DNA of 64,000 nt from Nodosilinea sp. FACHB-141. Its GTDB lineage: Bacteria > Cyanobacteriota > Cyanobacteriia > Phormidesmidales > Phormidesmidaceae. Shown one piece after another: positions 1 through 64,000 of the stretch. Below the pieces are notes generated by a model, which had not been told where the DNA came from, ran no database searches, and worked only from the letters and a program-made list of their open reading frames with translations. Every line of letters begins with the position of its first letter. The stretch's first letter is position 1. A program made the translations under genes and the position numbers. Location: NCBI RefSeq assembly GCF_014696135.1, contig NZ_JACJPP010000007.1, positions 558,001-622,000 of the forward strand, given 5' to 3'.

Positions 1-1191
1 GGCGATGATGAAGCCTGGCGGTTTACCTTTTTTGCCAACGGCGCGGCTGAGTTTGCCTGGAACTACTGGAAGCCTCAGATTATTCACTGCCACGACTGGC
101 ACACGGGCATGATTCCAGTGTGGATGCAGCAGTCGCCCGACATTAGCACGGTGTTTACCATCCACAACCTGGCTTACCAAGGGCCGTGGCGGTGGGAGCT
201 AGAGCGCATTACCTGGTGCCCGTGGTACATGCAGGGGCACAACACTATGGCGGCGGCGGTGCAGGCTGCCGATCGCGTCAACACGGTGTCGCCCACCTAC
301 GCCCAGCAGATCAAAACTCCCGACTATGGCGAAGAGCTAGAGGGGTTGCTGTCGTTTATCAGCGGCAAGCTAGGCGGCATTCTTAATGGCATCGATGACG
401 AGTCCTACGACCCGGCCACTGACAGATATATCGTTAAAAACTTTACCCCTGACAGCCTCGAAAATCGCCGCGCCAACAAGATAGCGATTCAAGAAGAACT
501 GGGCCTAGAGGTCAACTCAAAAGCCTTTTTGGTAGGCCTAGTGGGTCGCCTGGTGGAGCAGAAAGGGCTGGATCTGATTCTGCAAATTTTGGACCGCTTT
601 CTCTCCTACACCGACGCGCAGTTTATTCTGCTGGGCACGGGCGATCGCTACTACGAAACCCAGCTCTGGCAGATGGCTAGCCGCTACCGGGGTCGCATGG
701 CCACCTACCTCCTCTACAGCGAGGGGCTAGGCCGCCGCATTTATGCTGGAGCCGACGCGTTTCTAATGCCGTCGCGGTTTGAGCCCTGCGGCATCAGCCA
801 GATGATTGCCATGCGCTACGGCTGCATTCCGGTGGTGCGGCGCACGGGTGGTTTGGTGGATACGGTGCAGCACCACGACCCCGAGCACCACACGGGCACG
901 GGCTACTGCTTTGACCGCTACGAGCCGCTGGACCTGTTTACCTGCCTGATTCGCGCCTGGGAGGGCTACCGCTTTAAGGATGCCTGGCGGGCGCTACAGC
1001 GGCGGGCCATGGAGCAAGACTTTAGCTGGGACAAATCGGCGATCGATTACGTCAAGCTCTACAGCGAAATGCTGGGGATCGACTTTAAAGACCAGCTGTC
1101 TAAGCCCGAGCTAGCCCCAGCTACGACCTCTCCCCAGGAGCCGCTAGCGGTGGTGGATGCGACTCTACCCAAATCTCCGCTAGCAAAGTAG
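1..1191 (+). CDS. glgA: Glycogen synthase, 5' truncated by window edge
   Basis: This gene makes alpha-1,4-glucan from ADP-glucose in the cytoplasm (GT5 family). The reading frame is open from base 1, so the N-terminal glucose-nucleotide-binding loop lies outside the window. The visible part begins just before HCHDWHTGM, a motif of the N-terminal Rossmann half. It continues through [13 protein letters not shown] and the C-terminal signature [12 protein letters not shown], followed by [11 protein letters not shown] low-complexity Ala/Pro/Ser/Thr tail closes the protein. An inner ATG at 109 is not the real start, because conserved sequence precedes it. glgP lies 4.6 kb downstream and an alpha-amylase at 24.8 kb, so glycogen turnover genes are spread along this window. 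The call is secure from the motifs. Confidence 0.95.
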
Positions 1192-1296
1192 AGCGGCGAG
1201 CCCTGCGGGACGGACGGTACTGCTGTCTGTCACTTGTGAGCGGTTTGTAGGGGGGAAAGTGTGGCAGATTAGTGGTTTCTGTTCCACGAGGCACCT

Positions 1297-2607
<1,311 letters not shown>

Positions 2608-2609
2608 GA

Positions 2610-3881
2610 ATGGTAGCAGACAGCGATGGGATGGTGGGCGGTGCCCACCCGACAGCAGCAGAGGCAGCGATCGCTTACCTGCAAAGTCCGCAGGCCATTC
2701 GCGATCGCACCCGCGTTCTCTTCACCCTGGCCGAGCAGGATCAGCTCCAGCATTTTCGCTACCATCCCGAAGCACTGCCTGCTACCGCTGCCTACGTTCT
2801 CGACGTCATGCAGCAGCAGTATCCCGATGGCGAGATTCCTTTTCACTCTCGCTGGCGGCATTTTGAGGTGCAGGGGCGATCGCGCCTAGACCTTCTAGAG
2901 CCAGAGTTATCGAGACTGGATCTACTAGAGCAGGCAAGGCTGAAGGTGGATTTGGCGATCACCAGCGTGCTGCTGGACGCTGGAGCCGGGAGTCGGTGGC
3001 GGTACGTGGAGCCAGGGACGGGAATTGAGTTTCAACGGTCGGAGGGGTTGGCGATCGCCAGCTTCCACAGCTTCACTGCGGGACTTTTCTCTAGCCAACC
3101 CGACCATCCCTGGCAAGCAGACGCCCATGGGCTCACGCAACTCACTGCTAACCAACTTGCCCAAGCCTTCCAGGTTAACAACGACAATCCACTATTGGGA
3201 CTCGAAGGACGAGTAGCGCTGCTGCAAAAACTCGGCCACACCCTGCGCCAGTGGCCCCAATTCTTTGGGTCTGACCTTCCCCGACCAGGTCACTTGGTGG
3301 ACTACTGGCTACAAATTGCCTTCCAGAGTCAGCTATCAGCAACGACCGTTTTGCAAACCATTCTGCTAGGCCTGGGGCCGATCTGGCCCGGACGGGTAGA
3401 ACTGGCGGGCACCAATCTCGGCGACGTATGGCCCCATCCTCAACTGCCCGATACTGGCTCCGGCAGCAACCTTGTCCCCTTCCACAAGCTCTCCCAGTGG
3501 CTCACCTATTCGCTGCTGGAACCCCTGCAAGACCTCGGCCTCACCATCACCGATCTCGATCAGCTCACCGGCTTAGCCGAATACCGCAACGGGGGGCTGT
3601 TTGTGGATATGGGTGTCCTCAGCCTCAAAAATTCTGCTGATTTTGAGGTCGCCCATCCGCCCAATTCTTCACTGATAGTTGAATGGCGCGCCCTCACCCT
3701 CTGTTTGCTAGACGACCTCGCCACCCACATTCGCCAGTCGTTAAACCTGGATGCCGAAACGCTTCCCCTGGTAAAAATTCTCCAGGGAGGCACCTGGACG
3801 GCGGGGCGACAGATCGCTGCGGAGAGGCGATCGGGGGGAGAACCGCCGATTCAATTGGCCAGCGATGGCACGGTGTTTTAG
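2610..3881 (+). CDS. DUF1688 family protein, URC4-like
   Basis: The 423-residue protein looks like the URC4/DUF1688 family, cytosolic and with no signal peptide or membrane segment. The family is required for uracil catabolism in Lachancea kluyveri, but the exact reaction is not established to my knowledge. Visible family-type stretches are GIEFQRSEGLAIASFHSF, WPGRVELAGTNLGDVWPH and LVPFHKLSQWLTYSLLEPL. The start ATG is 2 bases beyond the URC1-like stop, and the upstream gene's end (GGGGCGGGGTTTGGAG) supplies a purine-rich ribosome-binding region. This points to translational coupling. The upp gene follows after 143 bases. The family call comes from recall of the motifs plus context. Confidence 0.8.
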   Translation: MVADSDGMVGGAHPTAAEAAIAYLQSPQAIRDRTRVLFTLAEQDQLQHFRYHPEALPATAAYVLDVMQQQYPDGEIPFHSRWRHFEVQGRSRLDLLEPELSRLDLLEQARLKVDLAITSVLLDAGAGSRWRYVEPGTGIEFQRSEGLAIASFHSFTAGLFSSQPDHPWQADAHGLTQLTANQLAQAFQVNNDNPLLGLEGRVALLQKLGHTLRQWPQFFGSDLPRPGHLVDYWLQIAFQSQLSATTVLQTILLGLGPIWPGRVELAGTNLGDVWPHPQLPDTGSGSNLVPFHKLSQWLTYSLLEPLQDLGLTITDLDQLTGLAEYRNGGLFVDMGVLSLKNSADFEVAHPPNSSLIVEWRALTLCLLDDLATHIRQSLNLDAETLPLVKILQGGTWTAGRQIAAERRSGGEPPIQLASDGTVF

Positions 3882-3885
3882 AGTT

Positions 3886-3980
3886 CAAAAATTCAAAATG
3901 GAGAATTCAAAACTTTGTAAATCCTTCGGACTGGCTTTGCCTACGTGCAGCGTCTTTGCAGGAGAAACTTTGAGTTTTGC
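3886..3980. repeat. TTCAAAATTC-type short intergenic repeat
   Basis: The URC4-upp spacer has repeated AGTTCAAAAATTCAAAAT and AATTCAAAACTTT words, followed by pyrimidine-rich DNA. A related AT-rich repeat recurs at 23386-23470. Such TTCAAAATTCAAAATT tracts are common spacers in filamentous cyanobacteria. I see no coding potential. Confidence 0.5.
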
Positions 3981-4024
3981 ATTTTCCCCTTCCCTCACCC
4001 ACCCATCCTCCTCTCTACTAACCT

Positions 4025-4657
4025 ATGCCTGATCTCCACCTCATCGACCATCCCCTCATCCAGCACAAGCTCACCCTGATGCGGCGGGCCGAGACCAGCA
4101 CGGCAAAGTTTCGCACGCTGCTAAAGGAAATCAGCCTGCTGATGGCCTACGAAGTGACGCGCGATCTGCCGCTGAAGCTAGAAACCATCCAGACACCCAT
4201 GGCCACGATGGAAGCTCCGGTGCTGGCTCCGGAGAAAAAGCTAGTCGTCGTTTCGATCATGCGGGCGGGGCAGGGCATTCTCGACGGCATCTTGGAGCTG
4301 ATGCCCTCGGCGCGGGTGGGGCACATTGGCCTCTACCGCGATCCCCAAACCCTGCGGGTGATTGAGTACTTCTTCAAGGTGCCGGAGGATTTGAGCGATC
4401 GCGACGTTCTCGTCGTTGACCCGATGATCGCTACGGGCAATACGGCGGTGGCGGCACTGTACCCGTTAAAACAGGCTCAGCCGCGATCGCTCCGCTTTCT
4501 CTGCCTGCTCGCCGCCCCCGAGGGCATTGCCCACTTTCACCGCGAACACCCCGACGTGCCCCTCTACGCTGCCGCCGTAGATGAAAAACTGGACGAGCGC
4601 GGCTACATCTTGCCCGGCCTGGGGGATGCAGGCGATCGCCTGTTTGGCACTAAGTAG
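4025..4657 (+). CDS. upp: Uracil phosphoribosyltransferase
   Basis: This enzyme converts uracil and PRPP to UMP. At 210 residues it has the normal UPRTase length. The PRPP-binding loop is seen as [14 protein letters not shown] (about residues 130-143), and the uracil-binding C-terminal region as [25 protein letters not shown], which is typical of the family. The N-terminal [22 protein letters not shown] is also a family hallmark. As third member of the URC1-URC4-upp cluster it corresponds to yeast URC6, which supplies UMP as the first intermediate of the URC route. It could equally serve simple pyrimidine salvage. The identification itself is secure. Confidence 0.95.
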
Positions 4658-5776
4658 CAACGCCAAACCTCATTCACGCTTGATCAGCCTTGTTCCTAAC
4701 GTTTGAATGTTCAACTAAACGGTTGCCCTAGACCCGTAGACGCTCCTATGAGATGCGGCGGCTCAAGCTCCTGGTCAGAGTTGAGTGGCGCTAAATTCTC
4801 TCAGCCAATTGACCTGTAGCAGATGAAGTTTGAGTAGGAAAGCCAAAATGCCACAACTTAAGACTATTGAGCTTTTCTTAATTTCTCGCTCTTCTGTTTT
4901 CATGCTTTTGCGATCGCAAAAGCATGAAAACAAAACGTTGGCCTACACTAGCTTCATAAATTTGGGTGGCTGACGCAGACTTATAAATAGCCTTAGTCTT
5001 AAGGAAATCAGCATTTATTATCTTTAAGTCGTGACACAACAGATGGAACTATTTTTTAATCTAGAATTCATGTAGTCAACAAATTGATTAAGATAATTGA
5101 GAACAGTTAGTTTTTACCTAAGCACGTTATCCGGAAGTAGCAAGGTATCGCGTAAAGCTATGTAAAGCGGCTTCTAGCAATATTTAGAATTATTCATGAC
5201 GCTTTTGTTACATCAAAAAGGCTTTAGAGATAAGGGTTACAGAGCTTGACGCCAGAAAAATTCGTTCCTCGATGTACTAATTCACTTAACTTCATACTTC
5301 TAAATCAGCGGCTCATAATATTGTCCTTCATATTCTTTTAAGGACTCTAAAAGTGAGCTAATTGGGGCATTTGCAGCGTTTGTCAGCATTTTTTGAGGCG
5401 AGCTGAGCAACGGGCTGAGGAGTTTTTAGAGCCGGTTAACAGGTCTTTTTCTTTCGTTCAGCAGTTTTGTCGGTTGGCTAGACGACAGAGTTTTATTCGC
5501 AGCCAGTTAAAATGAGGTCAATCTCGCTAAAAGCCTAAGGCTCAAGACAGGCCTTTGATTCATGCTGGGCGAGAGAACCAATCCATAATTGGGTTTGTTG
5601 GTGTAAAAGTCTCAAGTCATTGAGACCAAGTTGTCAACGCGAATGGTGAATTGCCCTGTAATTTGTCTTGGGTAATGCGATCGCCCCTACAGGCAGTCTG
5701 ACCATCGCGGCATCTGCTTCGAGCCTACGGGCTGCCAGCGAATTCTTGTGTGATTACTACAGTATTAAGGGTTCTT
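4658..5776. other. 1.1 kb AT-rich spacer, no convincing gene
   Basis: The DNA here is clearly richer in A and T than its neighbours and has stops in all frames. It holds the 38 bp palindrome at 4895-4932. A stretch at about 5388-5514 is open for over 40 codons and ends in TGA. It reads like a C-terminal protein piece (RRAEQRAEEFLEPVNR...) but has no start, so it may be a gene remnant. Near the right end a HIP1-containing segment precedes glgP. Confidence 0.5.
4895..4932. repeat. Perfect 38 bp palindrome centred on HIP1
   Basis: Each 19-base arm is the exact reverse complement of the other, with no loop. The centre is TTGCGATCGCAA, a HIP1 octamer. Further matches at 4892-4893 with 4934-4935 extend it after one mismatch. 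It could form a cruciform, act as a protein site, or be a bidirectional terminator, since A/T runs flank it (CTTCTGTTTT on the left, AAAACAAAAC on the right). Confidence 0.8.
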
Positions 5777-8308
<2,532 letters not shown>

Positions 8309-8365
8309 GAGCGTGGATGGGTGGATGAGTAGTCGGGTGGATGAGCGATTCCGTTGATCCTAATT

Positions 8366-8410
8366 CCCTACCCATCTACCCCCTACCCATTTACCCCCTA
8401 CCCATTTACC
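8366..8410. repeat. Three 15 bp tandem repeats with G-run minus strand
   Basis: The unit CCCTACCCATTTACC occurs three times in a row, with one base changed in the first unit. The third unit includes the lspA stop codon (8406-8408). On the minus strand the repeats give regularly spaced GGG/GGGGG runs separated by TAAAT and TA, which would permit a G-quadruplex. The same word family recurs at 26250-26290, 27271-27312 and 36366-36450. Confidence 0.85.
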
Positions 8411-8885
8411 CCTCTCCTCGCTTCGGCGGTTCCTTGAGCGCCGCCACGAGCAGGCAGACAATGCCGATGTTGATACACACGTCGGCTACGTTAAAGATCG
8501 GGAAGCGAATTAGCCGAAAGTCTAGGAAGTCAATGACTTCGCCAGACAGGAGGCGATCGATGCCGTTGCCTAACGCCCCGCTGAGAATCAGCCCGTAGCC
8601 CACCTGCTCCCAGCGGTTGGGCAATCGTGCTTTTAAACCCAAAGCAATCAGCCCCAGACTGACGGCTAGCGATAGCCACTTAAGCCATTCACCGTTGTTG
8701 CTAAACAGGCTGAAGGCAGCCCCGCTGTTGGTTACATAGGTAAAGTAAAACACCCCTGGCCAGATTGGCAGCGAGTCGGGTGGAGTGGTGAGTTCAAAAG
8801 TTTGAGCTACCCAAAACTTAGTCAGCTGATCGAGGGCCAGCCCAACCCCAGCGGCGATCCAAAACCAACGATTGCGCACTCTCAT
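8406..8885 (-). CDS. lspA: Lipoprotein signal peptidase (SPase II)
   Basis: This inner-membrane aspartic protease cuts signal peptides from prolipoproteins after lipidation. With the start at 8885 it has 159 residues, the normal length, beginning MRVRNRWFW. A longer in-frame version starting at 8939 would add a Cys-rich tail that overlaps bioY, so I reject it. Family motifs are LDQLTKFW, NSGAAFSLF, GNGIDRLLSG and VIDFLDF; the last two carry the two catalytic aspartates. Four hydrophobic segments are visible. It lies 4 bases after bioY and is probably co-transcribed with it. The stop codon falls inside the tandem repeat of 8366-8410. Confidence 0.93.
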   Translation of the reverse strand: MRVRNRWFWIAAGVGLALDQLTKFWVAQTFELTTPPDSLPIWPGVFYFTYVTNSGAAFSLFSNNGEWLKWLSLAVSLGLIALGLKARLPNRWEQVGYGLILSGALGNGIDRLLSGEVIDFLDFRLIRFPIFNVADVCINIGIVCLLVAALKEPPKRGEG

Positions 8886-8889
8886 GGGC

Positions 8890-9528
8890 CTAGTAAAACA
8901 ACAGCTGTCGCAGCACCAGCGACAGCACTGCCACCGCACACACTATCACCAGATGGCCCGGTATCGGCAAAATAGAGTATCCCACCAGCAGCTCCCAGTA
9001 GGAGGCCGATACAGTCTGCAACCAGCCTAGCAGGGAGGCAAGAGTCAGGTAAATAATGCCTAGCCCGTGGATGATGCCCAACCCGCTGAGGCAGCTCAGT
9101 GCCAAGGTCTCCAGCTTGGGCGGGTTTTGAAAGGCCAGGTAGCCGCACACCCATCCAGCGGGCACAAAGCCAATTAGGTAGCCAAAGCCCGGCTCACGCA
9201 CGTAGCTCAGACCACCCCCCTGGGTAAATACCGGAAACTCAAACACCCGAAACAGCGCCAGTCCCAGCACTAGGTAAGCAACCTGCGACAGCGCCGCCGC
9301 GTTTTTGCCTCCCACGCAGCCGGTCAGCAGCACAGCCCCTACTTGAAAGCTCACCCCCAGCGACAGCAGCGCCATACCAGACTGCCCCCAAGTCCAGGGA
9401 GCGTTGAGGGTAAACGCTTCCATCCAGGTGGCTACAATGGTGAGAACCAACCCAATCAGAGCCCACAGTAGTTCGAATGGTGCTAGCACTGGCGATGTCT
9501 TCACCCGTTGGCGGCAGAATTCAGACAT
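8890..9528 (-). CDS. bioY: Biotin transporter BioY (ECF S component)
   Basis: This is a 212-residue integral membrane protein with about six hydrophobic segments. Family features are GGLSYVREPGFGYLIGFVPA, where the aromatic/Gly GYLIGF loop is the BioY hallmark, and the earlier GVSFQVGAVLLTG segment. BioY binds biotin and works with the shared ECF energy module (EcfA/EcfT), or sometimes alone. No ecfA or ecfT gene is nearby, so the module would be encoded elsewhere. It is upstream of lspA in the same direction, a pairing I believe recurs in cyanobacteria. I looked for a biotin-operator-like inverted repeat upstream and did not find one. Confidence 0.85.
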   Translation of the reverse strand: MSEFCRQRVKTSPVLAPFELLWALIGLVLTIVATWMEAFTLNAPWTWGQSGMALLSLGVSFQVGAVLLTGCVGGKNAAALSQVAYLVLGLALFRVFEFPVFTQGGGLSYVREPGFGYLIGFVPAGWVCGYLAFQNPPKLETLALSCLSGLGIIHGLGIIYLTLASLLGWLQTVSASYWELLVGYSILPIPGHLVIVCAVAVLSLVLRQLLFY

Positions 9529-9608
9529 TCACATTAGCAGGGTTTGTCAGACTGGGCACGGGTTAACAGAAAGATTTTTGCCCACTATTAGGCAGCGACA
9601 AAGGCATC

Positions 9609-10022
9609 TCAGTCGCGCACATTCCCCCGCAGAGATTTAATCTGCCCACGCTTAGCTTTGCTGTCGAGGCGTTTTCTCTTGGCAGTTTTTGAGGGTTTGG
9701 TGGGTTTGCGCTTTTTAGGCGTAATAGTAACGCTTTGAACTAAACCCTTGAGGCGATCGAGGGCATCTTCTCTGTTTTGCTCTTGGGTGCGATGCTGCTG
9801 GGCTTTAATGATGACAATTCCCTCTTTGGTGATGCGGCTGTCGTTGAGGTTGAGCAGACGTTCTTTGTAGAGGGGCGATAGAGAAGATGCATTGATGTCA
9901 AACCGCAGGTGAATGGCAGTGGCAACTTTGTTGACGTTTTGGCCCCCCGCCCCCTGAGAGCGGACGGCGCTCAGCTCAATCTCGCTCAGCGGAATGGCGG
10001 TGCGGTTGGTAATTTGCAGCAT
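9609..10022 (-). CDS. arfB: Peptidyl-tRNA hydrolase ArfB (ribosome rescue)
   Basis: This 137-residue protein releases peptides from ribosomes stalled without a stop codon. The catalytic GGQ is seen in SQGAGGQNVNKV, and the fold is that of the release-factor catalytic domain. A long basic C-terminal tail (KKRKPTKPSKTAKRKRL and beyond) inserts into the empty mRNA channel in this family. These two features distinguish ArfB from true release factors RF1/RF2, which are much longer. It lies 80 bases upstream of bioY on the same strand. The ATG at 10022 gives the usual N-terminus (MLQITNRTAIPLSEIE). Confidence 0.93.
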   Translation of the reverse strand: MLQITNRTAIPLSEIELSAVRSQGAGGQNVNKVATAIHLRFDINASSLSPLYKERLLNLNDSRITKEGIVIIKAQQHRTQEQNREDALDRLKGLVQSVTITPKKRKPTKPSKTAKRKRLDSKAKRGQIKSLRGNVRD

Positions 10023-10344
10023 GAAAAATTGAGGACGCTATCTACACCATAGCCAGATTGAGCCAGGATGCAGCATAAAGCCTTGTCAGGTAACGACTTC
10101 ATGCCGTGTGGCATCTCTACATTCTGGTTGATTGCCTGCTCGACGGGTTTATTTACTTTGAAGTCAGAACGTTGCTCACAGGGTGCTTTATCCTTGTGGG
10201 CAAGCGTTTTGAAGTATTCCACCTAAAAAGTATTCTGGTTAAGCACACGGACTTGGCCTTTGAGTCTAGTCGTTGCAGAACCTTGAATAAGTATTTAGCG
10301 GAACACTCCTAATTGAGAGCGGCAAAATCAACTAAAGGAGCTTA
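10023..10344. other. Intergenic, 320 bases
   Basis: This is the divergent spacer between arfB (minus) and the DUF4383 gene (plus). Promoters for both should lie here. I see no convincing coding sequence. AAAGGAG at 10334-10340 is the ribosome-binding site of the next gene. Confidence 0.5.
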
Positions 10345-10347
10345 ATG

Positions 10348-10797
10348 ATGAGAGAACGCAACTGTGCACTAATTTTAGGTATTTTATTTACGGCCTTGGG
10401 TCTGGCTGGATTTGTCCCAGCTCTTGTATCGCTTCCCTCACCGGAGGTGGCTGGTGCGGCCCCCCTGCCAATTGATTTGGGAGACACCTATGTGCAGGGT
10501 TTTGGCTATCTTTTTGGCCTTTTCCCGATTAACTTGATGCACAACCTAGTTCACCTAGCGGTTGGCATCTTTGGTATCTCGGCTTCTACCACGGTGGGCG
10601 GTGCTCGTCTGTACAATCGGTTCTTTGCAATTTCTTATCTGTTGATTGCCGTTATGGGTTTGGTACCCGTGGCTCATACCACGTTTGGCTTGATGCCGAT
10701 TTTTGGCAACAACGTTTGGTTCAACGCCGTTACAGCGTTGATAGCGGGCTATTTTGGGTTTGTTGCACCCGACAAAGAAACCAGCCTCAGCGTTTAA
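10348..10797 (+). CDS. DUF4383 domain membrane protein
   Basis: This integral membrane protein of about 149 residues has four hydrophobic segments. The signature LFPINLMHNLVHLAVGIFGI matches DUF4383, a family of unknown function often annotated as four-helix membrane proteins. Two consecutive ATG codons occur at 10345 and 10348. AAGGAG at 10335-10340 is 7 bases from the second and 4 from the first, so I favour the second. It stands just left of the tRNA-Val remnant at 10892 and so probably belongs to the host chromosome rather than to the integrated element. Confidence 0.8.
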   Translation: MRERNCALILGILFTALGLAGFVPALVSLPSPEVAGAAPLPIDLGDTYVQGFGYLFGLFPINLMHNLVHLAVGIFGISASTTVGGARLYNRFFAISYLLIAVMGLVPVAHTTFGLMPIFGNNVWFNAVTALIAGYFGFVAPDKETSLSV

Positions 10798-10891
10798 TGA
10801 TCTAGGAGTGGTAGGCTTGGCCTTCTAAGCCCACCGCTCTTAGGTTCTGTTTGGTTAAGCAAGGTTAGCTTGCTCAAGCATTTTTAGAAGG

Positions 10892-10929
10892 TTGACGTAA
10901 TTGAACTCGAACCGACGATCCCCACGATA
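10892..10929 (-). pseudogene. Remnant of tRNA-Val 3' half
   Basis: Read against the intact tRNA-Val at 19272-19345, this stretch matches the acceptor 3' strand (GACGTAA), the T-loop (ACTCGAACC) and the anticodon-stem strand (CCCCACGAT). About three quarters of the bases are identical by eye, and similarity ends at the anticodon. The T-stem no longer pairs, so it is not functional. Same strand as the intact gene. It is probably the left boundary of the integrated element. Confidence 0.65.
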
Positions 10930-11152
10930 TTTAGGTAGGGTTTCAGCATTGCGAGAAATTCTGGTTAGCTTTATGACCTCATTGCTAACAACATGAGCCT
11001 GCCGCTGCCAACACGCCGGTGCAGCTTAGCCCTAATCTCTACACAGGGCTGACAGCATTGTCATGAACAAGACGGCGATCTCTGTCTAAGCTTCGTAGCC
11101 AAGATAGAACGTCTCTGTAAACGGTGTAGAAGACTAGTTGGCCAACCTAGTG

Positions 11153-11284
11153 CGTTGGAAAGACAAACCCATTGCCATGTCGATTGTCCAGGGTTAGTTA
11201 GTCGGTGTAGCCCACTTTACTCTAGGTTATACCCTCACCTACGCAGCCTTTTTGATTGGCACTACAGCTGGGCGATTTGGCTGA
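11153..11284 (+). pseudogene. Fragment of a small hydrophobic protein with internal stop
   Basis: The frame reads RWKDKPIAMSIVQG, a TAG stop at 11195-11197, then LVGVAHFTLGYTLTYAAF and on to a TGA at 11282. The second part is clearly hydrophobic and has natural amino-acid usage. I cannot assign a family. It may be a decayed membrane protein gene carried by the element. Confidence 0.35.
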
Positions 11285-11304
11285 CAAGGGGCTCAAAAAA
11301 TCTA

Positions 11305-11389
11305 AGTCTTTCTCACGTGAAGTTGTTATGAATCATAAAGCTTAGTCGTGAGAAGCCGCGCAGTTAGAAGGGACTAACTGCGCTTTTTT
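11305..11389 (+). ncRNA. Candidate small RNA, two hairpins
   Basis: An 8 bp stem (TTCTCACG at 11310-11317 with CGTGAGAA at 11347-11354) encloses a 29-base loop. It is followed at once by a perfect 10 bp terminator hairpin and a T run. No gene directly precedes it, since the DUF4383 stop is 500 bases back. This layout resembles a trans-acting small RNA, but I recognise no known family. Confidence 0.35.
11358..11389 (+). terminator. Rho-independent terminator
   Basis: GCGCAGTTAG (11358-11367) pairs perfectly with CTAACTGCGC (11374-11383) around a 6-base loop, followed by six T residues. It is the strongest plus-strand terminator in this part of the window. Confidence 0.85.
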
Positions 11390-11503
11390 ATGGTGTCAAA
11401 AATTAGGTTACGACCTTTGACCGTTGAGGATTGCTCTGGAAAGGTAAAGCATGGATAAAAGCATTACTGCAACAGCCTTAAACGGGGCTAACTAGGAGAC
11501 ACC

Positions 11504-12076
11504 ATGACAGAGCAATATACCCACAGAGGCATCGGTTTTTTCCCTAAGGAGGAGCAGGCCGAGCAAGCTATTCGAGCCTTACAATCATCCGACTTTCCGA
11601 TGGGCCAGATCTCAATTTTGGCCAAGCAATTGGCAGACGATGTAGTGGCGGGGGGCGCTAAGACAGGCTCTGAGGTCGAAGGGCAAGATATCAACGACTC
11701 TAAACGATTGCCGCAAAATGCTCTAGCAGGAGGATTTTGGGGTGGTTTGCTAGGCGGCCTGACCGGTTTGGCAATGATTCCTGGGGCGGGCGCGGTGATA
11801 GCGGCAGGCTCCGTTGGTGCGGCTTTGGCTACGTTAGCTGCTGGACAAGGGGCAGGGGCCTTGGCGACGTCAAACCTCAAGGCTGGGTTGCGTTCCCTGG
11901 GCGTTCCTGAAGACCAGGCTGGAGTCTTTAGCGATCGCTTAATTGGCGCAGAGTTTATGGTGATTGTCGATGGCAGCCAGGAGGAAGTGAGCCAGGCTGA
12001 ATCGGTTTTAGCTGGCCATAGCATTCAAGTCTGGGATGTCTATCCGACGCCGCAGTCTGAAGTCGGTTCTAAGTAG
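11504..12076 (+). CDS. General stress protein 17M/YflT-like, glycine-zipper
   Basis: The 190-residue protein has an N-terminal domain (residues about 7-45, GIGFFPKEEQAEQAIRALQ...) resembling the YflT/general stress protein 17M domain. It is followed by a Gly/Ala-rich hydrophobic hairpin (about 70-125, GGFWGGLLGGLTGLAMIPGA) of the glycine-zipper kind. A C-terminal half-domain (EFMVIVDGSQEEVSQAESVL) looks like the second half of the same ferredoxin-like fold. The ribosome-binding site AGGAG precedes the ATG. Homologues in cyanobacteria are stress-related but functionally uncharacterised. It lies inside the proposed element, before DUF2243. The domain label comes from recall and is moderate in confidence. 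Confidence 0.6.
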   Translation: MTEQYTHRGIGFFPKEEQAEQAIRALQSSDFPMGQISILAKQLADDVVAGGAKTGSEVEGQDINDSKRLPQNALAGGFWGGLLGGLTGLAMIPGAGAVIAAGSVGAALATLAAGQGAGALATSNLKAGLRSLGVPEDQAGVFSDRLIGAEFMVIVDGSQEEVSQAESVLAGHSIQVWDVYPTPQSEVGSK

Positions 12077-12348
12077 TCGATTCTAATTGGAAAGAACGAT
12101 TGCGTCAGGGCCAATTGGGAGCTTTTAGATTGGTTGGGCGATCGCCTAAACGTCAATCTATTCCTTTCTAATGAGGATGTCCTAGACTCCCATTTCTAGA
12201 CTGAAAACGACGACCTAGATAAAGCCTTTCTAACGCGATCTTAGTCTTCCTCGACAAGTCGTGACTGAGACCAAAGCCGTGATCGCAGCAGGTGCGCGCT
12301 GAGGTGTTGGCGAGGCTGTTTTGCAAGCTAGAGCCACCACTATTAGCC

Positions 12349-12858
12349 ATGATCGACTCTCCTTCCTCAGGTACGGCAGAAAAGCCCAGTGCTTTTCCGA
12401 TCAACGTTAGGCCGTTTAAGGTGGCCGGGTTTTTGATCGGGTTTGGTCTGGGCGGCTTTATTGACGCCATTGTTTTGCACATGCTGTTGCAGTGGCACCA
12501 CCTGGTTTCGGGCCGGGTACCAATGAACACTTTGGTAGGTTTGCAGCGCAACGTTTTTTGGGATGGAGTTTTGAGCGCTGGTATGTGGTTGGTCATCGTG
12601 GTTGGGCTGGCTGTGCTGTGGCGCGGTATGCAGCAGGTCCCCATTGTGCCTCTCACCACCTCAGCTTTTGTGGGATGGATTTTGATGGGGTGGGGCGGAT
12701 TCCAGCTCTTCGACAGCGTCTTTTTTCACGCTCTGCTGGGCCTGCACCACATCCGGCCAGGACCTAATTATTTGGTCTATGACGCGGCCTTTTTTCTAAT
12801 TGGCTTTGTGTTGATTGGATTAGGTTTTCTCATGACGCGTAACCAAATTGATGCTTAG
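12349..12858 (+). CDS. DUF2243 domain membrane protein
   Basis: With ATG 12349 the protein has 169 residues and four membrane segments. Family-typical motifs are GFGLGGFIDAIVLHMLLQWHH, FWDGVLSAGMW and LFDSVFFHALLGLHHIRPG. The conserved His and Asp residues next to the helices could bind a metal or haem, but no function is established. A longer GTG start at 12292 would add a poorly conserved leader, so I prefer the ATG, although no clear ribosome-binding site precedes it. It is co-directional with the stress-protein gene 270 bases upstream. Many bacterial DUF2243 genes sit near cytochrome oxidase genes; none is visible here. Confidence 0.8.
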   Translation: MIDSPSSGTAEKPSAFPINVRPFKVAGFLIGFGLGGFIDAIVLHMLLQWHHLVSGRVPMNTLVGLQRNVFWDGVLSAGMWLVIVVGLAVLWRGMQQVPIVPLTTSAFVGWILMGWGGFQLFDSVFFHALLGLHHIRPGPNYLVYDAAFFLIGFVLIGLGFLMTRNQIDA

Positions 12859-13481
12859 CCATTTTTCCTCCTAGCAGCCCTGCTGGTGCTGGTTGAGCGG
12901 CTCGATTCACTGCGATCGCCGTTTCGTCTTCTAGTACGGCTCTGAGAAAGGGCGATCGCGGGTCTTTTTAGCACTTACCCTGTCCTATCTTGTTCTGTCT
13001 AAAAAAGAGTCACTAGGAGCGTTTGTCTGCTTGCCCAAATCAGCGGCATTGTCTATGTGCTGGTTTGCTTAGCTTTGTTCCTACTGTCGAGCACAGTGGT
13101 GGACAAATTTTGGAACGTTTCACGAAAGAGCTGCTGAGAGAGATTGTGTTGCTGCTCTGTGGCGCGGGGCAACTACTCTGGGCCACTCTATGGCCTGCTC
13201 CGGGGTCACTCCCAGGCTCTGAAGTCTTAAGGAAAAAACACTTCACCATGATCTTGAAGGTTGGCATCAGCTTTTTCCTATGTCGTCAAGGGCACGGCTG
13301 AGGCCCGGATACTTTCACCTCAAGAGGAAGATGTGCTGAAACTTCTCGATCTATATAGTTGTTCCAGAAGAGCACAATGGTAGATATAACGTTTCAGAAC
13401 ATTTTTAGTTCTGAAACTCAGCGTGCTTGTATTGTTCGTCACTTCTTTTAACAAATTACTTAGTGCATCATTTTTGCTTCC
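12859..13481. other. 620 bp spacer before the CheB/CheR kinase
   Basis: I see no convincing gene. Open frames of up to 90 codons around 13023-13300 have unnatural composition and no ribosome-binding site. The last 100 bases carry the inverted repeat at 13391-13417. Confidence 0.5.
13391..13417. repeat. Inverted repeat in the leader of the hybrid kinase
   Basis: GTTTCAGAAC (13391-13400) and GTTCTGAAAC (13408-13417) are perfect 10-base arms around a 7-base A/T spacer. They lie 64 bases before the kinase start codon. No T run follows on the plus strand. It could be an operator for a dimeric regulator or a leader hairpin. Confidence 0.6.
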
Positions 13482-16400
13482 ATGGATTTAAATCCTTCAG
13501 TTAGAACCGATGCGCCGTTTCCGGTTGTGGGGATGGCGGCTTCTGCGGGTGGCCTGGAAGCGTTCATAGATCTGATCTCTAACTTGCCAGCCGACACGGG
13601 CATGGCATTTGTGCTGATTCAGCATCTAGCGCCTGACCATGAGAGCCAGCTGGCTGAAATCTTGGGCAGAGTCACCCCAATGGTGGTGCAGCAGGTGCAA
13701 GACCAGATGGCGATCGCGCCCAACCAGATTTACGTGATTCCGCCCAACACCCAAATGACATTGATAGATGGGGCCTTTTGTCTGGCGGCGCGCCAAAAAA
13801 CTCAGGGCAAATATATGCCGGGGGATGCGTTTTTTGAGTCGTTGGCCGCGGATTGGGGCAATAAAGCGATCGCAGTCGTGCTGTCGGGCATGGATGGCGA
13901 CGGTTCGCAGGGGTTAAAAGCGATTAAGGTGGCGGGCGGTGTGACCTTTGCCCAGTGCGAAGACAGCGCCAGGTATGACAGTATGCCGAATACGGCGGTT
14001 GCTACCGGAGACGTTGATTTTGTGCTGCCGCCCGAGGCGATCGCCGCAGAGTTGGTCAACATCAGCCGCAGCCCGTTGTTGACCGTCTCAGAGCCGCTTC
14101 AGGGCGTGAAGGCGGACGATGCCCTAACTACTATTTTTGCGCTGCTGCGAAAGACGAAGGGCGTTGACTTCACGCATTACAAATCTAAGACGATCGATCG
14201 CCGCATGCAGCGCCGGATGCTGCTGTATAAGCTCGACACCTTGCAGGACTATGCTCAATACCTGCAAGAGCACCCGGCTGAGGTGCAAGCCCTACATGAT
14301 GAGATTCTGATCCACGTCACGAGTTTCTTCCGGGACCCAGATACCTTTGAGCAGCTAAAAACAAAAGTTTTTTCGACAATTAACCAAAACAAAGCCGTAG
14401 ACACGCCCATTCGAATCTGGGTGGCGGGGTGCTCGACGGGGGAAGAAGTCTACTCGATCGCCATTTGCCTACTAGAGTTTTTTAGCGATCGCGCCACTGT
14501 TCCGCCGATTCAAATTTTTGCCACCGACATCAGCGAAGCCGCGATCGCCAAAGCGAGGGCAGGCGTTTACTTAGAAAGCCAGATGGGGGGCGTCTCGCCC
14601 GAGCGGCTCAGCCGCTTTTTCTTTCCGGTGGCCGCCGGAGGCTACCAAATTAGCAGCGCTGTCCGAGAACTCTGTATCTTTGCGCGGCACGATTTAGGCA
14701 GCGATCCGCCGTTCTCTAATCTTGACCTGATTAGCTGTCGCAACGTGCTGATTTATCTATCGAGTGCGTTGCAAGAGCGCATCATCGCTATTTTTCACTA
14801 TAGTCTCAACCTCAACGGCTTTCTCATGCTGGGCATGTCTGAAAGCGTCAAAACCGCCTCAGACCTATTTGCGTCGGTTCACGAGCCCGCCAAAATTTAT
14901 GCGCGCAAGCTGACCTTGACTCGTCCCCTGTTTTCATTCACCACCAGGGTTCACCCCGCTGTCGGTGGCGAGCGCCCGCCGCGAGTGATTGAAACCACCA
15001 GCAACAATTTTGATGTAGTGCGAGAAGTTGACCAGCTAATCGCCGCTCGCTACGCCCCGGTGTCTGTAATTATCAACGACCAAATGCAGATTCTCCACCT
15101 GCGCGGCGACACCGACCCCTATCTGAAGCTACCCACCGGCACCACTGACCTCAACGTGTTGATGATGGCCCGAGAAGGGTTAATACTGCCCCTGCGCACC
15201 GCTATCTATCAAGCTCAAACTCAAAACATTGTGGTGCGACAAGAACAGATTCAGCTGGAATCGGGTGAGGACTCAGCGTACCTCAATCTAGAAGTGATTC
15301 CATTTCAGCCGACCACTGCATCCACAGTTTATTTTTTGGTGATCTTTGAAGCAGTTTTGCTGCCGGTCACGCCCTCCCCGGCTACATTAGCTGAGCATCA
15401 GGAACCGGAAGACCTAGCGCGTGAAATATTGCAGCTTCGTCAAGCTCTATCCGCTGCGATTCAGCGAGAACTTTCGGCGCAGGCGCATTTGCAGGCGGTG
15501 ATTGAGGAACACAGCCACCTCAACCAAAATCTGCGAGTGGCCAATGAAGAAATCCTGTCGAGCAATGAGGAGTTACAAAGCACCAACGAAGAGCTCCAGA
15601 CGGCCAAAGAAGAGATTCAGGCTACTAACGAAGAACTCTCCACCACCAACGACGAACTGCGCAGCCGCCACCTGCAACAAATTCGAGACAATAGTGATCT
15701 CAACAACCTGGTTGATAGCATCAGTGTGCCGATCCTAATGCTCAACAATAAGTTGGAAATTCGTCGGCTTACGTCCACAGCGCAGCGTCTGTTCAACTTC
15801 ATTCCTAGCGATGTCGGCAGACCGTTTAGCGACCTTCGCACCGATTTTGACGTTTCCAGCCTAGAGTCTATGGCGTTAGAAGTGCTAGAGACGCTCAACA
15901 CCAAAGAACAGGAAATTCAAACTCGAACCGGCTATTGGTACTCCCTGCGGATTCGTCCTTACCGGACGACAGAAAACCTGATTGACGGCGTAACCATAGT
16001 TTTTCTCGACATCGACGCGCTCAAACGCCATGCTGCCATCTTGGAGGCGGCTCGTGACTATGCAGAAGCGATCATTGAGACGGTGCCCACCCCCTTAGTT
16101 GTGCTGGATGCCACTCTGCGAGTGGACATGGTCAATCGCGCGTTCCGCGACATGTTTCAGACGTCAGCATCAACGTTTGTGCGCTCGTCCCTGTTTGACC
16201 TCAGCAACGGACAGTGGAATAGTCACCAACTGCGATCGCGCTTAGCAGACGTGCTCAGCCATGACAGTCGGCTGCAAAATTTTGAGATGGACTATTGGTC
16301 TGAGCAAACTGGGCAAAAAACGCTGCTGTTCAATGCCTGCAAGCTACAGCGCGACGATGAGACGGCGATGGTTTTGCTTGCGATCGAAGACATTACCGAG

Positions 16401-17609
16401 CGCCAGCGTTCTGAAAGCGAGCGCTCCCAACTCCTCGCCCAAGAACAGGTCGCCCGTCAGCAGGCCGAAACAGCCAACCTCGCCAAAGATGAGTTTCTCT
16501 CCAACCTCTCCCACGAACTCCGCAATCCCCTCAACGCCATACTCGGCTGGGCGCAGCAGCTCCGTGCGCGCGCCCTCGAAGAAACGACTATTATCCGTGC
16601 TTTAGAGACGATTGAGCGCAATGCCAGGATGCAATCCCAACTGATTGAGGATATTTTAGATACCTCTCGGATTGTTAACGGCAGGCTCATTCTTCGCCCG
16701 GCTCCGCTCGAACTGCGCTCAGTGGTGCAGGCGGCGATCGAGACCGTTCAACTTTCAGCCGACGCCAAACAGATTGAAATTGTGGCTCAGCTCAATGCTG
16801 GAACGGTAGTTGGGGATGCCAATCGATTGCAGCAAGTCTTTTGGAATTTGCTGTCAAACGCGATTAAATTTACCCCGCCCAACGGGCGCATTGAAATTAC
16901 CCTAGAGCGGGTGCAGGGGCAGGCTCAAATTCGAGTTACTGATACCGGGCAGGGCATTACAGCCGATTTATTGCCGCATGTTTTTGAGCGCTTCCGTCAG
17001 GGCGACTCTAGCACCACCAAAGCAAAGCCCGGTTTGGGCCTAGGGCTCGCGATCGCCCAGCAGCTGGTAGAACTGCACGGCGGTACCCTGCAAGCCACCA
17101 GCCCCGGTGAAGGACAAGGCGCGACATTCATCGTCAGGTTGCCGCTGGACGGGCGCTCCCAAGCACCGCCATTCAGTGTAGAGCCTGCATTAGAGAGTTC
17201 AAGCGCTCCAGTTGCGTCGGTAGACGGCCTGCAAATTTTGGCAGTCGATGACGAAATTGATACCCTTGAGCTATTCAAATTTGTGCTAGGAAACTATGGG
17301 GCTAACGTGGCAACTGTGGCCTCTGCCAGCGAAGCCCTAGCGGCTTTGAACGACAATCCCAATCGGTACAACATGCTGATCTGCGATATTGGCATGCCCG
17401 AGCAAGACGGCTATTGGTTGATTCAGCAAGTGCGATCGCTGAGTGCAGATGCTGGAGGGCAAATTCCAGCCATCGCGCTGACGGCTTATGTGGATGAGGC
17501 CGACCGACAACGGGCGATCGCCGCCGGATTTCAGCGTCATCTCGCAAAACCCGTGGACCCAGAAGACCTCATCAGAGCGATCGTGTCAGTCCATAGCGAC
17601 TCTATGTAA
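13482..17609 (+). CDS. CheB-CheR-PAS-PAS-histidine kinase-receiver hybrid protein
   Basis: The 1375-residue cytoplasmic signalling protein is built from seven parts. (1) CheB methylesterase at about 13-195: triad Ser21 (AASAGG), His48 (IQHLAPDH) and Asp138 (SGMDGDG), without the usual CheB receiver. (2) CheR methyltransferase at about 205-475: HVTSFFRDP, WVAGCSTGEEVYSIA, FATDISEAAIAKAR and CRNVLIYL. (3) A coiled coil at about 675-735 with SSNEELQSTNEELQTAKEE heptads. (4) Two PAS-like domains at about 745-985. (5) HisKA with His1011 in SNLSHELRNPLNA. (6) HATPase with NLLSNAIKFTP and GLGLGLAIA. (7) A receiver with Asp1302 in LICDIGMPEQDG. All catalytic residues are present. Proteins of this layout are known in bacteria, and their methylation targets are unclear. 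No other chemotaxis genes lie nearby. Confidence 0.93.
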   Translation: MDLNPSVRTDAPFPVVGMAASAGGLEAFIDLISNLPADTGMAFVLIQHLAPDHESQLAEILGRVTPMVVQQVQDQMAIAPNQIYVIPPNTQMTLIDGAFCLAARQKTQGKYMPGDAFFESLAADWGNKAIAVVLSGMDGDGSQGLKAIKVAGGVTFAQCEDSARYDSMPNTAVATGDVDFVLPPEAIAAELVNISRSPLLTVSEPLQGVKADDALTTIFALLRKTKGVDFTHYKSKTIDRRMQRRMLLYKLDTLQDYAQYLQEHPAEVQALHDEILIHVTSFFRDPDTFEQLKTKVFSTINQNKAVDTPIRIWVAGCSTGEEVYSIAICLLEFFSDRATVPPIQIFATDISEAAIAKARAGVYLESQMGGVSPERLSRFFFPVAAGGYQISSAVRELCIFARHDLGSDPPFSNLDLISCRNVLIYLSSALQERIIAIFHYSLNLNGFLMLGMSESVKTASDLFASVHEPAKIYARKLTLTRPLFSFTTRVHPAVGGERPPRVIETTSNNFDVVREVDQLIAARYAPVSVIINDQMQILHLRGDTDPYLKLPTGTTDLNVLMMAREGLILPLRTAIYQAQTQNIVVRQEQIQLESGEDSAYLNLEVIPFQPTTASTVYFLVIFEAVLLPVTPSPATLAEHQEPEDLAREILQLRQALSAAIQRELSAQAHLQAVIEEHSHLNQNLRVANEEILSSNEELQSTNEELQTAKEEIQATNEELSTTNDELRSRHLQQIRDNSDLNNLVDSISVPILMLNNKLEIRRLTSTAQRLFNFIPSDVGRPFSDLRTDFDVSSLESMALEVLETLNTKEQEIQTRTGYWYSLRIRPYRTTENLIDGVTIVFLDIDALKRHAAILEAARDYAEAIIETVPTPLVVLDATLRVDMVNRAFRDMFQTSASTFVRSSLFDLSNGQWNSHQLRSRLADVLSHDSRLQNFEMDYWSEQTGQKTLLFNACKLQRDDETAMVLLAIEDITERQRSESERSQLLAQEQVARQQAETANLAKDEFLSNLSHELRNPLNAILGWAQQLRARALEETTIIRALETIERNARMQSQLIEDILDTSRIVNGRLILRPAPLELRSVVQAAIETVQLSADAKQIEIVAQLNAGTVVGDANRLQQVFWNLLSNAIKFTPPNGRIEITLERVQGQAQIRVTDTGQGITADLLPHVFERFRQGDSSTTKAKPGLGLGLAIAQQLVELHGGTLQATSPGEGQGATFIVRLPLDGRSQAPPFSVEPALESSSAPVASVDGLQILAVDDEIDTLELFKFVLGNYGANVATVASASEALAALNDNPNRYNMLICDIGMPEQDGYWLIQQVRSLSADAGGQIPAIALTAYVDEADRQRAIAAGFQRHLAKPVDPEDLIRAIVSVHSDSM

Positions 17610-17948
17610 ACCGTGCTGTAGAGTTAGGTCGTTTCGCCTGCACAGGCAAAATACCCGTTCCATCGACTAAGTCAGCTAGCCGAGCGCATTTGTCTCCTGC
17701 TACTGCACCCAGCAAGCAGGGCACCATCGCTCCACAGCGGCGATCGCTTCGCTATTTGTGTAAATGCAATATGATGCGACGGGTGCGGCTATGGTTTCTG
17801 GGGAATAGCCATCTAATTGGCTAATGTATACCGTGCTGGGCTTTGACCTACTCTAGCTGATGGGCGTTGCTGTGCTGGCGGGGCTAGCGGACGTAGGCAG
17901 CAAAAAGCCCCAACGCTGACCAGAGGCTAAAGTGAAGTTCCGTTGGCC

Positions 17949-18098
17949 CTATTTTGCCTTCAATTGCTCCAATGTTACGATCACGTTTTCGATGCCTGCG
18001 CAGGTTTTATCTAACAGCGCTGCTTAAGCTTTGTCGGCGGGTTCGGCGTGCAAAATGCGGTTAAGAATTTGTTCTAAGGTCTGAATGTTAGTGTTCAT
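17949..18098 (-). pseudogene. Small hypothetical gene with one internal stop
   Basis: The frame begins with ATG at 18098 and reads MNTNIQTLEQILNRILHAE. It meets TAA after PADKA, then continues in frame as AALLDKTCAGIENVIVTLEQ before a TAG at 17949. The second part keeps helical, protein-like composition, so the stop probably broke a gene of about 49 codons. GAGG precedes the ATG. I know no family for it. Confidence 0.35.
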
Positions 18099-18321
18099 CT
18101 TTGATGCCTCGCTGGCGTGGTTGCCTGCTTTGAGGTAGCGAATCTCGACGGGTACTACCCACCGTCCATCCCTTGTTTTTTTCTGTGTTCAAGCGATCGT
18201 GCTGGGATAGTACAACTATGCCATCTAGCTCTTTCATCAGCGTTTCAGCAGTAGCCGTGTCCCCGTCATTCGAAGCCTGAGTGTAGGCTTCTATCAAAAT
18301 TCGAAATTCGTTGTTCATCAT
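18088..18321 (-). CDS. Small hypothetical protein
   Basis: The 77-codon frame starts at two ATGs (18321, 18318) preceded by GAGAGGAA, a fair ribosome-binding site. The first 45 residues (EFRILIEAYTQASNDGDTAT and beyond, then AETLMKELDGIVVL) look like a real helical protein. The C-terminal part is Arg/Gln-rich and less natural, perhaps after a frameshift. It overlaps the next small frame by 11 bases. No family is recognised. Confidence 0.35.
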   Translation of the reverse strand: MMNNEFRILIEAYTQASNDGDTATAETLMKELDGIVVLSQHDRLNTEKNKGWTVGSTRRDSLPQSRQPRQRGIKDEH

Positions 18322-18705
18322 TTGCTATTCCTCTCAATGCTGCGTTAGTTGGTTTTCTCCATATACGAAGTAACACTCTTAGTTATTGAGGAGGCACAAC
18401 CAAACGACAGATTCCTCAGTAATTTCTAACAACTTATACGCATCTAAAACATTTTCATCTAATAAGTTATACATGCCATCAAATAACTGCTAAATTGCAA
18501 AATTCAGATCCATCGGGGTGATTTTTCTCCAATAGGATGGCCGAACATACCGTAAGATTCTGAGATCAGCGTTCTGTAAAAATAGACCGCATCTTCCTCC
18601 CCTCGTGCTCAATCACCGTTGATTGATTGGGGTCGGTCGCGTTCAGCGTTATAACAACGTCAAACTCAGGAAACTCATATCTCATAACAAGGCCCGAAAT
18701 AGTGG

Positions 18706-18984
18706 TTAACCTCCGAAGTAAACGGCTCGCTCTTTCTCGCGGCGCTTGACTAGGCGGCCCGGTGGCACCTTGCCCCCGGCCTTTGTCCAGCTCATTAGGG
18801 CATCGGCTTGGCGGTTGCTCGCCTGTGCGTGGCGGTAGGTTTCGCTGCCTATAAACTGGTGCGGGCCCACGTTGTAGCAGAAGCTGTCCAGGGCACTGGC
18901 CTGATACTCAGCGAGGCCCAAGGGTGCGATCGCAGGTAGGCATTTGCGCTCCAGGTAGGCCAGCAGCTCCCGCTCTGCTCTTAA
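18706..18984 (-). pseudogene. Phage endolysin (lysozyme) C-terminal remnant
   Basis: The frame reads RAERELLAYLERKCLPAIAP and continues through GLAEYQASALDSFCYNVG to SWTKAGGKVPPGRLVKRRE. This matches the second half of lambdoid/T4-type lysozymes that cut peptidoglycan. It has no start, and the catalytic N-terminal Glu and TIGYG region is missing. A nearby stretch in another frame (MTELIKS) may be the residue of that N-terminus. The gene is therefore truncated and shifted. Together with the integrase fragment beside it, it marks a collapsed prophage or phage-derived element. Confidence 0.7.
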
Positions 18985-19129
18985 TCAGTTCCGTCATCCC
19001 CGGTGCATCGATAGCGGGGTTTGAGGCTGCGATCCTCATCGTCTTGCGCTGCCCCTGATGCCGCCACCTCAGGCGAATCCAGCCGTCTATGTTCCCAATT
19101 GAAACTTCACCTTTGGGAGTTCTAGCCAT
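18985..19129 (-). pseudogene. Integrase N-terminal remnant
   Basis: The frame from ATG 19129 reads MARTPKGEVSIGNIDGWIRL and then RWRHQGQRKTMRI. This resembles the Arm-binding N-terminus of cyanobacterial tyrosine integrases (a KG.V.V....RLRLRW..GKR pattern). After about 45 residues the sequence runs into lysozyme-like sequence, so the catalytic domain has been lost by deletion. It begins 143 bases from the intact tRNA-Val gene, the usual place for an integrase. The family call is moderate because only the N-terminus remains. Confidence 0.5.
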
Positions 19130-19271
19130 TTCGGGTACCCATTCTGTACCCATTGAAGCGCTAAAACCCTGATCGTTCCGTTTAAATCCGTTAAGTGCAC
19201 ACCCGTTTCTAGATGCGATCGCACCCCAGTGTCAATCATTAAAGGCCTTGAAATGGCGGCTTTTCAAGGAA

Positions 19272-19345
19272 TGGACGTAACTGGACTCGAACCAGTGACC
19301 CCCACGATGTCAACGTGGTGCTCTAACCAACTGAGCTATACGTCC
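19272..19345 (-). tRNA. tRNA-Val (anticodon GAC)
   Basis: A full cloverleaf can be folded. The acceptor is GGACGTA with TACGTCC plus discriminator A, the D-arm is GCTC-AGTTGGTTA-GAGC, and the anticodon arm is CCACG-TTGACAT-CGTGG. The T-arm is ACTGG-TTCGAGT-CCAGT. The CCA end is not encoded. The gene is intact while two other partial copies in the window are decayed, so this is the functional one. Confidence 0.97.
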
Positions 19346-19431
19346 GGGCAGATATAGAAATTAGCACAATGGGTGGGGCGACCGCAACCTCTATCGCCAC
19401 CGATCTAACGAGCCAGAGCAGGCTGGAGGGA
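19302..19431. repeat. Direct repeat copy A: tRNA 5' half, flank and spoIID 3' end
   Basis: The segment from the tRNA-Val anticodon stem to about 19431 is repeated at 20485-20612 in the same orientation. The copy includes the tRNA 5' half, a flank of about 60 bases, and minus-strand codons SLQPALAR-stop (19405-19431) that match the end of the SpoIID-like gene (LQPGLAR-stop). Flank identity is only about 70% by eye, so the copies are not a recent duplication. Confidence 0.7.
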
Positions 19432-19814
19432 GCGCGGTTGTTTAAGGCACCCACGAAATAGACGTTTCAGGAGGATAGGAGATATGTAAGAGATATATCT
19501 TATAGCTAGTGGGGGTTCTCGCAAGGGGTCGGTGTCGGTGCAATTGTTTCGTGGGTGATTGCGATCGCTAGTGGGCTGATCAAGCAGGGGGTAACAAACT
19601 TCACTTTAGGAGACGAAGTGACTGACAACTAATGTGCCACTCATTATTTAGGTGCGCAGTAAATAGAACACCCTCAGCCATAGCTAAGGGACAGTATTAG
19701 TAGGGGCGTGAATGGCAGTACTGAAGCTAGGTAAGGTTGTTGTAGATGGCTTGTGGACAGCTCACAACAGCCAGAGGGTTCCACACTAATATTTCTTTAT
19801 TTCACAACAGTAAG
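19346..19814. other. 470 bp spacer between tRNA-Val and a secreted-protein gene
   Basis: The first 86 bases belong to direct repeat copy A. The rest, including one HIP1-bearing stretch near 19560, shows no gene. Confidence 0.5.
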
Positions 19815-20195
19815 TTAATAGGAGTCAAACAAATAGACAAATTCATTTGAATAATATCTATTAAAGGCATCATAGGTACCTTGTTCTGACTCGTAGTATA
19901 GGTCGCCCTCTTTATCCAATAGGACAAAGCGTAAATCCTCTTCGCCTTCTAGCTTGATTGACATGAGAGGGCGTTCTGAGATGATGCTTACGCCTATAGT
20001 GACTAGACCCTGATCAGAATTAACAATCAGATATCTGAATTCATTATCATCTACAGATTTTACGCAGATATTTGAGTTAATTACCCGACCTTCACAAACG
20101 CTTTCTAAATTGTTATAAGGGATAGTCTGCGCTTGGGCGGCTACGGGGAAAAGAACGGCTAAAGCCGTACCAAGAACCAATGAATGTTTGAGCAT
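19815..20195 (-). CDS. Secreted hypothetical protein
   Basis: The 126-residue product begins with a clear signal peptide (MLKHSLVLGTALAVLFPVAA, cleavage probably after AQAQ). A small acidic, beta-rich domain follows with two cysteines (CEGRVINSNICVK) that could form a disulfide. It ends in aromatic residues (RYYSNEFVYLFDSY). I recognise no family. It lies between the two copies of the tRNA-spoIID direct repeat and so within the proposed element. A periplasmic or exported location is inferred from the signal peptide. Confidence 0.6.
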   Translation of the reverse strand: MLKHSLVLGTALAVLFPVAAQAQTIPYNNLESVCEGRVINSNICVKSVDDNEFRYLIVNSDQGLVTIGVSIISERPLMSIKLEGEEDLRFVLLDKEGDLYYESEQGTYDAFNRYYSNEFVYLFDSY

Positions 20196-20588
20196 ATTGA
20201 GCCTAGCAGGTGCTTCTCAAGTCTTCCCTAAAGAATCCGATGGATTGGAGCAGAAAGAATAATCTTTAATCAAATTAATACTTTCGCTCACAGAACCCCT
20301 ATCCTAAGCGCTCCGCTCTGGTATGTCTGTCACTGGCATCACTTTTTCAACCCTTACTAAGCGAACAAGGCAGGGGTTGAAAGTTTCTTTGAAAGATGTG
20401 GTTTAGAGATGCACCTGAGACACGCTAGTTGCTGTATGAAACATAAAACGCTCTAATTTTCAAGCGTTCTAAGGGCTTACTATTCCCACGGTTTCAACGT
20501 GGTGCTCTAATCAACTACGCCATACGTCCGGGCAGACATGGAAGTTGGCATATCGAGCGGCGCGATCGCAACCTCTACCACCGCCGAT
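20196..20588. other. 390 bp spacer with decayed tRNA half
   Basis: No gene is seen. The right third is direct repeat copy B, which includes the tRNA-Val 5'-half remnant and leads into the end of the SpoIID-like gene. Confidence 0.5.
20485..20529 (-). pseudogene. Remnant of tRNA-Val 5' half
   Basis: Read on the minus strand, acceptor GGACGTA, a damaged D-arm (GCGTAGTTGATTAGAGC) and a complete anticodon arm (CCACG-TTGAAAC-CGTGG) are present, but the T-arm and 3' acceptor are absent. The anticodon has drifted from GAC to GAA. It complements the 3'-half remnant at 10892-10929, and both break at the anticodon arm. Confidence 0.75.
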
Positions 20589-21803
20589 TTAGCGAGCCAA
20601 GCCAGGTTGAAGCCCTCTAGGATTTAGCAGCAGCGGCCCATCTTGCTTAGGGGTAGCGGCTACTCGCAGATTAGAAAGGGCAGTGCCCTGATAGTAGTGG
20701 GCCAAAATTTGCTGGTAGTTGTGGCCTCGGGTGGCCAGCCCGCGCGCGCCCCACTGGCTCATCCCCAGGCCGTGGCCATAGCCGCGCCCATCAACCCGCA
20801 GGGTGTCGCCTGCCAAGGTGAGAGAACACAGTGAGCTGCGCAGCCCTAATGCCTGACGCAGCTCGGTGCCGGTCATGGTGCGGCTGCCCTGGGTTCCCTG
20901 GAGCCGAATGGAGGTGATGCGCCCCTGGGGAGTGGCGCGCTCAGTGACAACTCCGGTCAGGCGGCCAATGCCGGTAATGCGCTGCGCAACCTGCTGGGTT
21001 GAAAAGGTCTCAGACCACTGAAATACCGGGGCCTCTTGGTCGTAGTCGGCCACGCCGCGCAGGTAAGGGGTAGCGCGCTGCCAAATATCTTCGGAGTTTT
21101 CGGTATAGCCGCCGGAGGAGGAGTGGAATACAGCTTCAATTACCCGGCCTCCATAGGTCAGCACCTGGCCCTGGGTGGCGTTGACCGCAGCTTGTACAGA
21201 GGGAGCTTCGGCAGCCAGCCCTCCATAAACCTGGTGGGCCGTGGTGCCCCCCACATCAAACAGGTCGCCCTGGGTGCGATCGCGCCGATAAAGGGCATAG
21301 GAGCGAGCTGCTACCGCCTGGGCCTTAAGTGCTTCCTGGGGCCAGCTGGCGGGCATTTCGCCGCCAACAACGCCGTAGAGATAGGCTTCGAGATCCACCC
21401 AGTTGACGGCCGTCACTTTGCCCTCAATGGGCACCACCAGCACCTTACCCCGATACCATTTGTCGTTGATGAAGATGTAGCCACCACCAGTCGGCTCTAC
21501 CCAAAAGGCTTGCCCCTGCCAGTCGGCTAGCTTCAGCCCGCCTCCCTGAGGAGTGACGGTGACCGATCGCCCCTGGGGAATCTGACCCACGCCCTGACCC
21601 GTGCCATTTTTGACCACCGCTGGAGTAGAGCTGCCCACCACCGCTTGATTGAGGCGATCGCCCACGGCCACCCGCATTTCGACCGCTGCTTGCACCGGCA
21701 GCGTCGCCAGCCACCACAGCACCGACAGACTGAGACCGTGCTTAAGAAAGCCTCGGGAGCGGCTGAGCAGCAGCCCAAACAGGGGTTGGCGAAGTAAAGT
21801 CAT
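20589..21803 (-). CDS. SpoIID/LytB domain protein
   Basis: The 404-residue exported protein has an N-terminal hydrophobic signal segment (about 22-40) and a SpoIID/LytB domain from about 130 to 380. Family motifs are LEAYLYGVVGGEMPASWP, EALKAQAVAARSYAL, VFHSSSGGYTENSEDIW and the C-terminal RGYGHGLGMSQWGARGLA. SpoIID cuts stem-less glycan strands during sporulation; cyanobacterial homologues probably remodel peptidoglycan in the periplasm, as spores are not made. The amidase gene 156 bases upstream on the same strand fits that role. The 3' end has a diverged duplicate at 19405-19431. Confidence 0.9.
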   Translation of the reverse strand: MTLLRQPLFGLLLSRSRGFLKHGLSLSVLWWLATLPVQAAVEMRVAVGDRLNQAVVGSSTPAVVKNGTGQGVGQIPQGRSVTVTPQGGGLKLADWQGQAFWVEPTGGGYIFINDKWYRGKVLVVPIEGKVTAVNWVDLEAYLYGVVGGEMPASWPQEALKAQAVAARSYALYRRDRTQGDLFDVGGTTAHQVYGGLAAEAPSVQAAVNATQGQVLTYGGRVIEAVFHSSSGGYTENSEDIWQRATPYLRGVADYDQEAPVFQWSETFSTQQVAQRITGIGRLTGVVTERATPQGRITSIRLQGTQGSRTMTGTELRQALGLRSSLCSLTLAGDTLRVDGRGYGHGLGMSQWGARGLATRGHNYQQILAHYYQGTALSNLRVAATPKQDGPLLLNPRGLQPGLAR

Positions 21804-21959
21804 CGGTTGCGGCAGAACGTAGAGAACGTAGGGATCACCGGACAGCGCTTTTTACGGTATCACCGATGGCTCAGCCCGGCACATTAGGATCCAATCATCC
21901 CTGTGACGATCTCGGTACTCACAAGTTGCCCCAAAAGGGACAGCGATCAAACTGGTTGC

Positions 21960-23318
21960 TTAGGGCGGCACGATCGGCTCGTAAAGCCTTCTCAGGAAAG
22001 CCATAATTTTGCGGCCATATTCTGGGTCGGCGCTCCAGCGGCCGCTGAGCTGATCCACTAGAGGGGCAACTCCCCGCACCACAAACAAAAAGCGAGGATC
22101 GACCTGGCGCTGCACCAAGGGGTCGAGGCTAGCGTAGGCCTTGAGGTGCTGAATCTGCGCCCGCACCCCCACCCGAGCGCTGGGGAAGGATGATCCCTCT
22201 GGCCCGCCCGTGGGTGAACCAATGCCGCCAAAGTTGTTTTGGGCCGGGTTGAGGCTGCCGCCAAAGTTAAGGGAGTTGGTTTCGACCAGCATTTGGCAAA
22301 AGGCAATGTCGTGGTTGACCCCCTCGATCGCCGCTTCTTCTCGGTAAAGCTTGGGCAGGTCGCGATAGGTATTGACGGCACCCTGATTAACGCTCTGCAA
22401 AAACAGGGTCAACTGTGTATCTGACGTGCTGCCGTTGCCCATAATGCGATCCATCGAGCCAGGGCAGAATTGAGTGCCCGTGCGCGATCGCAGCCGAATC
22501 GTGCGGTTAGCCGCATCCCAGGTCACCGTCACGTTGTAGTTTTGCAGATCCACCGCTTTGATGTAGACCACGTTGGCGTAGCGAATGCGGGTGATGTTGG
22601 GAGAACTGGTCGCGTCCACCCCCAGCAAGTCGGCAATGTCGATGGGCACGTAGGCATTGCCGTTGACGATAATGCCGGTCTCTGGATAAATGCCGCCGTT
22701 AAGATTAATGCGAATTTCGGGCAGGTTGCTCCCCGGCGCAGTGGGGGTACCGCTGCCTACCGCCCGGCTCCAGGAGGCCAGCCCATCGGCAACACCCAGG
22801 GCCACATCGCGCCGCTGCCGCTGAATGACGGCCAAATCTTGGGGATTGCTCAGGTAGCCCACCTCCATCAGCAACGAAGGGCAGCCCAAGTTGCGACAAA
22901 AGGGCAGCAGACCCGTCGGCGACTCGGTGTCGGGCTTGACGCCGCGGCTGGGCACCTGGGGTATGCGGCGCAGCAGGGCCAGCAGCACAATCTCAGCGTG
23001 GGTGCGGCGCGTGTCGTTTTTAGCAATGTAGAATACCGCCGAACCCCTCACTGCTGGGTCACTGTAGACCCCGGCATGGATTTCGATGGCCACATCTTCA
23101 GGGCGACAGCGGGCGTTGATCCAGGCCAGGGTTGCGGCGGCGCTGAGGTCATCGGGCACAGACAGCACCGCTAGCTGGCGCGACCTGAGCTCAGCCACCA
23201 CCAAGTCGCGAATCTGAATCATCTCCGCCGCTTCGGTGGTGTTGGGCAGCACGGCACCGGGGTCTACCACCCCATTCTCAAAGCCGCCGTGGCCCGCCGA
23301 GATAAAAATCTGTGCCAT
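21960..23318 (-). CDS. Bifunctional N-acetylmuramoyl-alanine amidase and glucosaminidase
   Basis: The 452-residue protein carries two peptidoglycan hydrolase domains. Amidase_3 spans about 1-185, with zinc-ligand motifs SAGHGGFENG, AIEIHAG and SLLMEVGYLSNP. A middle segment of about 205-290 resembles a copper-amine-oxidase N-like stalk (INLNGGIYPETGIIVNGNAY). A C-terminal glucosaminidase domain spans about 305-450 (FCQMLVETNSLNFGG, with the likely catalytic Glu, and NNFGGIG). No signal peptide is visible: the protein begins MAQIFISAGHGG at the catalytic domain, so export is not obvious. It lies upstream of the SpoIID-like gene on the same strand. Confidence 0.88.
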   Translation of the reverse strand: MAQIFISAGHGGFENGVVDPGAVLPNTTEAAEMIQIRDLVVAELRSRQLAVLSVPDDLSAAATLAWINARCRPEDVAIEIHAGVYSDPAVRGSAVFYIAKNDTRRTHAEIVLLALLRRIPQVPSRGVKPDTESPTGLLPFCRNLGCPSLLMEVGYLSNPQDLAVIQRQRRDVALGVADGLASWSRAVGSGTPTAPGSNLPEIRINLNGGIYPETGIIVNGNAYVPIDIADLLGVDATSSPNITRIRYANVVYIKAVDLQNYNVTVTWDAANRTIRLRSRTGTQFCPGSMDRIMGNGSTSDTQLTLFLQSVNQGAVNTYRDLPKLYREEAAIEGVNHDIAFCQMLVETNSLNFGGSLNPAQNNFGGIGSPTGGPEGSSFPSARVGVRAQIQHLKAYASLDPLVQRQVDPRFLFVVRGVAPLVDQLSGRWSADPEYGRKIMAFLRRLYEPIVPP

Positions 23319-23385
23319 ATAGAACCGAATTCTGAGACTCTCTGGCCAGAATCATACCTATGAAATGGGGAAGGGGAGTGAGAGA

Positions 23386-23470
23386 AAGTTTTGAGTGTTT
23401 AGTTTTGAGTTTTGAATTTCTGATCCTGGGCGTGAATTCAAAACCCAAAACTCAAAATTGAGAACTTGAA
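23386..23470. repeat. AT-rich inverted repeat, TTTTGAGTTTTGAATTT type
   Basis: AGTTTTGAGTTTTGAATTTC on the left is partly complementary to GAATTCAAAACCCAAAACTC and AAAATTGAGAACTTGAA on the right. It could form a long hairpin. The tract lies between the minus-strand acetyltransferase and amidase genes and shares words with 3886-3980. Confidence 0.6.
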
Positions 23471-23473
23471 TTT

Positions 23474-23971
23474 CTACATCTCCCCAAACGCCGCCAACGC
23501 TGCCCCCGTCACCCGGCAGGTCTGCCACTCGGGCTTAATCTCGGCCCCCATGCTTTGGTAAAACTCGATCGCGGGGGTGTTCCAATCGAGCACGCTCCAC
23601 TCAAAGCGACCGCAGCCGCGCTCAAGGGCCAGCTTGCCCAAATGCACTAGCAACGCTTTGCCAATGCCCTGGCGGCGGTAGTCGGGGTACACGAAAATGT
23701 CTTCCAGGTAAATGCCGGGCTTCATTAAAAAGGTCGAAAAGTTGTGGAAGAACAGGGCCATGCCCGCTGGCTGGTTGTCAACCCAGGCCAATAGGGCTTC
23801 GGCGTAGGGGCGATCGCCAAACAGAGCAGCGGCCAAATCGTCGGGGCTGCCGGTCACCTCGTGGGCCAGCTTTTCGTAATCGGCTAGGGCTTTGATCAAG
23901 TCCACTAGGGCTGGCACATCGGCGGGAGTGGCGGGGCGAATCTCAAGCGGGCGATCGGCGGTGGAGGTCAT
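23474..23971 (-). CDS. GNAT acetyltransferase, diamine/thialysine SSAT-like
   Basis: The 165-residue single GNAT domain transfers acetyl from acetyl-CoA to an amine. The CoA-binding loop is YRRQGIGKALLVHL, preceded by the strand GIYLEDIFVYPD. The C-terminal signature GCGRFEWSVLDWNTPAIEFY is highly characteristic of the spermidine/spermine and thialysine N-acetyltransferase (SSAT1/SSAT2) group. A small basic metabolite such as a polyamine is therefore the likely substrate. It is followed downstream by the AT-rich repeat. The subfamily is recalled from the motif, and the substrate is inferred. Confidence 0.85.
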   Translation of the reverse strand: MTSTADRPLEIRPATPADVPALVDLIKALADYEKLAHEVTGSPDDLAAALFGDRPYAEALLAWVDNQPAGMALFFHNFSTFLMKPGIYLEDIFVYPDYRRQGIGKALLVHLGKLALERGCGRFEWSVLDWNTPAIEFYQSMGAEIKPEWQTCRVTGAALAAFGEM

Positions 23972-24770
23972 ATGCTCTAATTCAAGCTGGATGGAAACAT
24001 GGGGTCGGGCGCGATCGCAGTATGAACTGGCTTACCGGTAAACCGCTAGGCCTGCCAACGATGGCTGGTAACGATTTGATCAATACATTCCTTTAGGGAA
24101 GCTGCTCAGAGCCATGGCAGAACGAGATATCCCGCGAAGCGGTAAAGCCTCCAGGCTGCGTGTAGCATACGCTTACCCCGGCGGTCTGGGGGTCGAGATG
24201 AGTAGGGCGGGGCTTAGCCCAGGAGAACTGAGGTGCCAGCGGCGATCAGCATAATTTTAGGCTTGGTACTGAGCTTAGAACTCACCGCATTTTTGTCGCA
24301 CCCACCTCATCCATCGCGGAGCCAAGGCCTACTGGGATCAGTTTGAGAATTTTCCCGAGTTTGCGGTTCGGTTAAAGCCTTTAACCAGACGACGGGCTGT
24401 GTGGAGAACCGGGTGCTAGTGACAACGCGTAAATTCAAAGAATTGAGAGCAGCGATTGAGACGCTGGAGGGGTGCGATCGCATTCCCTGCTGCCTTGAAG
24501 GTGAACTGGCTGAAACTAACGCTCTTTAAGTTCTATCATTCACAAAAAAGAGTGCGTCTACGTATTAGGTAATGCATGTGAAGATGCCTATTTAGTGATG
24601 TCTAGAAACTAATAAAGCAGCATGCCTTTCCTACCCAAAAGCGTAACAGTAAACAGCTAAGCAGAAATCAGAACCTTTGGCAATACTCCAATAGGCAGAC
24701 TAGAAAACCAAAAACATCTGCCATAATCGCGGAGCTAACATTTCTTATTGTTTAACGGAGCCCAAGGGTT
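23972..24770. other. 800 bp spacer upstream of alpha-amylase
   Basis: No intact gene is present. An open stretch ending in TAA at about 24400-24530 (VENRVLVTTRKFKELRAA...) has no good start and may be a remnant. The last 250 bases are AT-rich and probably carry the amylase promoter. Confidence 0.5.
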
Positions 24771-26249
24771 ATGTCTGAGCCGAATGGCGTGATGATGCAG
24801 TATTTCCATTGGTACATTGAGCCCGATGGTAACCTTTGGAATGAGCTTGCCAACAACGCAAAGGATTTGGCAGAAGCAGGCATTACCTCACTTTGGCTAC
24901 CTCCTGCCTACAAAGGTAGCGCCGGTGGTTATGACGTAGGTTATAGCGTCTACGATTTATACGATCTCGGCGAATTTGACCAAAAAGGCAGCGTTCGCAC
25001 TAAATACGGCACCAAAGACGAGTATATCCAGGCCATCAAAACTGCTAAAGAGGCTGGCATACGCGTCTACGCCGATGTGGTATTTAACCACATGATGGGC
25101 GGCGATGAAGCCGAAGAAGTCGAAGCCACTCCCATGAGCCACGATAATCGTCATGAGCAAATTGACGAAAATCGCACGGTTAAAGTGTGGACACACTTCA
25201 AATTCCCCGGTCGCCAGGGCAAGTATTCTGACATGGAGTGGCATTGGTGGCATTTTGATGCCGTTGACCACGACGAAAACGATCCCAGTTACGATGCGGT
25301 TTATCTCTTCAAAGGCAAATCTTTTGACGAAAATGTAGACCTCGAAAAAGGTGCCTTTGACTACCTAATGGGCTGCGACCTCGACATGGAATCGGACGAG
25401 GTGCGCAACGCCCTCAAGGAGTGGGGAACTTGGTACACCGACACCACTCAGGTCGATGGCTTTCGCTTTGACGCGGTCAAGCACGTGCGAGCCGGCTTCT
25501 TTCCCCACTGGCTACAGCACTGCCGATATCAAGCGGGCCGCAGGCTGTTTGCAGTGGGCGAATATTGGTCCTACGAAATTGAGGCGCTGCACCACTTCAT
25601 TGAAGTAACCGAAGGCGATGTGCATCTATTTGATGCACCCTTGCACTACAACTTCAGCGAGGCCAGCAAAGCCGGTGGCGACTACGACCTCACCACCATT
25701 TTTGACAACACCCTAGTCAAAGAGCAGCCCGCTCTCGCCGTTACTCTAGTCGACAACCACGACTCGCAACCCCTACAATCGCTTGAATCGGTGGTAGAGC
25801 CCTGGTTTAAGCCCCTGGCCTACGCGCTGATTTTGCTGCGCCAGGATGGCTACCCCTGCATTTTCTACGCCGACTACTACGGGGCCCACTATAAAGACAC
25901 CGGCAATGACGGCGGCGAATATGAGATCTGGCTCGATAGCCACAAATGGCTGATCGATAAGTTCTTGTATGCCCGCAGCACCTACGCTTTTGGCGACCAG
26001 TACGACTACTTCGACCACCCCAGCACTATTGGCTGGACCAGGCTTGGCACCGAGGCCAACCCCGGCGGTATGGCCGTGGTGCTAACCAACGGCGGCGACG
26101 GCCACAAATGGATGGAGGTGGGCCGAGCCAACTGCGTCTACTACGATATTACCGAACACATTCAGGAGCCGGTCACCACCAACGACGAGGGCTGGGCTGA
26201 GTTTAGCTGTCAGGCGGGTTCAGTTTCGGTGTGGGTGCCGAAGGAGTAG
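24771..26249 (+). CDS. Cytoplasmic alpha-amylase, GH13
   Basis: The 492-residue enzyme hydrolyses internal alpha-1,4 bonds of starch or glycogen. No signal peptide is present, so it acts in the cytoplasm, like E. coli AmyA. The four GH13 conserved regions are visible: VYADVVFNHMMGG (region I), VDGFRFDAVKHV (nucleophile Asp), FAVGEYWSYE (acid/base Glu) and TLVDNHDSQP (transition-state Asp). Length and order match liquefying amylases of GH13 subfamily 5. AAGG lies upstream of the ATG. It probably acts with glgP in glycogen breakdown. The region after the stop carries G-rich repeats and a hairpin. Confidence 0.93.
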   Translation: MSEPNGVMMQYFHWYIEPDGNLWNELANNAKDLAEAGITSLWLPPAYKGSAGGYDVGYSVYDLYDLGEFDQKGSVRTKYGTKDEYIQAIKTAKEAGIRVYADVVFNHMMGGDEAEEVEATPMSHDNRHEQIDENRTVKVWTHFKFPGRQGKYSDMEWHWWHFDAVDHDENDPSYDAVYLFKGKSFDENVDLEKGAFDYLMGCDLDMESDEVRNALKEWGTWYTDTTQVDGFRFDAVKHVRAGFFPHWLQHCRYQAGRRLFAVGEYWSYEIEALHHFIEVTEGDVHLFDAPLHYNFSEASKAGGDYDLTTIFDNTLVKEQPALAVTLVDNHDSQPLQSLESVVEPWFKPLAYALILLRQDGYPCIFYADYYGAHYKDTGNDGGEYEIWLDSHKWLIDKFLYARSTYAFGDQYDYFDHPSTIGWTRLGTEANPGGMAVVLTNGGDGHKWMEVGRANCVYYDITEHIQEPVTTNDEGWAEFSCQAGSVSVWVPKE

Positions 26250-26308
26250 ATGGGTGAAGGGGTAGATGGGTAGCGGGTGGATGGATAGGGGCGAATGGCA
26301 TTCGCCCC
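26250..26308. repeat. G-run repeat followed by GGGGCGAA hairpin
   Basis: AGTAGATGGGTGAAGGGG, then GTAGATGGGTAGCGGGTGG, give five G-runs on the plus strand (26250-26290). They run into a hairpin of GGGGCGAA (26288-26295) with TTCGCCCC (26301-26308). No T run follows. The hairpin resembles REP-like elements that are frequent in cyanobacterial spacers. Confidence 0.6.
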
Positions 26309-26377
26309 AGTGCAGCAGCTATAGCGTCCGGTTAGAAGATGATTCCAACGGAGATATAGCAAGCACTCTACCTGTCC

Positions 26378-27265
26378 CTAGAGCACCATTTTGGCTTTGA
26401 GAATCGGCCCTTCTTCCCGTTCTTCGAGCTGGGCGATGCCTAGAAAGGTGCCGTCTGGCTCGTTGAGGACTCGGTAGGGAGTGTTAGGCGGTATCACCAT
26501 GGTGGGTGGAAACTTTTGCCCCTGCTGCCAGCGCAGGGCAAGCTCGGCGGGGAGGACGATCGCCGGCAAATGCTCCAAGGCGATCGCTGGATCTACTAGC
26601 TCAAGCGTCTGCTTCTCCAGCAAATTCGTCACATCGTCCAGCGTGAGACTGTGCGACGAGTCAAAGCCGCCGCTGCGAGTGCGGATTAAGTGGGCCAAGG
26701 TGGCTCCGGTGCCGAGGCGATCGCCCAAATCCCGTGCGATCGAGCGAATGTAGGTGCCAGGGCCGCAGTCTACATCCAGTGTTAGCTCCGGCTGTTCCCC
26801 CGGCTGCCAGTGCTGCACTGTGAGGTTGTGGATCGTCACCACGCGCGAAGGCGGCGTGACGACTCGACCCTTGCGCGCCAGATCGTAGAGGCGCTGCCCC
26901 TGCACCTGAATGGCGCTAAAGGCCGGAGGCACCTGATCGATTGTCCCTTGGAACTCGGGTAGGCAAGCAGCAATATCCTCCACTGTCAGGCGATCGGCGG
27001 CTTGCTGGGTCAGCATTTCCCCTTCTAAATCGTCGGTGGTGGTGGTGAGGCCAAAGCGAATGATTGCACGATAGGCTTTGCCCTCGGGCAGGTAGGGCAG
27101 CAGGCGCGTGGCCCGGCCCACAGCTATGGGCAAAACGCCCTCGGCCAAAGGGTCTAACGTACCTCCGTGGCCTACTTTTCTAATGCCCGTCAGCCGCCGC
27201 ACCGCCCCCACACAATCGTGGGAACTCATGCCCTGGGGTTTATAGAAATTCAAAAATCCCTGCAC
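26378..27265 (-). CDS. truB: tRNA pseudouridine-55 synthase
   Basis: This enzyme isomerises U55 in the T-loop of tRNAs. The 295-residue protein begins with MQGFLNFYKPQGMSSHDCV and has the catalytic Asp in VGHGGTLDPLAEGVLP. It also shows PPAFSAIQVQGQRLYDLAR and CGPGTYIRSIARDLG, which define TruB. The C-terminal part (about 245-295) is a PUA-like domain. It sits 43 bases upstream of msrA's end in the same direction, so co-transcription with msrA is possible. The intervening spacer carries another TACCCATTCACC repeat. Confidence 0.95.
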   Translation of the reverse strand: MQGFLNFYKPQGMSSHDCVGAVRRLTGIRKVGHGGTLDPLAEGVLPIAVGRATRLLPYLPEGKAYRAIIRFGLTTTTDDLEGEMLTQQAADRLTVEDIAACLPEFQGTIDQVPPAFSAIQVQGQRLYDLARKGRVVTPPSRVVTIHNLTVQHWQPGEQPELTLDVDCGPGTYIRSIARDLGDRLGTGATLAHLIRTRSGGFDSSHSLTLDDVTNLLEKQTLELVDPAIALEHLPAIVLPAELALRWQQGQKFPPTMVIPPNTPYRVLNEPDGTFLGIAQLEEREEGPILKAKMVL

Positions 27266-27308
27266 AACGTTGTATCCTGCTCATCCACCCGCCTACCCAT
27301 TCACCTAT

Positions 27309-27968
27309 CTACTCCCCGTCAGCGCCCCAAACTTCAGCCAACCGCTGGTCGCGCCCGCATGCCGTGCGGTAATACTTGTAGCGCAGCGGGTGCTTGAGGT
27401 AATAGTCCTGGTGGTAGTCTTCAGCGGGGTAAAAGGTCTGGGCGGGCTCAATGGCCGTCACGATGGGAGTTTTCCGAAACTTCGGCCCGGCGCTGAGCAC
27501 CTGTTTAGACTGTTCTGCCAACGCCTGCTGATCGTCGTCGTGGACAAAGATTTTGGCCCGATACTGGCTGCCCTTGTCGCAGAACTGGCCTCGATTATCT
27601 ACTGGGTCTACATTCTGCCAAAACACCTGAAGCAGCTTGTCGTAGCTGACTTTTGCAGGGTCGTAGACCACTTGCACCGCTTCCACGTGGCCAGTGCCCC
27701 CAGCGGAAACTTCGGAGTAGGTGGGGTTAACCTTGGTACCGCCGGTATAGCCAGAGGTGGTCGACACTACGCCGTCTAGCTTGTCAAAGGGGCCTTCCAT
27801 GCACCAAAAACAGCCCCCGGCAAAAGTGGCGGTGGCTAAGCTGGGGTCAGAGACTGTAGTGGACTCGGGCATCGAGTCGGCATTGGCGTAGAAGGGTAGG
27901 GCGTCCCATATCAGCCCTAGGGTGGCTAGCAGCAGTAGGCCCAACAGCAGCCTGCGCACAATTTGCAT
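27309..27968 (-). CDS. msrA: Peptide methionine sulfoxide reductase MsrA, membrane-anchored or exported
   Basis: This enzyme reduces methionine-S-sulfoxide in proteins. With ATG 27968 the protein has 219 residues. The catalytic Cys lies in TFAGGCFWCMEGPFD, followed by SGYTGG and, later, GRGQFCDKGSQYR-type sequence (seen here as NRGQFCDKGSQYRAKIFV). The first 22 residues (MQIVRRLLLGLLLLATLGLI) form a signal peptide or membrane anchor. That places the enzyme in the periplasm or thylakoid lumen, unlike the usual cytosolic MsrA. A TTG start at 27995 would only extend the leader. A zone near the C-terminus (PLRYKYYRTACGRDQRL) contains a probable resolving Cys. Confidence 0.93.
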   Translation of the reverse strand: MQIVRRLLLGLLLLATLGLIWDALPFYANADSMPESTTVSDPSLATATFAGGCFWCMEGPFDKLDGVVSTTSGYTGGTKVNPTYSEVSAGGTGHVEAVQVVYDPAKVSYDKLLQVFWQNVDPVDNRGQFCDKGSQYRAKIFVHDDDQQALAEQSKQVLSAGPKFRKTPIVTAIEPAQTFYPAEDYHQDYYLKHPLRYKYYRTACGRDQRLAEVWGADGE

Positions 27969-28208
27969 AGTTACGTTCGTTACGGTTGATCTCAATTATC
28001 AGCTTACGGCAACAAGCTGAGATTCTCTTGAAGGGCTTGGCCGCCCGGTGCTGAGGCTAACGATAGGATGATGGGTCGGGAGGACTGAGGCAATGGCAGC
28101 TAGACTCTGATGGCGTTATTGCCGGTTTAGGGCAGCGTTTCTGCACCTTGAGAACTTTTTCAGCCCTCATTACGAGTCAACTTTGTATGATTAGGGAGTA
28201 TTGCCGCT

Positions 28209-28982
28209 GTGGTCGCACCCCGCGTTGCGGCAGTCCATTGGGCCAGTATTCGCCCTGCTCCAGAGGTTAAGCCCCCCGTGATTTTATCGTCTCCCCCTAC
28301 TATCAACCGCGGCAAGTCTCTGTATGAGCAGGTTTACCACGCGCTGCGATCGGCGATTTTGACCGGGGCACTTTCGCCAGGCGATCGCCTAGTAGAAACC
28401 CAGCTAGCTGAGTGGCTCCAGGTCAGCCGCACCCCCCTGCGGGAGGCCCTGCGCCAGCTCCAGCAAGATGGGTTGGTAACCGCCGATGTCAGCGGCGGCC
28501 TGCGGGTGACCACCATTACCGCCGCCGATGCCGAAGACCTCTACGACTGCCGTCTGGCCCTAGAGGCGCTGGCGGTGGCTGGGGCTTGTACCCACGCCAC
28601 TGAAGAGCAGCTTGAGGCGATCGCAGCCTGCGTGGCCAAGGCTGAAGGGGCCGTCGCCAACAGCCACGGTAGCCTCTCGGCCGAGAGCCTGCTCGATGTC
28701 GACTACCAGTTTCACCATCTCATTGCCGAGGGGTCGGGCAATCGGCGGCTGGTGTCGCTGTTAGATAGCTTGTTTGACGCCATGGCGCTGCTGCGCATTC
28801 AAACCCTGCAGCAAAACCCCAACGTGCTCGACATTCGCCTAGAGCATCGCCAAATCTACGAGGCCATTCTCAGCCGCGATCCCGATGTGGCGGTGGCGGC
28901 CATTAGCCAACACCTGCGCGCTAGCAAGACCCGCGTGGTCAAAGAAATTGAGGGCCACCAGCCGATGGCGGCAAAGTTATAA
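28209..28982 (+). CDS. GntR-family transcriptional regulator, FCD/FadR type
   Basis: The 257-residue regulator has a winged helix-turn-helix at about 38-105 (YEQVYHALRSAILTGALSPG, then QVSRTPLREALRQLQQDGLV). A helical FCD ligand-binding domain spans about 110-245. The Asp and His residues that bind a metal in FCD domains are seen in DVDYQFHHLI, LEHRQIYEAI and ISQHLRAS. FCD regulators typically sense small carboxylic acids. The start is uncertain: the GTG at 28209 gives a long unconserved leader, and no strong ribosome-binding site is seen. No obvious target operon adjoins it, so the effector cannot be inferred. Confidence 0.9.
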   Translation: MVAPRVAAVHWASIRPAPEVKPPVILSSPPTINRGKSLYEQVYHALRSAILTGALSPGDRLVETQLAEWLQVSRTPLREALRQLQQDGLVTADVSGGLRVTTITAADAEDLYDCRLALEALAVAGACTHATEEQLEAIAACVAKAEGAVANSHGSLSAESLLDVDYQFHHLIAEGSGNRRLVSLLDSLFDAMALLRIQTLQQNPNVLDIRLEHRQIYEAILSRDPDVAVAAISQHLRASKTRVVKEIEGHQPMAAKL

Positions 28983-29062
28983 CCGCTGACTCTGCCCAGG
29001 CAACGCGGGGATCGCGGTCTGGTAGGATTTTGGGACTACTCACGTTAGCAGGACTAGCCGCT

Positions 29063-29350
29063 ATGTCTCAAACACCAACCACCGGGGCCGATGCCGTCGA
29101 TGCCGCGATCGCCGAGGGCATTGACCTCGATGGCACCCCCATTCCCGCCGCTAAGCTCGACCTCTACCACACCGTGATGGCCAAAGAAGCTGGGCGGCAG
29201 CGCAGTGGGGTGTCAAACTCGATGCGATCGCGCATTGTGCGCATTGGGGCCAAGCACTTCGCCGTCGATGAGCTCAACGCCATGCTGCAAGCGGCCGACT
29301 TTGCGCCCCTCAAAGACAAAGAGATCGCCTACTTTTATGGCGGCAAGTAG
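29063..29350 (+). CDS. Conserved-looking hypothetical protein
   Basis: With ATG 29063 the product has 95 residues (MSQTPTTGADAVDAAIAEGI...). It is soluble and has no signal peptide, with a basic helical middle (KEAGRQRSGVSNSMRSRIVR) and an acidic N-terminus. The end, KDKEIAYFYGGK, is distinctive. I cannot name a family. The codon usage is like that of its neighbours, and a strong terminator follows 23 bases after the stop, so the gene is probably real. An upstream alternative start at 29030 would add 11 hydrophobic residues. Confidence 0.65.
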   Translation: MSQTPTTGADAVDAAIAEGIDLDGTPIPAAKLDLYHTVMAKEAGRQRSGVSNSMRSRIVRIGAKHFAVDELNAMLQAADFAPLKDKEIAYFYGGK

Positions 29351-29373
29351 CCTCGGTTAGCTGTTTAATTGTG

Positions 29374-29411
29374 AACCCCCTGTATCCCAGTTCCGGGATG
29401 CAGGGGGTTTT
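29374..29411 (+). terminator. Rho-independent terminator
   Basis: AACCCCCTGTATCCC pairs with GGGATGCAGGGGGTT (one G-T pair) around a 6-base loop and is followed by a short T run. It closes the hypothetical gene ending at 29350. Confidence 0.8.
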
Positions 29412-29534
29412 GTAAGTTCTGAAGCGGTTCGAGCGATCGCTGAATCAACACAACTAGATGGCCACTCAAAGCAACAGAGCTGAACCCCCAGGGAACACTG
29501 AAATAGCTTTTGCGCTGATCGAGAAACAACGGTT

Positions 29535-30635
29535 ATGGTGGCTCGTACATTTGGTTGTTTGGGTTCTGCACTGGTTACGGTGGCGGGGCTAGCTGGGGTA
29601 ACGTGGGTACTCAACCTGCCCTACCCCATGATTCGCTGGCCCGTAGCCAAAACGGTCCCCCTAATTCTGCTGCCCAGCTACATCAAGATGGATCACGACT
29701 ACCGGCAAGCGGTGTCGCTGGTAGAGCAGGCTGACCAATTGGTGAATCAAGCCACCTCGGCTCAAGATATTGAACTAGGCGAAGAAAAAGTCACCCAGGC
29801 CCAGACGCATTTAGACGGGCTGCCAGTGTGGTTTTTGGGCTACTATCCCCAGGGCTACTGCGGCTTCGTGGGCTGTAGCTGGCGGTTCACCCTAGATGAG
29901 TTTGAGACCGCCCGCGCCGAGATTGGCCGCATGGAAGCCGTAGTGTTTCAAGAGCGCAACGCCCAAACCTTACTGACAGCTGGGACAACAGCCGTCGATG
30001 GGGCACAGCAGGCTTTTCAAACGGCGGCATCTAGCTCCGACCGAGCCACAGCTCTCACCACCTGGCAGCAGGGGATGGATCGACTGAGCGAAATTCCGCC
30101 CGAGACATTGGCGGGGCGGCAGTCGGCTACCAAGCTAGACGCCTACCAGCGCGACTATCAGCAGGTGGCAGGCAACGTCGCCGGAGGCAACCGCTCTGGC
30201 ACATTGGTCGATGCGGCTAAAGCCTTTGGGTATGAAGCGGCTGTCGCCGGCCAAAACCCGCCCCACAGTGCCGCTCGTTGGGAAACCGTTGCGGGGCTTT
30301 GGGAAACGGCGATCGCCCGCTTAGACGACATTCCCATCGATGACCCTGGCTATAGCGAAGCCCAGATCCTGCTAGCCCAATACCAAACCAATCTGGGCAT
30401 CGTTCAAGAAAACATTGGCAAAGAAGAAGCCTCAGCTAGAGCCTTTGATAGTGCCACCGAAAAAAGCACCTACATGCTGGCCCAAAACTTAAAGGGCATG
30501 GAGCGCAATCAAATCGCCAGCCTGCTCCAAGACATCATTAATGACTTAGAAAAAGTTCAGCCCAACACCACCAACCATGCCCGAGCCAGCGAAATGCTCA
30601 GATCTGCTAACCAAAAGCTAGCTCAGCTTGAATAA
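29535..30635 (+). CDS. Membrane-anchored hypothetical protein with helical repeats
   Basis: The 366-residue protein has one N-terminal membrane segment (about 8-30, SALVTVAGLAGVTWVLNL). A long alpha-helical region with many Gln, Ala and Glu residues follows, probably tetratricopeptide-like or coiled-coil. A short insert, WFLGYYPQGYCGFVGCSWRF, holds two cysteines close together. An AQILLAQYQTNLGIVQENIG segment late in the protein looks like a TPR helix pair. I cannot name a family; similar proteins of cyanobacteria are annotated as hypothetical. It probably faces the periplasm. Confidence 0.7.
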   Translation: MVARTFGCLGSALVTVAGLAGVTWVLNLPYPMIRWPVAKTVPLILLPSYIKMDHDYRQAVSLVEQADQLVNQATSAQDIELGEEKVTQAQTHLDGLPVWFLGYYPQGYCGFVGCSWRFTLDEFETARAEIGRMEAVVFQERNAQTLLTAGTTAVDGAQQAFQTAASSSDRATALTTWQQGMDRLSEIPPETLAGRQSATKLDAYQRDYQQVAGNVAGGNRSGTLVDAAKAFGYEAAVAGQNPPHSAARWETVAGLWETAIARLDDIPIDDPGYSEAQILLAQYQTNLGIVQENIGKEEASARAFDSATEKSTYMLAQNLKGMERNQIASLLQDIINDLEKVQPNTTNHARASEMLRSANQKLAQLE

Positions 30636-30885
30636 AAAGCTTGACTCAAGCAAGGTTGTTGCGTCTCAGACAAGGCGGCAACCCAAGGCCAATTTTTGCA
30701 GATGTTGAACTGTTGTTAACCCCTTTGGAGAGGGCAGATTTCATCCTACAATCGGCCGCATCTGCGTCGCAGACGAGGGCAAGGGTAAAGGGAGTATTTC
30801 TCTTCTTTGCAAAACCCCTGGTGTCTCCGGAAGCAGGTCGGGTGCAGGTGTATTTGATGACGGAACCATCCACCCATGCCACTCC

Positions 30886-31824
30886 ATGCCAAAGCTCAAT
30901 AACTTACAACTCGGCCAAAAATTCACCTTGCTGCTGCTGCTCGTATTTTTGGGGGGCATCATTGCCAGCAGCATCGCCCTGTCTTCGGTTCTCAACAAGA
31001 GCGCCCAGGCTCAACTTACCACCAACGCCCTAATGTTGATGGAAACGATGAACTCTGTGCGAGATTACACCACCAACCAAGTCAACCCAGAACTGGTGGC
31101 GCGGCTAGATACCGAATTTTTGCCGGAAACCGTGCCTGCTTATTCGGCACGAGAAGTATTTGAAACCTTTCGTGGCAACCCCATCTATGCTGACTTTTTC
31201 TATAAAGAAGCTACCCTCAACCCTACCAACTTAAGAGACAAAGCTGATGGCTTTGAGGCTCAGCTCGTCGAACAATTTAAGCAGCAGAGCACGGCCCAAG
31301 AGACCAGTGGTTTTCGCCGTACCCCAGCGGGTGACCTCTACTACATTGCTCGCCCGATTAAAATTAGCAAGCCAAGCTGCCTAGAATGCCACAGCACCCC
31401 GGCCGCTGCCCCAGCCAGCATGATCGAGCGCTACGGAGCCAACAACGGGTTTGGCTGGCATCTAGATGAAATTATTGGCGCCCAGATGATCTCCGTACCG
31501 GCTGAAAAGGTGCTGAAGAGTGCCCGTCAGTCTCTGGTGCTGATCCTCGGCATTTTTGTGATTGCGTTTTCACTGGCGATCGTGCTGGTCAACCTCTGGC
31601 TCAAGCGCTACGTGGTGCGCCCCCTCAACCGCATGGCGTTGGCGGCGGAAGCGGCCAGCATGGGCGACCCGATGGCGGAGTTTAGCCAAGACTCTAACGA
31701 TGAAGTCGGCAAATTAGCAGTGGCCTTCAACCGCATGCAAATGAGTTTACAGATGGCTATGCAGCGTCTAGAGCGCTACCGGGAAGGGCGACGCAGCTCA
31801 GGAGATTTCTCGGGTAAACAATAG
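30886..31824 (+). CDS. c-type haem sensor, DUF3365 (Tll0287-like) with HAMP
   Basis: The 312-residue protein has a first membrane helix at about 13-35. A periplasmic DUF3365 domain of about 40-205 carries a CXXCH haem site (SCLECHSTP), and a second helix lies at about 220-243. A HAMP domain spans about 244-297 (VRPLNRMALAAEAASMGDPM, DEVGKLAVAFNRM). Family members such as Tll0287 bind haem covalently, which suggests a redox or NO/CO sensor. The protein ends after HAMP with no kinase or cyclase domain, so output must be passed to a partner. The convergent cyclase-kinase gene begins its 3' end 66 bases away, making it a candidate partner by position only. Confidence 0.9.
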   Translation: MPKLNNLQLGQKFTLLLLLVFLGGIIASSIALSSVLNKSAQAQLTTNALMLMETMNSVRDYTTNQVNPELVARLDTEFLPETVPAYSAREVFETFRGNPIYADFFYKEATLNPTNLRDKADGFEAQLVEQFKQQSTAQETSGFRRTPAGDLYYIARPIKISKPSCLECHSTPAAAPASMIERYGANNGFGWHLDEIIGAQMISVPAEKVLKSARQSLVLILGIFVIAFSLAIVLVNLWLKRYVVRPLNRMALAAEAASMGDPMAEFSQDSNDEVGKLAVAFNRMQMSLQMAMQRLERYREGRRSSGDFSGKQ

Positions 31825-31890
31825 ATATTGATAGACGTCAGCCTAAATCAAATATCAAGTACTTTTTATCGGGGCTCAGCCTACTGGGTT

Positions 31891-33945
31891 CTACTGCATT
31901 TGTCGGCAAAATTCCTCTGCCTTTTTGGAGTCAGGAATTTCAGCGGCGAGGCGGTTAATCAGCTCTTGAGGCGAAAGCTGAGGAAAGTCGGCCAGGGTAT
32001 CCTCGATTAGGTAGTTGGCCATGGGGCCAATGCAGCGGGTCAGGGTTTGCCGACAGCGGTTCAAAAATTCTGGGCTGGGGCGCTCTGCGGCTGGGGTGAC
32101 AACACCCAATATTGACTCTGGATCGGCCGCCGTAAGCTCCTTGGAACTGTCTATTAGGCTGACAGCATTTTCGTCTACGGCGACCTGAATGCGACTGACA
32201 AAGTCTGTGGCCTGACGTCCGTTAGAAAGCTGACTCGCCAAAATTTCGACAAATTCCTCCGGTGTAGCCTGGGGGTGTTGCTCGATCATATCTTCGACAA
32301 TCACGCTGGCCATGGGGCCAATGCAGCGGGCGAGTTCCTGGCGGCAGGCCTCCATGAATGATGGATTGCGCTGCTGGGGAAGGGTTGTTTTTGATGTGGC
32401 CCCTGGAGCATCCAGCCGATGGGCAGCTGGAGTCCAGGCCGGTTCAACGGTGAGGGGAGAGATAGGAGCTTTAATTGTCTTGGCTAGGGGCGCTAAGCGC
32501 TGCATTACGTCGCGGGCTGTTTGAAACCGGGCTTTTGGTTTCTGCTGCACCAACTGGGTGAGAATGTTGGCCAAACTTGGGCTCACGCTGGTGTAGGTCT
32601 GCCAGTGCCACTCCAGCGACTCTCGATCGATCAGGTCGCGGGGGTAGCGGCCGGTTAACAGGACGATCGCCGTCACCCCCAGCGCATAGAGGTCACTGGA
32701 GGGAAAACTCTGGCCCAAGTGAATTTGCTCTGGTGGTGAGTAGCCAAATTTGCCCACCATAGTGGCGGGTTGGGCATCGTCGGCTGCGGTCATCTCGTCG
32801 GAAAGCAGGGTACTAATGGCGTCGCTGACCAGGCCGAAATCGATCAGCACCGGCAGGCTGCGATCGCGGCAGTACATAATGTTGTCTGGCGAAATATCGC
32901 GGTGCACAATATTCAGACCGTGGAGGTAATCCAGCACCTGCAGCATCTGCATCAGCCACTGGACAACCTCAGCCTCAGAAAACTGGCTGTTTTGCTGACG
33001 GCGCTGCTTAATCAGCTGAGAATAGGGCACGCCATCGATATATTCCTGCACAATAAACAGGCGCTCTTTCTGAGTAAAGCAGGCCAGAAACTTGGGCACC
33101 TGGGGATGGTCGAGCTGGTATAGGGTTTTGGCCTCTCGCTTGAATAAATCTAGGGCCTTTTGCAGGTTGCTCCCAGACTTTTTGGTGGGAAAAAACTCTT
33201 TCAGCACGCAGGCTTCACCAAAGCGCTGGGAGTCTTCTACTAAATAGGACCGGCCGAAGCCGCCCTGCCCTAGCACTCGCTGAACGATGTAGCGACCGCC
33301 TACCTTAGTGCCGGGGGCCAGGAGCTTGCGGTCTATGGATGCTTCAGGAGCTACCTCAAGCCCTTCTTCGGTGGTGATTGCCGAGGGGCTGGCCTCGTTT
33401 GGCCCCCTCGGCAGGGCATGGACGTGGTAGGCCGGTACCAGCTCTTGAATGTTTTTGAGCTGAAGCGGCCCGGCGTAGGTGGTGTCTAAATCTAAGCGCG
33501 ACTTGACCACGTCGTAGACAATTTTAGAAATGCAAATTCCGCTAGGGCGCGCTTCGGTCTGGAGGCGGGCGGCAATGTTGACCCCGTTGCCCATCACGTC
33601 AGACTGACTAAAAAACACATCCCCTAAATGGATGCCAATGCGGTGCAGCAGGGCTGGCTCATCCCCGGCAGTGGCATTGATGCGGTGCAGTTCTTTTTGA
33701 ATTTCGAGCCCGCAGGTGACGGCCTGTACCGCACTGGCAAAATACATCAGCAGGCCATCGCCAGTCGATTTCAGTACTTTGCCCTCAAACTGCTCGCAGA
33801 GCGCTTCCATCAGTGCTTGGTCGCGCTGGAGCTGGGAGAGGGTTAATTCTTCCTGTACTGACATGCGGGCGCTAAAGCCAACCGCATCGGTCAGCATAAT
33901 AGCGGCTAGGGTGCGATGTCCGTGGGTCACACGAGTCAGCTCCAA
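31891..33945 (-). CDS. Adenylate cyclase-Ser/Thr protein kinase fusion with C-terminal repeat
   Basis: The 684-residue protein (numbered from TTG 33945) starts with a class III nucleotide cyclase at about 10-180. Metal-binding Asp20 (MLTDAVGFS) and Asp63 (KSTGDGLL), Lys59, and the Asn/Arg pair of GNGVNIAARL are all present, so adenylate cyclase activity is expected. A Hanks-type kinase follows at about 217-485, with GQGGFGRSY, VLKEFF, HRDISPDN, LIDFGLV and SPPEQ, and all catalytic residues. The last 145 residues contain two copies of an unnamed helical domain of about 60 residues marked by RCIGPMA. GTG 33930, with GGAG upstream, is an alternative start. The protein has no membrane segment, so it is cytosolic. 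Confidence 0.93.
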   Translation of the reverse strand: MELTRVTHGHRTLAAIMLTDAVGFSARMSVQEELTLSQLQRDQALMEALCEQFEGKVLKSTGDGLLMYFASAVQAVTCGLEIQKELHRINATAGDEPALLHRIGIHLGDVFFSQSDVMGNGVNIAARLQTEARPSGICISKIVYDVVKSRLDLDTTYAGPLQLKNIQELVPAYHVHALPRGPNEASPSAITTEEGLEVAPEASIDRKLLAPGTKVGGRYIVQRVLGQGGFGRSYLVEDSQRFGEACVLKEFFPTKKSGSNLQKALDLFKREAKTLYQLDHPQVPKFLACFTQKERLFIVQEYIDGVPYSQLIKQRRQQNSQFSEAEVVQWLMQMLQVLDYLHGLNIVHRDISPDNIMYCRDRSLPVLIDFGLVSDAISTLLSDEMTAADDAQPATMVGKFGYSPPEQIHLGQSFPSSDLYALGVTAIVLLTGRYPRDLIDRESLEWHWQTYTSVSPSLANILTQLVQQKPKARFQTARDVMQRLAPLAKTIKAPISPLTVEPAWTPAAHRLDAPGATSKTTLPQQRNPSFMEACRQELARCIGPMASVIVEDMIEQHPQATPEEFVEILASQLSNGRQATDFVSRIQVAVDENAVSLIDSSKELTAADPESILGVVTPAAERPSPEFLNRCRQTLTRCIGPMANYLIEDTLADFPQLSPQELINRLAAEIPDSKKAEEFCRQMQ

Positions 33946-34264
33946 GGGTTGCTAGAGACGTCTAATAGCTAACGGACTGATGCGGCTGACTACAGTGAAC
34001 CTCACCCAATGCGCCGCAATTTTCTAAAGGCATCCAAGACGGTAATGATGGTATGGCCTGCACCCCTACAGCCTGAGATTCATTGTTTCAAAAGCTGTTT
34101 TAACAGCAAAACACCGGCAAACTATGCGGTGAACAATGGCCCTCAGAAAATGGCTTTGGCCCTAATTCTAGCCTACCAACAGGTTCCTCGCCGTCTCACA
34201 ACTCACGATCTAGACATCTCGGCAAAGGCGATGTGCAAGGGATTGAGGGCGCGTTGTCTATTCC
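33946..34264. other. 320 bp spacer
   Basis: Lies between the cyclase-kinase start and the end of the PhnD-like gene, both on the minus strand. No gene or clear structure is seen. The promoter for the cyclase-kinase gene should be here. Confidence 0.5.
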
Positions 34265-35143
34265 TTAAGACCCTAGGGTGAGCACCGCAGGCTGCTCTTT
34301 AACGCGAGACTCTAACGGACGCACTTTGTTGACCAAGGCGATCAGCTGGCTTAAGTCAGGTGGGGGTACGTTCGGAACGTAGCCCGCATCAGCGGTGAGG
34401 TTGGATGGAGCATTTTGCATGGCCTGCTCAAGGTACTGCTGCTGGTTGCGATCGACGTTGGGGCCGATCAAGACTGCCCCGGGAGGAATGGCGCGACTGG
34501 CGTGCAGAATGCGAAAGGTATTGCCCTCAAACGCGCTGCGATACTGCTGGAAGGCGTCTTCTGACATGGCCCCTGCGGCCACTCTGCCGTTGGCAATCCA
34601 CTCCAACGCTGTAGCGGGGGTGGAGGCAAACTCAATGGCCTTGAGGGTGAGGCCGTAGAGGTCGTAGAGGGGCAGATAGTAGCCCGTAGCGGAGCCGGCT
34701 TCTCCAAGGGCGAGGGTTTGGTTTGCCAGGTCGCCCAGCGCCTGAAACGAGCTATCGTTGCGCACCACCAGCACCGACTTTTGGTTGGGTGCACCCAGCA
34801 TGGGGAAGATGGGTAGATAGTTAGCTTCGGCCATGGCGATCGCCGCTAGTCCTGAGGGCGCAAACATCAGCGACCAGTTGGCCGCACGAATTTGCTCAAC
34901 GGCGCGAATTTCGTTAAACACTGGCTCTAGCTCGACGATCGCCTTAAGCTGCTCGGCCAGGTAGGTCTGGAATCGCTGATATTTTTCTAACGAGCTAGCG
35001 CCGTCGTCGTAGCTCACCAACCCTATGGTGAGTCGCAGTGGCTGGTCGGATACTTTGGCTGGGCCGCAGCCGCTCGCCTGGAGCAGCACCACCGCCATTA
35101 GACCCACCAGGCATGATTTAAAGAAACGACGCAGACGACTCAT
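34265..35143 (-). CDS. PhnD-like substrate-binding lipoprotein
   Basis: The product has about 292 residues and starts MSRLRRFFKSCLVG. Its lipobox LLQASGC places a lipidated Cys at about residue 26. The body matches phosphate/phosphite/phosphonate ABC-type binding proteins: RLTIGLVSYDDGASSLEKYQ, FAPSGLAAIAMAEA and ALGEAGSATGYYLP. The family binds oxyanions in the periplasm. No permease or ATPase gene is adjacent, so it may be a sensory or orphan binding protein rather than a transporter part. ATG 35143 is preferred over TTG 35155 because GGAG precedes it. Confidence 0.85.
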   Translation of the reverse strand: MSRLRRFFKSCLVGLMAVVLLQASGCGPAKVSDQPLRLTIGLVSYDDGASSLEKYQRFQTYLAEQLKAIVELEPVFNEIRAVEQIRAANWSLMFAPSGLAAIAMAEANYLPIFPMLGAPNQKSVLVVRNDSSFQALGDLANQTLALGEAGSATGYYLPLYDLYGLTLKAIEFASTPATALEWIANGRVAAGAMSEDAFQQYRSAFEGNTFRILHASRAIPPGAVLIGPNVDRNQQQYLEQAMQNAPSNLTADAGYVPNVPPPDLSQLIALVNKVRPLESRVKEQPAVLTLGS

Positions 35144-35287
35144 AAAGCTCCACAAACAGGTTGAGCGAGATTTCTACCCGAAACTCTAGCCAGTGTTTGC
35201 AGCTTAGATCGACGGCTTTAATAATCCAGATCTTCTTTGTATTCTGTGACGTTTGGTCTGCTGGAGGGCTATTACGGGGCGATCGCG

Positions 35288-35869
35288 CTACCCAAAGTAG
35301 TCCGGCTCATTCCCTGGCGTCCACTTGATATTGCAGCCAATGCTAGGTTTTTGGTGACCGGGCATAGCTTCAGCCGCTAGCACTGCATCTAGCGCCGTCC
35401 GCAGATCTTCGCCCGTAACCGGTAAGTTGTTGCCCGGGCGGCTATCGTCGAGCTGACCCCGGTATGCCAGGGTTTTAGCCTCGTCAAACAGAAAAAAGTC
35501 GGGGGTGCAGGCGGCGGTGTAGGCCTTGGCGATCTCCTGGGTTTCGTCGAAGCAGTAGGGAAAGGTGAAGCCCACAGCCTGGGCCTGGGCTTTGAGGTGT
35601 TCTGGGCCATCCTGAGGGTGGGTTTGTAGGCTGTTGGCGCTGATGGCGACGATGCCCACGCCCTTGGGACCATAGTCTCGACCAAGGCGGCCCAGCTCTT
35701 GCTCCACATGCTTAACGAAAGGGCAGTGGCGGCAGATAAACATCACCAGCAGAGCTGGAGCATCGGCAAACGTGCCGAGGTTGATGGTTTGGCCGCTGAC
35801 GACGTCTCTGAGTTCAAAGTGGGGGGCAGCGGTGCCCAGGGGCAGCATGGTAGATTCCACCATAGCCAT
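35288..35869 (-). CDS. Thioredoxin-fold peroxiredoxin-like protein (AhpC/TSA)
   Basis: The 193-residue protein has a thioredoxin-like fold. The first motif MFICRHCPFVKHVEQEL contains CRHC, a CXXC redox pair. DFFLFDEAKTLAYRGQLDD is the typical second half, with a conserved Pro preceding it (CTPDFF). The final ...SIGCNIKWTPGNEPDYF is characteristic of a group annotated as thioredoxin family/thiol-disulfide oxidoreductase. It lacks a signal peptide, so it is cytosolic. It is likely an antioxidant reductase, with substrate unknown. It is divergent from the phosphatase gene at 35921, with 51 bases between their starts. Confidence 0.85.
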   Translation of the reverse strand: MAMVESTMLPLGTAAPHFELRDVVSGQTINLGTFADAPALLVMFICRHCPFVKHVEQELGRLGRDYGPKGVGIVAISANSLQTHPQDGPEHLKAQAQAVGFTFPYCFDETQEIAKAYTAACTPDFFLFDEAKTLAYRGQLDDSRPGNNLPVTGEDLRTALDAVLAAEAMPGHQKPSIGCNIKWTPGNEPDYFG

Positions 35870-35920
35870 GGGATGAAGTCTCCAGGGTGAGTTTTCTTTA
35901 TCGTACCGAGGGATCTGGCT

Positions 35921-36370
35921 ATGACCGCTGATTCTTTGCAGGCTATCCGTAATTACCTGGCCCTTTCGCCCACCCTAGGCACCGCCGGGCAGCCCACCGC
36001 CGAGCAGTTTAAGGCGGTAGCCGAGGCCGGTTATACAGTCGTGGTCAATCTGGCGCTATCCACCTCCGACAACGCCATTGCCAACGAAGCAGAAGTGCTG
36101 AAAAGCCTGGGCATGACCTACTTTCACATTCCGGTGGTGTGGGAAGCGCCAACCCCAACCGATCTGGCCATCTTCTTTAAAGTGATGGATCGCAACCGCG
36201 ACGTTAAGGTTTTGGTTCACTGCGCTCTCAACATGCGCGTCTCCGCCTTTGTCTATCTCTACCGCGTGCTCCGTCTGGATATTGATCCCGCTGTGGCGAT
36301 CGCCGACCTACACCGCATCTGGCACCCTAACCCCACCTGGCAAACCTTCATCGACCAGTCCCTAGCCTAA
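35921..36370 (+). CDS. Protein tyrosine phosphatase family protein (DUF442-like)
   Basis: The 149-residue single-domain protein has the P-loop VLVHCALNMRVSAF. The catalytic Cys and Arg are separated by four residues rather than the canonical five, as in the group often called phosphatase-domain or beta-lactamase-hydrolase-like proteins. The N-terminal LGTAGQPTAEQFKAVAEAGY is a family hallmark. The general-acid Asp is not obvious. Substrate is unknown. The 3' end runs directly into an 85-base G-free tract. Confidence 0.85.
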   Translation: MTADSLQAIRNYLALSPTLGTAGQPTAEQFKAVAEAGYTVVVNLALSTSDNAIANEAEVLKSLGMTYFHIPVVWEAPTPTDLAIFFKVMDRNRDVKVLVHCALNMRVSAFVYLYRVLRLDIDPAVAIADLHRIWHPNPTWQTFIDQSLA

Positions 36371-36450
36371 CCCCATCACCCCCCCAACCCATCACTCCCT
36401 ACCCATCCACCCCTCACCCCTTACCCCCCACCCCCTCCCTCCCCTAAAAT
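36366..36450. repeat. 85-base G-free pyrimidine-rich tract
   Basis: From just inside the phosphatase stop to the base before TGTCTCTATGG, no G occurs on the plus strand. The minus strand has many runs of three or more G with short spacers, so G-quadruplex formation is possible. It replaces the usual ribosome-binding site of the next gene. Confidence 0.8.
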
Positions 36451-36456
36451 GTCTCT

Positions 36457-37167
36457 ATGGCAAACGAGACCCACTACCAAACCCTTGAGGTTCAAGAGTC
36501 GGCGACCCAGGCAGAGATTAAGCGCGCCTATCGTCGTCTGGCTAAGGAGTATCATCCTGATAGCAAGAGCGATCGCGCGTCCCACGATCGCATTGCTCGC
36601 ATCAACATTGCCTACGAAGTCATTGGCGACCCCTCGCGGCGTACGGTTTATGACCAGCAGCGTCAGGGGTTTGTAGCCGCTGACCCAGTGGAGAGTGCTA
36701 CCAATCGGACGAAGCGCACGGCGGATATGCAGGCGGTGTATCGCTACGCTCGCGAGGCAACACAGTCGTCTGAGGCGCGCGAAGATGCCTGGCTAAAGCT
36801 GGTTTACGGCCCAGTGGACAGGTTGTTGGGCAAAATCATGTCGCCCCTAAAAACAGAGATTCGCAAGCTGTCGGCTGACCCCTTCGACGATGAGCTGATG
36901 GAGGGGTTTATGGCGTATTTAGAGCAGGGCCGCACCTGGCTGGAGCAGGCCCAGAGCAAGTTTAACTCGATGGCAAATCCGGCAAGTATGGCGGGGGTGG
37001 CGGCGGATATTTACCACTGTCTGGGGCTGCTGGAGGATGGGCTGGATGAACTCGATCGCTTCACGATGAGCTATGAGGAGAGCTACATTCACACCGGAAC
37101 GGAGCTATTTCGGCGGGTGAAGCAACTGCGGGCTGATGCGAAGGAGCGGTTGAAGCGGTTGGTGTAA
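36457..37167 (+). CDS. J-domain co-chaperone protein
   Basis: The 236-residue protein has an N-terminal J domain (about 6-68) with the HPD tripeptide in LAKEYHPDSKSD and the helix RRTVYDQQRQ. It would stimulate the ATPase of a DnaK. The remainder is a helical cyanobacterial-specific domain without the Gly/Phe region or zinc fingers of DnaJ, so it is a class III J protein. The ATG at 36457 follows a G-free leader, with no ribosome-binding site visible. True dnaJ is at 60044-61171. Confidence 0.88.
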   Translation: MANETHYQTLEVQESATQAEIKRAYRRLAKEYHPDSKSDRASHDRIARINIAYEVIGDPSRRTVYDQQRQGFVAADPVESATNRTKRTADMQAVYRYAREATQSSEAREDAWLKLVYGPVDRLLGKIMSPLKTEIRKLSADPFDDELMEGFMAYLEQGRTWLEQAQSKFNSMANPASMAGVAADIYHCLGLLEDGLDELDRFTMSYEESYIHTGTELFRRVKQLRADAKERLKRLV

Positions 37168-37233
37168 GGTGTCTCGTAGGGTGCATCCGCGCAGCGATGC
37201 ACCGTTTAAGGGATTCGTAGCAACGGAACTGGT

Positions 37234-38187
37234 ATGAATCAAGGATGGGTTTACACCGATCGCATCACCCCCGCCGAAGCTGGTCTCTCCGTCCTCGACT
37301 TCTATAGCAATCGCTACAGGTACTTTAGTCGGGTGATATGGCGCGATCGCATCGCAGCTGGCCAAATTCGCCAAAACGGTATTGCCATGGCCTCCGACGA
37401 TCGCCTCAGTGCGGGGGACAGGCTGGACTACCATCGGCCTCCGTGGGAGGAGCCGGAGGCACCGCTGGAGTTTGGGGTGCTGTATGAGGATGAGGATTTG
37501 ATGGCGATCGCTAAGCCATCAGGTCTGCCGGTGCTGCCTGGCGGGGGCTTCCTCACCCATACGCTGCTGCACCAGCTCAGGCTGCGCTATTCCGACAACC
37601 CGCCCATTCCGGTACATCGGCTGGGGCGGGGAACGTCGGGGGTAATGCTACTGGGGCGATCGCCTCTAGCTCGTGCTGTGCTCAGTCGCCAGCTGCGCGA
37701 CTCGACCGCAACGGCCCACGATCCCCAAGCTCCACACCCCATTCGCAAGACCTATCGAGCTCTAATTGGGTTCACCAACTTACCCGACAAGTTCATCCTC
37801 ACAACCTCTATCGGCAAAGTCGATCACCCAGCGCTGGGGTATGTGTACGCAGCCTCGCCCGCCGGTCTACCCTCCTACAGCGAGGGCCTGGTTATCCAGC
37901 GCAATGTAGATTCCACCCTGGTAGAAGTCACTATTCGCACTGGGAGACCCCACCAGATTCGCATTCACCTAGCGGCGGCAGGGTTTCCGCTCATCGGGGA
38001 TCCCCTCTACGGGGTCGGCGGCCTACCGCTACCGATTAAACCGTCTGAGACTGGCAGAGTCCCCGTCCCCGGCGACGTTGGCTACCATCTGCACGCCTAC
38101 CATCTAACCCTCCCCCATCCCCGCACCCAAGAACCTTTAGAAATTCTCTGCCCTGCCCCCACCATCTTGCAGAGTTCCAGCCGCTAA
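37234..38187 (+). CDS. RluA-family pseudouridine synthase with catalytic Asp replaced
   Basis: The 317-residue protein has an RluA-type catalytic fold: YEDEDLMAIAKPSGLPVLPG, the motif-II region VHRLGRGTSGVML, and TGRPHQIRIHLAAAGFPLIG followed by DPLYG. In almost all pseudouridine synthases motif II is HRLDXXTSG with an essential Asp. Here the codon is GGG (Gly). The rest of the fold looks intact, so this may be an inactive or RNA-binding homologue. I recall the HRLGRGTSG form from some plant and cyanobacterial members, so it may define a clade. The N-terminal 90 residues look like an S4-type RNA-binding extension. Confidence 0.88.
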   Translation: MNQGWVYTDRITPAEAGLSVLDFYSNRYRYFSRVIWRDRIAAGQIRQNGIAMASDDRLSAGDRLDYHRPPWEEPEAPLEFGVLYEDEDLMAIAKPSGLPVLPGGGFLTHTLLHQLRLRYSDNPPIPVHRLGRGTSGVMLLGRSPLARAVLSRQLRDSTATAHDPQAPHPIRKTYRALIGFTNLPDKFILTTSIGKVDHPALGYVYAASPAGLPSYSEGLVIQRNVDSTLVEVTIRTGRPHQIRIHLAAAGFPLIGDPLYGVGGLPLPIKPSETGRVPVPGDVGYHLHAYHLTLPHPRTQEPLEILCPAPTILQSSSR

Positions 38188-38216
38188 GCTCATTCACGTC
38201 GGCGAACTCCAACCCC

Positions 38217-38639
38217 CTACTCCCTGCTCCTTACCTCACAAGGCCGCACCATCAACAGCTGCTCCGCCTGACCAAAGCCATGTTTCTCGTAAAAGGGCTG
38301 CATCTCGGGGGTGCAAAACAGTTGAATGCACTCCACCTGGGCAATTCGGGGGTGGGTGGTGACATGCTCGATCAGCTTAGCTCCCAAGCCCTGCCCACGA
38401 TAGTCTGCCGCCACGATTACATCGAATACGATCGCCCGATACACCCAGTCCGTCAGGACTCGACAAAAGCCTGCCAACCGCTGCGCCTCCTCGTCCCATA
38501 GGCCAAAGAGTAGGTCGCTGTTGGCCAGCAGGGGCGACACATCGGCCAAGGCTCGTTTGTTGCTCCACCACTCCTGCAAATACATCTGGTGAAGCTGCTC
38601 AACCTGAGCGGAGGTGAGCTGGTGAATGACAGTAAACAT
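38217..38639 (-). CDS. GNAT-family N-acetyltransferase
   Basis: The 140-residue protein is a single GNAT domain. The acetyl-CoA loop is YRGQGLGAKLIEHV, following the strand AIVFDVIVAAD. The C-terminal part CIQLFCTPEMQPFYEKHGF carries the family's usual Tyr. The substrate is unknown. It is convergent with the RluA-like gene (38187). Confidence 0.9.
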   Translation of the reverse strand: MFTVIHQLTSAQVEQLHQMYLQEWWSNKRALADVSPLLANSDLLFGLWDEEAQRLAGFCRVLTDWVYRAIVFDVIVAADYRGQGLGAKLIEHVTTHPRIAQVECIQLFCTPEMQPFYEKHGFGQAEQLLMVRPCEVRSRE

Positions 38640-38900
38640 GGGTAAATTGCGATCTTTACAGTACGGATATCCTGCCCCAGCAGCTTAGAGAAAGGGCTAC
38701 GATCGAGGGGTAGCACAGGCGCAAGACCTATCTTACTGCCGATGGCAAGGGCCAAGGCCACCGATACAGTTTGGGTATAGCTGCAACACAATTCCCCTCT
38801 CTGCTTAAAGCAGACTGCACGCGAGATTTGAGGGGCAATAGCAAGCTACTCCCATCAGCTAGGGCCAACAATGTAGCGCTGGCACTGACCACCATATATC

Positions 38901-38913
38901 GGAGGATGCCTCC
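38901..38913 (+). promoter_or_regulatory. Ribosome-binding site inside a mini-hairpin
   Basis: GGAGG (38901-38905) is the obvious ribosome-binding site for ATG 38914. Directly before that ATG lies CCTCC (38909-38913), so GGAGG-ATG-CCTCC can pair and hide the site. An ATG at 38906 opens a three-codon frame (ATG CCT CCA TGA) that ends in an ATGA overlap with the true start. Confidence 0.55.
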
Positions 38914-39345
38914 ATGAAATTTACTCTACTCGCTGGGACCGCAGTCGCTATTTCGTTAGCAATGGGTCTACCCGCTCAGGCCGAAAACCCAGCCCACGTA
39001 CAGCAGCTACTTGAAACCAACCTTTGCCAGAGCTGCGATCTGTCGGGGGCCAATCTAACCCAGGCTCACCTAATTGGCGCTGACCTGCGCGATGCCAACT
39101 TGGAAGGCGCAACTCTCTTAGAATCCAACCTAGAAGGGGCTGACTTAAGCGGTGCCGACTTGACTGGTGCTAACCTCACCCGAGCTTTTTTGACCAACGC
39201 CCTGCTCGAAAACGCCATCTTTGACCAAGCTAATTTAACCGAAGCATCTCTCTACTTTGCTGAGGTGACTGGAGCGTCATTTCTCAATGCCAATTTGACC
39301 GGAGCCGACATTGTAGGCACCCCAATTAGCGTTGGCGGCGACTAG
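38914..39345 (+). CDS. Exported pentapeptide-repeat protein
   Basis: The 143-residue protein has a signal peptide (MKFTLLAGTAVAISLAMGLP, cleavage after AQA). About nineteen A(D/N)LXX pentapeptides follow, such as SGANLTQAHLIGADL and LEGADLSGADLTGANL. They form a right-handed quadrilateral beta helix. A CQSC pair (LCQSCDLSG) precedes the repeats. Such proteins are numerous in cyanobacterial lumen or periplasm, and function is unknown. Translation may be controlled by the hairpin overlapping its ribosome-binding site. A 34 bp palindrome follows the gene. Confidence 0.92.
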   Translation: MKFTLLAGTAVAISLAMGLPAQAENPAHVQQLLETNLCQSCDLSGANLTQAHLIGADLRDANLEGATLLESNLEGADLSGADLTGANLTRAFLTNALLENAIFDQANLTEASLYFAEVTGASFLNANLTGADIVGTPISVGGD

Positions 39346-39388
39346 CATCCTGTCAATAAGTCCGGTTGGTAGACGCAGTCGGATATCG

Positions 39389-39422
39389 ATTTTGGCCAGC
39401 AGAAATTTCTGCTGGCCAAAAT
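39389..39422. terminator. Bidirectional terminator, 34 bp perfect palindrome
   Basis: The arms, ATTTTGGCCAGCAGAAA and its exact complement, meet without a spacer. A/T residues lie on both ends. It lies between the convergent pentapeptide gene and the minus-strand gene at 39460, so it can end both transcripts. Confidence 0.65.
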
Positions 39423-39459
39423 ACTTTAAAGTAACGCTCTTCTCCATAGGATTAGAAGT

Positions 39460-39915
39460 TTAGGTTGCTGTTTGAGGCCACACAACATGTCTCATTCGAT
39501 GCACCAAGGTAGTGGAAGCTGAGAATAGCGAAAATCCAATCAAGGGATGCAAAACAGCGAGGGGAATTGACACTGAAAGCGGCATTTGAATATGAATAGT
39601 TAGAAATTGCAGTCCTATAAGAACGGGCAAACCTGTGGTAAGGGAATTAATGCGCTGCGGTACAGGTAAGTACCAGGCTCCGCCTAGCAACAGCAAGGAC
39701 AGTCCGCCATAACCTCGCACCAGCCAAACATGGAGATTCCACCAGGTAGGATTATAGAAGTAAGCCAGTCCTACCGTTAAAACTTGAGCGGTCAAACAGA
39801 GATTAAAGAAGACTGCAGCCGCGTAATAGATCAGCATTACGGGTTGAGTTGAAGGCTGATGTTCAGCAGTTTGATCTGATAGCTCAGCGGAAAGTTTCAT
39901 CGTTGATGGTTCCAT
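39460..39915 (-). CDS. Small membrane protein, DUF6220-like
   Basis: The 151-residue protein has four hydrophobic segments (about 27-50, 60-78, 86-103, 115-135) and a polar N-terminus. The pattern AQVLTVGLAYF, NLHVWLVRGYGG and LAVLHPLIGF recalls the DUF6220 family of unknown function, though I hold this loosely. Two starts are possible, ATG 39915 and ATG 39900; GGAA precedes the second. It faces the pentapeptide gene across a shared terminator. Confidence 0.6.
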   Translation of the reverse strand: MEPSTMKLSAELSDQTAEHQPSTQPVMLIYYAAAVFFNLCLTAQVLTVGLAYFYNPTWWNLHVWLVRGYGGLSLLLLGGAWYLPVPQRINSLTTGLPVLIGLQFLTIHIQMPLSVSIPLAVLHPLIGFSLFSASTTLVHRMRHVVWPQTAT

Positions 39916-40628
39916 GCCTAATCAATTGGTTGGTTGAGCTTACGGTTGGTGCTAGCCTCCCTGTAATTCGCTCGCAGGCGTATTGAGCGTGGCGACTTAC
40001 AACTTTGCTCGATGACATCAATGGCAATTTAGCCTCTGCCCTCAGCCAGGCATAGACCTCGAATGAGTACACTTTGCCCTCACGGTTGGAGGTATTGCGA
40101 GTGAGCAGAGCCGTGGAGGTCTCGCTACAGTCGCTTTTTGGTGCGATGCTCAAACCCAAACCGAGTCTGTCCTTAAGCAGTCACTTATGGCTGCCCCAAG
40201 CGAGTACCTCGCCGCCCGCCGGTAAATGCTGAGCCTTTCAGACGGGCTGCTGGCTATTGATCAAAATACTTCCACACTCTGGCCGACGGGGCTATTGTGT
40301 TTGCTCCTATTGCCTAAGCTGGTGGCGCTGCGAGCTAATCCTGAAATAATGGGGTTTGCATGCAGCGGTATAACCCCTTGTGAAGCAGAAAGTACTGACC
40401 TCGTCATCCAAGGGCTCACCATAAAGAGATTGGAGCCACCCTCTAAATTGCCAAAAGCTCTGTAAAGTAAGCGCTAAAGCTCATCTTTTGTAAGCTCGAT
40501 GTGTCGTCGCAAGCCAAAATAGAGGCAAAACTGTCTGCCCAATAGTTTTGGAACCTAGACTGGCGTTGTCTCTGCAAAATCAAAAATGGTCTGCATTTGC
40601 AGACCATTTGGCTCTTGGTTTACCGTTA
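39916..40628. other. 700 bp spacer between a membrane-protein gene and tRNA-Cys
   Basis: Nothing certain is coded here. A minus-strand frame of up to 91 codons (to about 40159) overlaps the DUF6220-like gene start and has only TTG starts. Part of it (EGKVYSFEVYAWLRAEA) looks protein-like, so a remnant is possible. The rest is unstructured until the tRNA terminator. Confidence 0.45.
40584..40609 (-). terminator. tRNA-Cys terminator hairpin
   Basis: AAATGGTCTGCA (40584-40595) and TGCAGACCATTT (40598-40609) are perfect complements. On the minus strand the hairpin is followed by TTTTTGATTTTG, so it ends the tRNA-Cys transcript. Confidence 0.75.
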
Positions 40629-40699
<71 letters not shown>

Positions 40700-40848
40700 G
40701 CCTTATCAGTTTTCGAGTATAGCAAACTCAGGGCGCAATCCGGCGATCGCGCCACGCAGCCTTTGGCAAATCATTTTGGCCCAGAGACCAACAGATTAAA
40801 TCGGCTGAGCTTTAAGGGGCGATCGCGACGGGCCTGTGCCTTAGAGCC

Positions 40849-41667
40849 CTAGGGCAAGGAGGCCGAGTCAGTGTGGGGCTGGCGAAATCGATAAATATCC
40901 TCCAGTGCCGTCGCCCAGCTACTAGCCAGAGAGGTAAGGAGCTGCTCCCCTTTTTCCCCAGTGGCTATAGTTGGGTCTCCCAAAACCCCGCTGGCGCTGA
41001 GATCGCGGGTCACCCAGGCAAAGGGCAATGCTCCCTCCATAGTGAGCCAGCTATCTGTCGGCAAATTTTGGGGAAACTCGGCTTTGGCCTCAGCCATGCG
41101 CACTTGCTCGGGCATGATCGACAGCATTAAGCTGGTTTCGGCATCCCCAGCGTGAATGCCCAGCTCCATCTCTTTAGGCGTCAGCAGATCGCCGGCGCAG
41201 TTGGGTACTGCCCACACAAATAGAGGAAACACCATCAAATCATTGTGGACCTGATGCAGATCTCGCGCGGCAATTTCTAGCACCTGGGGCTGGCCGCCGT
41301 GGGCATTGAGCAGTACCAGCTTGCGAAATCCAGCTCGGTAGATACTTTCGGCGACATCATAGATGACCTTCAGCAGGGTTTCAGCCGAGAGGGTAATCGT
41401 GCCTGGAAAATGCCAGTGCTCATTAGATTTGCCGTAGTACAGGGGAGGCAAGCTGTAGACCGGTACTGCGTCATCTAGCTGAGCCAAGGCGTTGCCGAGC
41501 ACGGTCGTGCAGATGGCGCTGTCTACGGCGAGGGGCAAATGCGGACCATGCTGCTCGATCGCTCCCATCGGCTGCACAATCACCGCATCGGCGCGATCGG
41601 GCATAGCCGCAATGTCAGTCCAAGTGAGATAAGCAAAGTAGCGGTGGGGAGGAATGGGGCCGTGCAT
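40849..41667 (-). CDS. Creatininase-family amidohydrolase
   Basis: The 272-residue protein is of the creatininase (creatinine amidohydrolase-like) family, cytosolic and metal-dependent. Metal-ligand motifs visible are QPMGAIEQHGPHLPLAVDS, LLNAHGGQ and GDAETSLM. Related enzymes act on cyclic amides, including mycofactocin maturation (MftE) and riboflavin-related formamides (ArfB of archaea), so creatinine itself need not be the substrate. No such pathway genes are adjacent. It stands alone on the minus strand. Confidence 0.88.
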   Translation of the reverse strand: MHGPIPPHRYFAYLTWTDIAAMPDRADAVIVQPMGAIEQHGPHLPLAVDSAICTTVLGNALAQLDDAVPVYSLPPLYYGKSNEHWHFPGTITLSAETLLKVIYDVAESIYRAGFRKLVLLNAHGGQPQVLEIAARDLHQVHNDLMVFPLFVWAVPNCAGDLLTPKEMELGIHAGDAETSLMLSIMPEQVRMAEAKAEFPQNLPTDSWLTMEGALPFAWVTRDLSASGVLGDPTIATGEKGEQLLTSLASSWATALEDIYRFRQPHTDSASLP

Positions 41668-41782
41668 AGTTTTTTGGGATAAAGAATTTAGAGCTGCTCA
41701 CATAGCTAGCATTCGGACTGCGGGGCTCTGCTTGTGCCTTAGTTCTAACTGTGAAACCCAGAGCTGTGAAAGCAAAAAGGAC

Positions 41783-41811
41783 TTGACATTTATAGGTGAA
41801 ACGGTAACAAT
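41783..41811 (+). promoter_or_regulatory. Candidate promoter of the DUF4278 gene
   Basis: TTGACA at 41783-41788 is followed after 16-17 bases by TAACAA/AACAAT at 41805-41811. This fits a sigma-70-type promoter with a weak -10 box. The transcript would have a leader of about 100 bases before ATG 41922. Confidence 0.45.
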
Positions 41812-41921
41812 GAATACAGAAACAAATCGTTCATCTCTCTGTGAGAGACGGAAGTAGAGCTCCAGCTCGAAGGAACGCGCCTCTGTTTATACACCTTCAT
41901 TCACTTAAGGAGAGGCGAAAG

Positions 41922-42092
41922 ATGTCCTTGAAATATCGCGGCGTTGATTACGAACCGGCTAATGCCCAAGTTAATGTCTCTGAAGAAGTTATTGGTCGCT
42001 ATCGCGGCGCTGTTGCTACCCGCCATGTAGCACCTCAGGCCCATGCCGCTCATCCTCAGGGCCTTAAGTATCGTGGGGCCACTGTTCGATAG
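41922..42092 (+). CDS. DUF4278 family small protein
   Basis: The 56-residue protein reads MSLKYRGVDYEPANAQ... and ends ...GLKYRGATVR. The YRGV.YE motif is the hallmark of DUF4278, a small family found almost only in cyanobacteria and of unknown function. AAGGAGAGG lies at a good distance before the ATG, and the context of promoter, long leader and strong terminator suggests a single-gene transcript. It has no membrane segment. The protein has two YRG copies, one at each end. Confidence 0.85.
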   Translation: MSLKYRGVDYEPANAQVNVSEEVIGRYRGAVATRHVAPQAHAAHPQGLKYRGATVR

Positions 42093-42197
42093 ACCAAGTT
42101 TGCCCGGTTAGGCTAAGCGGTGGTTCTGGTTGCAAGACTAGGGCCGCCGCTGACTATTTTTAGGGCAGGAGACTACCTGAGTCGTCATTTTACTGAG

Positions 42198-42221
42198 GCA
42201 CCTCTGTGGGGGTGCTTTTTT
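42198..42221 (+). terminator. Rho-independent terminator
   Basis: GCACC (42198-42202) pairs with GGTGC (42211-42215), followed by six T residues. It lies 105 bases after the DUF4278 stop. Confidence 0.65.
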
Positions 42222-42268
42222 GTGCGATAGGCTTGGACAAGACGTGATCGCTGCGGCCAGGGAAAAGC

Positions 42269-43627
42269 TTGGTTATTTTTGCATATCTGCTGGGGCTAGC
42301 TACGGGAGCGCTACTGCTATTTTGGCAGCAGCGGCACCAGCGGCGCCGTGAGCGACGCTTGATCACAACTCTGCAAGCCACCGATTGGCCCACAGCTTTA
42401 GGACAAGTTGAGCAGTTGGTGAAAACCCAGCCTCAGCAACAGCGGCAACTGCGATCGCTAGGCACCAGCCGCGATACCCTAGAGCGCATTCTACAGACGG
42501 CTCCCATCGGCTATCTACAGGTCGATGAAGAAAATCAGCTGATCTGGTGCAACGATCAGGCCAATCGCCTGCTCAAGATGAATCAGCCCTTAACAGGGCC
42601 GGTGCAACGCCGCCGGCTGCTGCTAGAGGTGGCCCGCTCCTACGAACTCGATGCGCTGATCGAAGAAACCCGAGAGAAGCAAGCGTGTTGTCAGCGCGAA
42701 TGGATGCTCTATCAAATTTCTCCGGATCCACTCCATCCTAAAGAAGAGCCTACCTTTCCTCTGCGGGGTTATGCTATTCCCCTAGATGGGGGTGAAGTCG
42801 GCGTATTTTTGGAGAACCGCCAAGAGGCCGCATTGTTGGTGCAGCAGCGCGATCGCTGGACCTCTGATGTGGCCCACGAGCTCAAAACTCCTCTCACGTC
42901 CATTCGCCTGGTGGCCGAAACCCTTCAGCCCCGCGTCGATGAGAGCCAACGCCGCTGGCTTGACCGTTTGGTCAACGAAACCATTCGCCTCAGCAATTTA
43001 GTTGAAGACCTGCTGAATCTCAGCCGTCTTCAGGGGGATCAGTTTCAGGGTCTGAGCCTCAAGCCTGTCGATCTGCCCCAGCTGGTTCAACGGGCCTGGG
43101 TTAGCCTGGAGCCTCTGGCGCAGGTTAAAGCGCTTAAACTAGCTTACGACGGTCCTTCCCACTGTCTAACCAATCTCGATGAGCCGCTTTTCCATCGGGT
43201 GCTGCTCAACCTGATCGACAATGCCATTAAACACAGTCCCAGTCGCGCCAACGTCTATGTTCGGTTATTAGAACCGGGAACTGCCCCAGCGTTAGGTCAC
43301 GATGCCGAAAACCCAGAGCCAGATACGCTCATTCTCGACGTGATGGATATGGGTCCAGGCTTCAGCGCTAAAGATTTGCCCTATATTTTCGACCGCTTTT
43401 ACCGGGCCGATCCCTCGCGCACCCGCACTGACCCGTTGGTTGACCTAGTTCCTATAAATACCGGGACCACTCCAGAAATTGGCCGCGGTACAGGACTGGG
43501 CCTAGCCATTGTGAGCCAAATTATAGAGGCCCACAATGGCACAATTACCGCCGCTAATCATCCCGAGCTAGGCGGCGGCTGGCTGCGGCTCCGGCTGCCG
43601 GCTACCCAGTCCGATAGCCTGTTATGA
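42269..43627 (+). CDS. Sensor histidine kinase, SphS/PhoR type
   Basis: The 452-residue kinase has one N-terminal hydrophobic segment (about 2-19) and a short PAS domain at about 70-185 (ILQTAPIGYLQVDEENQLIW). HisKA has its phospho-His in DVAHELKTPLTS, and HATPase shows LLNLIDNAIKHSP, MDMGPGF, FDRFYRAD and GTGLGLAIV. This layout matches SphS, the cyanobacterial phosphate-starvation sensor related to PhoR, but the SphR regulator gene is not next to it. The start is TTG 42269, with AGGGAA a few bases upstream. The phosphate role is by similarity of layout only. Confidence 0.85.
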   Translation: MVIFAYLLGLATGALLLFWQQRHQRRRERRLITTLQATDWPTALGQVEQLVKTQPQQQRQLRSLGTSRDTLERILQTAPIGYLQVDEENQLIWCNDQANRLLKMNQPLTGPVQRRRLLLEVARSYELDALIEETREKQACCQREWMLYQISPDPLHPKEEPTFPLRGYAIPLDGGEVGVFLENRQEAALLVQQRDRWTSDVAHELKTPLTSIRLVAETLQPRVDESQRRWLDRLVNETIRLSNLVEDLLNLSRLQGDQFQGLSLKPVDLPQLVQRAWVSLEPLAQVKALKLAYDGPSHCLTNLDEPLFHRVLLNLIDNAIKHSPSRANVYVRLLEPGTAPALGHDAENPEPDTLILDVMDMGPGFSAKDLPYIFDRFYRADPSRTRTDPLVDLVPINTGTTPEIGRGTGLGLAIVSQIIEAHNGTITAANHPELGGGWLRLRLPATQSDSLL

Positions 43628-43792
43628 GAGGCGTTTTGTCGCCCCTGACCACCAGCCCACTGGCCGAGTTAAGCAGCGCTACTTAGGGATCTTAGTAAGA
43701 ACTTATACTCAGATGCCCTGGATTGCTGTCATAATTGTTAAGCAGGTTGACTAAACCTTGCCGGGGTTACCCTATCTATGCGTTACCACGTC

Positions 43793-44560
43793 ATGGCAGA
43801 ACGGTTACAAAAAATCCTCTCTCAGTATGGGGTTGCCTCCCGACGGCAAGCCGAGCAGATGATTGAGGCCGGGCAGGTGCAGGTCAACGGAGCCGTGGCC
43901 TACTTGGGCCAGCGGGCTGACCCTAGCTGCGATCGCATAGAAGTCAATCAACAACCCCTTCAGGCTCATCATCGGCCTACTCAGCACTATCTGCTCCTGC
44001 ACAAGCCCCTCGGCATGGTGTCTACCTGTGCCGATCCCCAGGATCGCCCTACCGTGCTCAATGCTCTACCCCCTGAGCTACAAACCGTCGGCATTCACCC
44101 CGTAGGGCGACTGGATGCCTACACAACCGGAGCGCTGTTGCTTACCAACGATGGTGACTTCACCTTTCGGCTCACCCATCCCCGCCACGACGTCTCTAAA
44201 ACCTATCGGGTGCGCCTTGAGGGCCAGCTGTCTCCCTCAGCCCTCGATGCTTGGCGACAGGGTATCTGGCTCGATCGCCAGCTTACTCGCCCTGCCCAAG
44301 TTCGAGTGATCGCCACTAACCCCAACCATACCCAACTTGAGGTTATTCTTCAGGAAGGGCGCAACCGGCAAATCCGCCGGGTTGCCATGGCCCTAGGCCA
44401 TCGGGTGATAGACTTACACCGAACCGCATTAGGTTCAGTTGCGCTGGGCAATCTAGGTGTGGGGGCTTACAGGGCTTTATCATCTGCCGAAATTGAGGCA
44501 TTATTAGCTGAGTCATCGGTTCAATCAACTCCTCAGAAAACTACCTCCGTTATTAGTTAG
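43793..44560 (+). CDS. RsuA/RluB-family pseudouridine synthase
   Basis: This enzyme modifies ribosomal RNA. It has an N-terminal S4 domain at about 1-60 (LQKILSQYGVASRRQAEQMI) and the catalytic domain with motif GRLDAYTTGALL, where the Asp is present. Further signatures are YLLLHKPLGMVST and ILQEGRNRQIRRVAMALGH, typical of RsuA/RluB/RluE/RluF. The subgroup, and so whether 16S or 23S RNA is the target, is uncertain. ATG 43793 (MAERLQK) is preferred over ATG 43778. The RodZ-like gene begins 31 bases after its stop. Confidence 0.92.
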   Translation: MAERLQKILSQYGVASRRQAEQMIEAGQVQVNGAVAYLGQRADPSCDRIEVNQQPLQAHHRPTQHYLLLHKPLGMVSTCADPQDRPTVLNALPPELQTVGIHPVGRLDAYTTGALLLTNDGDFTFRLTHPRHDVSKTYRVRLEGQLSPSALDAWRQGIWLDRQLTRPAQVRVIATNPNHTQLEVILQEGRNRQIRRVAMALGHRVIDLHRTALGSVALGNLGVGAYRALSSAEIEALLAESSVQSTPQKTTSVIS

Positions 44561-44591
44561 CGTTCGCCGTCTTGAGCTAGATTTTCCCTGT

Positions 44592-45371
44592 ATGAAGACA
44601 AAAGAGTTGGTTGACCCTAATGCTCTCTACCGAGAACAGCTCTCGGAGCTTGGTGCGATGCTGCAATGGGCTCGTCAGCAGCAGGGGCAAAGCCTAGAGG
44701 TCATGGCTGAAAAAACTTTGATTCGTCCTAGCCTATTGACCGCCATTGAACAAGGCGATCTGGACGGGCTGCCCGAACCGGTATACATCCGTGGCCTTCT
44801 GCGCCGCTATGGTGATGCTCTCCAACTCGACGGCGAGACCCTCGCCAGTCAGTTTTTTACTCCACCCCGCATTCAGCGGACCTCTTGGAAAGAGACTCCA
44901 GCAGCGCAACTCCGCCCTTTGCATCTCTATGGAGCATACTTTGTCCTGCTAGTGGCGGCCATTAGCGGCTTGTCCTACGTGCTGCGTCAGACGGCCCCAG
45001 AGGTCACGGTGCTGCCTCCTTTAAATCCCCTAGAAGGAGTCGAGGGGCCAGCTAATCCAGGCCCGAATAATACTCCTGCCCCCGCCGCTGCCGAGCCTGA
45101 GGATCCCAAAGCTCCGATTAAAGTCAAAATGACGCTCACTGCCCAGTCTTGGCTACGCATCACCTCTGACGGTAAAACCGAGTTCGAAGGTATTTTGCAG
45201 CCCGGCGACACCCGTCTGTGGACCGCAGACCAGGCATTGACGGTGCGAGCAGGCAATGCTGGTGCCGTGATGGTCAGCTACAACGACAAGCAGGCCGAAG
45301 CCCTAGGCCAGCCTGGAATGGTTCGAGAAATCACCTACTCCCCCATTGAAACTATCAGCCTAGCCTGGTAG
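44592..45371 (+). CDS. RodZ-like helix-turn-helix membrane protein
   Basis: The 259-residue protein has an N-terminal HTH_25 domain at about 18-85 (LGAMLQWARQQQGQSLEVMA, then IEQGDLDGLPEPVYIRGLLR). One membrane helix lies at about 115-132, followed by a Pro/Ala-rich linker and a periplasmic DUF4115-type domain at about 175-259 (SWLRITSDGKTEFEGIL). This is the RodZ layout. RodZ links MreB to the wall-elongation complex, and in cyanobacteria the homologue may have a similar or modified role. It lies just downstream of the pseudouridine synthase gene. Confidence 0.88.
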   Translation: MKTKELVDPNALYREQLSELGAMLQWARQQQGQSLEVMAEKTLIRPSLLTAIEQGDLDGLPEPVYIRGLLRRYGDALQLDGETLASQFFTPPRIQRTSWKETPAAQLRPLHLYGAYFVLLVAAISGLSYVLRQTAPEVTVLPPLNPLEGVEGPANPGPNNTPAPAAAEPEDPKAPIKVKMTLTAQSWLRITSDGKTEFEGILQPGDTRLWTADQALTVRAGNAGAVMVSYNDKQAEALGQPGMVREITYSPIETISLAW

Positions 45372-45394
45372 AAACTCGCTTTGACAGAGGCTGT

Positions 45395-45428
45395 CCCTGC
45401 TTGTGCCGTTGTAATGGCACAAACAGGG
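45395..45428. terminator. Hairpin between convergent genes
   Basis: CCCTG-C-TTGTGCC pairs with GGCACAA-A-CAGGG with one mismatch around an 8-base loop. Only a short T run follows (CTTTTG). It probably helps end the convergent RodZ-like and prohibitin transcripts. Confidence 0.45.
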
Positions 45429-45449
45429 TCAAACTTTTGAGGCCTTGGG

Positions 45450-46304
45450 CTAGCCTGGCTGATCCGCCTCGTCACTGGCGGCCTGCTGTAGGTCAAAGAG
45501 AAGCGGTACGTTGCTGCCCTGACCCATTACCAAGACTCGGGGGACTTGAGCGCCTCCTCCTTTCCAAGCCTCGATCGCCTCCTTTTGCAAAACGAGCTGA
45601 CCGCCCTTAGCCTTCAGGGTTTCAGCGATCAGACGCTGAGCTTCGGCGCGACCTTTGGCGCGGTTGATCTCGGCCTGGGCCTCCTGCTCTGCCTCTTGGG
45701 CGATATAGACGGCCCGGCGGGCACGCTGCTCGGCAATTTGTTTGTCTTCGACGGCCTTGGCAAACTCAGTTGAGAATGTCAAATCAACTACGCTGGTGTC
45801 CAGCACCAAAATGCCGTACTTGTCGAGACGAAAGGTTAAGGCATCATCAAAGTCCTGCTTGAGTTCAGCCCGTTGGGTAATAGCCTCCTCGACAGTGCGA
45901 CGGGCAGCAGCGATCTTAAATGACTCCTGGGTCTGAGGTGCCACAATTTTAGACACGATGTTTTCGAGCGTGCCCTGGGTGCGGCGAATATTCACCACCT
46001 CCGTGGGGTCAAGGCGAAAGTTGATGGCAAAGCGGCCGGAAAGATCCTGCAGGTCTTTGGTAGAGCTTTGGGCTGGCACCTCAAACTTTTGCACTGTCAC
46101 GTCGTACACATCGACTGTAGACACTAGCGGTGGCTTCAAATGAATGCCTTCTAGCAACACCCCATCCTGAGACTTGCCGAGAATACTCAACACCCCGGCT
46201 TGGCCTGGGTTAATAATTACAAAACTGCTGGTCACCAGGGCTAAACCCACAATCGCGAGAAAGCTCAGCACCACCGGTGGCCAGTTCAGAGTCGAAGATT
46301 TCAA
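45450..46304 (-). CDS. Prohibitin-family SPFH protein
   Basis: The 284-residue protein has a single N-terminal membrane anchor at about 12-32 (SFLAIVGLALVTSSFVII). An SPFH/PHB domain spans about 33-200 (INPGQAGVLSILGK, VQKFEVPAQSSTKDLQ). A coiled coil rich in Ala, Glu and Gln (about 185-235, AEQEAQAEINRAKGRAEAQR) follows. It resembles Synechocystis Phb1 (slr1106). Prohibitins form large rings in membranes and may scaffold proteases such as FtsH; the cyanobacterial role is not established. Confidence 0.9.
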   Translation of the reverse strand: MKSSTLNWPPVVLSFLAIVGLALVTSSFVIINPGQAGVLSILGKSQDGVLLEGIHLKPPLVSTVDVYDVTVQKFEVPAQSSTKDLQDLSGRFAINFRLDPTEVVNIRRTQGTLENIVSKIVAPQTQESFKIAAARRTVEEAITQRAELKQDFDDALTFRLDKYGILVLDTSVVDLTFSTEFAKAVEDKQIAEQRARRAVYIAQEAEQEAQAEINRAKGRAEAQRLIAETLKAKGGQLVLQKEAIEAWKGGGAQVPRVLVMGQGSNVPLLFDLQQAASDEADQPG

Positions 46305-46426
46305 CGGATGTTCCTAAATATGCTGCCCCTCTACGGTATCGGCTATTGAACCAGAACGGGGTAGTTCTTCAGCAAGGCTTCGGATCAGCGCTGTTGCTGG
46401 ACGCCGCCGTGGTGCTCAGTCCATGC

Positions 46427-47479
46427 TCACTCGGGCAGGCCAGTGACTTTGCCTGATCCAGTGGTCACCTCGCCCACTAAATAGGCCTCGACCTGGTGCT
46501 CGGCCAACCATGCGAGGGCGCGATCGCTCTCCTGGGGAGGAACCACTAAAGCAAAGCCCAGGCCCATATTAAACGTGTTGTAGAGATCGGCGGCGGGCAC
46601 CTGCCCTGCCTCGGCTAACCAGCTAAACACTGGGGGCACCGGCCAGCTGCCTTCTTGAATGTGAATGCTCTGATCTGGCCCCAAGCAGCGGGGCAGGTTT
46701 TCGGGCAGCCCACCACCAGTGATGTGGGCCATGCCGTGGATAGTGAGCCCTTCCCGGCGAGCTTTGAGTACGGGCTCTACGTAGATGCGCGTGGGGGTGA
46801 GAAAGACTTCCCCTAAGCTGTGATCGCCTAGAACCGGTACAGTTTCGTTCCAGCTATAGCCAGTGTTAGTGGTGTCTGTTCGCTGGCCCTCGGCCACTAC
46901 CTTGCGCACTAGGCTAAAGCCGTTGCTATGCACACCGCTGCTGGCTAAGCCAATGATGCGATCGCCCACCTGCACCTGGCTGCCATCTAAAATTTGAGAC
47001 TTCTCAACTACACCGACGCAGAACCCCGCTAGGTCGTATTCACCGGGGCCATAGAAGCCTGGCATCTCGGCAGTTTCGCCCCCCAACAGAGCACAGCCGG
47101 CCAGCCGGCAGCCGGTCACGATACCCTCTACCACCTCCGCTAGGGCCGCAGGCTCAAGCTTGCCTGTGGCCAAATAGTCGAGAAAAAATAGCGGTTCCGC
47201 TCCACTGGTAAGAATATCGTTGACGCACATGGCCACCAGATCGATGCCGACGGTGCTGTGGCGCTGGGTGATCTGGGCAATTTTGAGCTTGGTGCCCACT
47301 CCATCGGTGCCCGACACCAGCACGGGCTCACGGTAGCCGGCGGGCAGTTCGCAGAGGCCGCTGAAGCCTCCCAAGCCCCCTAACACCTCTGGACGGCGGG
47401 TGCTGTCTACCATGGTGCGAATGCGCTGCACAAAGCTACGCCCTGCCTCTACATCTACACCAGCATCCCGATAGTCCAT
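46427..47479 (-). CDS. purM: Phosphoribosylformylglycinamidine cyclo-ligase
   Basis: PurM makes aminoimidazole ribonucleotide in purine synthesis, with ATP. The 350-residue protein starts [13 protein letters not shown] and shows [46 protein letters not shown] and [13 protein letters not shown]. All are invariant PurM motifs. The length is normal. It stands alone; the neighbouring genes are not purine genes. Confidence 0.96.
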
Positions 47480-48098
47480 GGGTTAATCTCCTGTGTGGCC
47501 AGTCTCTTACCTTAGAAACGGGGGTGAGCTTCGTCAATGGGCAAGGAAATCAGCAGCGGCGATCGCCTCAATTAATGCCCTCATGTTCTAATTTTTGGAT
47601 CCAAAAAATTCTATTTTTGGAGCGGCTGTCTAAGGCGTTAGAGAGTTAATTCTGACCTCAATAGGGCATTGTCATCAAAGGCATTCGGTGACCAAAAGCA
47701 CGTTAAGGGTTCTGACAACTTCACGTCTTCTTGATGGAACTCTGTCAAAACGGTGAATAGACTGATTAATCTTACATAACTCATTGACTCCATAGATAAA
47801 TAATTTGAAAGTTGACCGAGATGGGTTCAAGCCCAGAAAACCCAGGTATGACGGCGGGTTGAGCCAGTTACTGCAGGTCAGCTACTTTTTTATTTTGTGA
47901 CGAAGTGCTACGCCTGCCGGTAGATGCCCGGATTCGCAATGTCATCCGAACGTGCTAGGTTACATTTCGTCAAAAAAAGCCGAAGACCAATTTGCAACGA
48001 GTGTGGGATTTAAGGCAATTCCTGTGCTGCCTGTTCTGAGTCATTTTCCGTGACCAGGATCTATCCCCTGCTCTTCCTGCTGAATTCTTTTGGTGTAA
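47480..48098. other. 620 bp divergent spacer
   Basis: Promoters for purM (minus) and the RlpA-like gene (plus) should lie here. A palindromic TTTTTGGATCCAAAAA is seen near 47595. No gene is visible. Confidence 0.5.
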
Positions 48099-49214
48099 AT
48101 GAAACATCGCGTATTGGGCGGACTGACGGTTGCCGTCGCTGTGTCCGTCTTCGGAGCACCCTTGCCCACTCAAGCCCAGGATAGCGGCGATAACAGTCTC
48201 TCTCTGGAGCCAGAATCAAAGCATCATGCTGACGTTCTTCCTCAACCCCCTGAAGCAGGTTCGCCAGCGGACTCTGACCCTTCAACTCTTGAGCCTAGCC
48301 AACCTGAATCAGCGTTATTACTTCAACCCTCTGATTCCACCGACGACATTCTCGAGACAGCTACTGTCTTCCCCCACGCCCTCGACGCCCGCCCAGTCGT
48401 TTCTGCTCAACCTGACTCAGCGCTATCGCTTCAGCCCTCTGGCTCCACCAGCGATACGCTCGAGACAGCTACTGTCTTTTCCCACGCCCTAGACTCCCGT
48501 CAGGCAGCTACCGTCTATATTCGCTCAATTCCGGTTGTCACCTTGGTGGGCGGCGAGCTAGAAACTCTGAGTGCCGGCCTTGGCACCGTCGCCGTCGCCT
48601 CAGATGCCCAAGAGCCCCAGCACCGAGCCGAGACGGTTGTGTCTCGGCTACAGGAACTAACCGCTAACGGCAATGCTGACGCTATCGTGGCCCGTTGGGA
48701 CAGCGATGATGAGTCATTTGTGGTGGCTTGGGGAGAAGAATCCTTAATCACCCTTGATGGCAAGACGATTTTGCCTGATACCACCGACAACCCTGGTGAA
48801 GACGCGCTCCAGATCGCCAATCGACTGCGGCGGCTGCTGGGCGATGCCCCTCCCCTGGCTAGCGTTGAGGGCCTACCTGAACCTTCGGCTCCCGACACCC
48901 GAGTTGGCATAGTAACCTCTACCCTCACCGGCATGGCCTCCTGGTATGGGCCTGGGTTTCACGGACGACGCAGCGCCAGCGGCGAAGTGTTTAACCAAAA
49001 CGACTTGACGGCTGCCCACCGCACTTTGCCCTTCGGCACTAGAGTGCGGGTCACCAATGTATCTACGGGGCAGTCTGTGGTGGTGCGCATCAACGATCGC
49101 GGCCCCTTCAGCCACGGTCGGGTGATTGACCTCTCAGCCGCAGCGGCTAATAATATTGGCCTGAGAGCCAGTGGAGTGGCCCGGGTACAGCTAGAGGTAT
49201 TGTCGGCCGAGTAG
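48099..49214 (+). CDS. RlpA-like lytic transglycosylase domain protein
   Basis: The 371-residue protein has a signal peptide (about 1-27, MKHRVLGGLTVAVAVSVFGA) and a low-complexity N-terminal half. That half holds an internal 36-residue tandem repeat (residues 68-139, LETATVFPHALDAR and LETATVFSHALDSR). A C-terminal RlpA double-psi beta barrel spans about 280-370. Family motifs are GMASWYGPGFHGRRSASGE, LTAAHRTLPFGTRVRVTN and RINDRGPFSHGRVIDLS, with the catalytic-type Asp in NDRGPF. RlpA cleaves naked glycan strands in the septum of some bacteria. A SPOR domain is absent. Confidence 0.9.
   Translation: MKHRVLGGLTVAVAVSVFGAPLPTQAQDSGDNSLSLEPESKHHADVLPQPPEAGSPADSDPSTLEPSQPESALLLQPSDSTDDILETATVFPHALDARPVVSAQPDSALSLQPSGSTSDTLETATVFSHALDSRQAATVYIRSIPVVTLVGGELETLSAGLGTVAVASDAQEPQHRAETVVSRLQELTANGNADAIVARWDSDDESFVVAWGEESLITLDGKTILPDTTDNPGEDALQIANRLRRLLGDAPPLASVEGLPEPSAPDTRVGIVTSTLTGMASWYGPGFHGRRSASGEVFNQNDLTAAHRTLPFGTRVRVTNVSTGQSVVVRINDRGPFSHGRVIDLSAAAANNIGLRASGVARVQLEVLSAE
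48300..48515 (+). repeat. 108 bp in-frame tandem duplication inside the RlpA-like gene
   Basis: Two 108-base copies (48300-48407 and 48408-48515) begin CAACCTGA(A/C)TCAGCG and differ at scattered positions. The period is 36 codons, so the frame is kept. Confidence 0.9.
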
Positions 49215-49469
49215 TTAATCTGACCAACTTTGCTGCTCTGGAGGTTGGTTCTCTGGGGGTTTAAGCTAGCCCTTTCCAGCTGAATTGGTGGAGAGGGCTT
49301 TTGATGGTGTGCCCTAGCCTTGGCGCTACAGAAGAGCTGAAGTAAAGTCATGGCAAGGCAGGGCACTGGCGATATGCTCATGACTTTAAATCTGGTACGG
49401 TATTACCTTTGGAGCGAGGTGGCCAGAAGTTCAGCTGTCACACACTCACGCAGTAGAAGGTAGGGGATT

Positions 49470-51041
49470 GTGCGAGTACTCAAGACGGTTGAAGGAGTAA
49501 AACGCTATCTTGGCCAAGCACGCCGCCAGCAGAACGCGGAGGACGGCGTTGCGGTAGGGCTGGTGCCGACCATGGGTAATCTGCACCGAGGCCATCTAAG
49601 CCTGATTGAACGGGCTCGGTTGGAGAACTCGGTGGTTGTGGTCAGCATTTTTGTGAATCCGCTGCAATTTGGTCCCCAAGAAGATTTAGCTCGTTACCCC
49701 CATACTCCCGAGCAAGACCTGCGTCTCTGCGAACAGGCTGGGGTCGATGCGGTGTTTATGCCCACTGTCACTGCCTTCTACGGCGCTGCTCAGCCCCATT
49801 CCGACGCTATGACTCGGGTGATGCCTTCAAAGGCGATGGTGGCAGTGCTGTGCGGCTCCCACCGGCCGGGACACTTTGAGGGGGTGGCGACGGTGGTAAC
49901 TAAGTTGTTGAGTTTAGTGGCTCCCGATCGCGCCTACTTTGGCTATAAAGATGCTCAACAGTTGGCCATTCTCAAGCGCCTGGCCCACGACCTCAACTTG
50001 CCTAGCCAGCTGGTTGGTTGCCCTACGGTGCGCGAGGCGAGCGGCTTGGCTTTGAGCTCTCGCAACAGCTACTTGAGCGAGGTCGAGCGTCAGCAGGCGG
50101 CAGTTATCTACCGAGGGCTATTGGCAGCCCAACAGTGCTTCCAGGCTGGTGAGCGGCTGAGTTCGGCCCTAACAGCGGCTGTGGCTGCTGAGCTGGCCCA
50201 GGAGCCATCCCTGCATCCTCAATATGTAGAACTGGTGCATCCCGAAACCCTGCAACCTCTAGAGCGGGTGGAGACGCTGGGGATGCTGGCGGTGGCGGCT
50301 CACCTGGGTGCTACGAGGCTCATTGACAATATTTTGCTGCGCGATCGCCAGCCGATTGTGGCCATTGATGGGCCGGCCGGGGCCGGTAAGTCAACGGTGG
50401 CTCGCCAGGTAGCCCAACGGCTAAACCTGCTTTACCTCGACAGTGGCGCGATGTACCGGGCGGTGACCTGGCTGGTCCTAGAGCGCGGCATTGACGTGCA
50501 GGACGAGGTCGCGATCGCAGAACTCGTGCAGGACTGTGAAATCCGTCTAGAGGCCTCAGGTAATGACTCTGCCTTTGCTGCTTACCCCAGCCGCATCTGG
50601 CTCAACGGCCAGGAAGTCACCCAAGCTATTCGCAGCACGGCCGTCACGGCTGCGGTCTCGGCGGTGTCAGCCCAGCCCACGGTGCGCGAAGTTCTCCTGC
50701 GCCAGCAGCAGCAGTATGGCATTACCGGCGGTGTGGTCATGGAAGGTCGAGACATTGGCACCCAAGTGTTTCCCCAGGCGGAGCTGAAAGTTTTTCTCAC
50801 CGCGTCGGTGGGTGAACGGGCTCGCCGCCGCCAGCGTGACCTCGCCGCCCAGGAGCAGCCAGCAGTGTCCCTTAGCGACCTGGAGCAAGCCATCGACGAT
50901 CGCGATCGCAAGGACAGCAGTCGCCGAGTGTCGCCCCTGCGTCAGGCCGATGATGCGATCGCCCTCAACACCGATGGCCTCGCCATCGAAGATGTGGTGA
51001 ACAAAATAGTCCAGCTATTTGAATCGAGGGTGGAGCGATGA
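49470..51041 (+). CDS. panC/cmk: Bifunctional pantothenate synthetase/cytidylate kinase
   Basis: The 523-residue fusion is typical of cyanobacteria. PanC occupies about 1-275 (VGLVPTMGNLHRGHLSLI, SIFVNPLQFGPQEDL, CGSHRPGHFEGVATVV, YFGYKDAQQLAI) and makes pantothenate from pantoate and beta-alanine. Cmk occupies about 285-523 (IAIDGPAGAGKSTVARQVA P-loop, YLDSGAMYRAVT, VMEGRDIGTQVFP, DDRDRKDSSR) and phosphorylates CMP and dCMP. The start is GTG 49470, with GGTAGGGG upstream. aroE follows after 131 bases, so both may be in one transcript. Confidence 0.96.
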   Translation: MRVLKTVEGVKRYLGQARRQQNAEDGVAVGLVPTMGNLHRGHLSLIERARLENSVVVVSIFVNPLQFGPQEDLARYPHTPEQDLRLCEQAGVDAVFMPTVTAFYGAAQPHSDAMTRVMPSKAMVAVLCGSHRPGHFEGVATVVTKLLSLVAPDRAYFGYKDAQQLAILKRLAHDLNLPSQLVGCPTVREASGLALSSRNSYLSEVERQQAAVIYRGLLAAQQCFQAGERLSSALTAAVAAELAQEPSLHPQYVELVHPETLQPLERVETLGMLAVAAHLGATRLIDNILLRDRQPIVAIDGPAGAGKSTVARQVAQRLNLLYLDSGAMYRAVTWLVLERGIDVQDEVAIAELVQDCEIRLEASGNDSAFAAYPSRIWLNGQEVTQAIRSTAVTAAVSAVSAQPTVREVLLRQQQQYGITGGVVMEGRDIGTQVFPQAELKVFLTASVGERARRRQRDLAAQEQPAVSLSDLEQAIDDRDRKDSSRRVSPLRQADDAIALNTDGLAIEDVVNKIVQLFESRVER

Positions 51042-51172
51042 GTAGATGGAGAGACGGGGAGATGAGGAAGATAAGGGAGGTGAGGAAGCTAGGGGAGTAA
51101 CCTCAGCGTTTCTAGACAAAACCAAATTGTTCCACCTCCTCATCCCCTCACCGTCCTTATCTCCTCACTCCC
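51042..51172. repeat. Purine-rich and pyrimidine-rich halves, imperfect inverted repeat
   Basis: Left half GAGACGGGGAGATGAGGAAG, then ATAAGGGAGGTGAGG, is loosely complementary to the right half CCACCTCCTCATCCCCTCAC, then CGTCCTTATCTCCTCAC. The spacer could fold into one long hairpin before aroE. It belongs to the G/A-rich class of spacer repeats of this genome. Confidence 0.55.
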
Positions 51173-52033
51173 ATGCCCATCACTGGAACCACTCAAATCC
51201 TTGGCGTCATCGGCGATCCGGTTACCCACTCCCTGTCGCCGGTAATGCACAATGCCGCGCTGGCAGAACTCGGGGCCGACTACGTCTATGTGGCCTTTCC
51301 GGTGCTAGCAGAAGGGCTTGAAGCTGCGATCGCAGGCTTTGCCGCCACTGGGGTGCAGGGGTTCAGTATCACCATTCCTCACAAGCAGGCCATTCTGCCT
51401 CTGTTGGCAACGGTTACTGACGAAGCTCAGGCGGTAGGGGCAGTGAATACAGTGTGGCGCACCGAGCAGGGTTGGGCAGGCACTAACACTGACGTAGCCG
51501 GGTTTGTGGCCCCGCTCAAAGCATTCAGACCTTGGGCTGGATGCACGGCCTTAGTCTTGGGCAACGGTGGAGCAGCTAGGGCCGTAGTAGCGGGCTGTGC
51601 GCAGCTAGGGTTCGATGCGGTGCAAGTGGTGGGTCGCAGGGCCGAAGCTCTGGTTGCCTTTCAGCAGGGCTGGGTCAATTCGCCCCTGCAACCTCCGCTC
51701 ACGGTTCATGCTTGGGAGGAGTTGCCCACCTTGCTGCCCACCGCCGATCTAATTGTCAACACCACTCCCCTCGGCATGCACACAACCGCTGGGCAAACGC
51801 CCTTGGCCGCAGAGGCTCTGGCTTTAGCTCCGTCCCATGCCGTAGTCTATGACTTGATCTATACGCCCAGGCCTACCCGCTTGCTTGCTCTGGCCGATCA
51901 GCGGGGGTTGTCCACCTTAGATGGATTAGAAATGCTGGTGCAGCAGGGGGCCGCCGCCCTGGAGATTTGGTTGAACTGCCCCGTGCCTGTAGACACGATG
52001 CGCCAAGCCTTAATTGATTGGTTGGAGCGGTAG
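51173..52033 (+). CDS. aroE: Shikimate dehydrogenase
   Basis: AroE reduces 3-dehydroshikimate to shikimate with NADPH. The 286-residue protein starts MPITGTTQILGVIGDPVTHS, with the substrate motif SLSPVMHNAAL. The catalytic Lys is in SITIPHKQAI, and NTDVAGF and the NADP loop VLGNGGAARAVV follow. The sequence LGMHTTAGQTPL is also typical. The ATG 51173 is preceded by pyrimidine-rich repeat DNA and lacks a good ribosome-binding site. Confidence 0.96.
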   Translation: MPITGTTQILGVIGDPVTHSLSPVMHNAALAELGADYVYVAFPVLAEGLEAAIAGFAATGVQGFSITIPHKQAILPLLATVTDEAQAVGAVNTVWRTEQGWAGTNTDVAGFVAPLKAFRPWAGCTALVLGNGGAARAVVAGCAQLGFDAVQVVGRRAEALVAFQQGWVNSPLQPPLTVHAWEELPTLLPTADLIVNTTPLGMHTTAGQTPLAAEALALAPSHAVVYDLIYTPRPTRLLALADQRGLSTLDGLEMLVQQGAAALEIWLNCPVPVDTMRQALIDWLER

Positions 52034-52123
52034 CTAAATGTTTGAGGCAGCTTGCCTGCCGCGCAGAGCGGTTGGAGCATTTGAATTGTCTGCGTTATGT
52101 CGAGGCCAGAGGCGATCGCTTCT

Positions 52124-53467
52124 TTAAGGCAAAAAGGTTCTGCGATCGGTAACCATATCGTCAGCCCTGGCTAACTCATTCTCAAAGCCGTTGTGGGTGA
52201 GCAAGTGCTGAATGACCCCGGCAACAATCCTTTGCATGGCCGTGTCGTTGCCGCTGTGGTCGAGGGTAGCGGTGATGACATAGCGCTGGCCGCTCACCCT
52301 AACCGCTGTAGTGGTGCCCAGCACCTTAGAATTACGTCCAGTCTTTTCGCCCAGCCAGTCGACGGGGGAACGCACGGCCGCGTGGCCTAGATTGCGATCG
52401 CGCTGATTGGCCAAAGCTGCTTCTATCAAGTGGGCTCCCGCAAACTCCTGGTTGTAAATAGCCACCATCATGTCAGTTAGCTCGTCGGTGGTGATGACGT
52501 TGGGGGCGCTGCCGGCGTTGGCAGGGTAGGTCGTTTCCCCGACCAGCTTTTTGGTGACGCGGGTGGTTTGGTATCCCTGGCTACGCAGACTGTGATTGAT
52601 GCTATGCCATCCCATGTAGTCAATCAGCTGGTTGGTGGCGATATTGCCGCTGGCGCTAATCATGTCGGCCATGATCTGCTCTAGGGGATATGCGGTTCTA
52701 ACCCAAAGGGATCCGGCGTCCTCGGTCCAGTTGCTGGGACTAATCCAAATGGGCGTGCTGGGGGCAGTGCCCTCTTGGTGAAGCTTGGTCATGAGTGCGA
52801 TCGCCACTGGTACTTTGATTAAGCTGGCAGAGCTAGCTGGCGGACGATTGCCCTGCCAGCGCCGACACTCTCGCTGCAGCGAGCACACGGTCAGACGTAC
52901 CCGCGAAGCTAGGCCTGTCTGCTCGACAATGGGTTTTAGAGAAGCCGAGCGGGCTGTGTCGTAGTGGTAAGCGGCGGTCGCCCGCTGCTGCTCGTACTGC
53001 TGTTTTTGGGCTGCTGCTTGGGCTTCACCAAAAGTGTTGGGTGCGATCTGGTTCAGCGCCGCTACGGCTTTGTCCCAGTGGCTGTAGGCGACGGCTAGCT
53101 CCTTGGCGGGCAGGGCGGCAGGATCTCCTAGGGCGATCGCGGCGGCGGCAGCCTGCTCGGCTTGCTGCTGAAGCTGTCGGGCTGTCTCTTCTTGCCGTAG
53201 ACGGTAGTTGATCGCCCCCAGCTGGTCTAAAAAAGCGGCAGGCGGTGGATCCACCGCTCCCATAATTGTGGGGTAACGGCTGAGTTCAACCCCCAAGCGA
53301 TCGCGCAGACGATACAGCTCCGCTAAGGTATCAACCTTAGGCACGGCAACCGTAGCCTGAGAGTTTTGCTCAGGTGCCGCCACCGGGAACTTGGGCAGCG
53401 CCACATTGGCCATCAAAACACCCACTACCACTGTGGGCTTTAACACCTGCAACCAGACAGAATGCAT
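52124..53467 (-). CDS. Class A beta-lactamase-like serine hydrolase
   Basis: The 447-residue protein has an N-terminal hydrophobic segment (about 8-28), a helical Gln/Ala-rich spacer to about 175, and a C-terminal beta-lactamase/transpeptidase domain. The active site SXXK is ASLIKVPVAIAL, SGN stands for the SDN motif (MISASGNIATNQL), and KTG is in GEKTGRNSKVLG. All three penicillin-recognising motifs are present. A family of such proteins in cyanobacteria has unknown substrate; whether it hydrolyses beta-lactams is untested. No transporter or regulator such as ampR lies near. Confidence 0.85.
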   Translation of the reverse strand: MHSVWLQVLKPTVVVGVLMANVALPKFPVAAPEQNSQATVAVPKVDTLAELYRLRDRLGVELSRYPTIMGAVDPPPAAFLDQLGAINYRLRQEETARQLQQQAEQAAAAAIALGDPAALPAKELAVAYSHWDKAVAALNQIAPNTFGEAQAAAQKQQYEQQRATAAYHYDTARSASLKPIVEQTGLASRVRLTVCSLQRECRRWQGNRPPASSASLIKVPVAIALMTKLHQEGTAPSTPIWISPSNWTEDAGSLWVRTAYPLEQIMADMISASGNIATNQLIDYMGWHSINHSLRSQGYQTTRVTKKLVGETTYPANAGSAPNVITTDELTDMMVAIYNQEFAGAHLIEAALANQRDRNLGHAAVRSPVDWLGEKTGRNSKVLGTTTAVRVSGQRYVITATLDHSGNDTAMQRIVAGVIQHLLTHNGFENELARADDMVTDRRTFLP

Positions 53468-53585
53468 CGATTCCCGCTCCTCATTACGGTATCGAGATTG
53501 CCTGGGGCAACCAGATATTACGAAACTTAAGCCCTTTTTGAGCCGAAAAAAGCCAGCTAAAGCACAAAAACTCGGTTTCTGGGCT

Positions 53586-53957
53586 TTAGGTGAGGGTTGA
53601 TGCCAAATTTTGTTGTAAAAGCGCCTGCCAACTAGCGCTCAAGTCGTCCTCGCTGCGGTGGGCCTCCCAGGGGCCAGCATCGAAACCGCCAATACTCCAC
53701 TGCCCGGTAATATGGTCACCGTCTTCAGACACTGTGCCTATATAGTCAATGGCCGCTTGCCCTCGGCCCAAATAGCGTTTAACAAACTGTACCCGGCGAC
53801 CAACCACGGTGCCACTGAGTTGGGCTTCGCCCAGATAGCCGCTGTCGAGAATGCTGCCGCTCAGGGTGTTGCCCCCCTGCACCAGGGTGGCTTCAAAGCG
53901 GGTTGGGGTATCCCGCTGCCAGTAAGTGCCTAGCCACATGCCGCTCAAATCTGCCAT
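53586..53957 (-). CDS. Conserved-looking hypothetical protein, beta-rich
   Basis: The 123-residue soluble protein begins MADLSGMWLGTYWQRDTPTR and is rich in alternating hydrophobic residues and glycines (GGNTLSGSILDSGYLGEAQL, QFVKRYLG, HITGQWSIGG). It suggests a small beta-barrel such as a lipocalin-like domain. I recognise no named family, and no signal peptide is visible. It is divergently placed from recR. Confidence 0.6.
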   Translation of the reverse strand: MADLSGMWLGTYWQRDTPTRFEATLVQGGNTLSGSILDSGYLGEAQLSGTVVGRRVQFVKRYLGRGQAAIDYIGTVSEDGDHITGQWSIGGFDAGPWEAHRSEDDLSASWQALLQQNLASTLT

Positions 53958-54023
53958 TGCCCACCTTCATTCACAGCCTTACACGTACAATTTAAATAAT
54001 GAGCAACCCTAGGAGTTTGTCCC

Positions 54024-54617
54024 ATTTACACCCGTCCCCTGGCTCGACTGATCGAAGAATTCCAGCGGCTGCCGGGGGTTGGCCCCAAGTCGGCCCAGCG
54101 TCTAGCGCTACACGTTCTCAAGCGCCCCCAAACCGAAGTCCAAGCCTTGGCCCAAGCGCTCCTAGAGGCCAAAGCTCAGGTGGGGCAGTGCTCGGTGTGC
54201 TTTCATCTGTCAGCCGAGCCGGTGTGCGACATCTGCCGGGCTACCAACCGCGACCTTCAGACCCTTTGCGTCGTGGCCGACTCGCGAGACGTCATCGCCA
54301 TTGAGAAAACCCGCGAATATCGAGGCCGTTACCACGTGCTGGGCGGCCTGATCTCACCGATGGATGGCATTGGCCCCGAACAGTTGAATATTGGTCCCCT
54401 GGTGCACCGGGTCAGCAAAGAAGGCACTCAGGAGGTGATTATGGCCATTAGTCCCAGTATTGAGGGTGACACTACCACTCTCTATGTGGGTCAGCTGCTG
54501 AAGCCCTTTACTCGGGTAACTCGCATTGCCTTTGGTCTGCCCATGGGGGGCGATTTAGAATATGCCGACGAGGTCACCTTGGCCCGCGCCCTAGAGGGGC
54601 GCCGAGATCTAGACTAG
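54024..54617 (+). CDS. recR: Recombination mediator RecR, apparent ATT start
   Basis: RecR, with RecF and RecO, helps load RecA at gaps. The frame holds [20 protein letters not shown], then [14 protein letters not shown], the four-Cys zinc finger [16 protein letters not shown] and the Toprim domain ([29 protein letters not shown]). The frame opens only at 54003 after a TGA, and no ATG, GTG or TTG precedes the conserved [13 protein letters not shown] at 54011-54015 sits 8 bases before ATT (54024), which is in frame and gives a normal 197-residue RecR. ATT is therefore the best start on the sequence shown. An internal ATG at 54147 would lose the N-terminal helix-hairpin-helix region. Confidence 0.9.
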
Positions 54618-54783
54618 GCCAAGATTTGGCTAGGTCTTATACAATTCTGAACCTGTTTTGGGTTGCTCGGCCCGTAGGTTAGATTAGGGGTGATGAGCCC
54701 TTTGCCATGGGTTAAGTGTTTTAGGGCTTGCTGGGCGAAGGTGGTTCCAGGGCACTACCGCGATTGTTTACCGCCAGGCACCG

Positions 54784-55428
54784 ATGGGAGTCTTTCTCTA
54801 TTTTTTACGGCATGGCCAAACGGCCTATAGCCTCACGGGGGGCTACTGCGGCACGCCCGAAAACGACCCCGGCCTAACCTCCGAGGGAATGGCTATGGCC
54901 CAGGAGTTTGCCGAAACCTATGCCCATCTACCCTGGAGCGCCGCCTACGTCAGCCCTCTGCGGCGGGCGGTAGAGACGGCTCGTCCGCTGTGTGATGTGC
55001 TGAACTTAGAGATGCGGCTGCGCGACGGGCTGCGGGAGGTGATGTATGGTCGCTGGGAAGGCATGCACCCGACCGCCGTTGACCGCGATCACCACGACGA
55101 GTATGTGGCTTGGTTAACCGACCCGGCCTGGTATGCGCCGGTGGGGGGCGAACGCGCCGTAGATATCGCCCGCCGCTCGGCTCAGGTGCTCGACGAAATT
55201 GAGCGCACCCACCCCAGCGGACACATCTTGCTAGTGTCTCACAAGGCCACCATTCGCATTATGCTCTGCACTTTGCTGGGTATTGATGTGGGCCGCTACC
55301 GCGATCGCATGGATATGCCGGTTGCCGCCGTGAGCGTAGTTGAGCTGGGCTCACGGGGGCCGCTGTTTCACACCATTGCCGATCGCTCTCACCTGAGCGA
55401 CCAGCTGCGATCGCTACCCTCCACCTGA
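54784..55428 (+). CDS. Histidine phosphatase family protein
   Basis: The 214-residue protein has the phosphoglycerate mutase-like fold. The catalytic phospho-His is in the motif YFLRHGQTAY. SPLRRAVETARPL carries the second Arg, LREVMYGRWEGM the acid residue, and LLVSHKATIRIML the second His. All are intact, so it should be a working phosphatase, though the substrate is unknown. A paralogue without the catalytic His starts 14 bases after its stop, and the two share the unusual C-terminal CTLLGIDVGRYRDR. Confidence 0.92.
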   Translation: MGVFLYFLRHGQTAYSLTGGYCGTPENDPGLTSEGMAMAQEFAETYAHLPWSAAYVSPLRRAVETARPLCDVLNLEMRLRDGLREVMYGRWEGMHPTAVDRDHHDEYVAWLTDPAWYAPVGGERAVDIARRSAQVLDEIERTHPSGHILLVSHKATIRIMLCTLLGIDVGRYRDRMDMPVAAVSVVELGSRGPLFHTIADRSHLSDQLRSLPST

Positions 55429-55441
55429 GGTCAAGTGCCCT

Positions 55442-56095
55442 ATGCCCCTGAGGCTTTACCTACTCCGCAACGCTGAAACCGAGTACTGCCGTACAGGTCG
55501 CTACTGTAGCCAAGATGGGGTAGCGCTGACGGCCCAGGGTCAGCAGATGGCCGACTATTTTGCCAAGGCCTACCACCACCTCGACTGGAGAGCGGTCTTT
55601 TGTAGCCCGCTTAGCCATGCTGCTGCCACCGTGCAGCCCCTGTGCCAAATCACGGGGCTGACGGTACAACGTCGCGAGCATTTGCGGGAACTGTCCTTTG
55701 GGCAGTGGGAAGGTATGGGTCCCGCCGAGGTCAACACTGCATTCCACGACGATTACATTCGTTGGCTGGCTGACCCTGCCTGGAATACGCCCACCGATGG
55801 CGAAAAGGCTATGCAGGTGGCCCGCCGCAGTTCTGATGTGCTGGCCGAAATTGAAGAGGCCTATCCCGACGGCAATGTGCTGATCGTGTCCCACAAGGCC
55901 ACCCTGCGGATTATGTTGTGCACCTTGTTGGGGATTGATGTCGGGCGATATCGCGATCGCCTGGCCATGTCCGTCACCGCCGTATCGCTAGTGGAGCTGA
56001 TGGAGTACGGCCCCTTTGTGCGCCAGCTGAACGACCGCGCCCACCTGCCTTTGCACCTGCGGCGTCCCTGGGCTGGCAATGGCTCTGACGGCTAA
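55442..56095 (+). CDS. Histidine phosphatase paralogue lacking the catalytic His
   Basis: The 217-residue protein is clearly similar to the previous gene product along its length, including CTLLGIDVGRYRDR and VSHKATLRIML. At the catalytic site the RHG motif is RNA (LYLLRNAETEY: CGC AAC GCT). The SPLRRA region is SPLSHAAATVQPL, with the Arg replaced by His. The nucleophile needed for catalysis is absent, so it is probably a pseudoenzyme, perhaps binding the same ligand or regulating its neighbour. There is no frameshift and codon use is normal, which argues for a retained function rather than decay. Confidence 0.9.
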   Translation: MPLRLYLLRNAETEYCRTGRYCSQDGVALTAQGQQMADYFAKAYHHLDWRAVFCSPLSHAAATVQPLCQITGLTVQRREHLRELSFGQWEGMGPAEVNTAFHDDYIRWLADPAWNTPTDGEKAMQVARRSSDVLAEIEEAYPDGNVLIVSHKATLRIMLCTLLGIDVGRYRDRLAMSVTAVSLVELMEYGPFVRQLNDRAHLPLHLRRPWAGNGSDG

Positions 56096-56166
56096 GGGCC
56101 GTGCCTAGATTGGTAGCTCTGTCTGTGGGTAGATGGCGTTGGCTATAGACCCTAAGGAGATTATTT

Positions 56167-56328
56167 ATGGAGTGCGATTGCCCTGACTGCGATCGCTCCT
56201 GGTTTCAAACGCGCTGCGGTATTTATGGTATCTACTCGGTTTACTTCTATTCTTGTACCCGGCCTCATTCTGCTTGCCATGGGCAGCTGCGCCTCAGCCC
56301 CCAGCCCCACCGCCCCGCCTGCGACTGA
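56167..56328 (+). CDS. Possible Cys-rich small ORF overlapping the next gene
   Basis: The 53-codon frame (MECDCPDCDRSWFQTRCGIY...) has an excellent ribosome-binding site, AAGGAGA at 56154-56160, 7 bases before ATG 56167. It contains eight Cys, including CDCPDC like a zinc knuckle. It overlaps the start of the sugar dehydrogenase gene in another frame and ends at 56328. No ribosome-binding site is seen for the dehydrogenase ATG 56225. It may be a translated leader that couples translation, or chance. Confidence 0.3.
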   Translation: MECDCPDCDRSWFQTRCGIYGIYSVYFYSCTRPHSACHGQLRLSPQPHRPACD

Positions 56329-57442
56329 CACCGCCCAGGTTGAATCCACCGCCCCTGAGTCGCCACCTGCCGATGTAGTGGTGAACAACGTCGAGCCGGT
56401 CACAGTGGTAGAGGGTCTAGAGCATCCCTGGAGCATGGTCTGGCTACCTGACGGTGACATGCTAATTACCGAGCGTCCTGGACGTCTGCGCCGGGTCAGC
56501 AACGGTGTCCTAGACCCTACTCCCATCGCTGGGGTGCCTGAGGTATTGGCCTTTCGTCAGGGAGGACTACTCGACATTGCCCTGCACCCCGAGTTTGAAA
56601 ACAATGGTTTTATCTACCTGGCCTACGCCGACGGCACTCAACAGGCCAACCGCACCCAGGTGGCCCGAGCGCGGCTAGAGGGCAACACCCTCACCGACTG
56701 GACGGTAATCTTCACCAACAACCGCGATAAATCAGATGGCCAACATTTTGGCTCACGCCTGCTGTGGCTGCCCGATGGCACTCTGTTGGTAGCCCTGGGC
56801 GATGGTGGTAATCCCCCCTTACGACTCGACGGTGAGCTGATTCGTAACCAGGCTCAAAACCGCCAAACTCTACTGGGCTCGGTGGTGCGTCTTACCGACG
56901 AGGGTGAGGCTCCTACCGACAATCCCTTTGTGAATGATTCGGGTGCCAACCCGTTGATTTGGAGCTACGGTCATCGCAATATTCAGGGTTTGGCCTTGGA
57001 TCCTGAAACCAGCCAGGTGTGGTCTACAGAGCATGGCTCTCGGGGTGGGGATGAACTCAACCGCCTGGAGCCTGGCAAAAACTATGGCTGGCCAGTAGTG
57101 ACCTATAGCGAGGAGTATTCGGGCGGTCCGGTTTCCACCGAGCGATCGCGTCCGGACATGGTCGATCCCCTCACCTACTGGACGCCCTCAATTGCACCCT
57201 CGGGGCTGGCGGTATACCGGGGCGATCGCTATCCCCAGTGGCGAGGGCAGCTGTTCGCCGGCGGGTTAGTCTCCCAAGATGTGCGCCGCATTGAGGTAGA
57301 CGCCAATGGTGCCGTGGTCAATCAGGTTTCAATTCCCATTGGTCAGCGGGTGCGCGATGTGCGCCAGGGTCCCGACGGCTTTCTCTACGTCCTGACCGAC
57401 GATCCCAACGGTCGTTTGGTCCGTCTAGAGCCAGCTTCGTAG
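56225..57442 (+). CDS. PQQ-type sugar dehydrogenase lipoprotein
   Basis: The 405-residue lipoprotein has its lipobox at about 16-22 (LLAMGSC), a Pro/Ala-rich linker and a six-bladed beta propeller of the glucose/aldose sugar dehydrogenase family. Motifs are GLEHPWSMVWLPDGDMLI, RQGGLLDIALHPEF, NPLIWSYGHRNIQGLALDP and STEHGSRGGDELNRLEPGKN. The last contains metal and PQQ-binding residues. The natural substrate and whether PQQ is made are unknown. A strong terminator follows. The start ATG 56225 lies inside the small ORF at 56167. Confidence 0.9.
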   Translation: MVSTRFTSILVPGLILLAMGSCASAPSPTAPPATDTAQVESTAPESPPADVVVNNVEPVTVVEGLEHPWSMVWLPDGDMLITERPGRLRRVSNGVLDPTPIAGVPEVLAFRQGGLLDIALHPEFENNGFIYLAYADGTQQANRTQVARARLEGNTLTDWTVIFTNNRDKSDGQHFGSRLLWLPDGTLLVALGDGGNPPLRLDGELIRNQAQNRQTLLGSVVRLTDEGEAPTDNPFVNDSGANPLIWSYGHRNIQGLALDPETSQVWSTEHGSRGGDELNRLEPGKNYGWPVVTYSEEYSGGPVSTERSRPDMVDPLTYWTPSIAPSGLAVYRGDRYPQWRGQLFAGGLVSQDVRRIEVDANGAVVNQVSIPIGQRVRDVRQGPDGFLYVLTDDPNGRLVRLEPAS

Positions 57443-57469
57443 CTCAGTCACCCCAAGACTGCATGAAAT

Positions 57470-57503
57470 GCGAAAGGGCGCCCGTCTTGGAGCGCCCTTT
57501 CGC
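57470..57503 (+). terminator. Terminator-like hairpin
   Basis: GCGAAAGGGCGC (57470-57481) pairs perfectly with GCGCCCTTTCGC (57492-57503) around a 10-base loop and is followed by AAATTTG. It lies 28 bases after the sugar dehydrogenase stop. Confidence 0.75.
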
Positions 57504-57529
57504 AAATTTGTAGCTGCCGCCCGAGCCTT

Positions 57530-57751
57530 GTGGCAAAGAAGTATTCGGCGATTGTGGCCACCTATCCAGGTTTGGCAGCGAATCAGTTAGCTTTGTTCTC
57601 GGTTAGCTCGCCAGGGCTACAAAGCTTGGTCTGGCGATTGATTGAGCGTGGTGCCAATTCGTACTTAAGCTTTTACAACAACCAAAAATCAAGGTTTGGG
57701 CGATCGCCAGGCACTGGCTATGGCGAGGCATTAACTTACGGACCCCGATGA
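57530..57751 (+). CDS. Doubtful small hypothetical ORF
   Basis: A GTG-started frame of 73 codons (MAKKYSAIVATYPGLAANQL...) lies just after the terminator. There is no clear ribosome-binding site, but the composition is protein-like in its first half. I would treat it as unproven. Confidence 0.25.
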   Translation: MAKKYSAIVATYPGLAANQLALFSVSSPGLQSLVWRLIERGANSYLSFYNNQKSRFGRSPGTGYGEALTYGPR

Positions 57752-57808
57752 ATCTACCGTTACCTAATTGGATTATCTGAAAGCACAATGTCAGAACCCC
57801 CCACAAGA

Positions 57809-58039
57809 TTAGGCAGCGTAGTCGAATACTGCGTCTAGGTATAGACGATTGATACGGCGATCGCTAATGCCGTTCTGCATCAAAAATAGTGACAGCGCCG
57901 CGCAGAACACCCGGTGTTGGCTCCACGATGGGTGGGTCTCTACATAGTCACGCATGGCCTCAAACAACTCCTCCGGCACCTCTACGCTGAGGCTGATTCT
58001 CGATGCCATAGTCGCCATTGATTGCTCACTCATTTCCAC
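57809..58039 (-). CDS. DUF2811 family protein
   Basis: The 76-residue protein contains VEVPEELFEAMRDYVETHPS and QHRVFCAALSLFLMQNG, matching DUF2811. This small family is found mainly in cyanobacteria and has no known function. It is soluble, helical and acidic. Several ATGs (58039, 58030, 58018) could serve as start. Confidence 0.75.
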   Translation of the reverse strand: MEMSEQSMATMASRISLSVEVPEELFEAMRDYVETHPSWSQHRVFCAALSLFLMQNGISDRRINRLYLDAVFDYAA

Positions 58040-58640
58040 TTCCCCAATCTGAAATTAGACAGCAAAATACAGCCCCCACCAACTGTTTAACAGGCTGGAT
58101 CCCTTGCTGGAAGGGAACTTAAAGCCTGTAGACGAGCTGGAACAGAAGCGCTGTGTAAGCTGGTCGCACCATTGTCACCAGAGGGCAGGGGGATGTCAAT
58201 CTTGCCAACTACACCCTGATCCGCTATCCCCGATTTTTGGTAACGAGGTCTCAAGGGTTTCAGCGATCCCTGTCTAGGCGATTTGTAATTGCCAGCACAC
58301 AAGCGATCTGATGTACCTGTGAAGAATCCTGATTTTCAGTTTTGGTCTCAATGACTACTCCGCCGTTAATTTCTGTGGAAAACTCCGTTAAATCTGGGGA
58401 AAACTCTGGGGAAAACCCCATAAGAAAAAAAAGAAAATATAAAATCCGGTAGGGTTTCAAATTTTTAATAGTTTAGGCAAGTAAAGCGTCAGCATGTTTT
58501 GCAGGTCTGAAGACTTAGGCTCTGAGGGCTGGCCATTATCTGGCGCTCTATTCATCTAACTGCAAGCGATCAATCAGCGCTAAGCGGCCAGAACCTTAAC
58601 GATTGCAGCCTAGCCAGCACCGAATTCAAGCCCAGTTTGA
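58040..58640. other. 600 bp spacer with short GGGGAAAAC repeats
   Basis: No convincing gene is present. Around 58374-58422 the words GTGGAAAACTC, GGGGAAAACTC and GGGGAAAACCCC repeat, next to an A-rich run. A 66-codon minus frame covers this repeat and looks artificial. Confidence 0.5.
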
Positions 58641-59801
58641 CTAGCTCAAGCCGTCGTCTTCGGGCCAGTCACCATCACTAGACTGCGAATCGAGACTATC
58701 GCCAGACCCATCTAGGTCGTGGCGTAGATAGTCAAGCCTTTGTTTCTGGTGGCGGCGTGACGGGCGACGATATTTTTTAGTCTGAAGCCTGGGCTCTTGG
58801 CGCTGCTGTCCCTGCTCTCCCATTCTGAGCTTGAGGGGGGCGTCAGGGTCACGCTGCTGCTGTTGGCCCTCCTGGTACTCAAGGGCTTCTTTCAGCAGGG
58901 TGAGGTAAAAGTCATAGCGAGACCAGTGGGGGTCCACAGCGCAGCCCGGCGCGTCCTGGTGTAGACAATCGTTGAATTGGCAAACACCCTCGGCTAGACG
59001 TGACCGAATTTCTGGAAAACACTGACCCAGGACTAGCGGGGTCAGTGCTAGATCGGGTTGGTTAAAGCCAGGGGTATCGGCTAAAAAACCGCCCCCCGGC
59101 AGCTCGAATAGCTCTACATGACGAGTGGTATGTCGGCCCCGCCCCAGCTTGCCAGACACCGCCCCTGTTCTCAAGCTAGCCTGAGGAATGAGCCAGTTGA
59201 TTAAGCTTGATTTACCTACCCCAGAGGGCCCAGAGATGATGGTTGTGCGACCCTGTAGCCGAGGTAGCAGGGTTTGTACGGTCTCATCCTCTTGAAGACT
59301 GATCATCGTAGCTGGGTAGCCCCAGGCGTCTAGCTGCTCCTGCCAATAGCGACGGGTGGCGGTGCTAACTAGGTCCTGCTTGTTGAGACAGAGATAAACA
59401 GGCACCCCTGTCGATTCGGCTTTGACTAAGAACCGCCCAAGCTGCTGGGGATCAAGATCAGGCTCGGCTAGGGCAAAGACTAGCAAAATTTGATCAGCGT
59501 TGGCCACGGGTGGACGGTCCAACACTGATCGGCGGGGACCAACTGCAGCGATTGCGCCCCGTCCTCCGGCCCAGTCGACCGCCTCTACCTGCACGCGATC
59601 GCCCACCATCACCTGCTGACCGGTTTTTCTCAGTCGAGCCCGGCGAGTACATAGCAAAATCTGACCTGACTCGTCATTAAGCAGGTCACTGTTTTTGTCT
59701 AGTTTCACCCGATAGTAGTTGGCTTGTATGGCTACCACTAGGCCCCAGAGGCTTGCTCTCGGCTCAGCGAGTACTGTGTCATCAAACTCAGAAGGTGCCA
59801 T
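58641..59801 (-). CDS. rsgA: Ribosome small-subunit-dependent GTPase RsgA
   Basis: RsgA is a late 30S assembly GTPase with circularly permuted G motifs. The 386-residue protein has an OB-fold at about 18-100, the G4 motif LCLNKQDL, and the P-loop ISGPSGVGKSSLINWL (G1). G3 follows as DTPGFNQP, and the zinc-binding CQFNDCLHQDAPGC sits in its C-terminal part. A Gln/Arg-rich basic tail (about 325-386) may bind RNA. ATG 59801 is preferred, with GTG 59804 as alternative. It follows tusA with no gap, as last gene of the grpE operon. Confidence 0.94.
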   Translation of the reverse strand: MAPSEFDDTVLAEPRASLWGLVVAIQANYYRVKLDKNSDLLNDESGQILLCTRRARLRKTGQQVMVGDRVQVEAVDWAGGRGAIAAVGPRRSVLDRPPVANADQILLVFALAEPDLDPQQLGRFLVKAESTGVPVYLCLNKQDLVSTATRRYWQEQLDAWGYPATMISLQEDETVQTLLPRLQGRTTIISGPSGVGKSSLINWLIPQASLRTGAVSGKLGRGRHTTRHVELFELPGGGFLADTPGFNQPDLALTPLVLGQCFPEIRSRLAEGVCQFNDCLHQDAPGCAVDPHWSRYDFYLTLLKEALEYQEGQQQQRDPDAPLKLRMGEQGQQRQEPRLQTKKYRRPSRRHQKQRLDYLRHDLDGSGDSLDSQSSDGDWPEDDGLS

Positions 59802-59804
59802 CAC

Positions 59805-60047
59805 CTAACTGGGGCAGCGCACGTAGACAACAAAGTAATCAGCGCAATCCTCTAAATGCTCTACTTTGTAACCTTCCATGGTGAGACTATCGGGTACCTG
59901 CTCAACGGGTTCCCCAGCATCGAGCCATACCTCTAGCAAAGCTCCAGATGCCATTTTCTCCAGTCGGAGCTTAGTTCGCACAAAGTTGATTGGGCAGGGG
60001 GTACCCCGCAGATCTAAACGCTCATCGGCAGCCGTAGAGTAGCTCAT
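59805..60047 (-). CDS. TusA-family sulfur carrier protein
   Basis: The 80-residue protein has the family signature [20 protein letters not shown] with the active Cys in TPCP, and the C-terminal beta strand [16 protein letters not shown]. TusA proteins carry sulfur for thiolation and cofactor synthesis, often in tRNA modification. Its ATG overlaps the dnaJ stop by four bases (ATGA), so it is translationally coupled to dnaJ. A thiol carrier inside a chaperone operon is unusual outside cyanobacteria. Confidence 0.9.
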
Positions 60048-61171
60048 CCGCGAAACAGCCCTCCTAAGAAGCCCTCAATACCACCTCGATTGACCTTCTC
60101 ACCACGAATTTCTGCCAGTTTTTCAACTAGCTCTCGCTCCTCCGGCTTCAGGCGCGTGGGAATGTCAACCTGGACAGTGATCAAGTGGTCGCCACGGCTA
60201 ACGGGATTGCCCAGCTTGGGCACACCGCGATTGTCGAGGGTAAGGACTGTACCAGGCTGTGTACCCGCCGGTACGTCAAGCTCTTCGGGACCTTCGACAG
60301 TATCAATAGTCAGCTTGCAGCCCAAAATTGCTTGAAGATAGCTAATCTTGAGATCAGAGAGAATATTGATGCCATCCCGCTTGAAGGCAGCATCTTCGGC
60401 TACAAATAGGTAGACATACAGATCTCCAGCGGGACCACCCCGCAACCCAGCATCCCCTTCATTAGACACCCGCAGCCGAGTACCGTTGTCGACGCCAGCT
60501 GGCACTGTAATCTTGAGTTTTTTGGTTTCCTGGTTCTGACCGCTACCACCACACACGTCGCAGCGGTCTTCAATCACCTCACCTGTACCGCTACAGGTCG
60601 GACAGGCCGATACTTGGGTAAAACTGCCGAAGGGGGTGCGAGTAGCCCGGCGAACTTGGCCAGTACCACTACAGGTGCCACAGGTGGATGGGCGAGTGCC
60701 CGGCTTGGCACCGCTGCCTGTGCAGGTACCACAGGTTTCCAAGTGGCTGATCTTAATTTCTTTCTCGCCGCCAAACACCGCTTCTTTGAAGTCAAGCCTG
60801 AGGTCAAGGCGAAGATCATCGCCTCGGGTTGGCCCTCGTCGGCGGGTGCCCTGGCCCCCACCTCCCGAAAAGCCGCTAAAGAAGCTCTCGAAGATGTCGG
60901 CAAAGCCACCCATGTCGCCAAAGTCCTGGTAGCCGCCAACACCGGCACCAGCACCGAGCCCAGCTTCTCCAAAGCGATCGTAGCGAGCTCGAACCTCGGG
61001 CTCAGAAAGCACTTCGTAGGCTCGGTTGATCTCTTTGAAGGTGTCTTCAGCCCCAGGATCTTTGTTGACGTCGGGGTGATATTTGCGGGCTAAGCGTCGG
61101 TAGGCTCGCTTAATGTCGTCCTGATCGGCGTTGCGCGAAATACCGAGAATCTCATAGAAATCACGGGCCAT
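60044..61171 (-). CDS. dnaJ: Chaperone protein DnaJ
   Basis: The 375-residue class I J protein has the J domain at about 1-68 ([16 protein letters not shown]). A Gly/Phe-rich region lies at about 75-120, and a four-site CXXCXGXG zinc finger at about 145-220 ([40 protein letters not shown]). The C-terminal substrate-binding domains follow. It partners DnaK, whose gene lies 95 bases upstream. Confidence 0.96.
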
Positions 61172-61228
61172 AGGGGCTACCTAGACAACTCCAGCAACAA
61201 TCAACATTAAACCATTTTAAAAGGAGTG

Positions 61229-61247
61229 CCCACCTTGGCTAGGTGGG
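61229..61247 (-). other. Hairpin between dnaK and dnaJ
   Basis: CCCACCT pairs with AGGTGGG around a 5-base loop. On the minus strand it is followed by CACTCCTTTT. It may be an mRNA processing or attenuating element that sets dnaK:dnaJ ratios. Confidence 0.4.
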
Positions 61248-61266
61248 AATACCCGCCCCCTTAGCC

Positions 61267-63222
61267 TTAGTCTATGGCTTCGTAATCGGCGGTCACGGTA
61301 GCGTCTAACCCCATATCATCGTCGTAGTCAGGATCGTAGGTCTCGTCGTTCCCGGCTTCAACACCGGCATAGGCTGCTGCTGGAACGCCCATATCTACCT
61401 CGGCTCCGGTGTCTACGTCTCGGTAAACGTTGGTACCGACAGCAAAGATGGCCGATTGTAGGGCATCAATACATCCCTGGAAGGTAGCGACATCAATGCT
61501 GGGGTTGTGGGTGGCGACACGGAGCTGGCTGACTTTCTCATCCAAATCGGCCCGAGTTGCCTCATCTAGCAGACTGCCATGGTCACGCAGAGTGGCTTCG
61601 TAGCTATAAAACAGGTTGTCTGCTCGATTAGTCAGTTCTGCCAACTGTCGTCGTCGCCCGTCCTCATCAGCATAGGTTTCGGCCTCCAGACGCATGCGAT
61701 CGACTTCGCTATCAGTTAAGCCACCCGTGTTGGTGATGCAGATGCTCTGAGCGCGACCCGTACCCTTGTCGAGGGCGGCTACTTTCAAGATACCGTCGGC
61801 GTCGATTTCAAAGGACACCTCAATTTGCGGCACTCCCCGCGGAGCAGGGGGAAGACCAGTAAGCTCAAACTTACCCAGGCTTTTGTTGTCCTTGGCCATG
61901 GCCCGCTCACCTTGAAGAACATGGATTTCTACAGAGGTTTGGCCATCGGTGGCGGTCGAAAACACCTGAGACTTGCTAGTGGGAATAGTAGTGTTGCGCT
62001 CAATGATCTTGGTAAATACTTCTCCCAAGGTTTCGATACCTAGGGAGAGGGGGGTGATATCGAGCAGTAGTAAATCTTTGACTTCCCCCCCTAATACGCC
62101 CGCTTGAATTGATGCCCCTAAGGCCACAGCTTCATCGGGGTTCACAGAGCGATCGGGAGCTTTGCCATTGAAGTAGGCGCTAACCGCCTGCTGCACGGCC
62201 GGAATGCGGGTAGATCCGCCTACTAGTAAGATGCGATCGATCGCATCAGGGCTCAAGTCTGCATCTTTAAGGGCTTGCTTAACCGGATCTAGGGTGGCCT
62301 GCACCAGTTCTGACGCAAATTGCTCGAACTGAGCACGAGTTAGCGTCATCTCTAGGTGCTTTGGCCCAGACTCGTCGGCGGTAATAAAGGGGAGGTTGAT
62401 AGAGGTCGAAGGCATGCTCGACAACTCAACCTTGGCTTTTTCAGCTGCTTCACGAATGCGCTGTAGCGCCATGCGATCGGCAGATAGATCAATGCCTTCT
62501 TGCTCGCGAAAAGCAGCGGTCATCCATTCGACGATGCAGTTGTCAAAGTCGTCACCGCCTAGATGGTTGTTGCCAGCGGTGGCCTTGACCTCAAAGACGC
62601 CATCGCCTAGCTGTAAAATAGACACATCAAAGGTACCGCCCCCCAGATCAAACACCAATACAATTTGGTCTTGGTCCTGCTTGTCGAGCCCGTAGGAGAG
62701 GGCTGCAGCGGTGGGCTCGTTGATAATGCGCAGGACTTCTAGGCCCGCGATGGTGCCGGCGTCTTTGGTTGCCTGGCGCTGTGCGTCGGTAAAGTAAGCC
62801 GGTACGGTAATAACTGCTTGGGTTACTTCGGTTCCCAAGTAAGTCTCGGCATCCTGCTTGAGCTTTTGCAAGATCATTGCAGAAATTTCTTGGGGCGTAA
62901 ACGCTTTCCCGCGGATCTGCACGTCTACGGTGTTGTCACGACCGCTAACGCAGACGTAAGGTACGCGGCTGCGCTCTGCCTCGGTGTCTTCCCAGCGACG
63001 ACCAATGAATCGTTTAATGCTGTAGACCGTATTCTCTGCGTTTGTAACCGCTTGGCGTTTGGCCAACTGGCCTACTAACCGCTCGCCGTTTTTGCCAAAT
63101 CCAACAATGCTGGGTACCGTACGGCCCCCTTCAGTGCTGGAAATTACAGCTGGTTTGCCGCCTTCGAGGACAGCGACACAACTGTTCGTTGTTCCTAGGT
63201 CAATGCCGATTACTTTACCCAT
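61267..63222 (-). CDS. dnaK: Hsp70 chaperone DnaK
   Basis: The 651-residue protein begins [20 protein letters not shown] and carries [29 protein letters not shown] and [17 protein letters not shown], the phosphate and connect motifs. An acidic C-terminus ([20 protein letters not shown]) replaces the usual EEVD-like end. Length, N-terminus and position after grpE suggest the stress-inducible DnaK2 group of cyanobacteria. Expression is probably shared with grpE and dnaJ. Confidence 0.97.
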
Positions 63223-63262
63223 AGCCCACGGTGCTCAACTTAATCGTTCGCTTTACCTTCGA

Positions 63263-63296
63263 AATTAGCTCAGGCCTGTAACGGTCTGAGCTAATT
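63263..63296 (-). promoter_or_regulatory. 11 bp inverted repeat in the grpE-dnaK spacer
   Basis: AATTAGCTCAG (63263-63273) and CTGAGCTAATT (63286-63296) are perfect complements around 12 bases. The element lies about 40 bases upstream of the dnaK ATG on the minus strand. TTAGC at the outer arms recalls CIRCE, but the inner bases differ from TTAGCACTC. It may be a leader hairpin or an operator. Confidence 0.6.
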
Positions 63297-63445
63297 GTGA
63301 TTAGGTTGCCCGCTTACACCAAAGAAGTTATCGTTCGCCACGGTAACTTTTGACTGCATTGCTCAAATGCGGGTGTTTGTAGAACCTAGAGCACAGTGAT
63401 AGGGCTCTCCTACTCATCACAATTAGCAAGCACCCAGTTAGTAGA

Positions 63446-64000
63446 TTATTCGAGGGAGCCGGAACTCTCAATGTCTGGGTTTTGAGAGCTATCCTCTGGG
63501 GGAGCAGCTACTTTCACCATAGCGTGGCGCAGCACCCGATCGCCAAGCTGGTAGCCCCGTACAAACTCTTCAATCACCACCCCCTCAGCATGGTCGGCTG
63601 TTGGTTCGCGCATGACAGCCTCGTGCAGTAGCGGGTCAAACTCTTGCCCTTCAGCACGCATGGCTGAAACTCCTAAGCGCTTTAGGGTTTCCACTAGCTG
63701 CTTGTACACGCTTTGATAACTTTTATGAATAGTCATCTCGGCTTCGGTTTGGGGTTTGATCTGCGATCGCGCCCGCTCAAAATTGTCAACCACTGGCAGC
63801 AGCTCAATAACGGTGTCGCCCTTAATTTGAGTGGCTAACTCGTCTTTTTCTTTGCTGGTGCGTTTGCGGTAGTTCTCAAAGTCGGCTGCAATTCGCATTG
63901 ATTGATTTGCCCGATCTTCAAGCTGGGCCTTTAGCCCTGCCACCTGGCGCTCTAGATCTGTCACTAAACCCGCATCAACGCTACCTCCATTAGAGGGCGG
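63446..64000 (-). CDS. grpE: Nucleotide exchange factor GrpE, 5' part beyond the window
   Basis: GrpE releases ADP from DnaK. The visible 185 codons include the coiled coil (LERQVAGLKAQLEDRANQSM), then ADFENYRKRTSKEKDE, LLPVVDNFERA, and the C-terminal beta domain (EGVVIEEFVRGYQLGDRVLR). The frame is open to base 64000, so the N-terminal extension, known to be acidic in cyanobacteria, lies outside. GTG 63964 could be read as a start but is probably internal. First visible gene of the chaperone operon. Confidence 0.95.
   Translation of the reverse strand, partial: PPSNGGSVDAGLVTDLERQVAGLKAQLEDRANQSMRIAADFENYRKRTSKEKDELATQIKGDTVIELLPVVDNFERARSQIKPQTEAEMTIHKSYQSVYKQLVETLKRLGVSAMRAEGQEFDPLLHEAVMREPTADHAEGVVIEEFVRGYQLGDRVLRHAMVKVAAPPEDSSQNPDIESSGSLE

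Follow-up and report, generated by a model that had tools for sequence, protein, structure and literature searches.

The window, which is the whole stretch of DNA analysed here, comprises 64,000 nucleotides of Nodosilinea sp. FACHB-141, and contains at 37234–38187 an open reading frame for a protein of the RluA family of pseudouridine synthases. A sequence-only reading had reported that this protein carries Gly, encoded by GGG, where the catalytic Asp would be expected; the open reading frame, the motif and the codon at 37624–37626 all bear this out. The features of the gene are as follows:

37234–38187, + strand: Gly-type RluA-family protein of 317 aa, with an ATG start and no internal stop
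37234–37458, + strand: putative N-terminal S4-like RNA-binding domain, residues ~1–75 (Foldseek match and RluD alignment)
37450–37452, + strand: codon of Glu73, the sole invariant subfamily-specific acid found (Glu in 156/156)
37615–37641, + strand: motif HRLGRGTSG, residues 128–136, including the base-flipping Arg129 (156-row count)
37624–37626, + strand: GGG codon of Gly131, at the catalytic Asp position (read from the sequence; Gly in 156/156 relatives)
37747–37755, + strand: Lys172-Thr173-Tyr174, the conserved active-site Tyr motif (pairwise and multiple alignments)
37939–37968, + strand: motif TGRPHQIRIH, residues 236–245, with Arg238 (conserved in the subfamily)
38065–38097, + strand: subfamily-specific segment VPGDVGYHLHA, residues 278–288 (conserved in the subfamily)

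The 317-aa protein matches the Pfam domain PF00849 (PseudoU_synth_2) with an E-value of 8.5e-20 and 72 bits, above the cut-off, and matches NCBIfam TIGR00005 (RluA subfamily) with an E-value of 8.3e-56, but at 189.4 bits it falls 3.3 bits short of the curated cut-off of 192.7. The window protein is a member of the RluA family by Pfam domain and fold. It falls outside the RluD orthologues, with 75.8 bits against a cut-off of 351 for the NCBIfam RluD equivalog, and with RluD placed across a 100/100 branch from it in the tree. The catalytic Asp is described as conserved in all pseudouridine synthases; in active enzymes it pairs with the motif III Arg, the position of Arg238. The Asp of the HRLD..TSG motif that marks an active synthase is replaced by Gly131 in the window protein, while the base-flipping Arg, the active-site Tyr and the motif III Arg are present as Arg129, Tyr174 and Arg238. 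An Rfam scan of 36000–39500 gave nothing reaching the gathering threshold.

The structure alignment drew on 66 of the best 80 (of 532) loci, less L050, L054 and L106, whose slices contained a stop codon. The AlphaFold2 model (64 sequences) has a mean pLDDT of 93.1 and a pTM of 0.87. Its best fold matches are RluA, RluC and RluD with Z of 22–23, and the comparison with E. coli RluA (2i82_A) gives a Z of 22.8 and an rmsd of 2.2 over 203 residues. The fold matches further include RluD in a pre-50S particle (7bl5) and the trypanosome and Leishmania mitoribosome assembly-intermediate chains 6yxx_EC and 7am2_BZ, and all 31 Foldseek matches at E ≤ 0.001 are pseudouridine synthase chains or complexes containing one. 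The N-terminal region taken alone has no Pfam match; Foldseek aligns it with the S4 fold of Hsp15 (5z81_A) over 48 columns, with an rmsd of 1.7, a probability of 1.00 and an E-value of 0.18, and full-length RluD aligns with the model over residues 3–317, with the N-terminal domain placed as in RluD. RluD, RluC and RluA of E. coli share the fold of the window protein (Z ~22) and the same motifs, but they have the Asp and lie across a branch from the Gly-types.

The sequence-only reading had proposed aligning the protein with close homologues to see whether Gly is conserved in a clade. We compared 306 loci with the window protein, 287 of which gave a match spanning residues 125–140; dropping motif-pattern loci and identical segments left 225 rows, picked by similarity alone. 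Gly stands at position 131 in 156/156 distinct rows scoring at least 135 bits, and Asp in all 69 RluA-family rows below. The gap between Gly and Asp rows runs from 132 to 140 bits, with partial or divergent copies as the lowest-scoring Gly rows; since the set includes near-copies, the rows are not independent events. Each of the 38 relatives searched gives an RluA-family match of some kind, and the loci read have Gly in the orthologous group and Asp among the paralogues. Orthologues of other genomes, read at 95% to 51% identity, have HRLGR[GS]TSG, which excludes a sequencing slip. Furthermore, the Gly131 codons of 139 distinct frames are GGG in 59, GGA in 35, GGT in 32 and GGC in 13, indicating that it is the residue, not the codon, that is conserved. 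Gly is also retained in the motif variants HRLGTGTSG (L108, L141, L143), HRLGRGASG (L142) and QRLGRGTSG (L225). The loss of the catalytic Asp is real and subfamily-wide, beyond a local mutation.

Among the high-scoring rows, Arg129 is found in 156/156 and His128 in 155/156 (Gln in L225). Tyr174 is found in 153 of the 155 rows aligned pairwise (Trp in L160 and L163) and in 147/147 rows of the multiple alignment, which was built from motif-picked rows, the residue 131 counts being taken from the similarity-picked rows instead. Arg238 is present in 154 of 155 aligned rows, with one Lys, Tyr284 in 155/155, and residue 281 (Asp in the window protein) is acidic in 152/155. The same multiple alignment has Lys172, Gly237, His240, Gln241, Arg243, His245, Pro279, Gly283 and Leu286 in 147/147 rows, and Pro239 in 143/147, where Asp-types mostly have Thr. 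The subfamily-specific invariants include Trp36, Arg68, Trp71, Glu73 and Tyr284, and at positions 172, 239, 279 and 284 the subfamily has, (nearly) throughout, Lys, Pro, Pro and Tyr, which are not the residues usual in Asp-types. Specifically, Glu73 is found in 156/156 Gly rows and in 19 of the 69 lower-scoring rows, and precedes the first strand of the catalytic domain in the predicted structure. The position two residues after 131 is Gly, Phe, Trp, His or Ser; in Asp-type proteins it is mostly Asp. We looked for a nearby replacement acid and rejected it: none has been gained beside Gly131, and Asp281 is not invariant. The active site is otherwise intact and the Asp alone is gone, in keeping with the description of the rest of the protein as well preserved in the sequence-only reading. 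That reading had left a choice between a non-catalytic function and an alternative residue; the retained pocket fits both, and the non-catalytic option is favoured because no acidic residue has been gained next to the motif. According to an excerpt of PMC3919597, the Arg of RluB and RluA that corresponds to Arg129 flips the target base or stabilises it, the Tyr is in contact with that base, and the motif III Arg has been implicated, along with other residues, in binding the substrate.

We built trees without the motif column, from rows picked with the motif in view; the trees are unrooted, the bootstrap was unsettled in both runs, and some Asp rows have long branches. In the 60-row tree, a single branch, supported at 100/100, separates the 29 Gly rows from the rest. 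In the 69-row tree, which includes other phyla and from which ten rows of the 60-row tree (with long branches or nearly duplicated) were dropped, the branch that separates the 40 Gly rows has support of 98/96. Because the trees are unrooted, the view that Gly replaced Asp, and not the reverse, depends on the generality of Asp within the RluA family. The Gly side of the 60-row tree has undergone 16.9 changes per column, and zero at the column of residue 131. The Gly-type gene is under purifying selection, with a dN/dS of 0.13–0.21 in 11 within-genus pairs against the window gene (row G007, with misplaced coordinates, left out), about twice as high as the 0.06–0.10 of the Asp-type RluD-like paralogue (12 pairs); these values are rough, some dS exceeding 1. 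Of the Asp-type rows in the 69-row tree, L260 comes closest to the Gly subfamily (94/82), on a long branch. L260:1489–3390 (−) and L275:1480–3336 (−) encode Asp-bearing RluA-family proteins of 633 and 618 aa, fused, as judged by eye, to an apparent TrhO-type rhodanese (tRNA U34 hydroxylase).

A profile built from 15 orthologues, with E ≤ 1e-50 counted as a subfamily match, detects the subfamily in 197 of 388 Cyanobacteriia genomes (83 of 159 genera) and in 165 of the 333 that are nearly complete. At this threshold 191/388 genomes of the class, and 3/25 of the genus of the window, have no match, indicating that the Gly-type gene is dispensable. When the phylum was sampled more widely, the matches listed formed two score groups, at least 182 bits and at most 155 bits. 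The DNA pattern HRLGR.TSG occurs in 197 of the same 388 genomes, against 7 for a reversed-pattern control, and is present in 192 of the 197 profile-positive genomes (lists compared by eye). Of the five profile-positive, pattern-negative genomes, four were read: G111 and G127 have HRLGTGTSG (L143 and L141), G115 has HRLGRGASG (L142) and G454 has QRLGRGTSG (L225); the fifth is G525. Five genomes have the pattern only: on reading, G364 and G396 are chance frames and the letters of G273 are not HRL; the others are G388 and G456. The genome of the window gene also encodes Asp-type RluD-like and RluA-like paralogues. The RluA-like one, L001 on contig C21, is a 587-aa open frame, much longer than RluA, and groups with E. 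coli RluA in the 60-row tree (100/99, long branches).

A scan of 84,980 species, from which the best 80 of 532 loci were used, placed two non-cyanobacterial labels among those 80: L095 ('Candidatus Latescibacterota') and L103 ('uncultured bacterium'). The genes adjoining both loci, judged by eye, are not cyanobacterial in look. In the phylum of the genome of L095, 24/64 genomes match at E ≤ 1e-60, with Gly in 20/20 loci read; 24 genomes with divergent copies make contamination unlikely. In the phylum of the genome of L103, 59/240 genomes match at E ≤ 1e-45, and of 20 loci read the four strongest (324–421 bits) have Gly and the next 16 (at most 185 bits) have Asp. The Gly subfamily spans Cyanobacteria, the phylum of the L095 genome and a third bacterial phylum. 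Spread by viruses and mobile elements was looked for and rejected: none of 54 pattern matches in viral_contigs is a relative, and the phage and plasmid matches are all below 60% identical (26–31% among the matches listed). Five plasmid copies read (L188–L192) all have Asp.

The f2 proteins (L144–L154, L156–L164) are Gly-type, mostly with HRLGRFTSG. In the 69-row tree seven f2 rows group with L294 of the L095 phylum (100/98), apart from other cyanobacterial rows; in the 60-row tree, which has no rows of that phylum, the f2 rows grouped with a Spirulina copy (99/97). Judging from the tree, the grouping with L294 may reflect a possible transfer between phyla.

Gly in place of the catalytic Asp has been described in eukaryotic proteins. 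An excerpt of PMC8910892 (2022) describes plant XXHRLG-type RluA proteins (AtRLUA7, which is AT3G52260, and ZmRLUA7) from algae to seed plants, proposes that they are catalytically defective, states that they are absent from other organisms, and gives predicted localisations of AtRLUA7 in chloroplast, cytoplasm and nucleus. As there described, the plant type resembles the window protein, which has the HRLG motif, in that an RluA protein intact elsewhere carries Gly where the catalytic Asp would be; it differs in being eukaryotic, and is set beside the bacterial subfamily by description. Common descent of the plant and bacterial proteins is plausible, and the bacterial members extend or correct the claim of absence elsewhere as it stands in that excerpt. 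Human RPUSD3, compared by description from an excerpt of PMC12716993, is likewise an RluA-family protein with Asp changed to Gly; being a close homologue of the active RPUSD4 in vertebrates, it probably lost the Asp independently. By fold, the protein can also be likened to mt-LAF3 of Trypanosoma brucei (6yxx_EC), an RluA-family fold in a large-subunit assembly intermediate, which unlike the bacterial Gly-type is mitochondrial and kinetoplastid. In the literature searched, with subscription journals mostly outside it, we found no report of the bacterial Gly-type; the plant counterpart is already published, and the multi-phylum bacterial subfamily is without a report found. The sequence-only reading missed the subfamily-wide extent, the spread across phyla and the published plant counterpart. 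The Pfam domain labels such a protein a pseudouridine synthase, and the Gly, constant in all members read, suggests that this usual functional label is wrong for the subfamily. The bacterial subfamily offers tractable models for a catalysis-independent role of the RluA fold, a role also at issue for plant AtRLUA7 and human RPUSD3; one cyanobacterial laboratory strain with an orthologue is Picosynechococcus sp. PCC 7117 (L104).

Our leading interpretation, which we hold at about even probability, is that the Gly-type protein is an RluA-family pseudoenzyme that binds rRNA or tRNA and flips a base, makes no pseudouridine, and serves as an assembly or stability factor. In such a mechanism, structured RNA (an rRNA precursor or a tRNA) would be bound by the catalytic cleft, which is intact, together with the S4-like domain, Arg129 would flip a uridine into a pocket with an obligatory Gly for the catalytic Asp, no pseudouridine would form in that Gly-type pocket, and the protein would aid assembly or stability by holding or remodelling the RNA, as reported for mt-LAF3. 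RNA binding, a lack of synthase activity and an assembly role are what we infer for the Gly-type protein: with the Asp missing it should not make pseudouridine, and Gly in 156/156 rows with the rest of the pocket retained favours a pseudoenzyme. The use of all four Gly codons, the low dN/dS, the lack of change at residue 131 on the Gly side of the 60-row tree, and the fold matches to RluA-family chains in pre-50S and mitoribosome assembly intermediates also speak for it. Excerpts of two papers point the same way, reporting no noticeable activity of human RPUSD3 on rRNA or tRNA (PMC12716993) and no requirement for the catalytic function of mt-LAF3 (PMC11469412). A catalysis-free role is nevertheless not automatic, since E. 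coli RluC D144A, which added no pseudouridine, gave no help to ribosome assembly and made growth worse (excerpt of PMC11194073). A complex that includes RPUSD3 and TRUB2 converts some uridines of human mitochondrial mRNAs (excerpt of PMC11469412), so that a protein with Gly for Asp may still contribute to synthesis. Moreover, a plain RNA-binding scaffold should need neither an invariant pocket nor an invariant Gly, which counts against the pseudoenzyme, as do the dispensability of the gene and the lack of a conserved ribosome-linked neighbour. RluC D144A, the RPUSD3 complex and the invariant pocket together leave sizeable shares to other chemistry, to a reader and to a partner. We consider it possible, with clearly less confidence than the pseudoenzyme, that an ancient multi-phylum subfamily, reaching plants by plastid descent, swapped Asp for Gly and repurposed the pocket for a different base chemistry or for recognition of a modified uridine.

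It is unlikely that the protein is still an enzyme in which Glu73, the near-invariant Asp281 or an ordered water replaces the Asp and supports pseudouridine formation or another base change. The retained active-site residues, the subfamily-typical Lys172, Pro239, Pro279 and Tyr284, and the 156/156 conservation of Glu73 would suit such an enzyme, but residue 281 is acidic in 152/155 rows and so not invariant, Glu73 comes ahead of the first catalytic-domain strand, and an invariant Gly provides no chemical group. An invariant Gly would be expected if space were needed, and the base-flipping Arg and Tyr are retained, as for a reader or protector whose Gly-made cavity takes an already modified base, for example a C5-modified uridine or pseudouridine; we rate this somewhat lower than a surviving enzyme, as the 53 loci compared yielded no linked partner gene. 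Slightly less probable again is a partner role, in which the protein, itself inactive, pairs with an active RluA-family enzyme or targets it. The Asp-type RluD-like and RluA-like paralogues of the same genome could be its counterparts, and excerpts suggest partner roles for the plant XXHRLG proteins, as an alternative (PMC8910892), and for mt-LAF3 with an RPUSD4-like paralogue, and count RPUSD3 in a complex making pseudouridine in mitochondrial mRNAs (PMC11469412). Many genomes of the class, however, have lower-scoring RluA-family matches alone, with Asp where read, and no Gly-type. To our knowledge, RluA-family enzymes of bacteria act without partners, which we also count against this reading.

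Decay of the gene or a sequencing error is a negligible prospect. The absence of a match in many relatives, a dN/dS about twice that of the Asp-type paralogue and an in-frame stop in a few copies (L025, G537, G479, L054) might be read as decay, but the frame in the window is open, dN/dS stays at 0.13–0.21, and Gly is invariant while encoded by four codons. Conservation in many genomes rules out a sequencing error or pseudogene.

A conserved operon partner was sought within flanks of at most 5 kb in 53 loci, made up of the window together with 52 taken from the best 80 (of 532); the widest neighbour families occur in 8/53, so the neighbours provide no functional link, to ribosomes or otherwise. 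The gene at 36457–37167 (+), 66 bases upstream of the Gly-type gene, encodes a DnaJ-domain protein and recurs in 6/53 loci, all of a close group. By Pfam, 35921–36370 (+) encodes a small protein of the DSP-PTPase (PTP-NADK-like) phosphatase superfamily. Downstream, 43778–44560 (+) encodes an RsuA-type pseudouridine synthase with an S4 domain and the usual GRLD motif.
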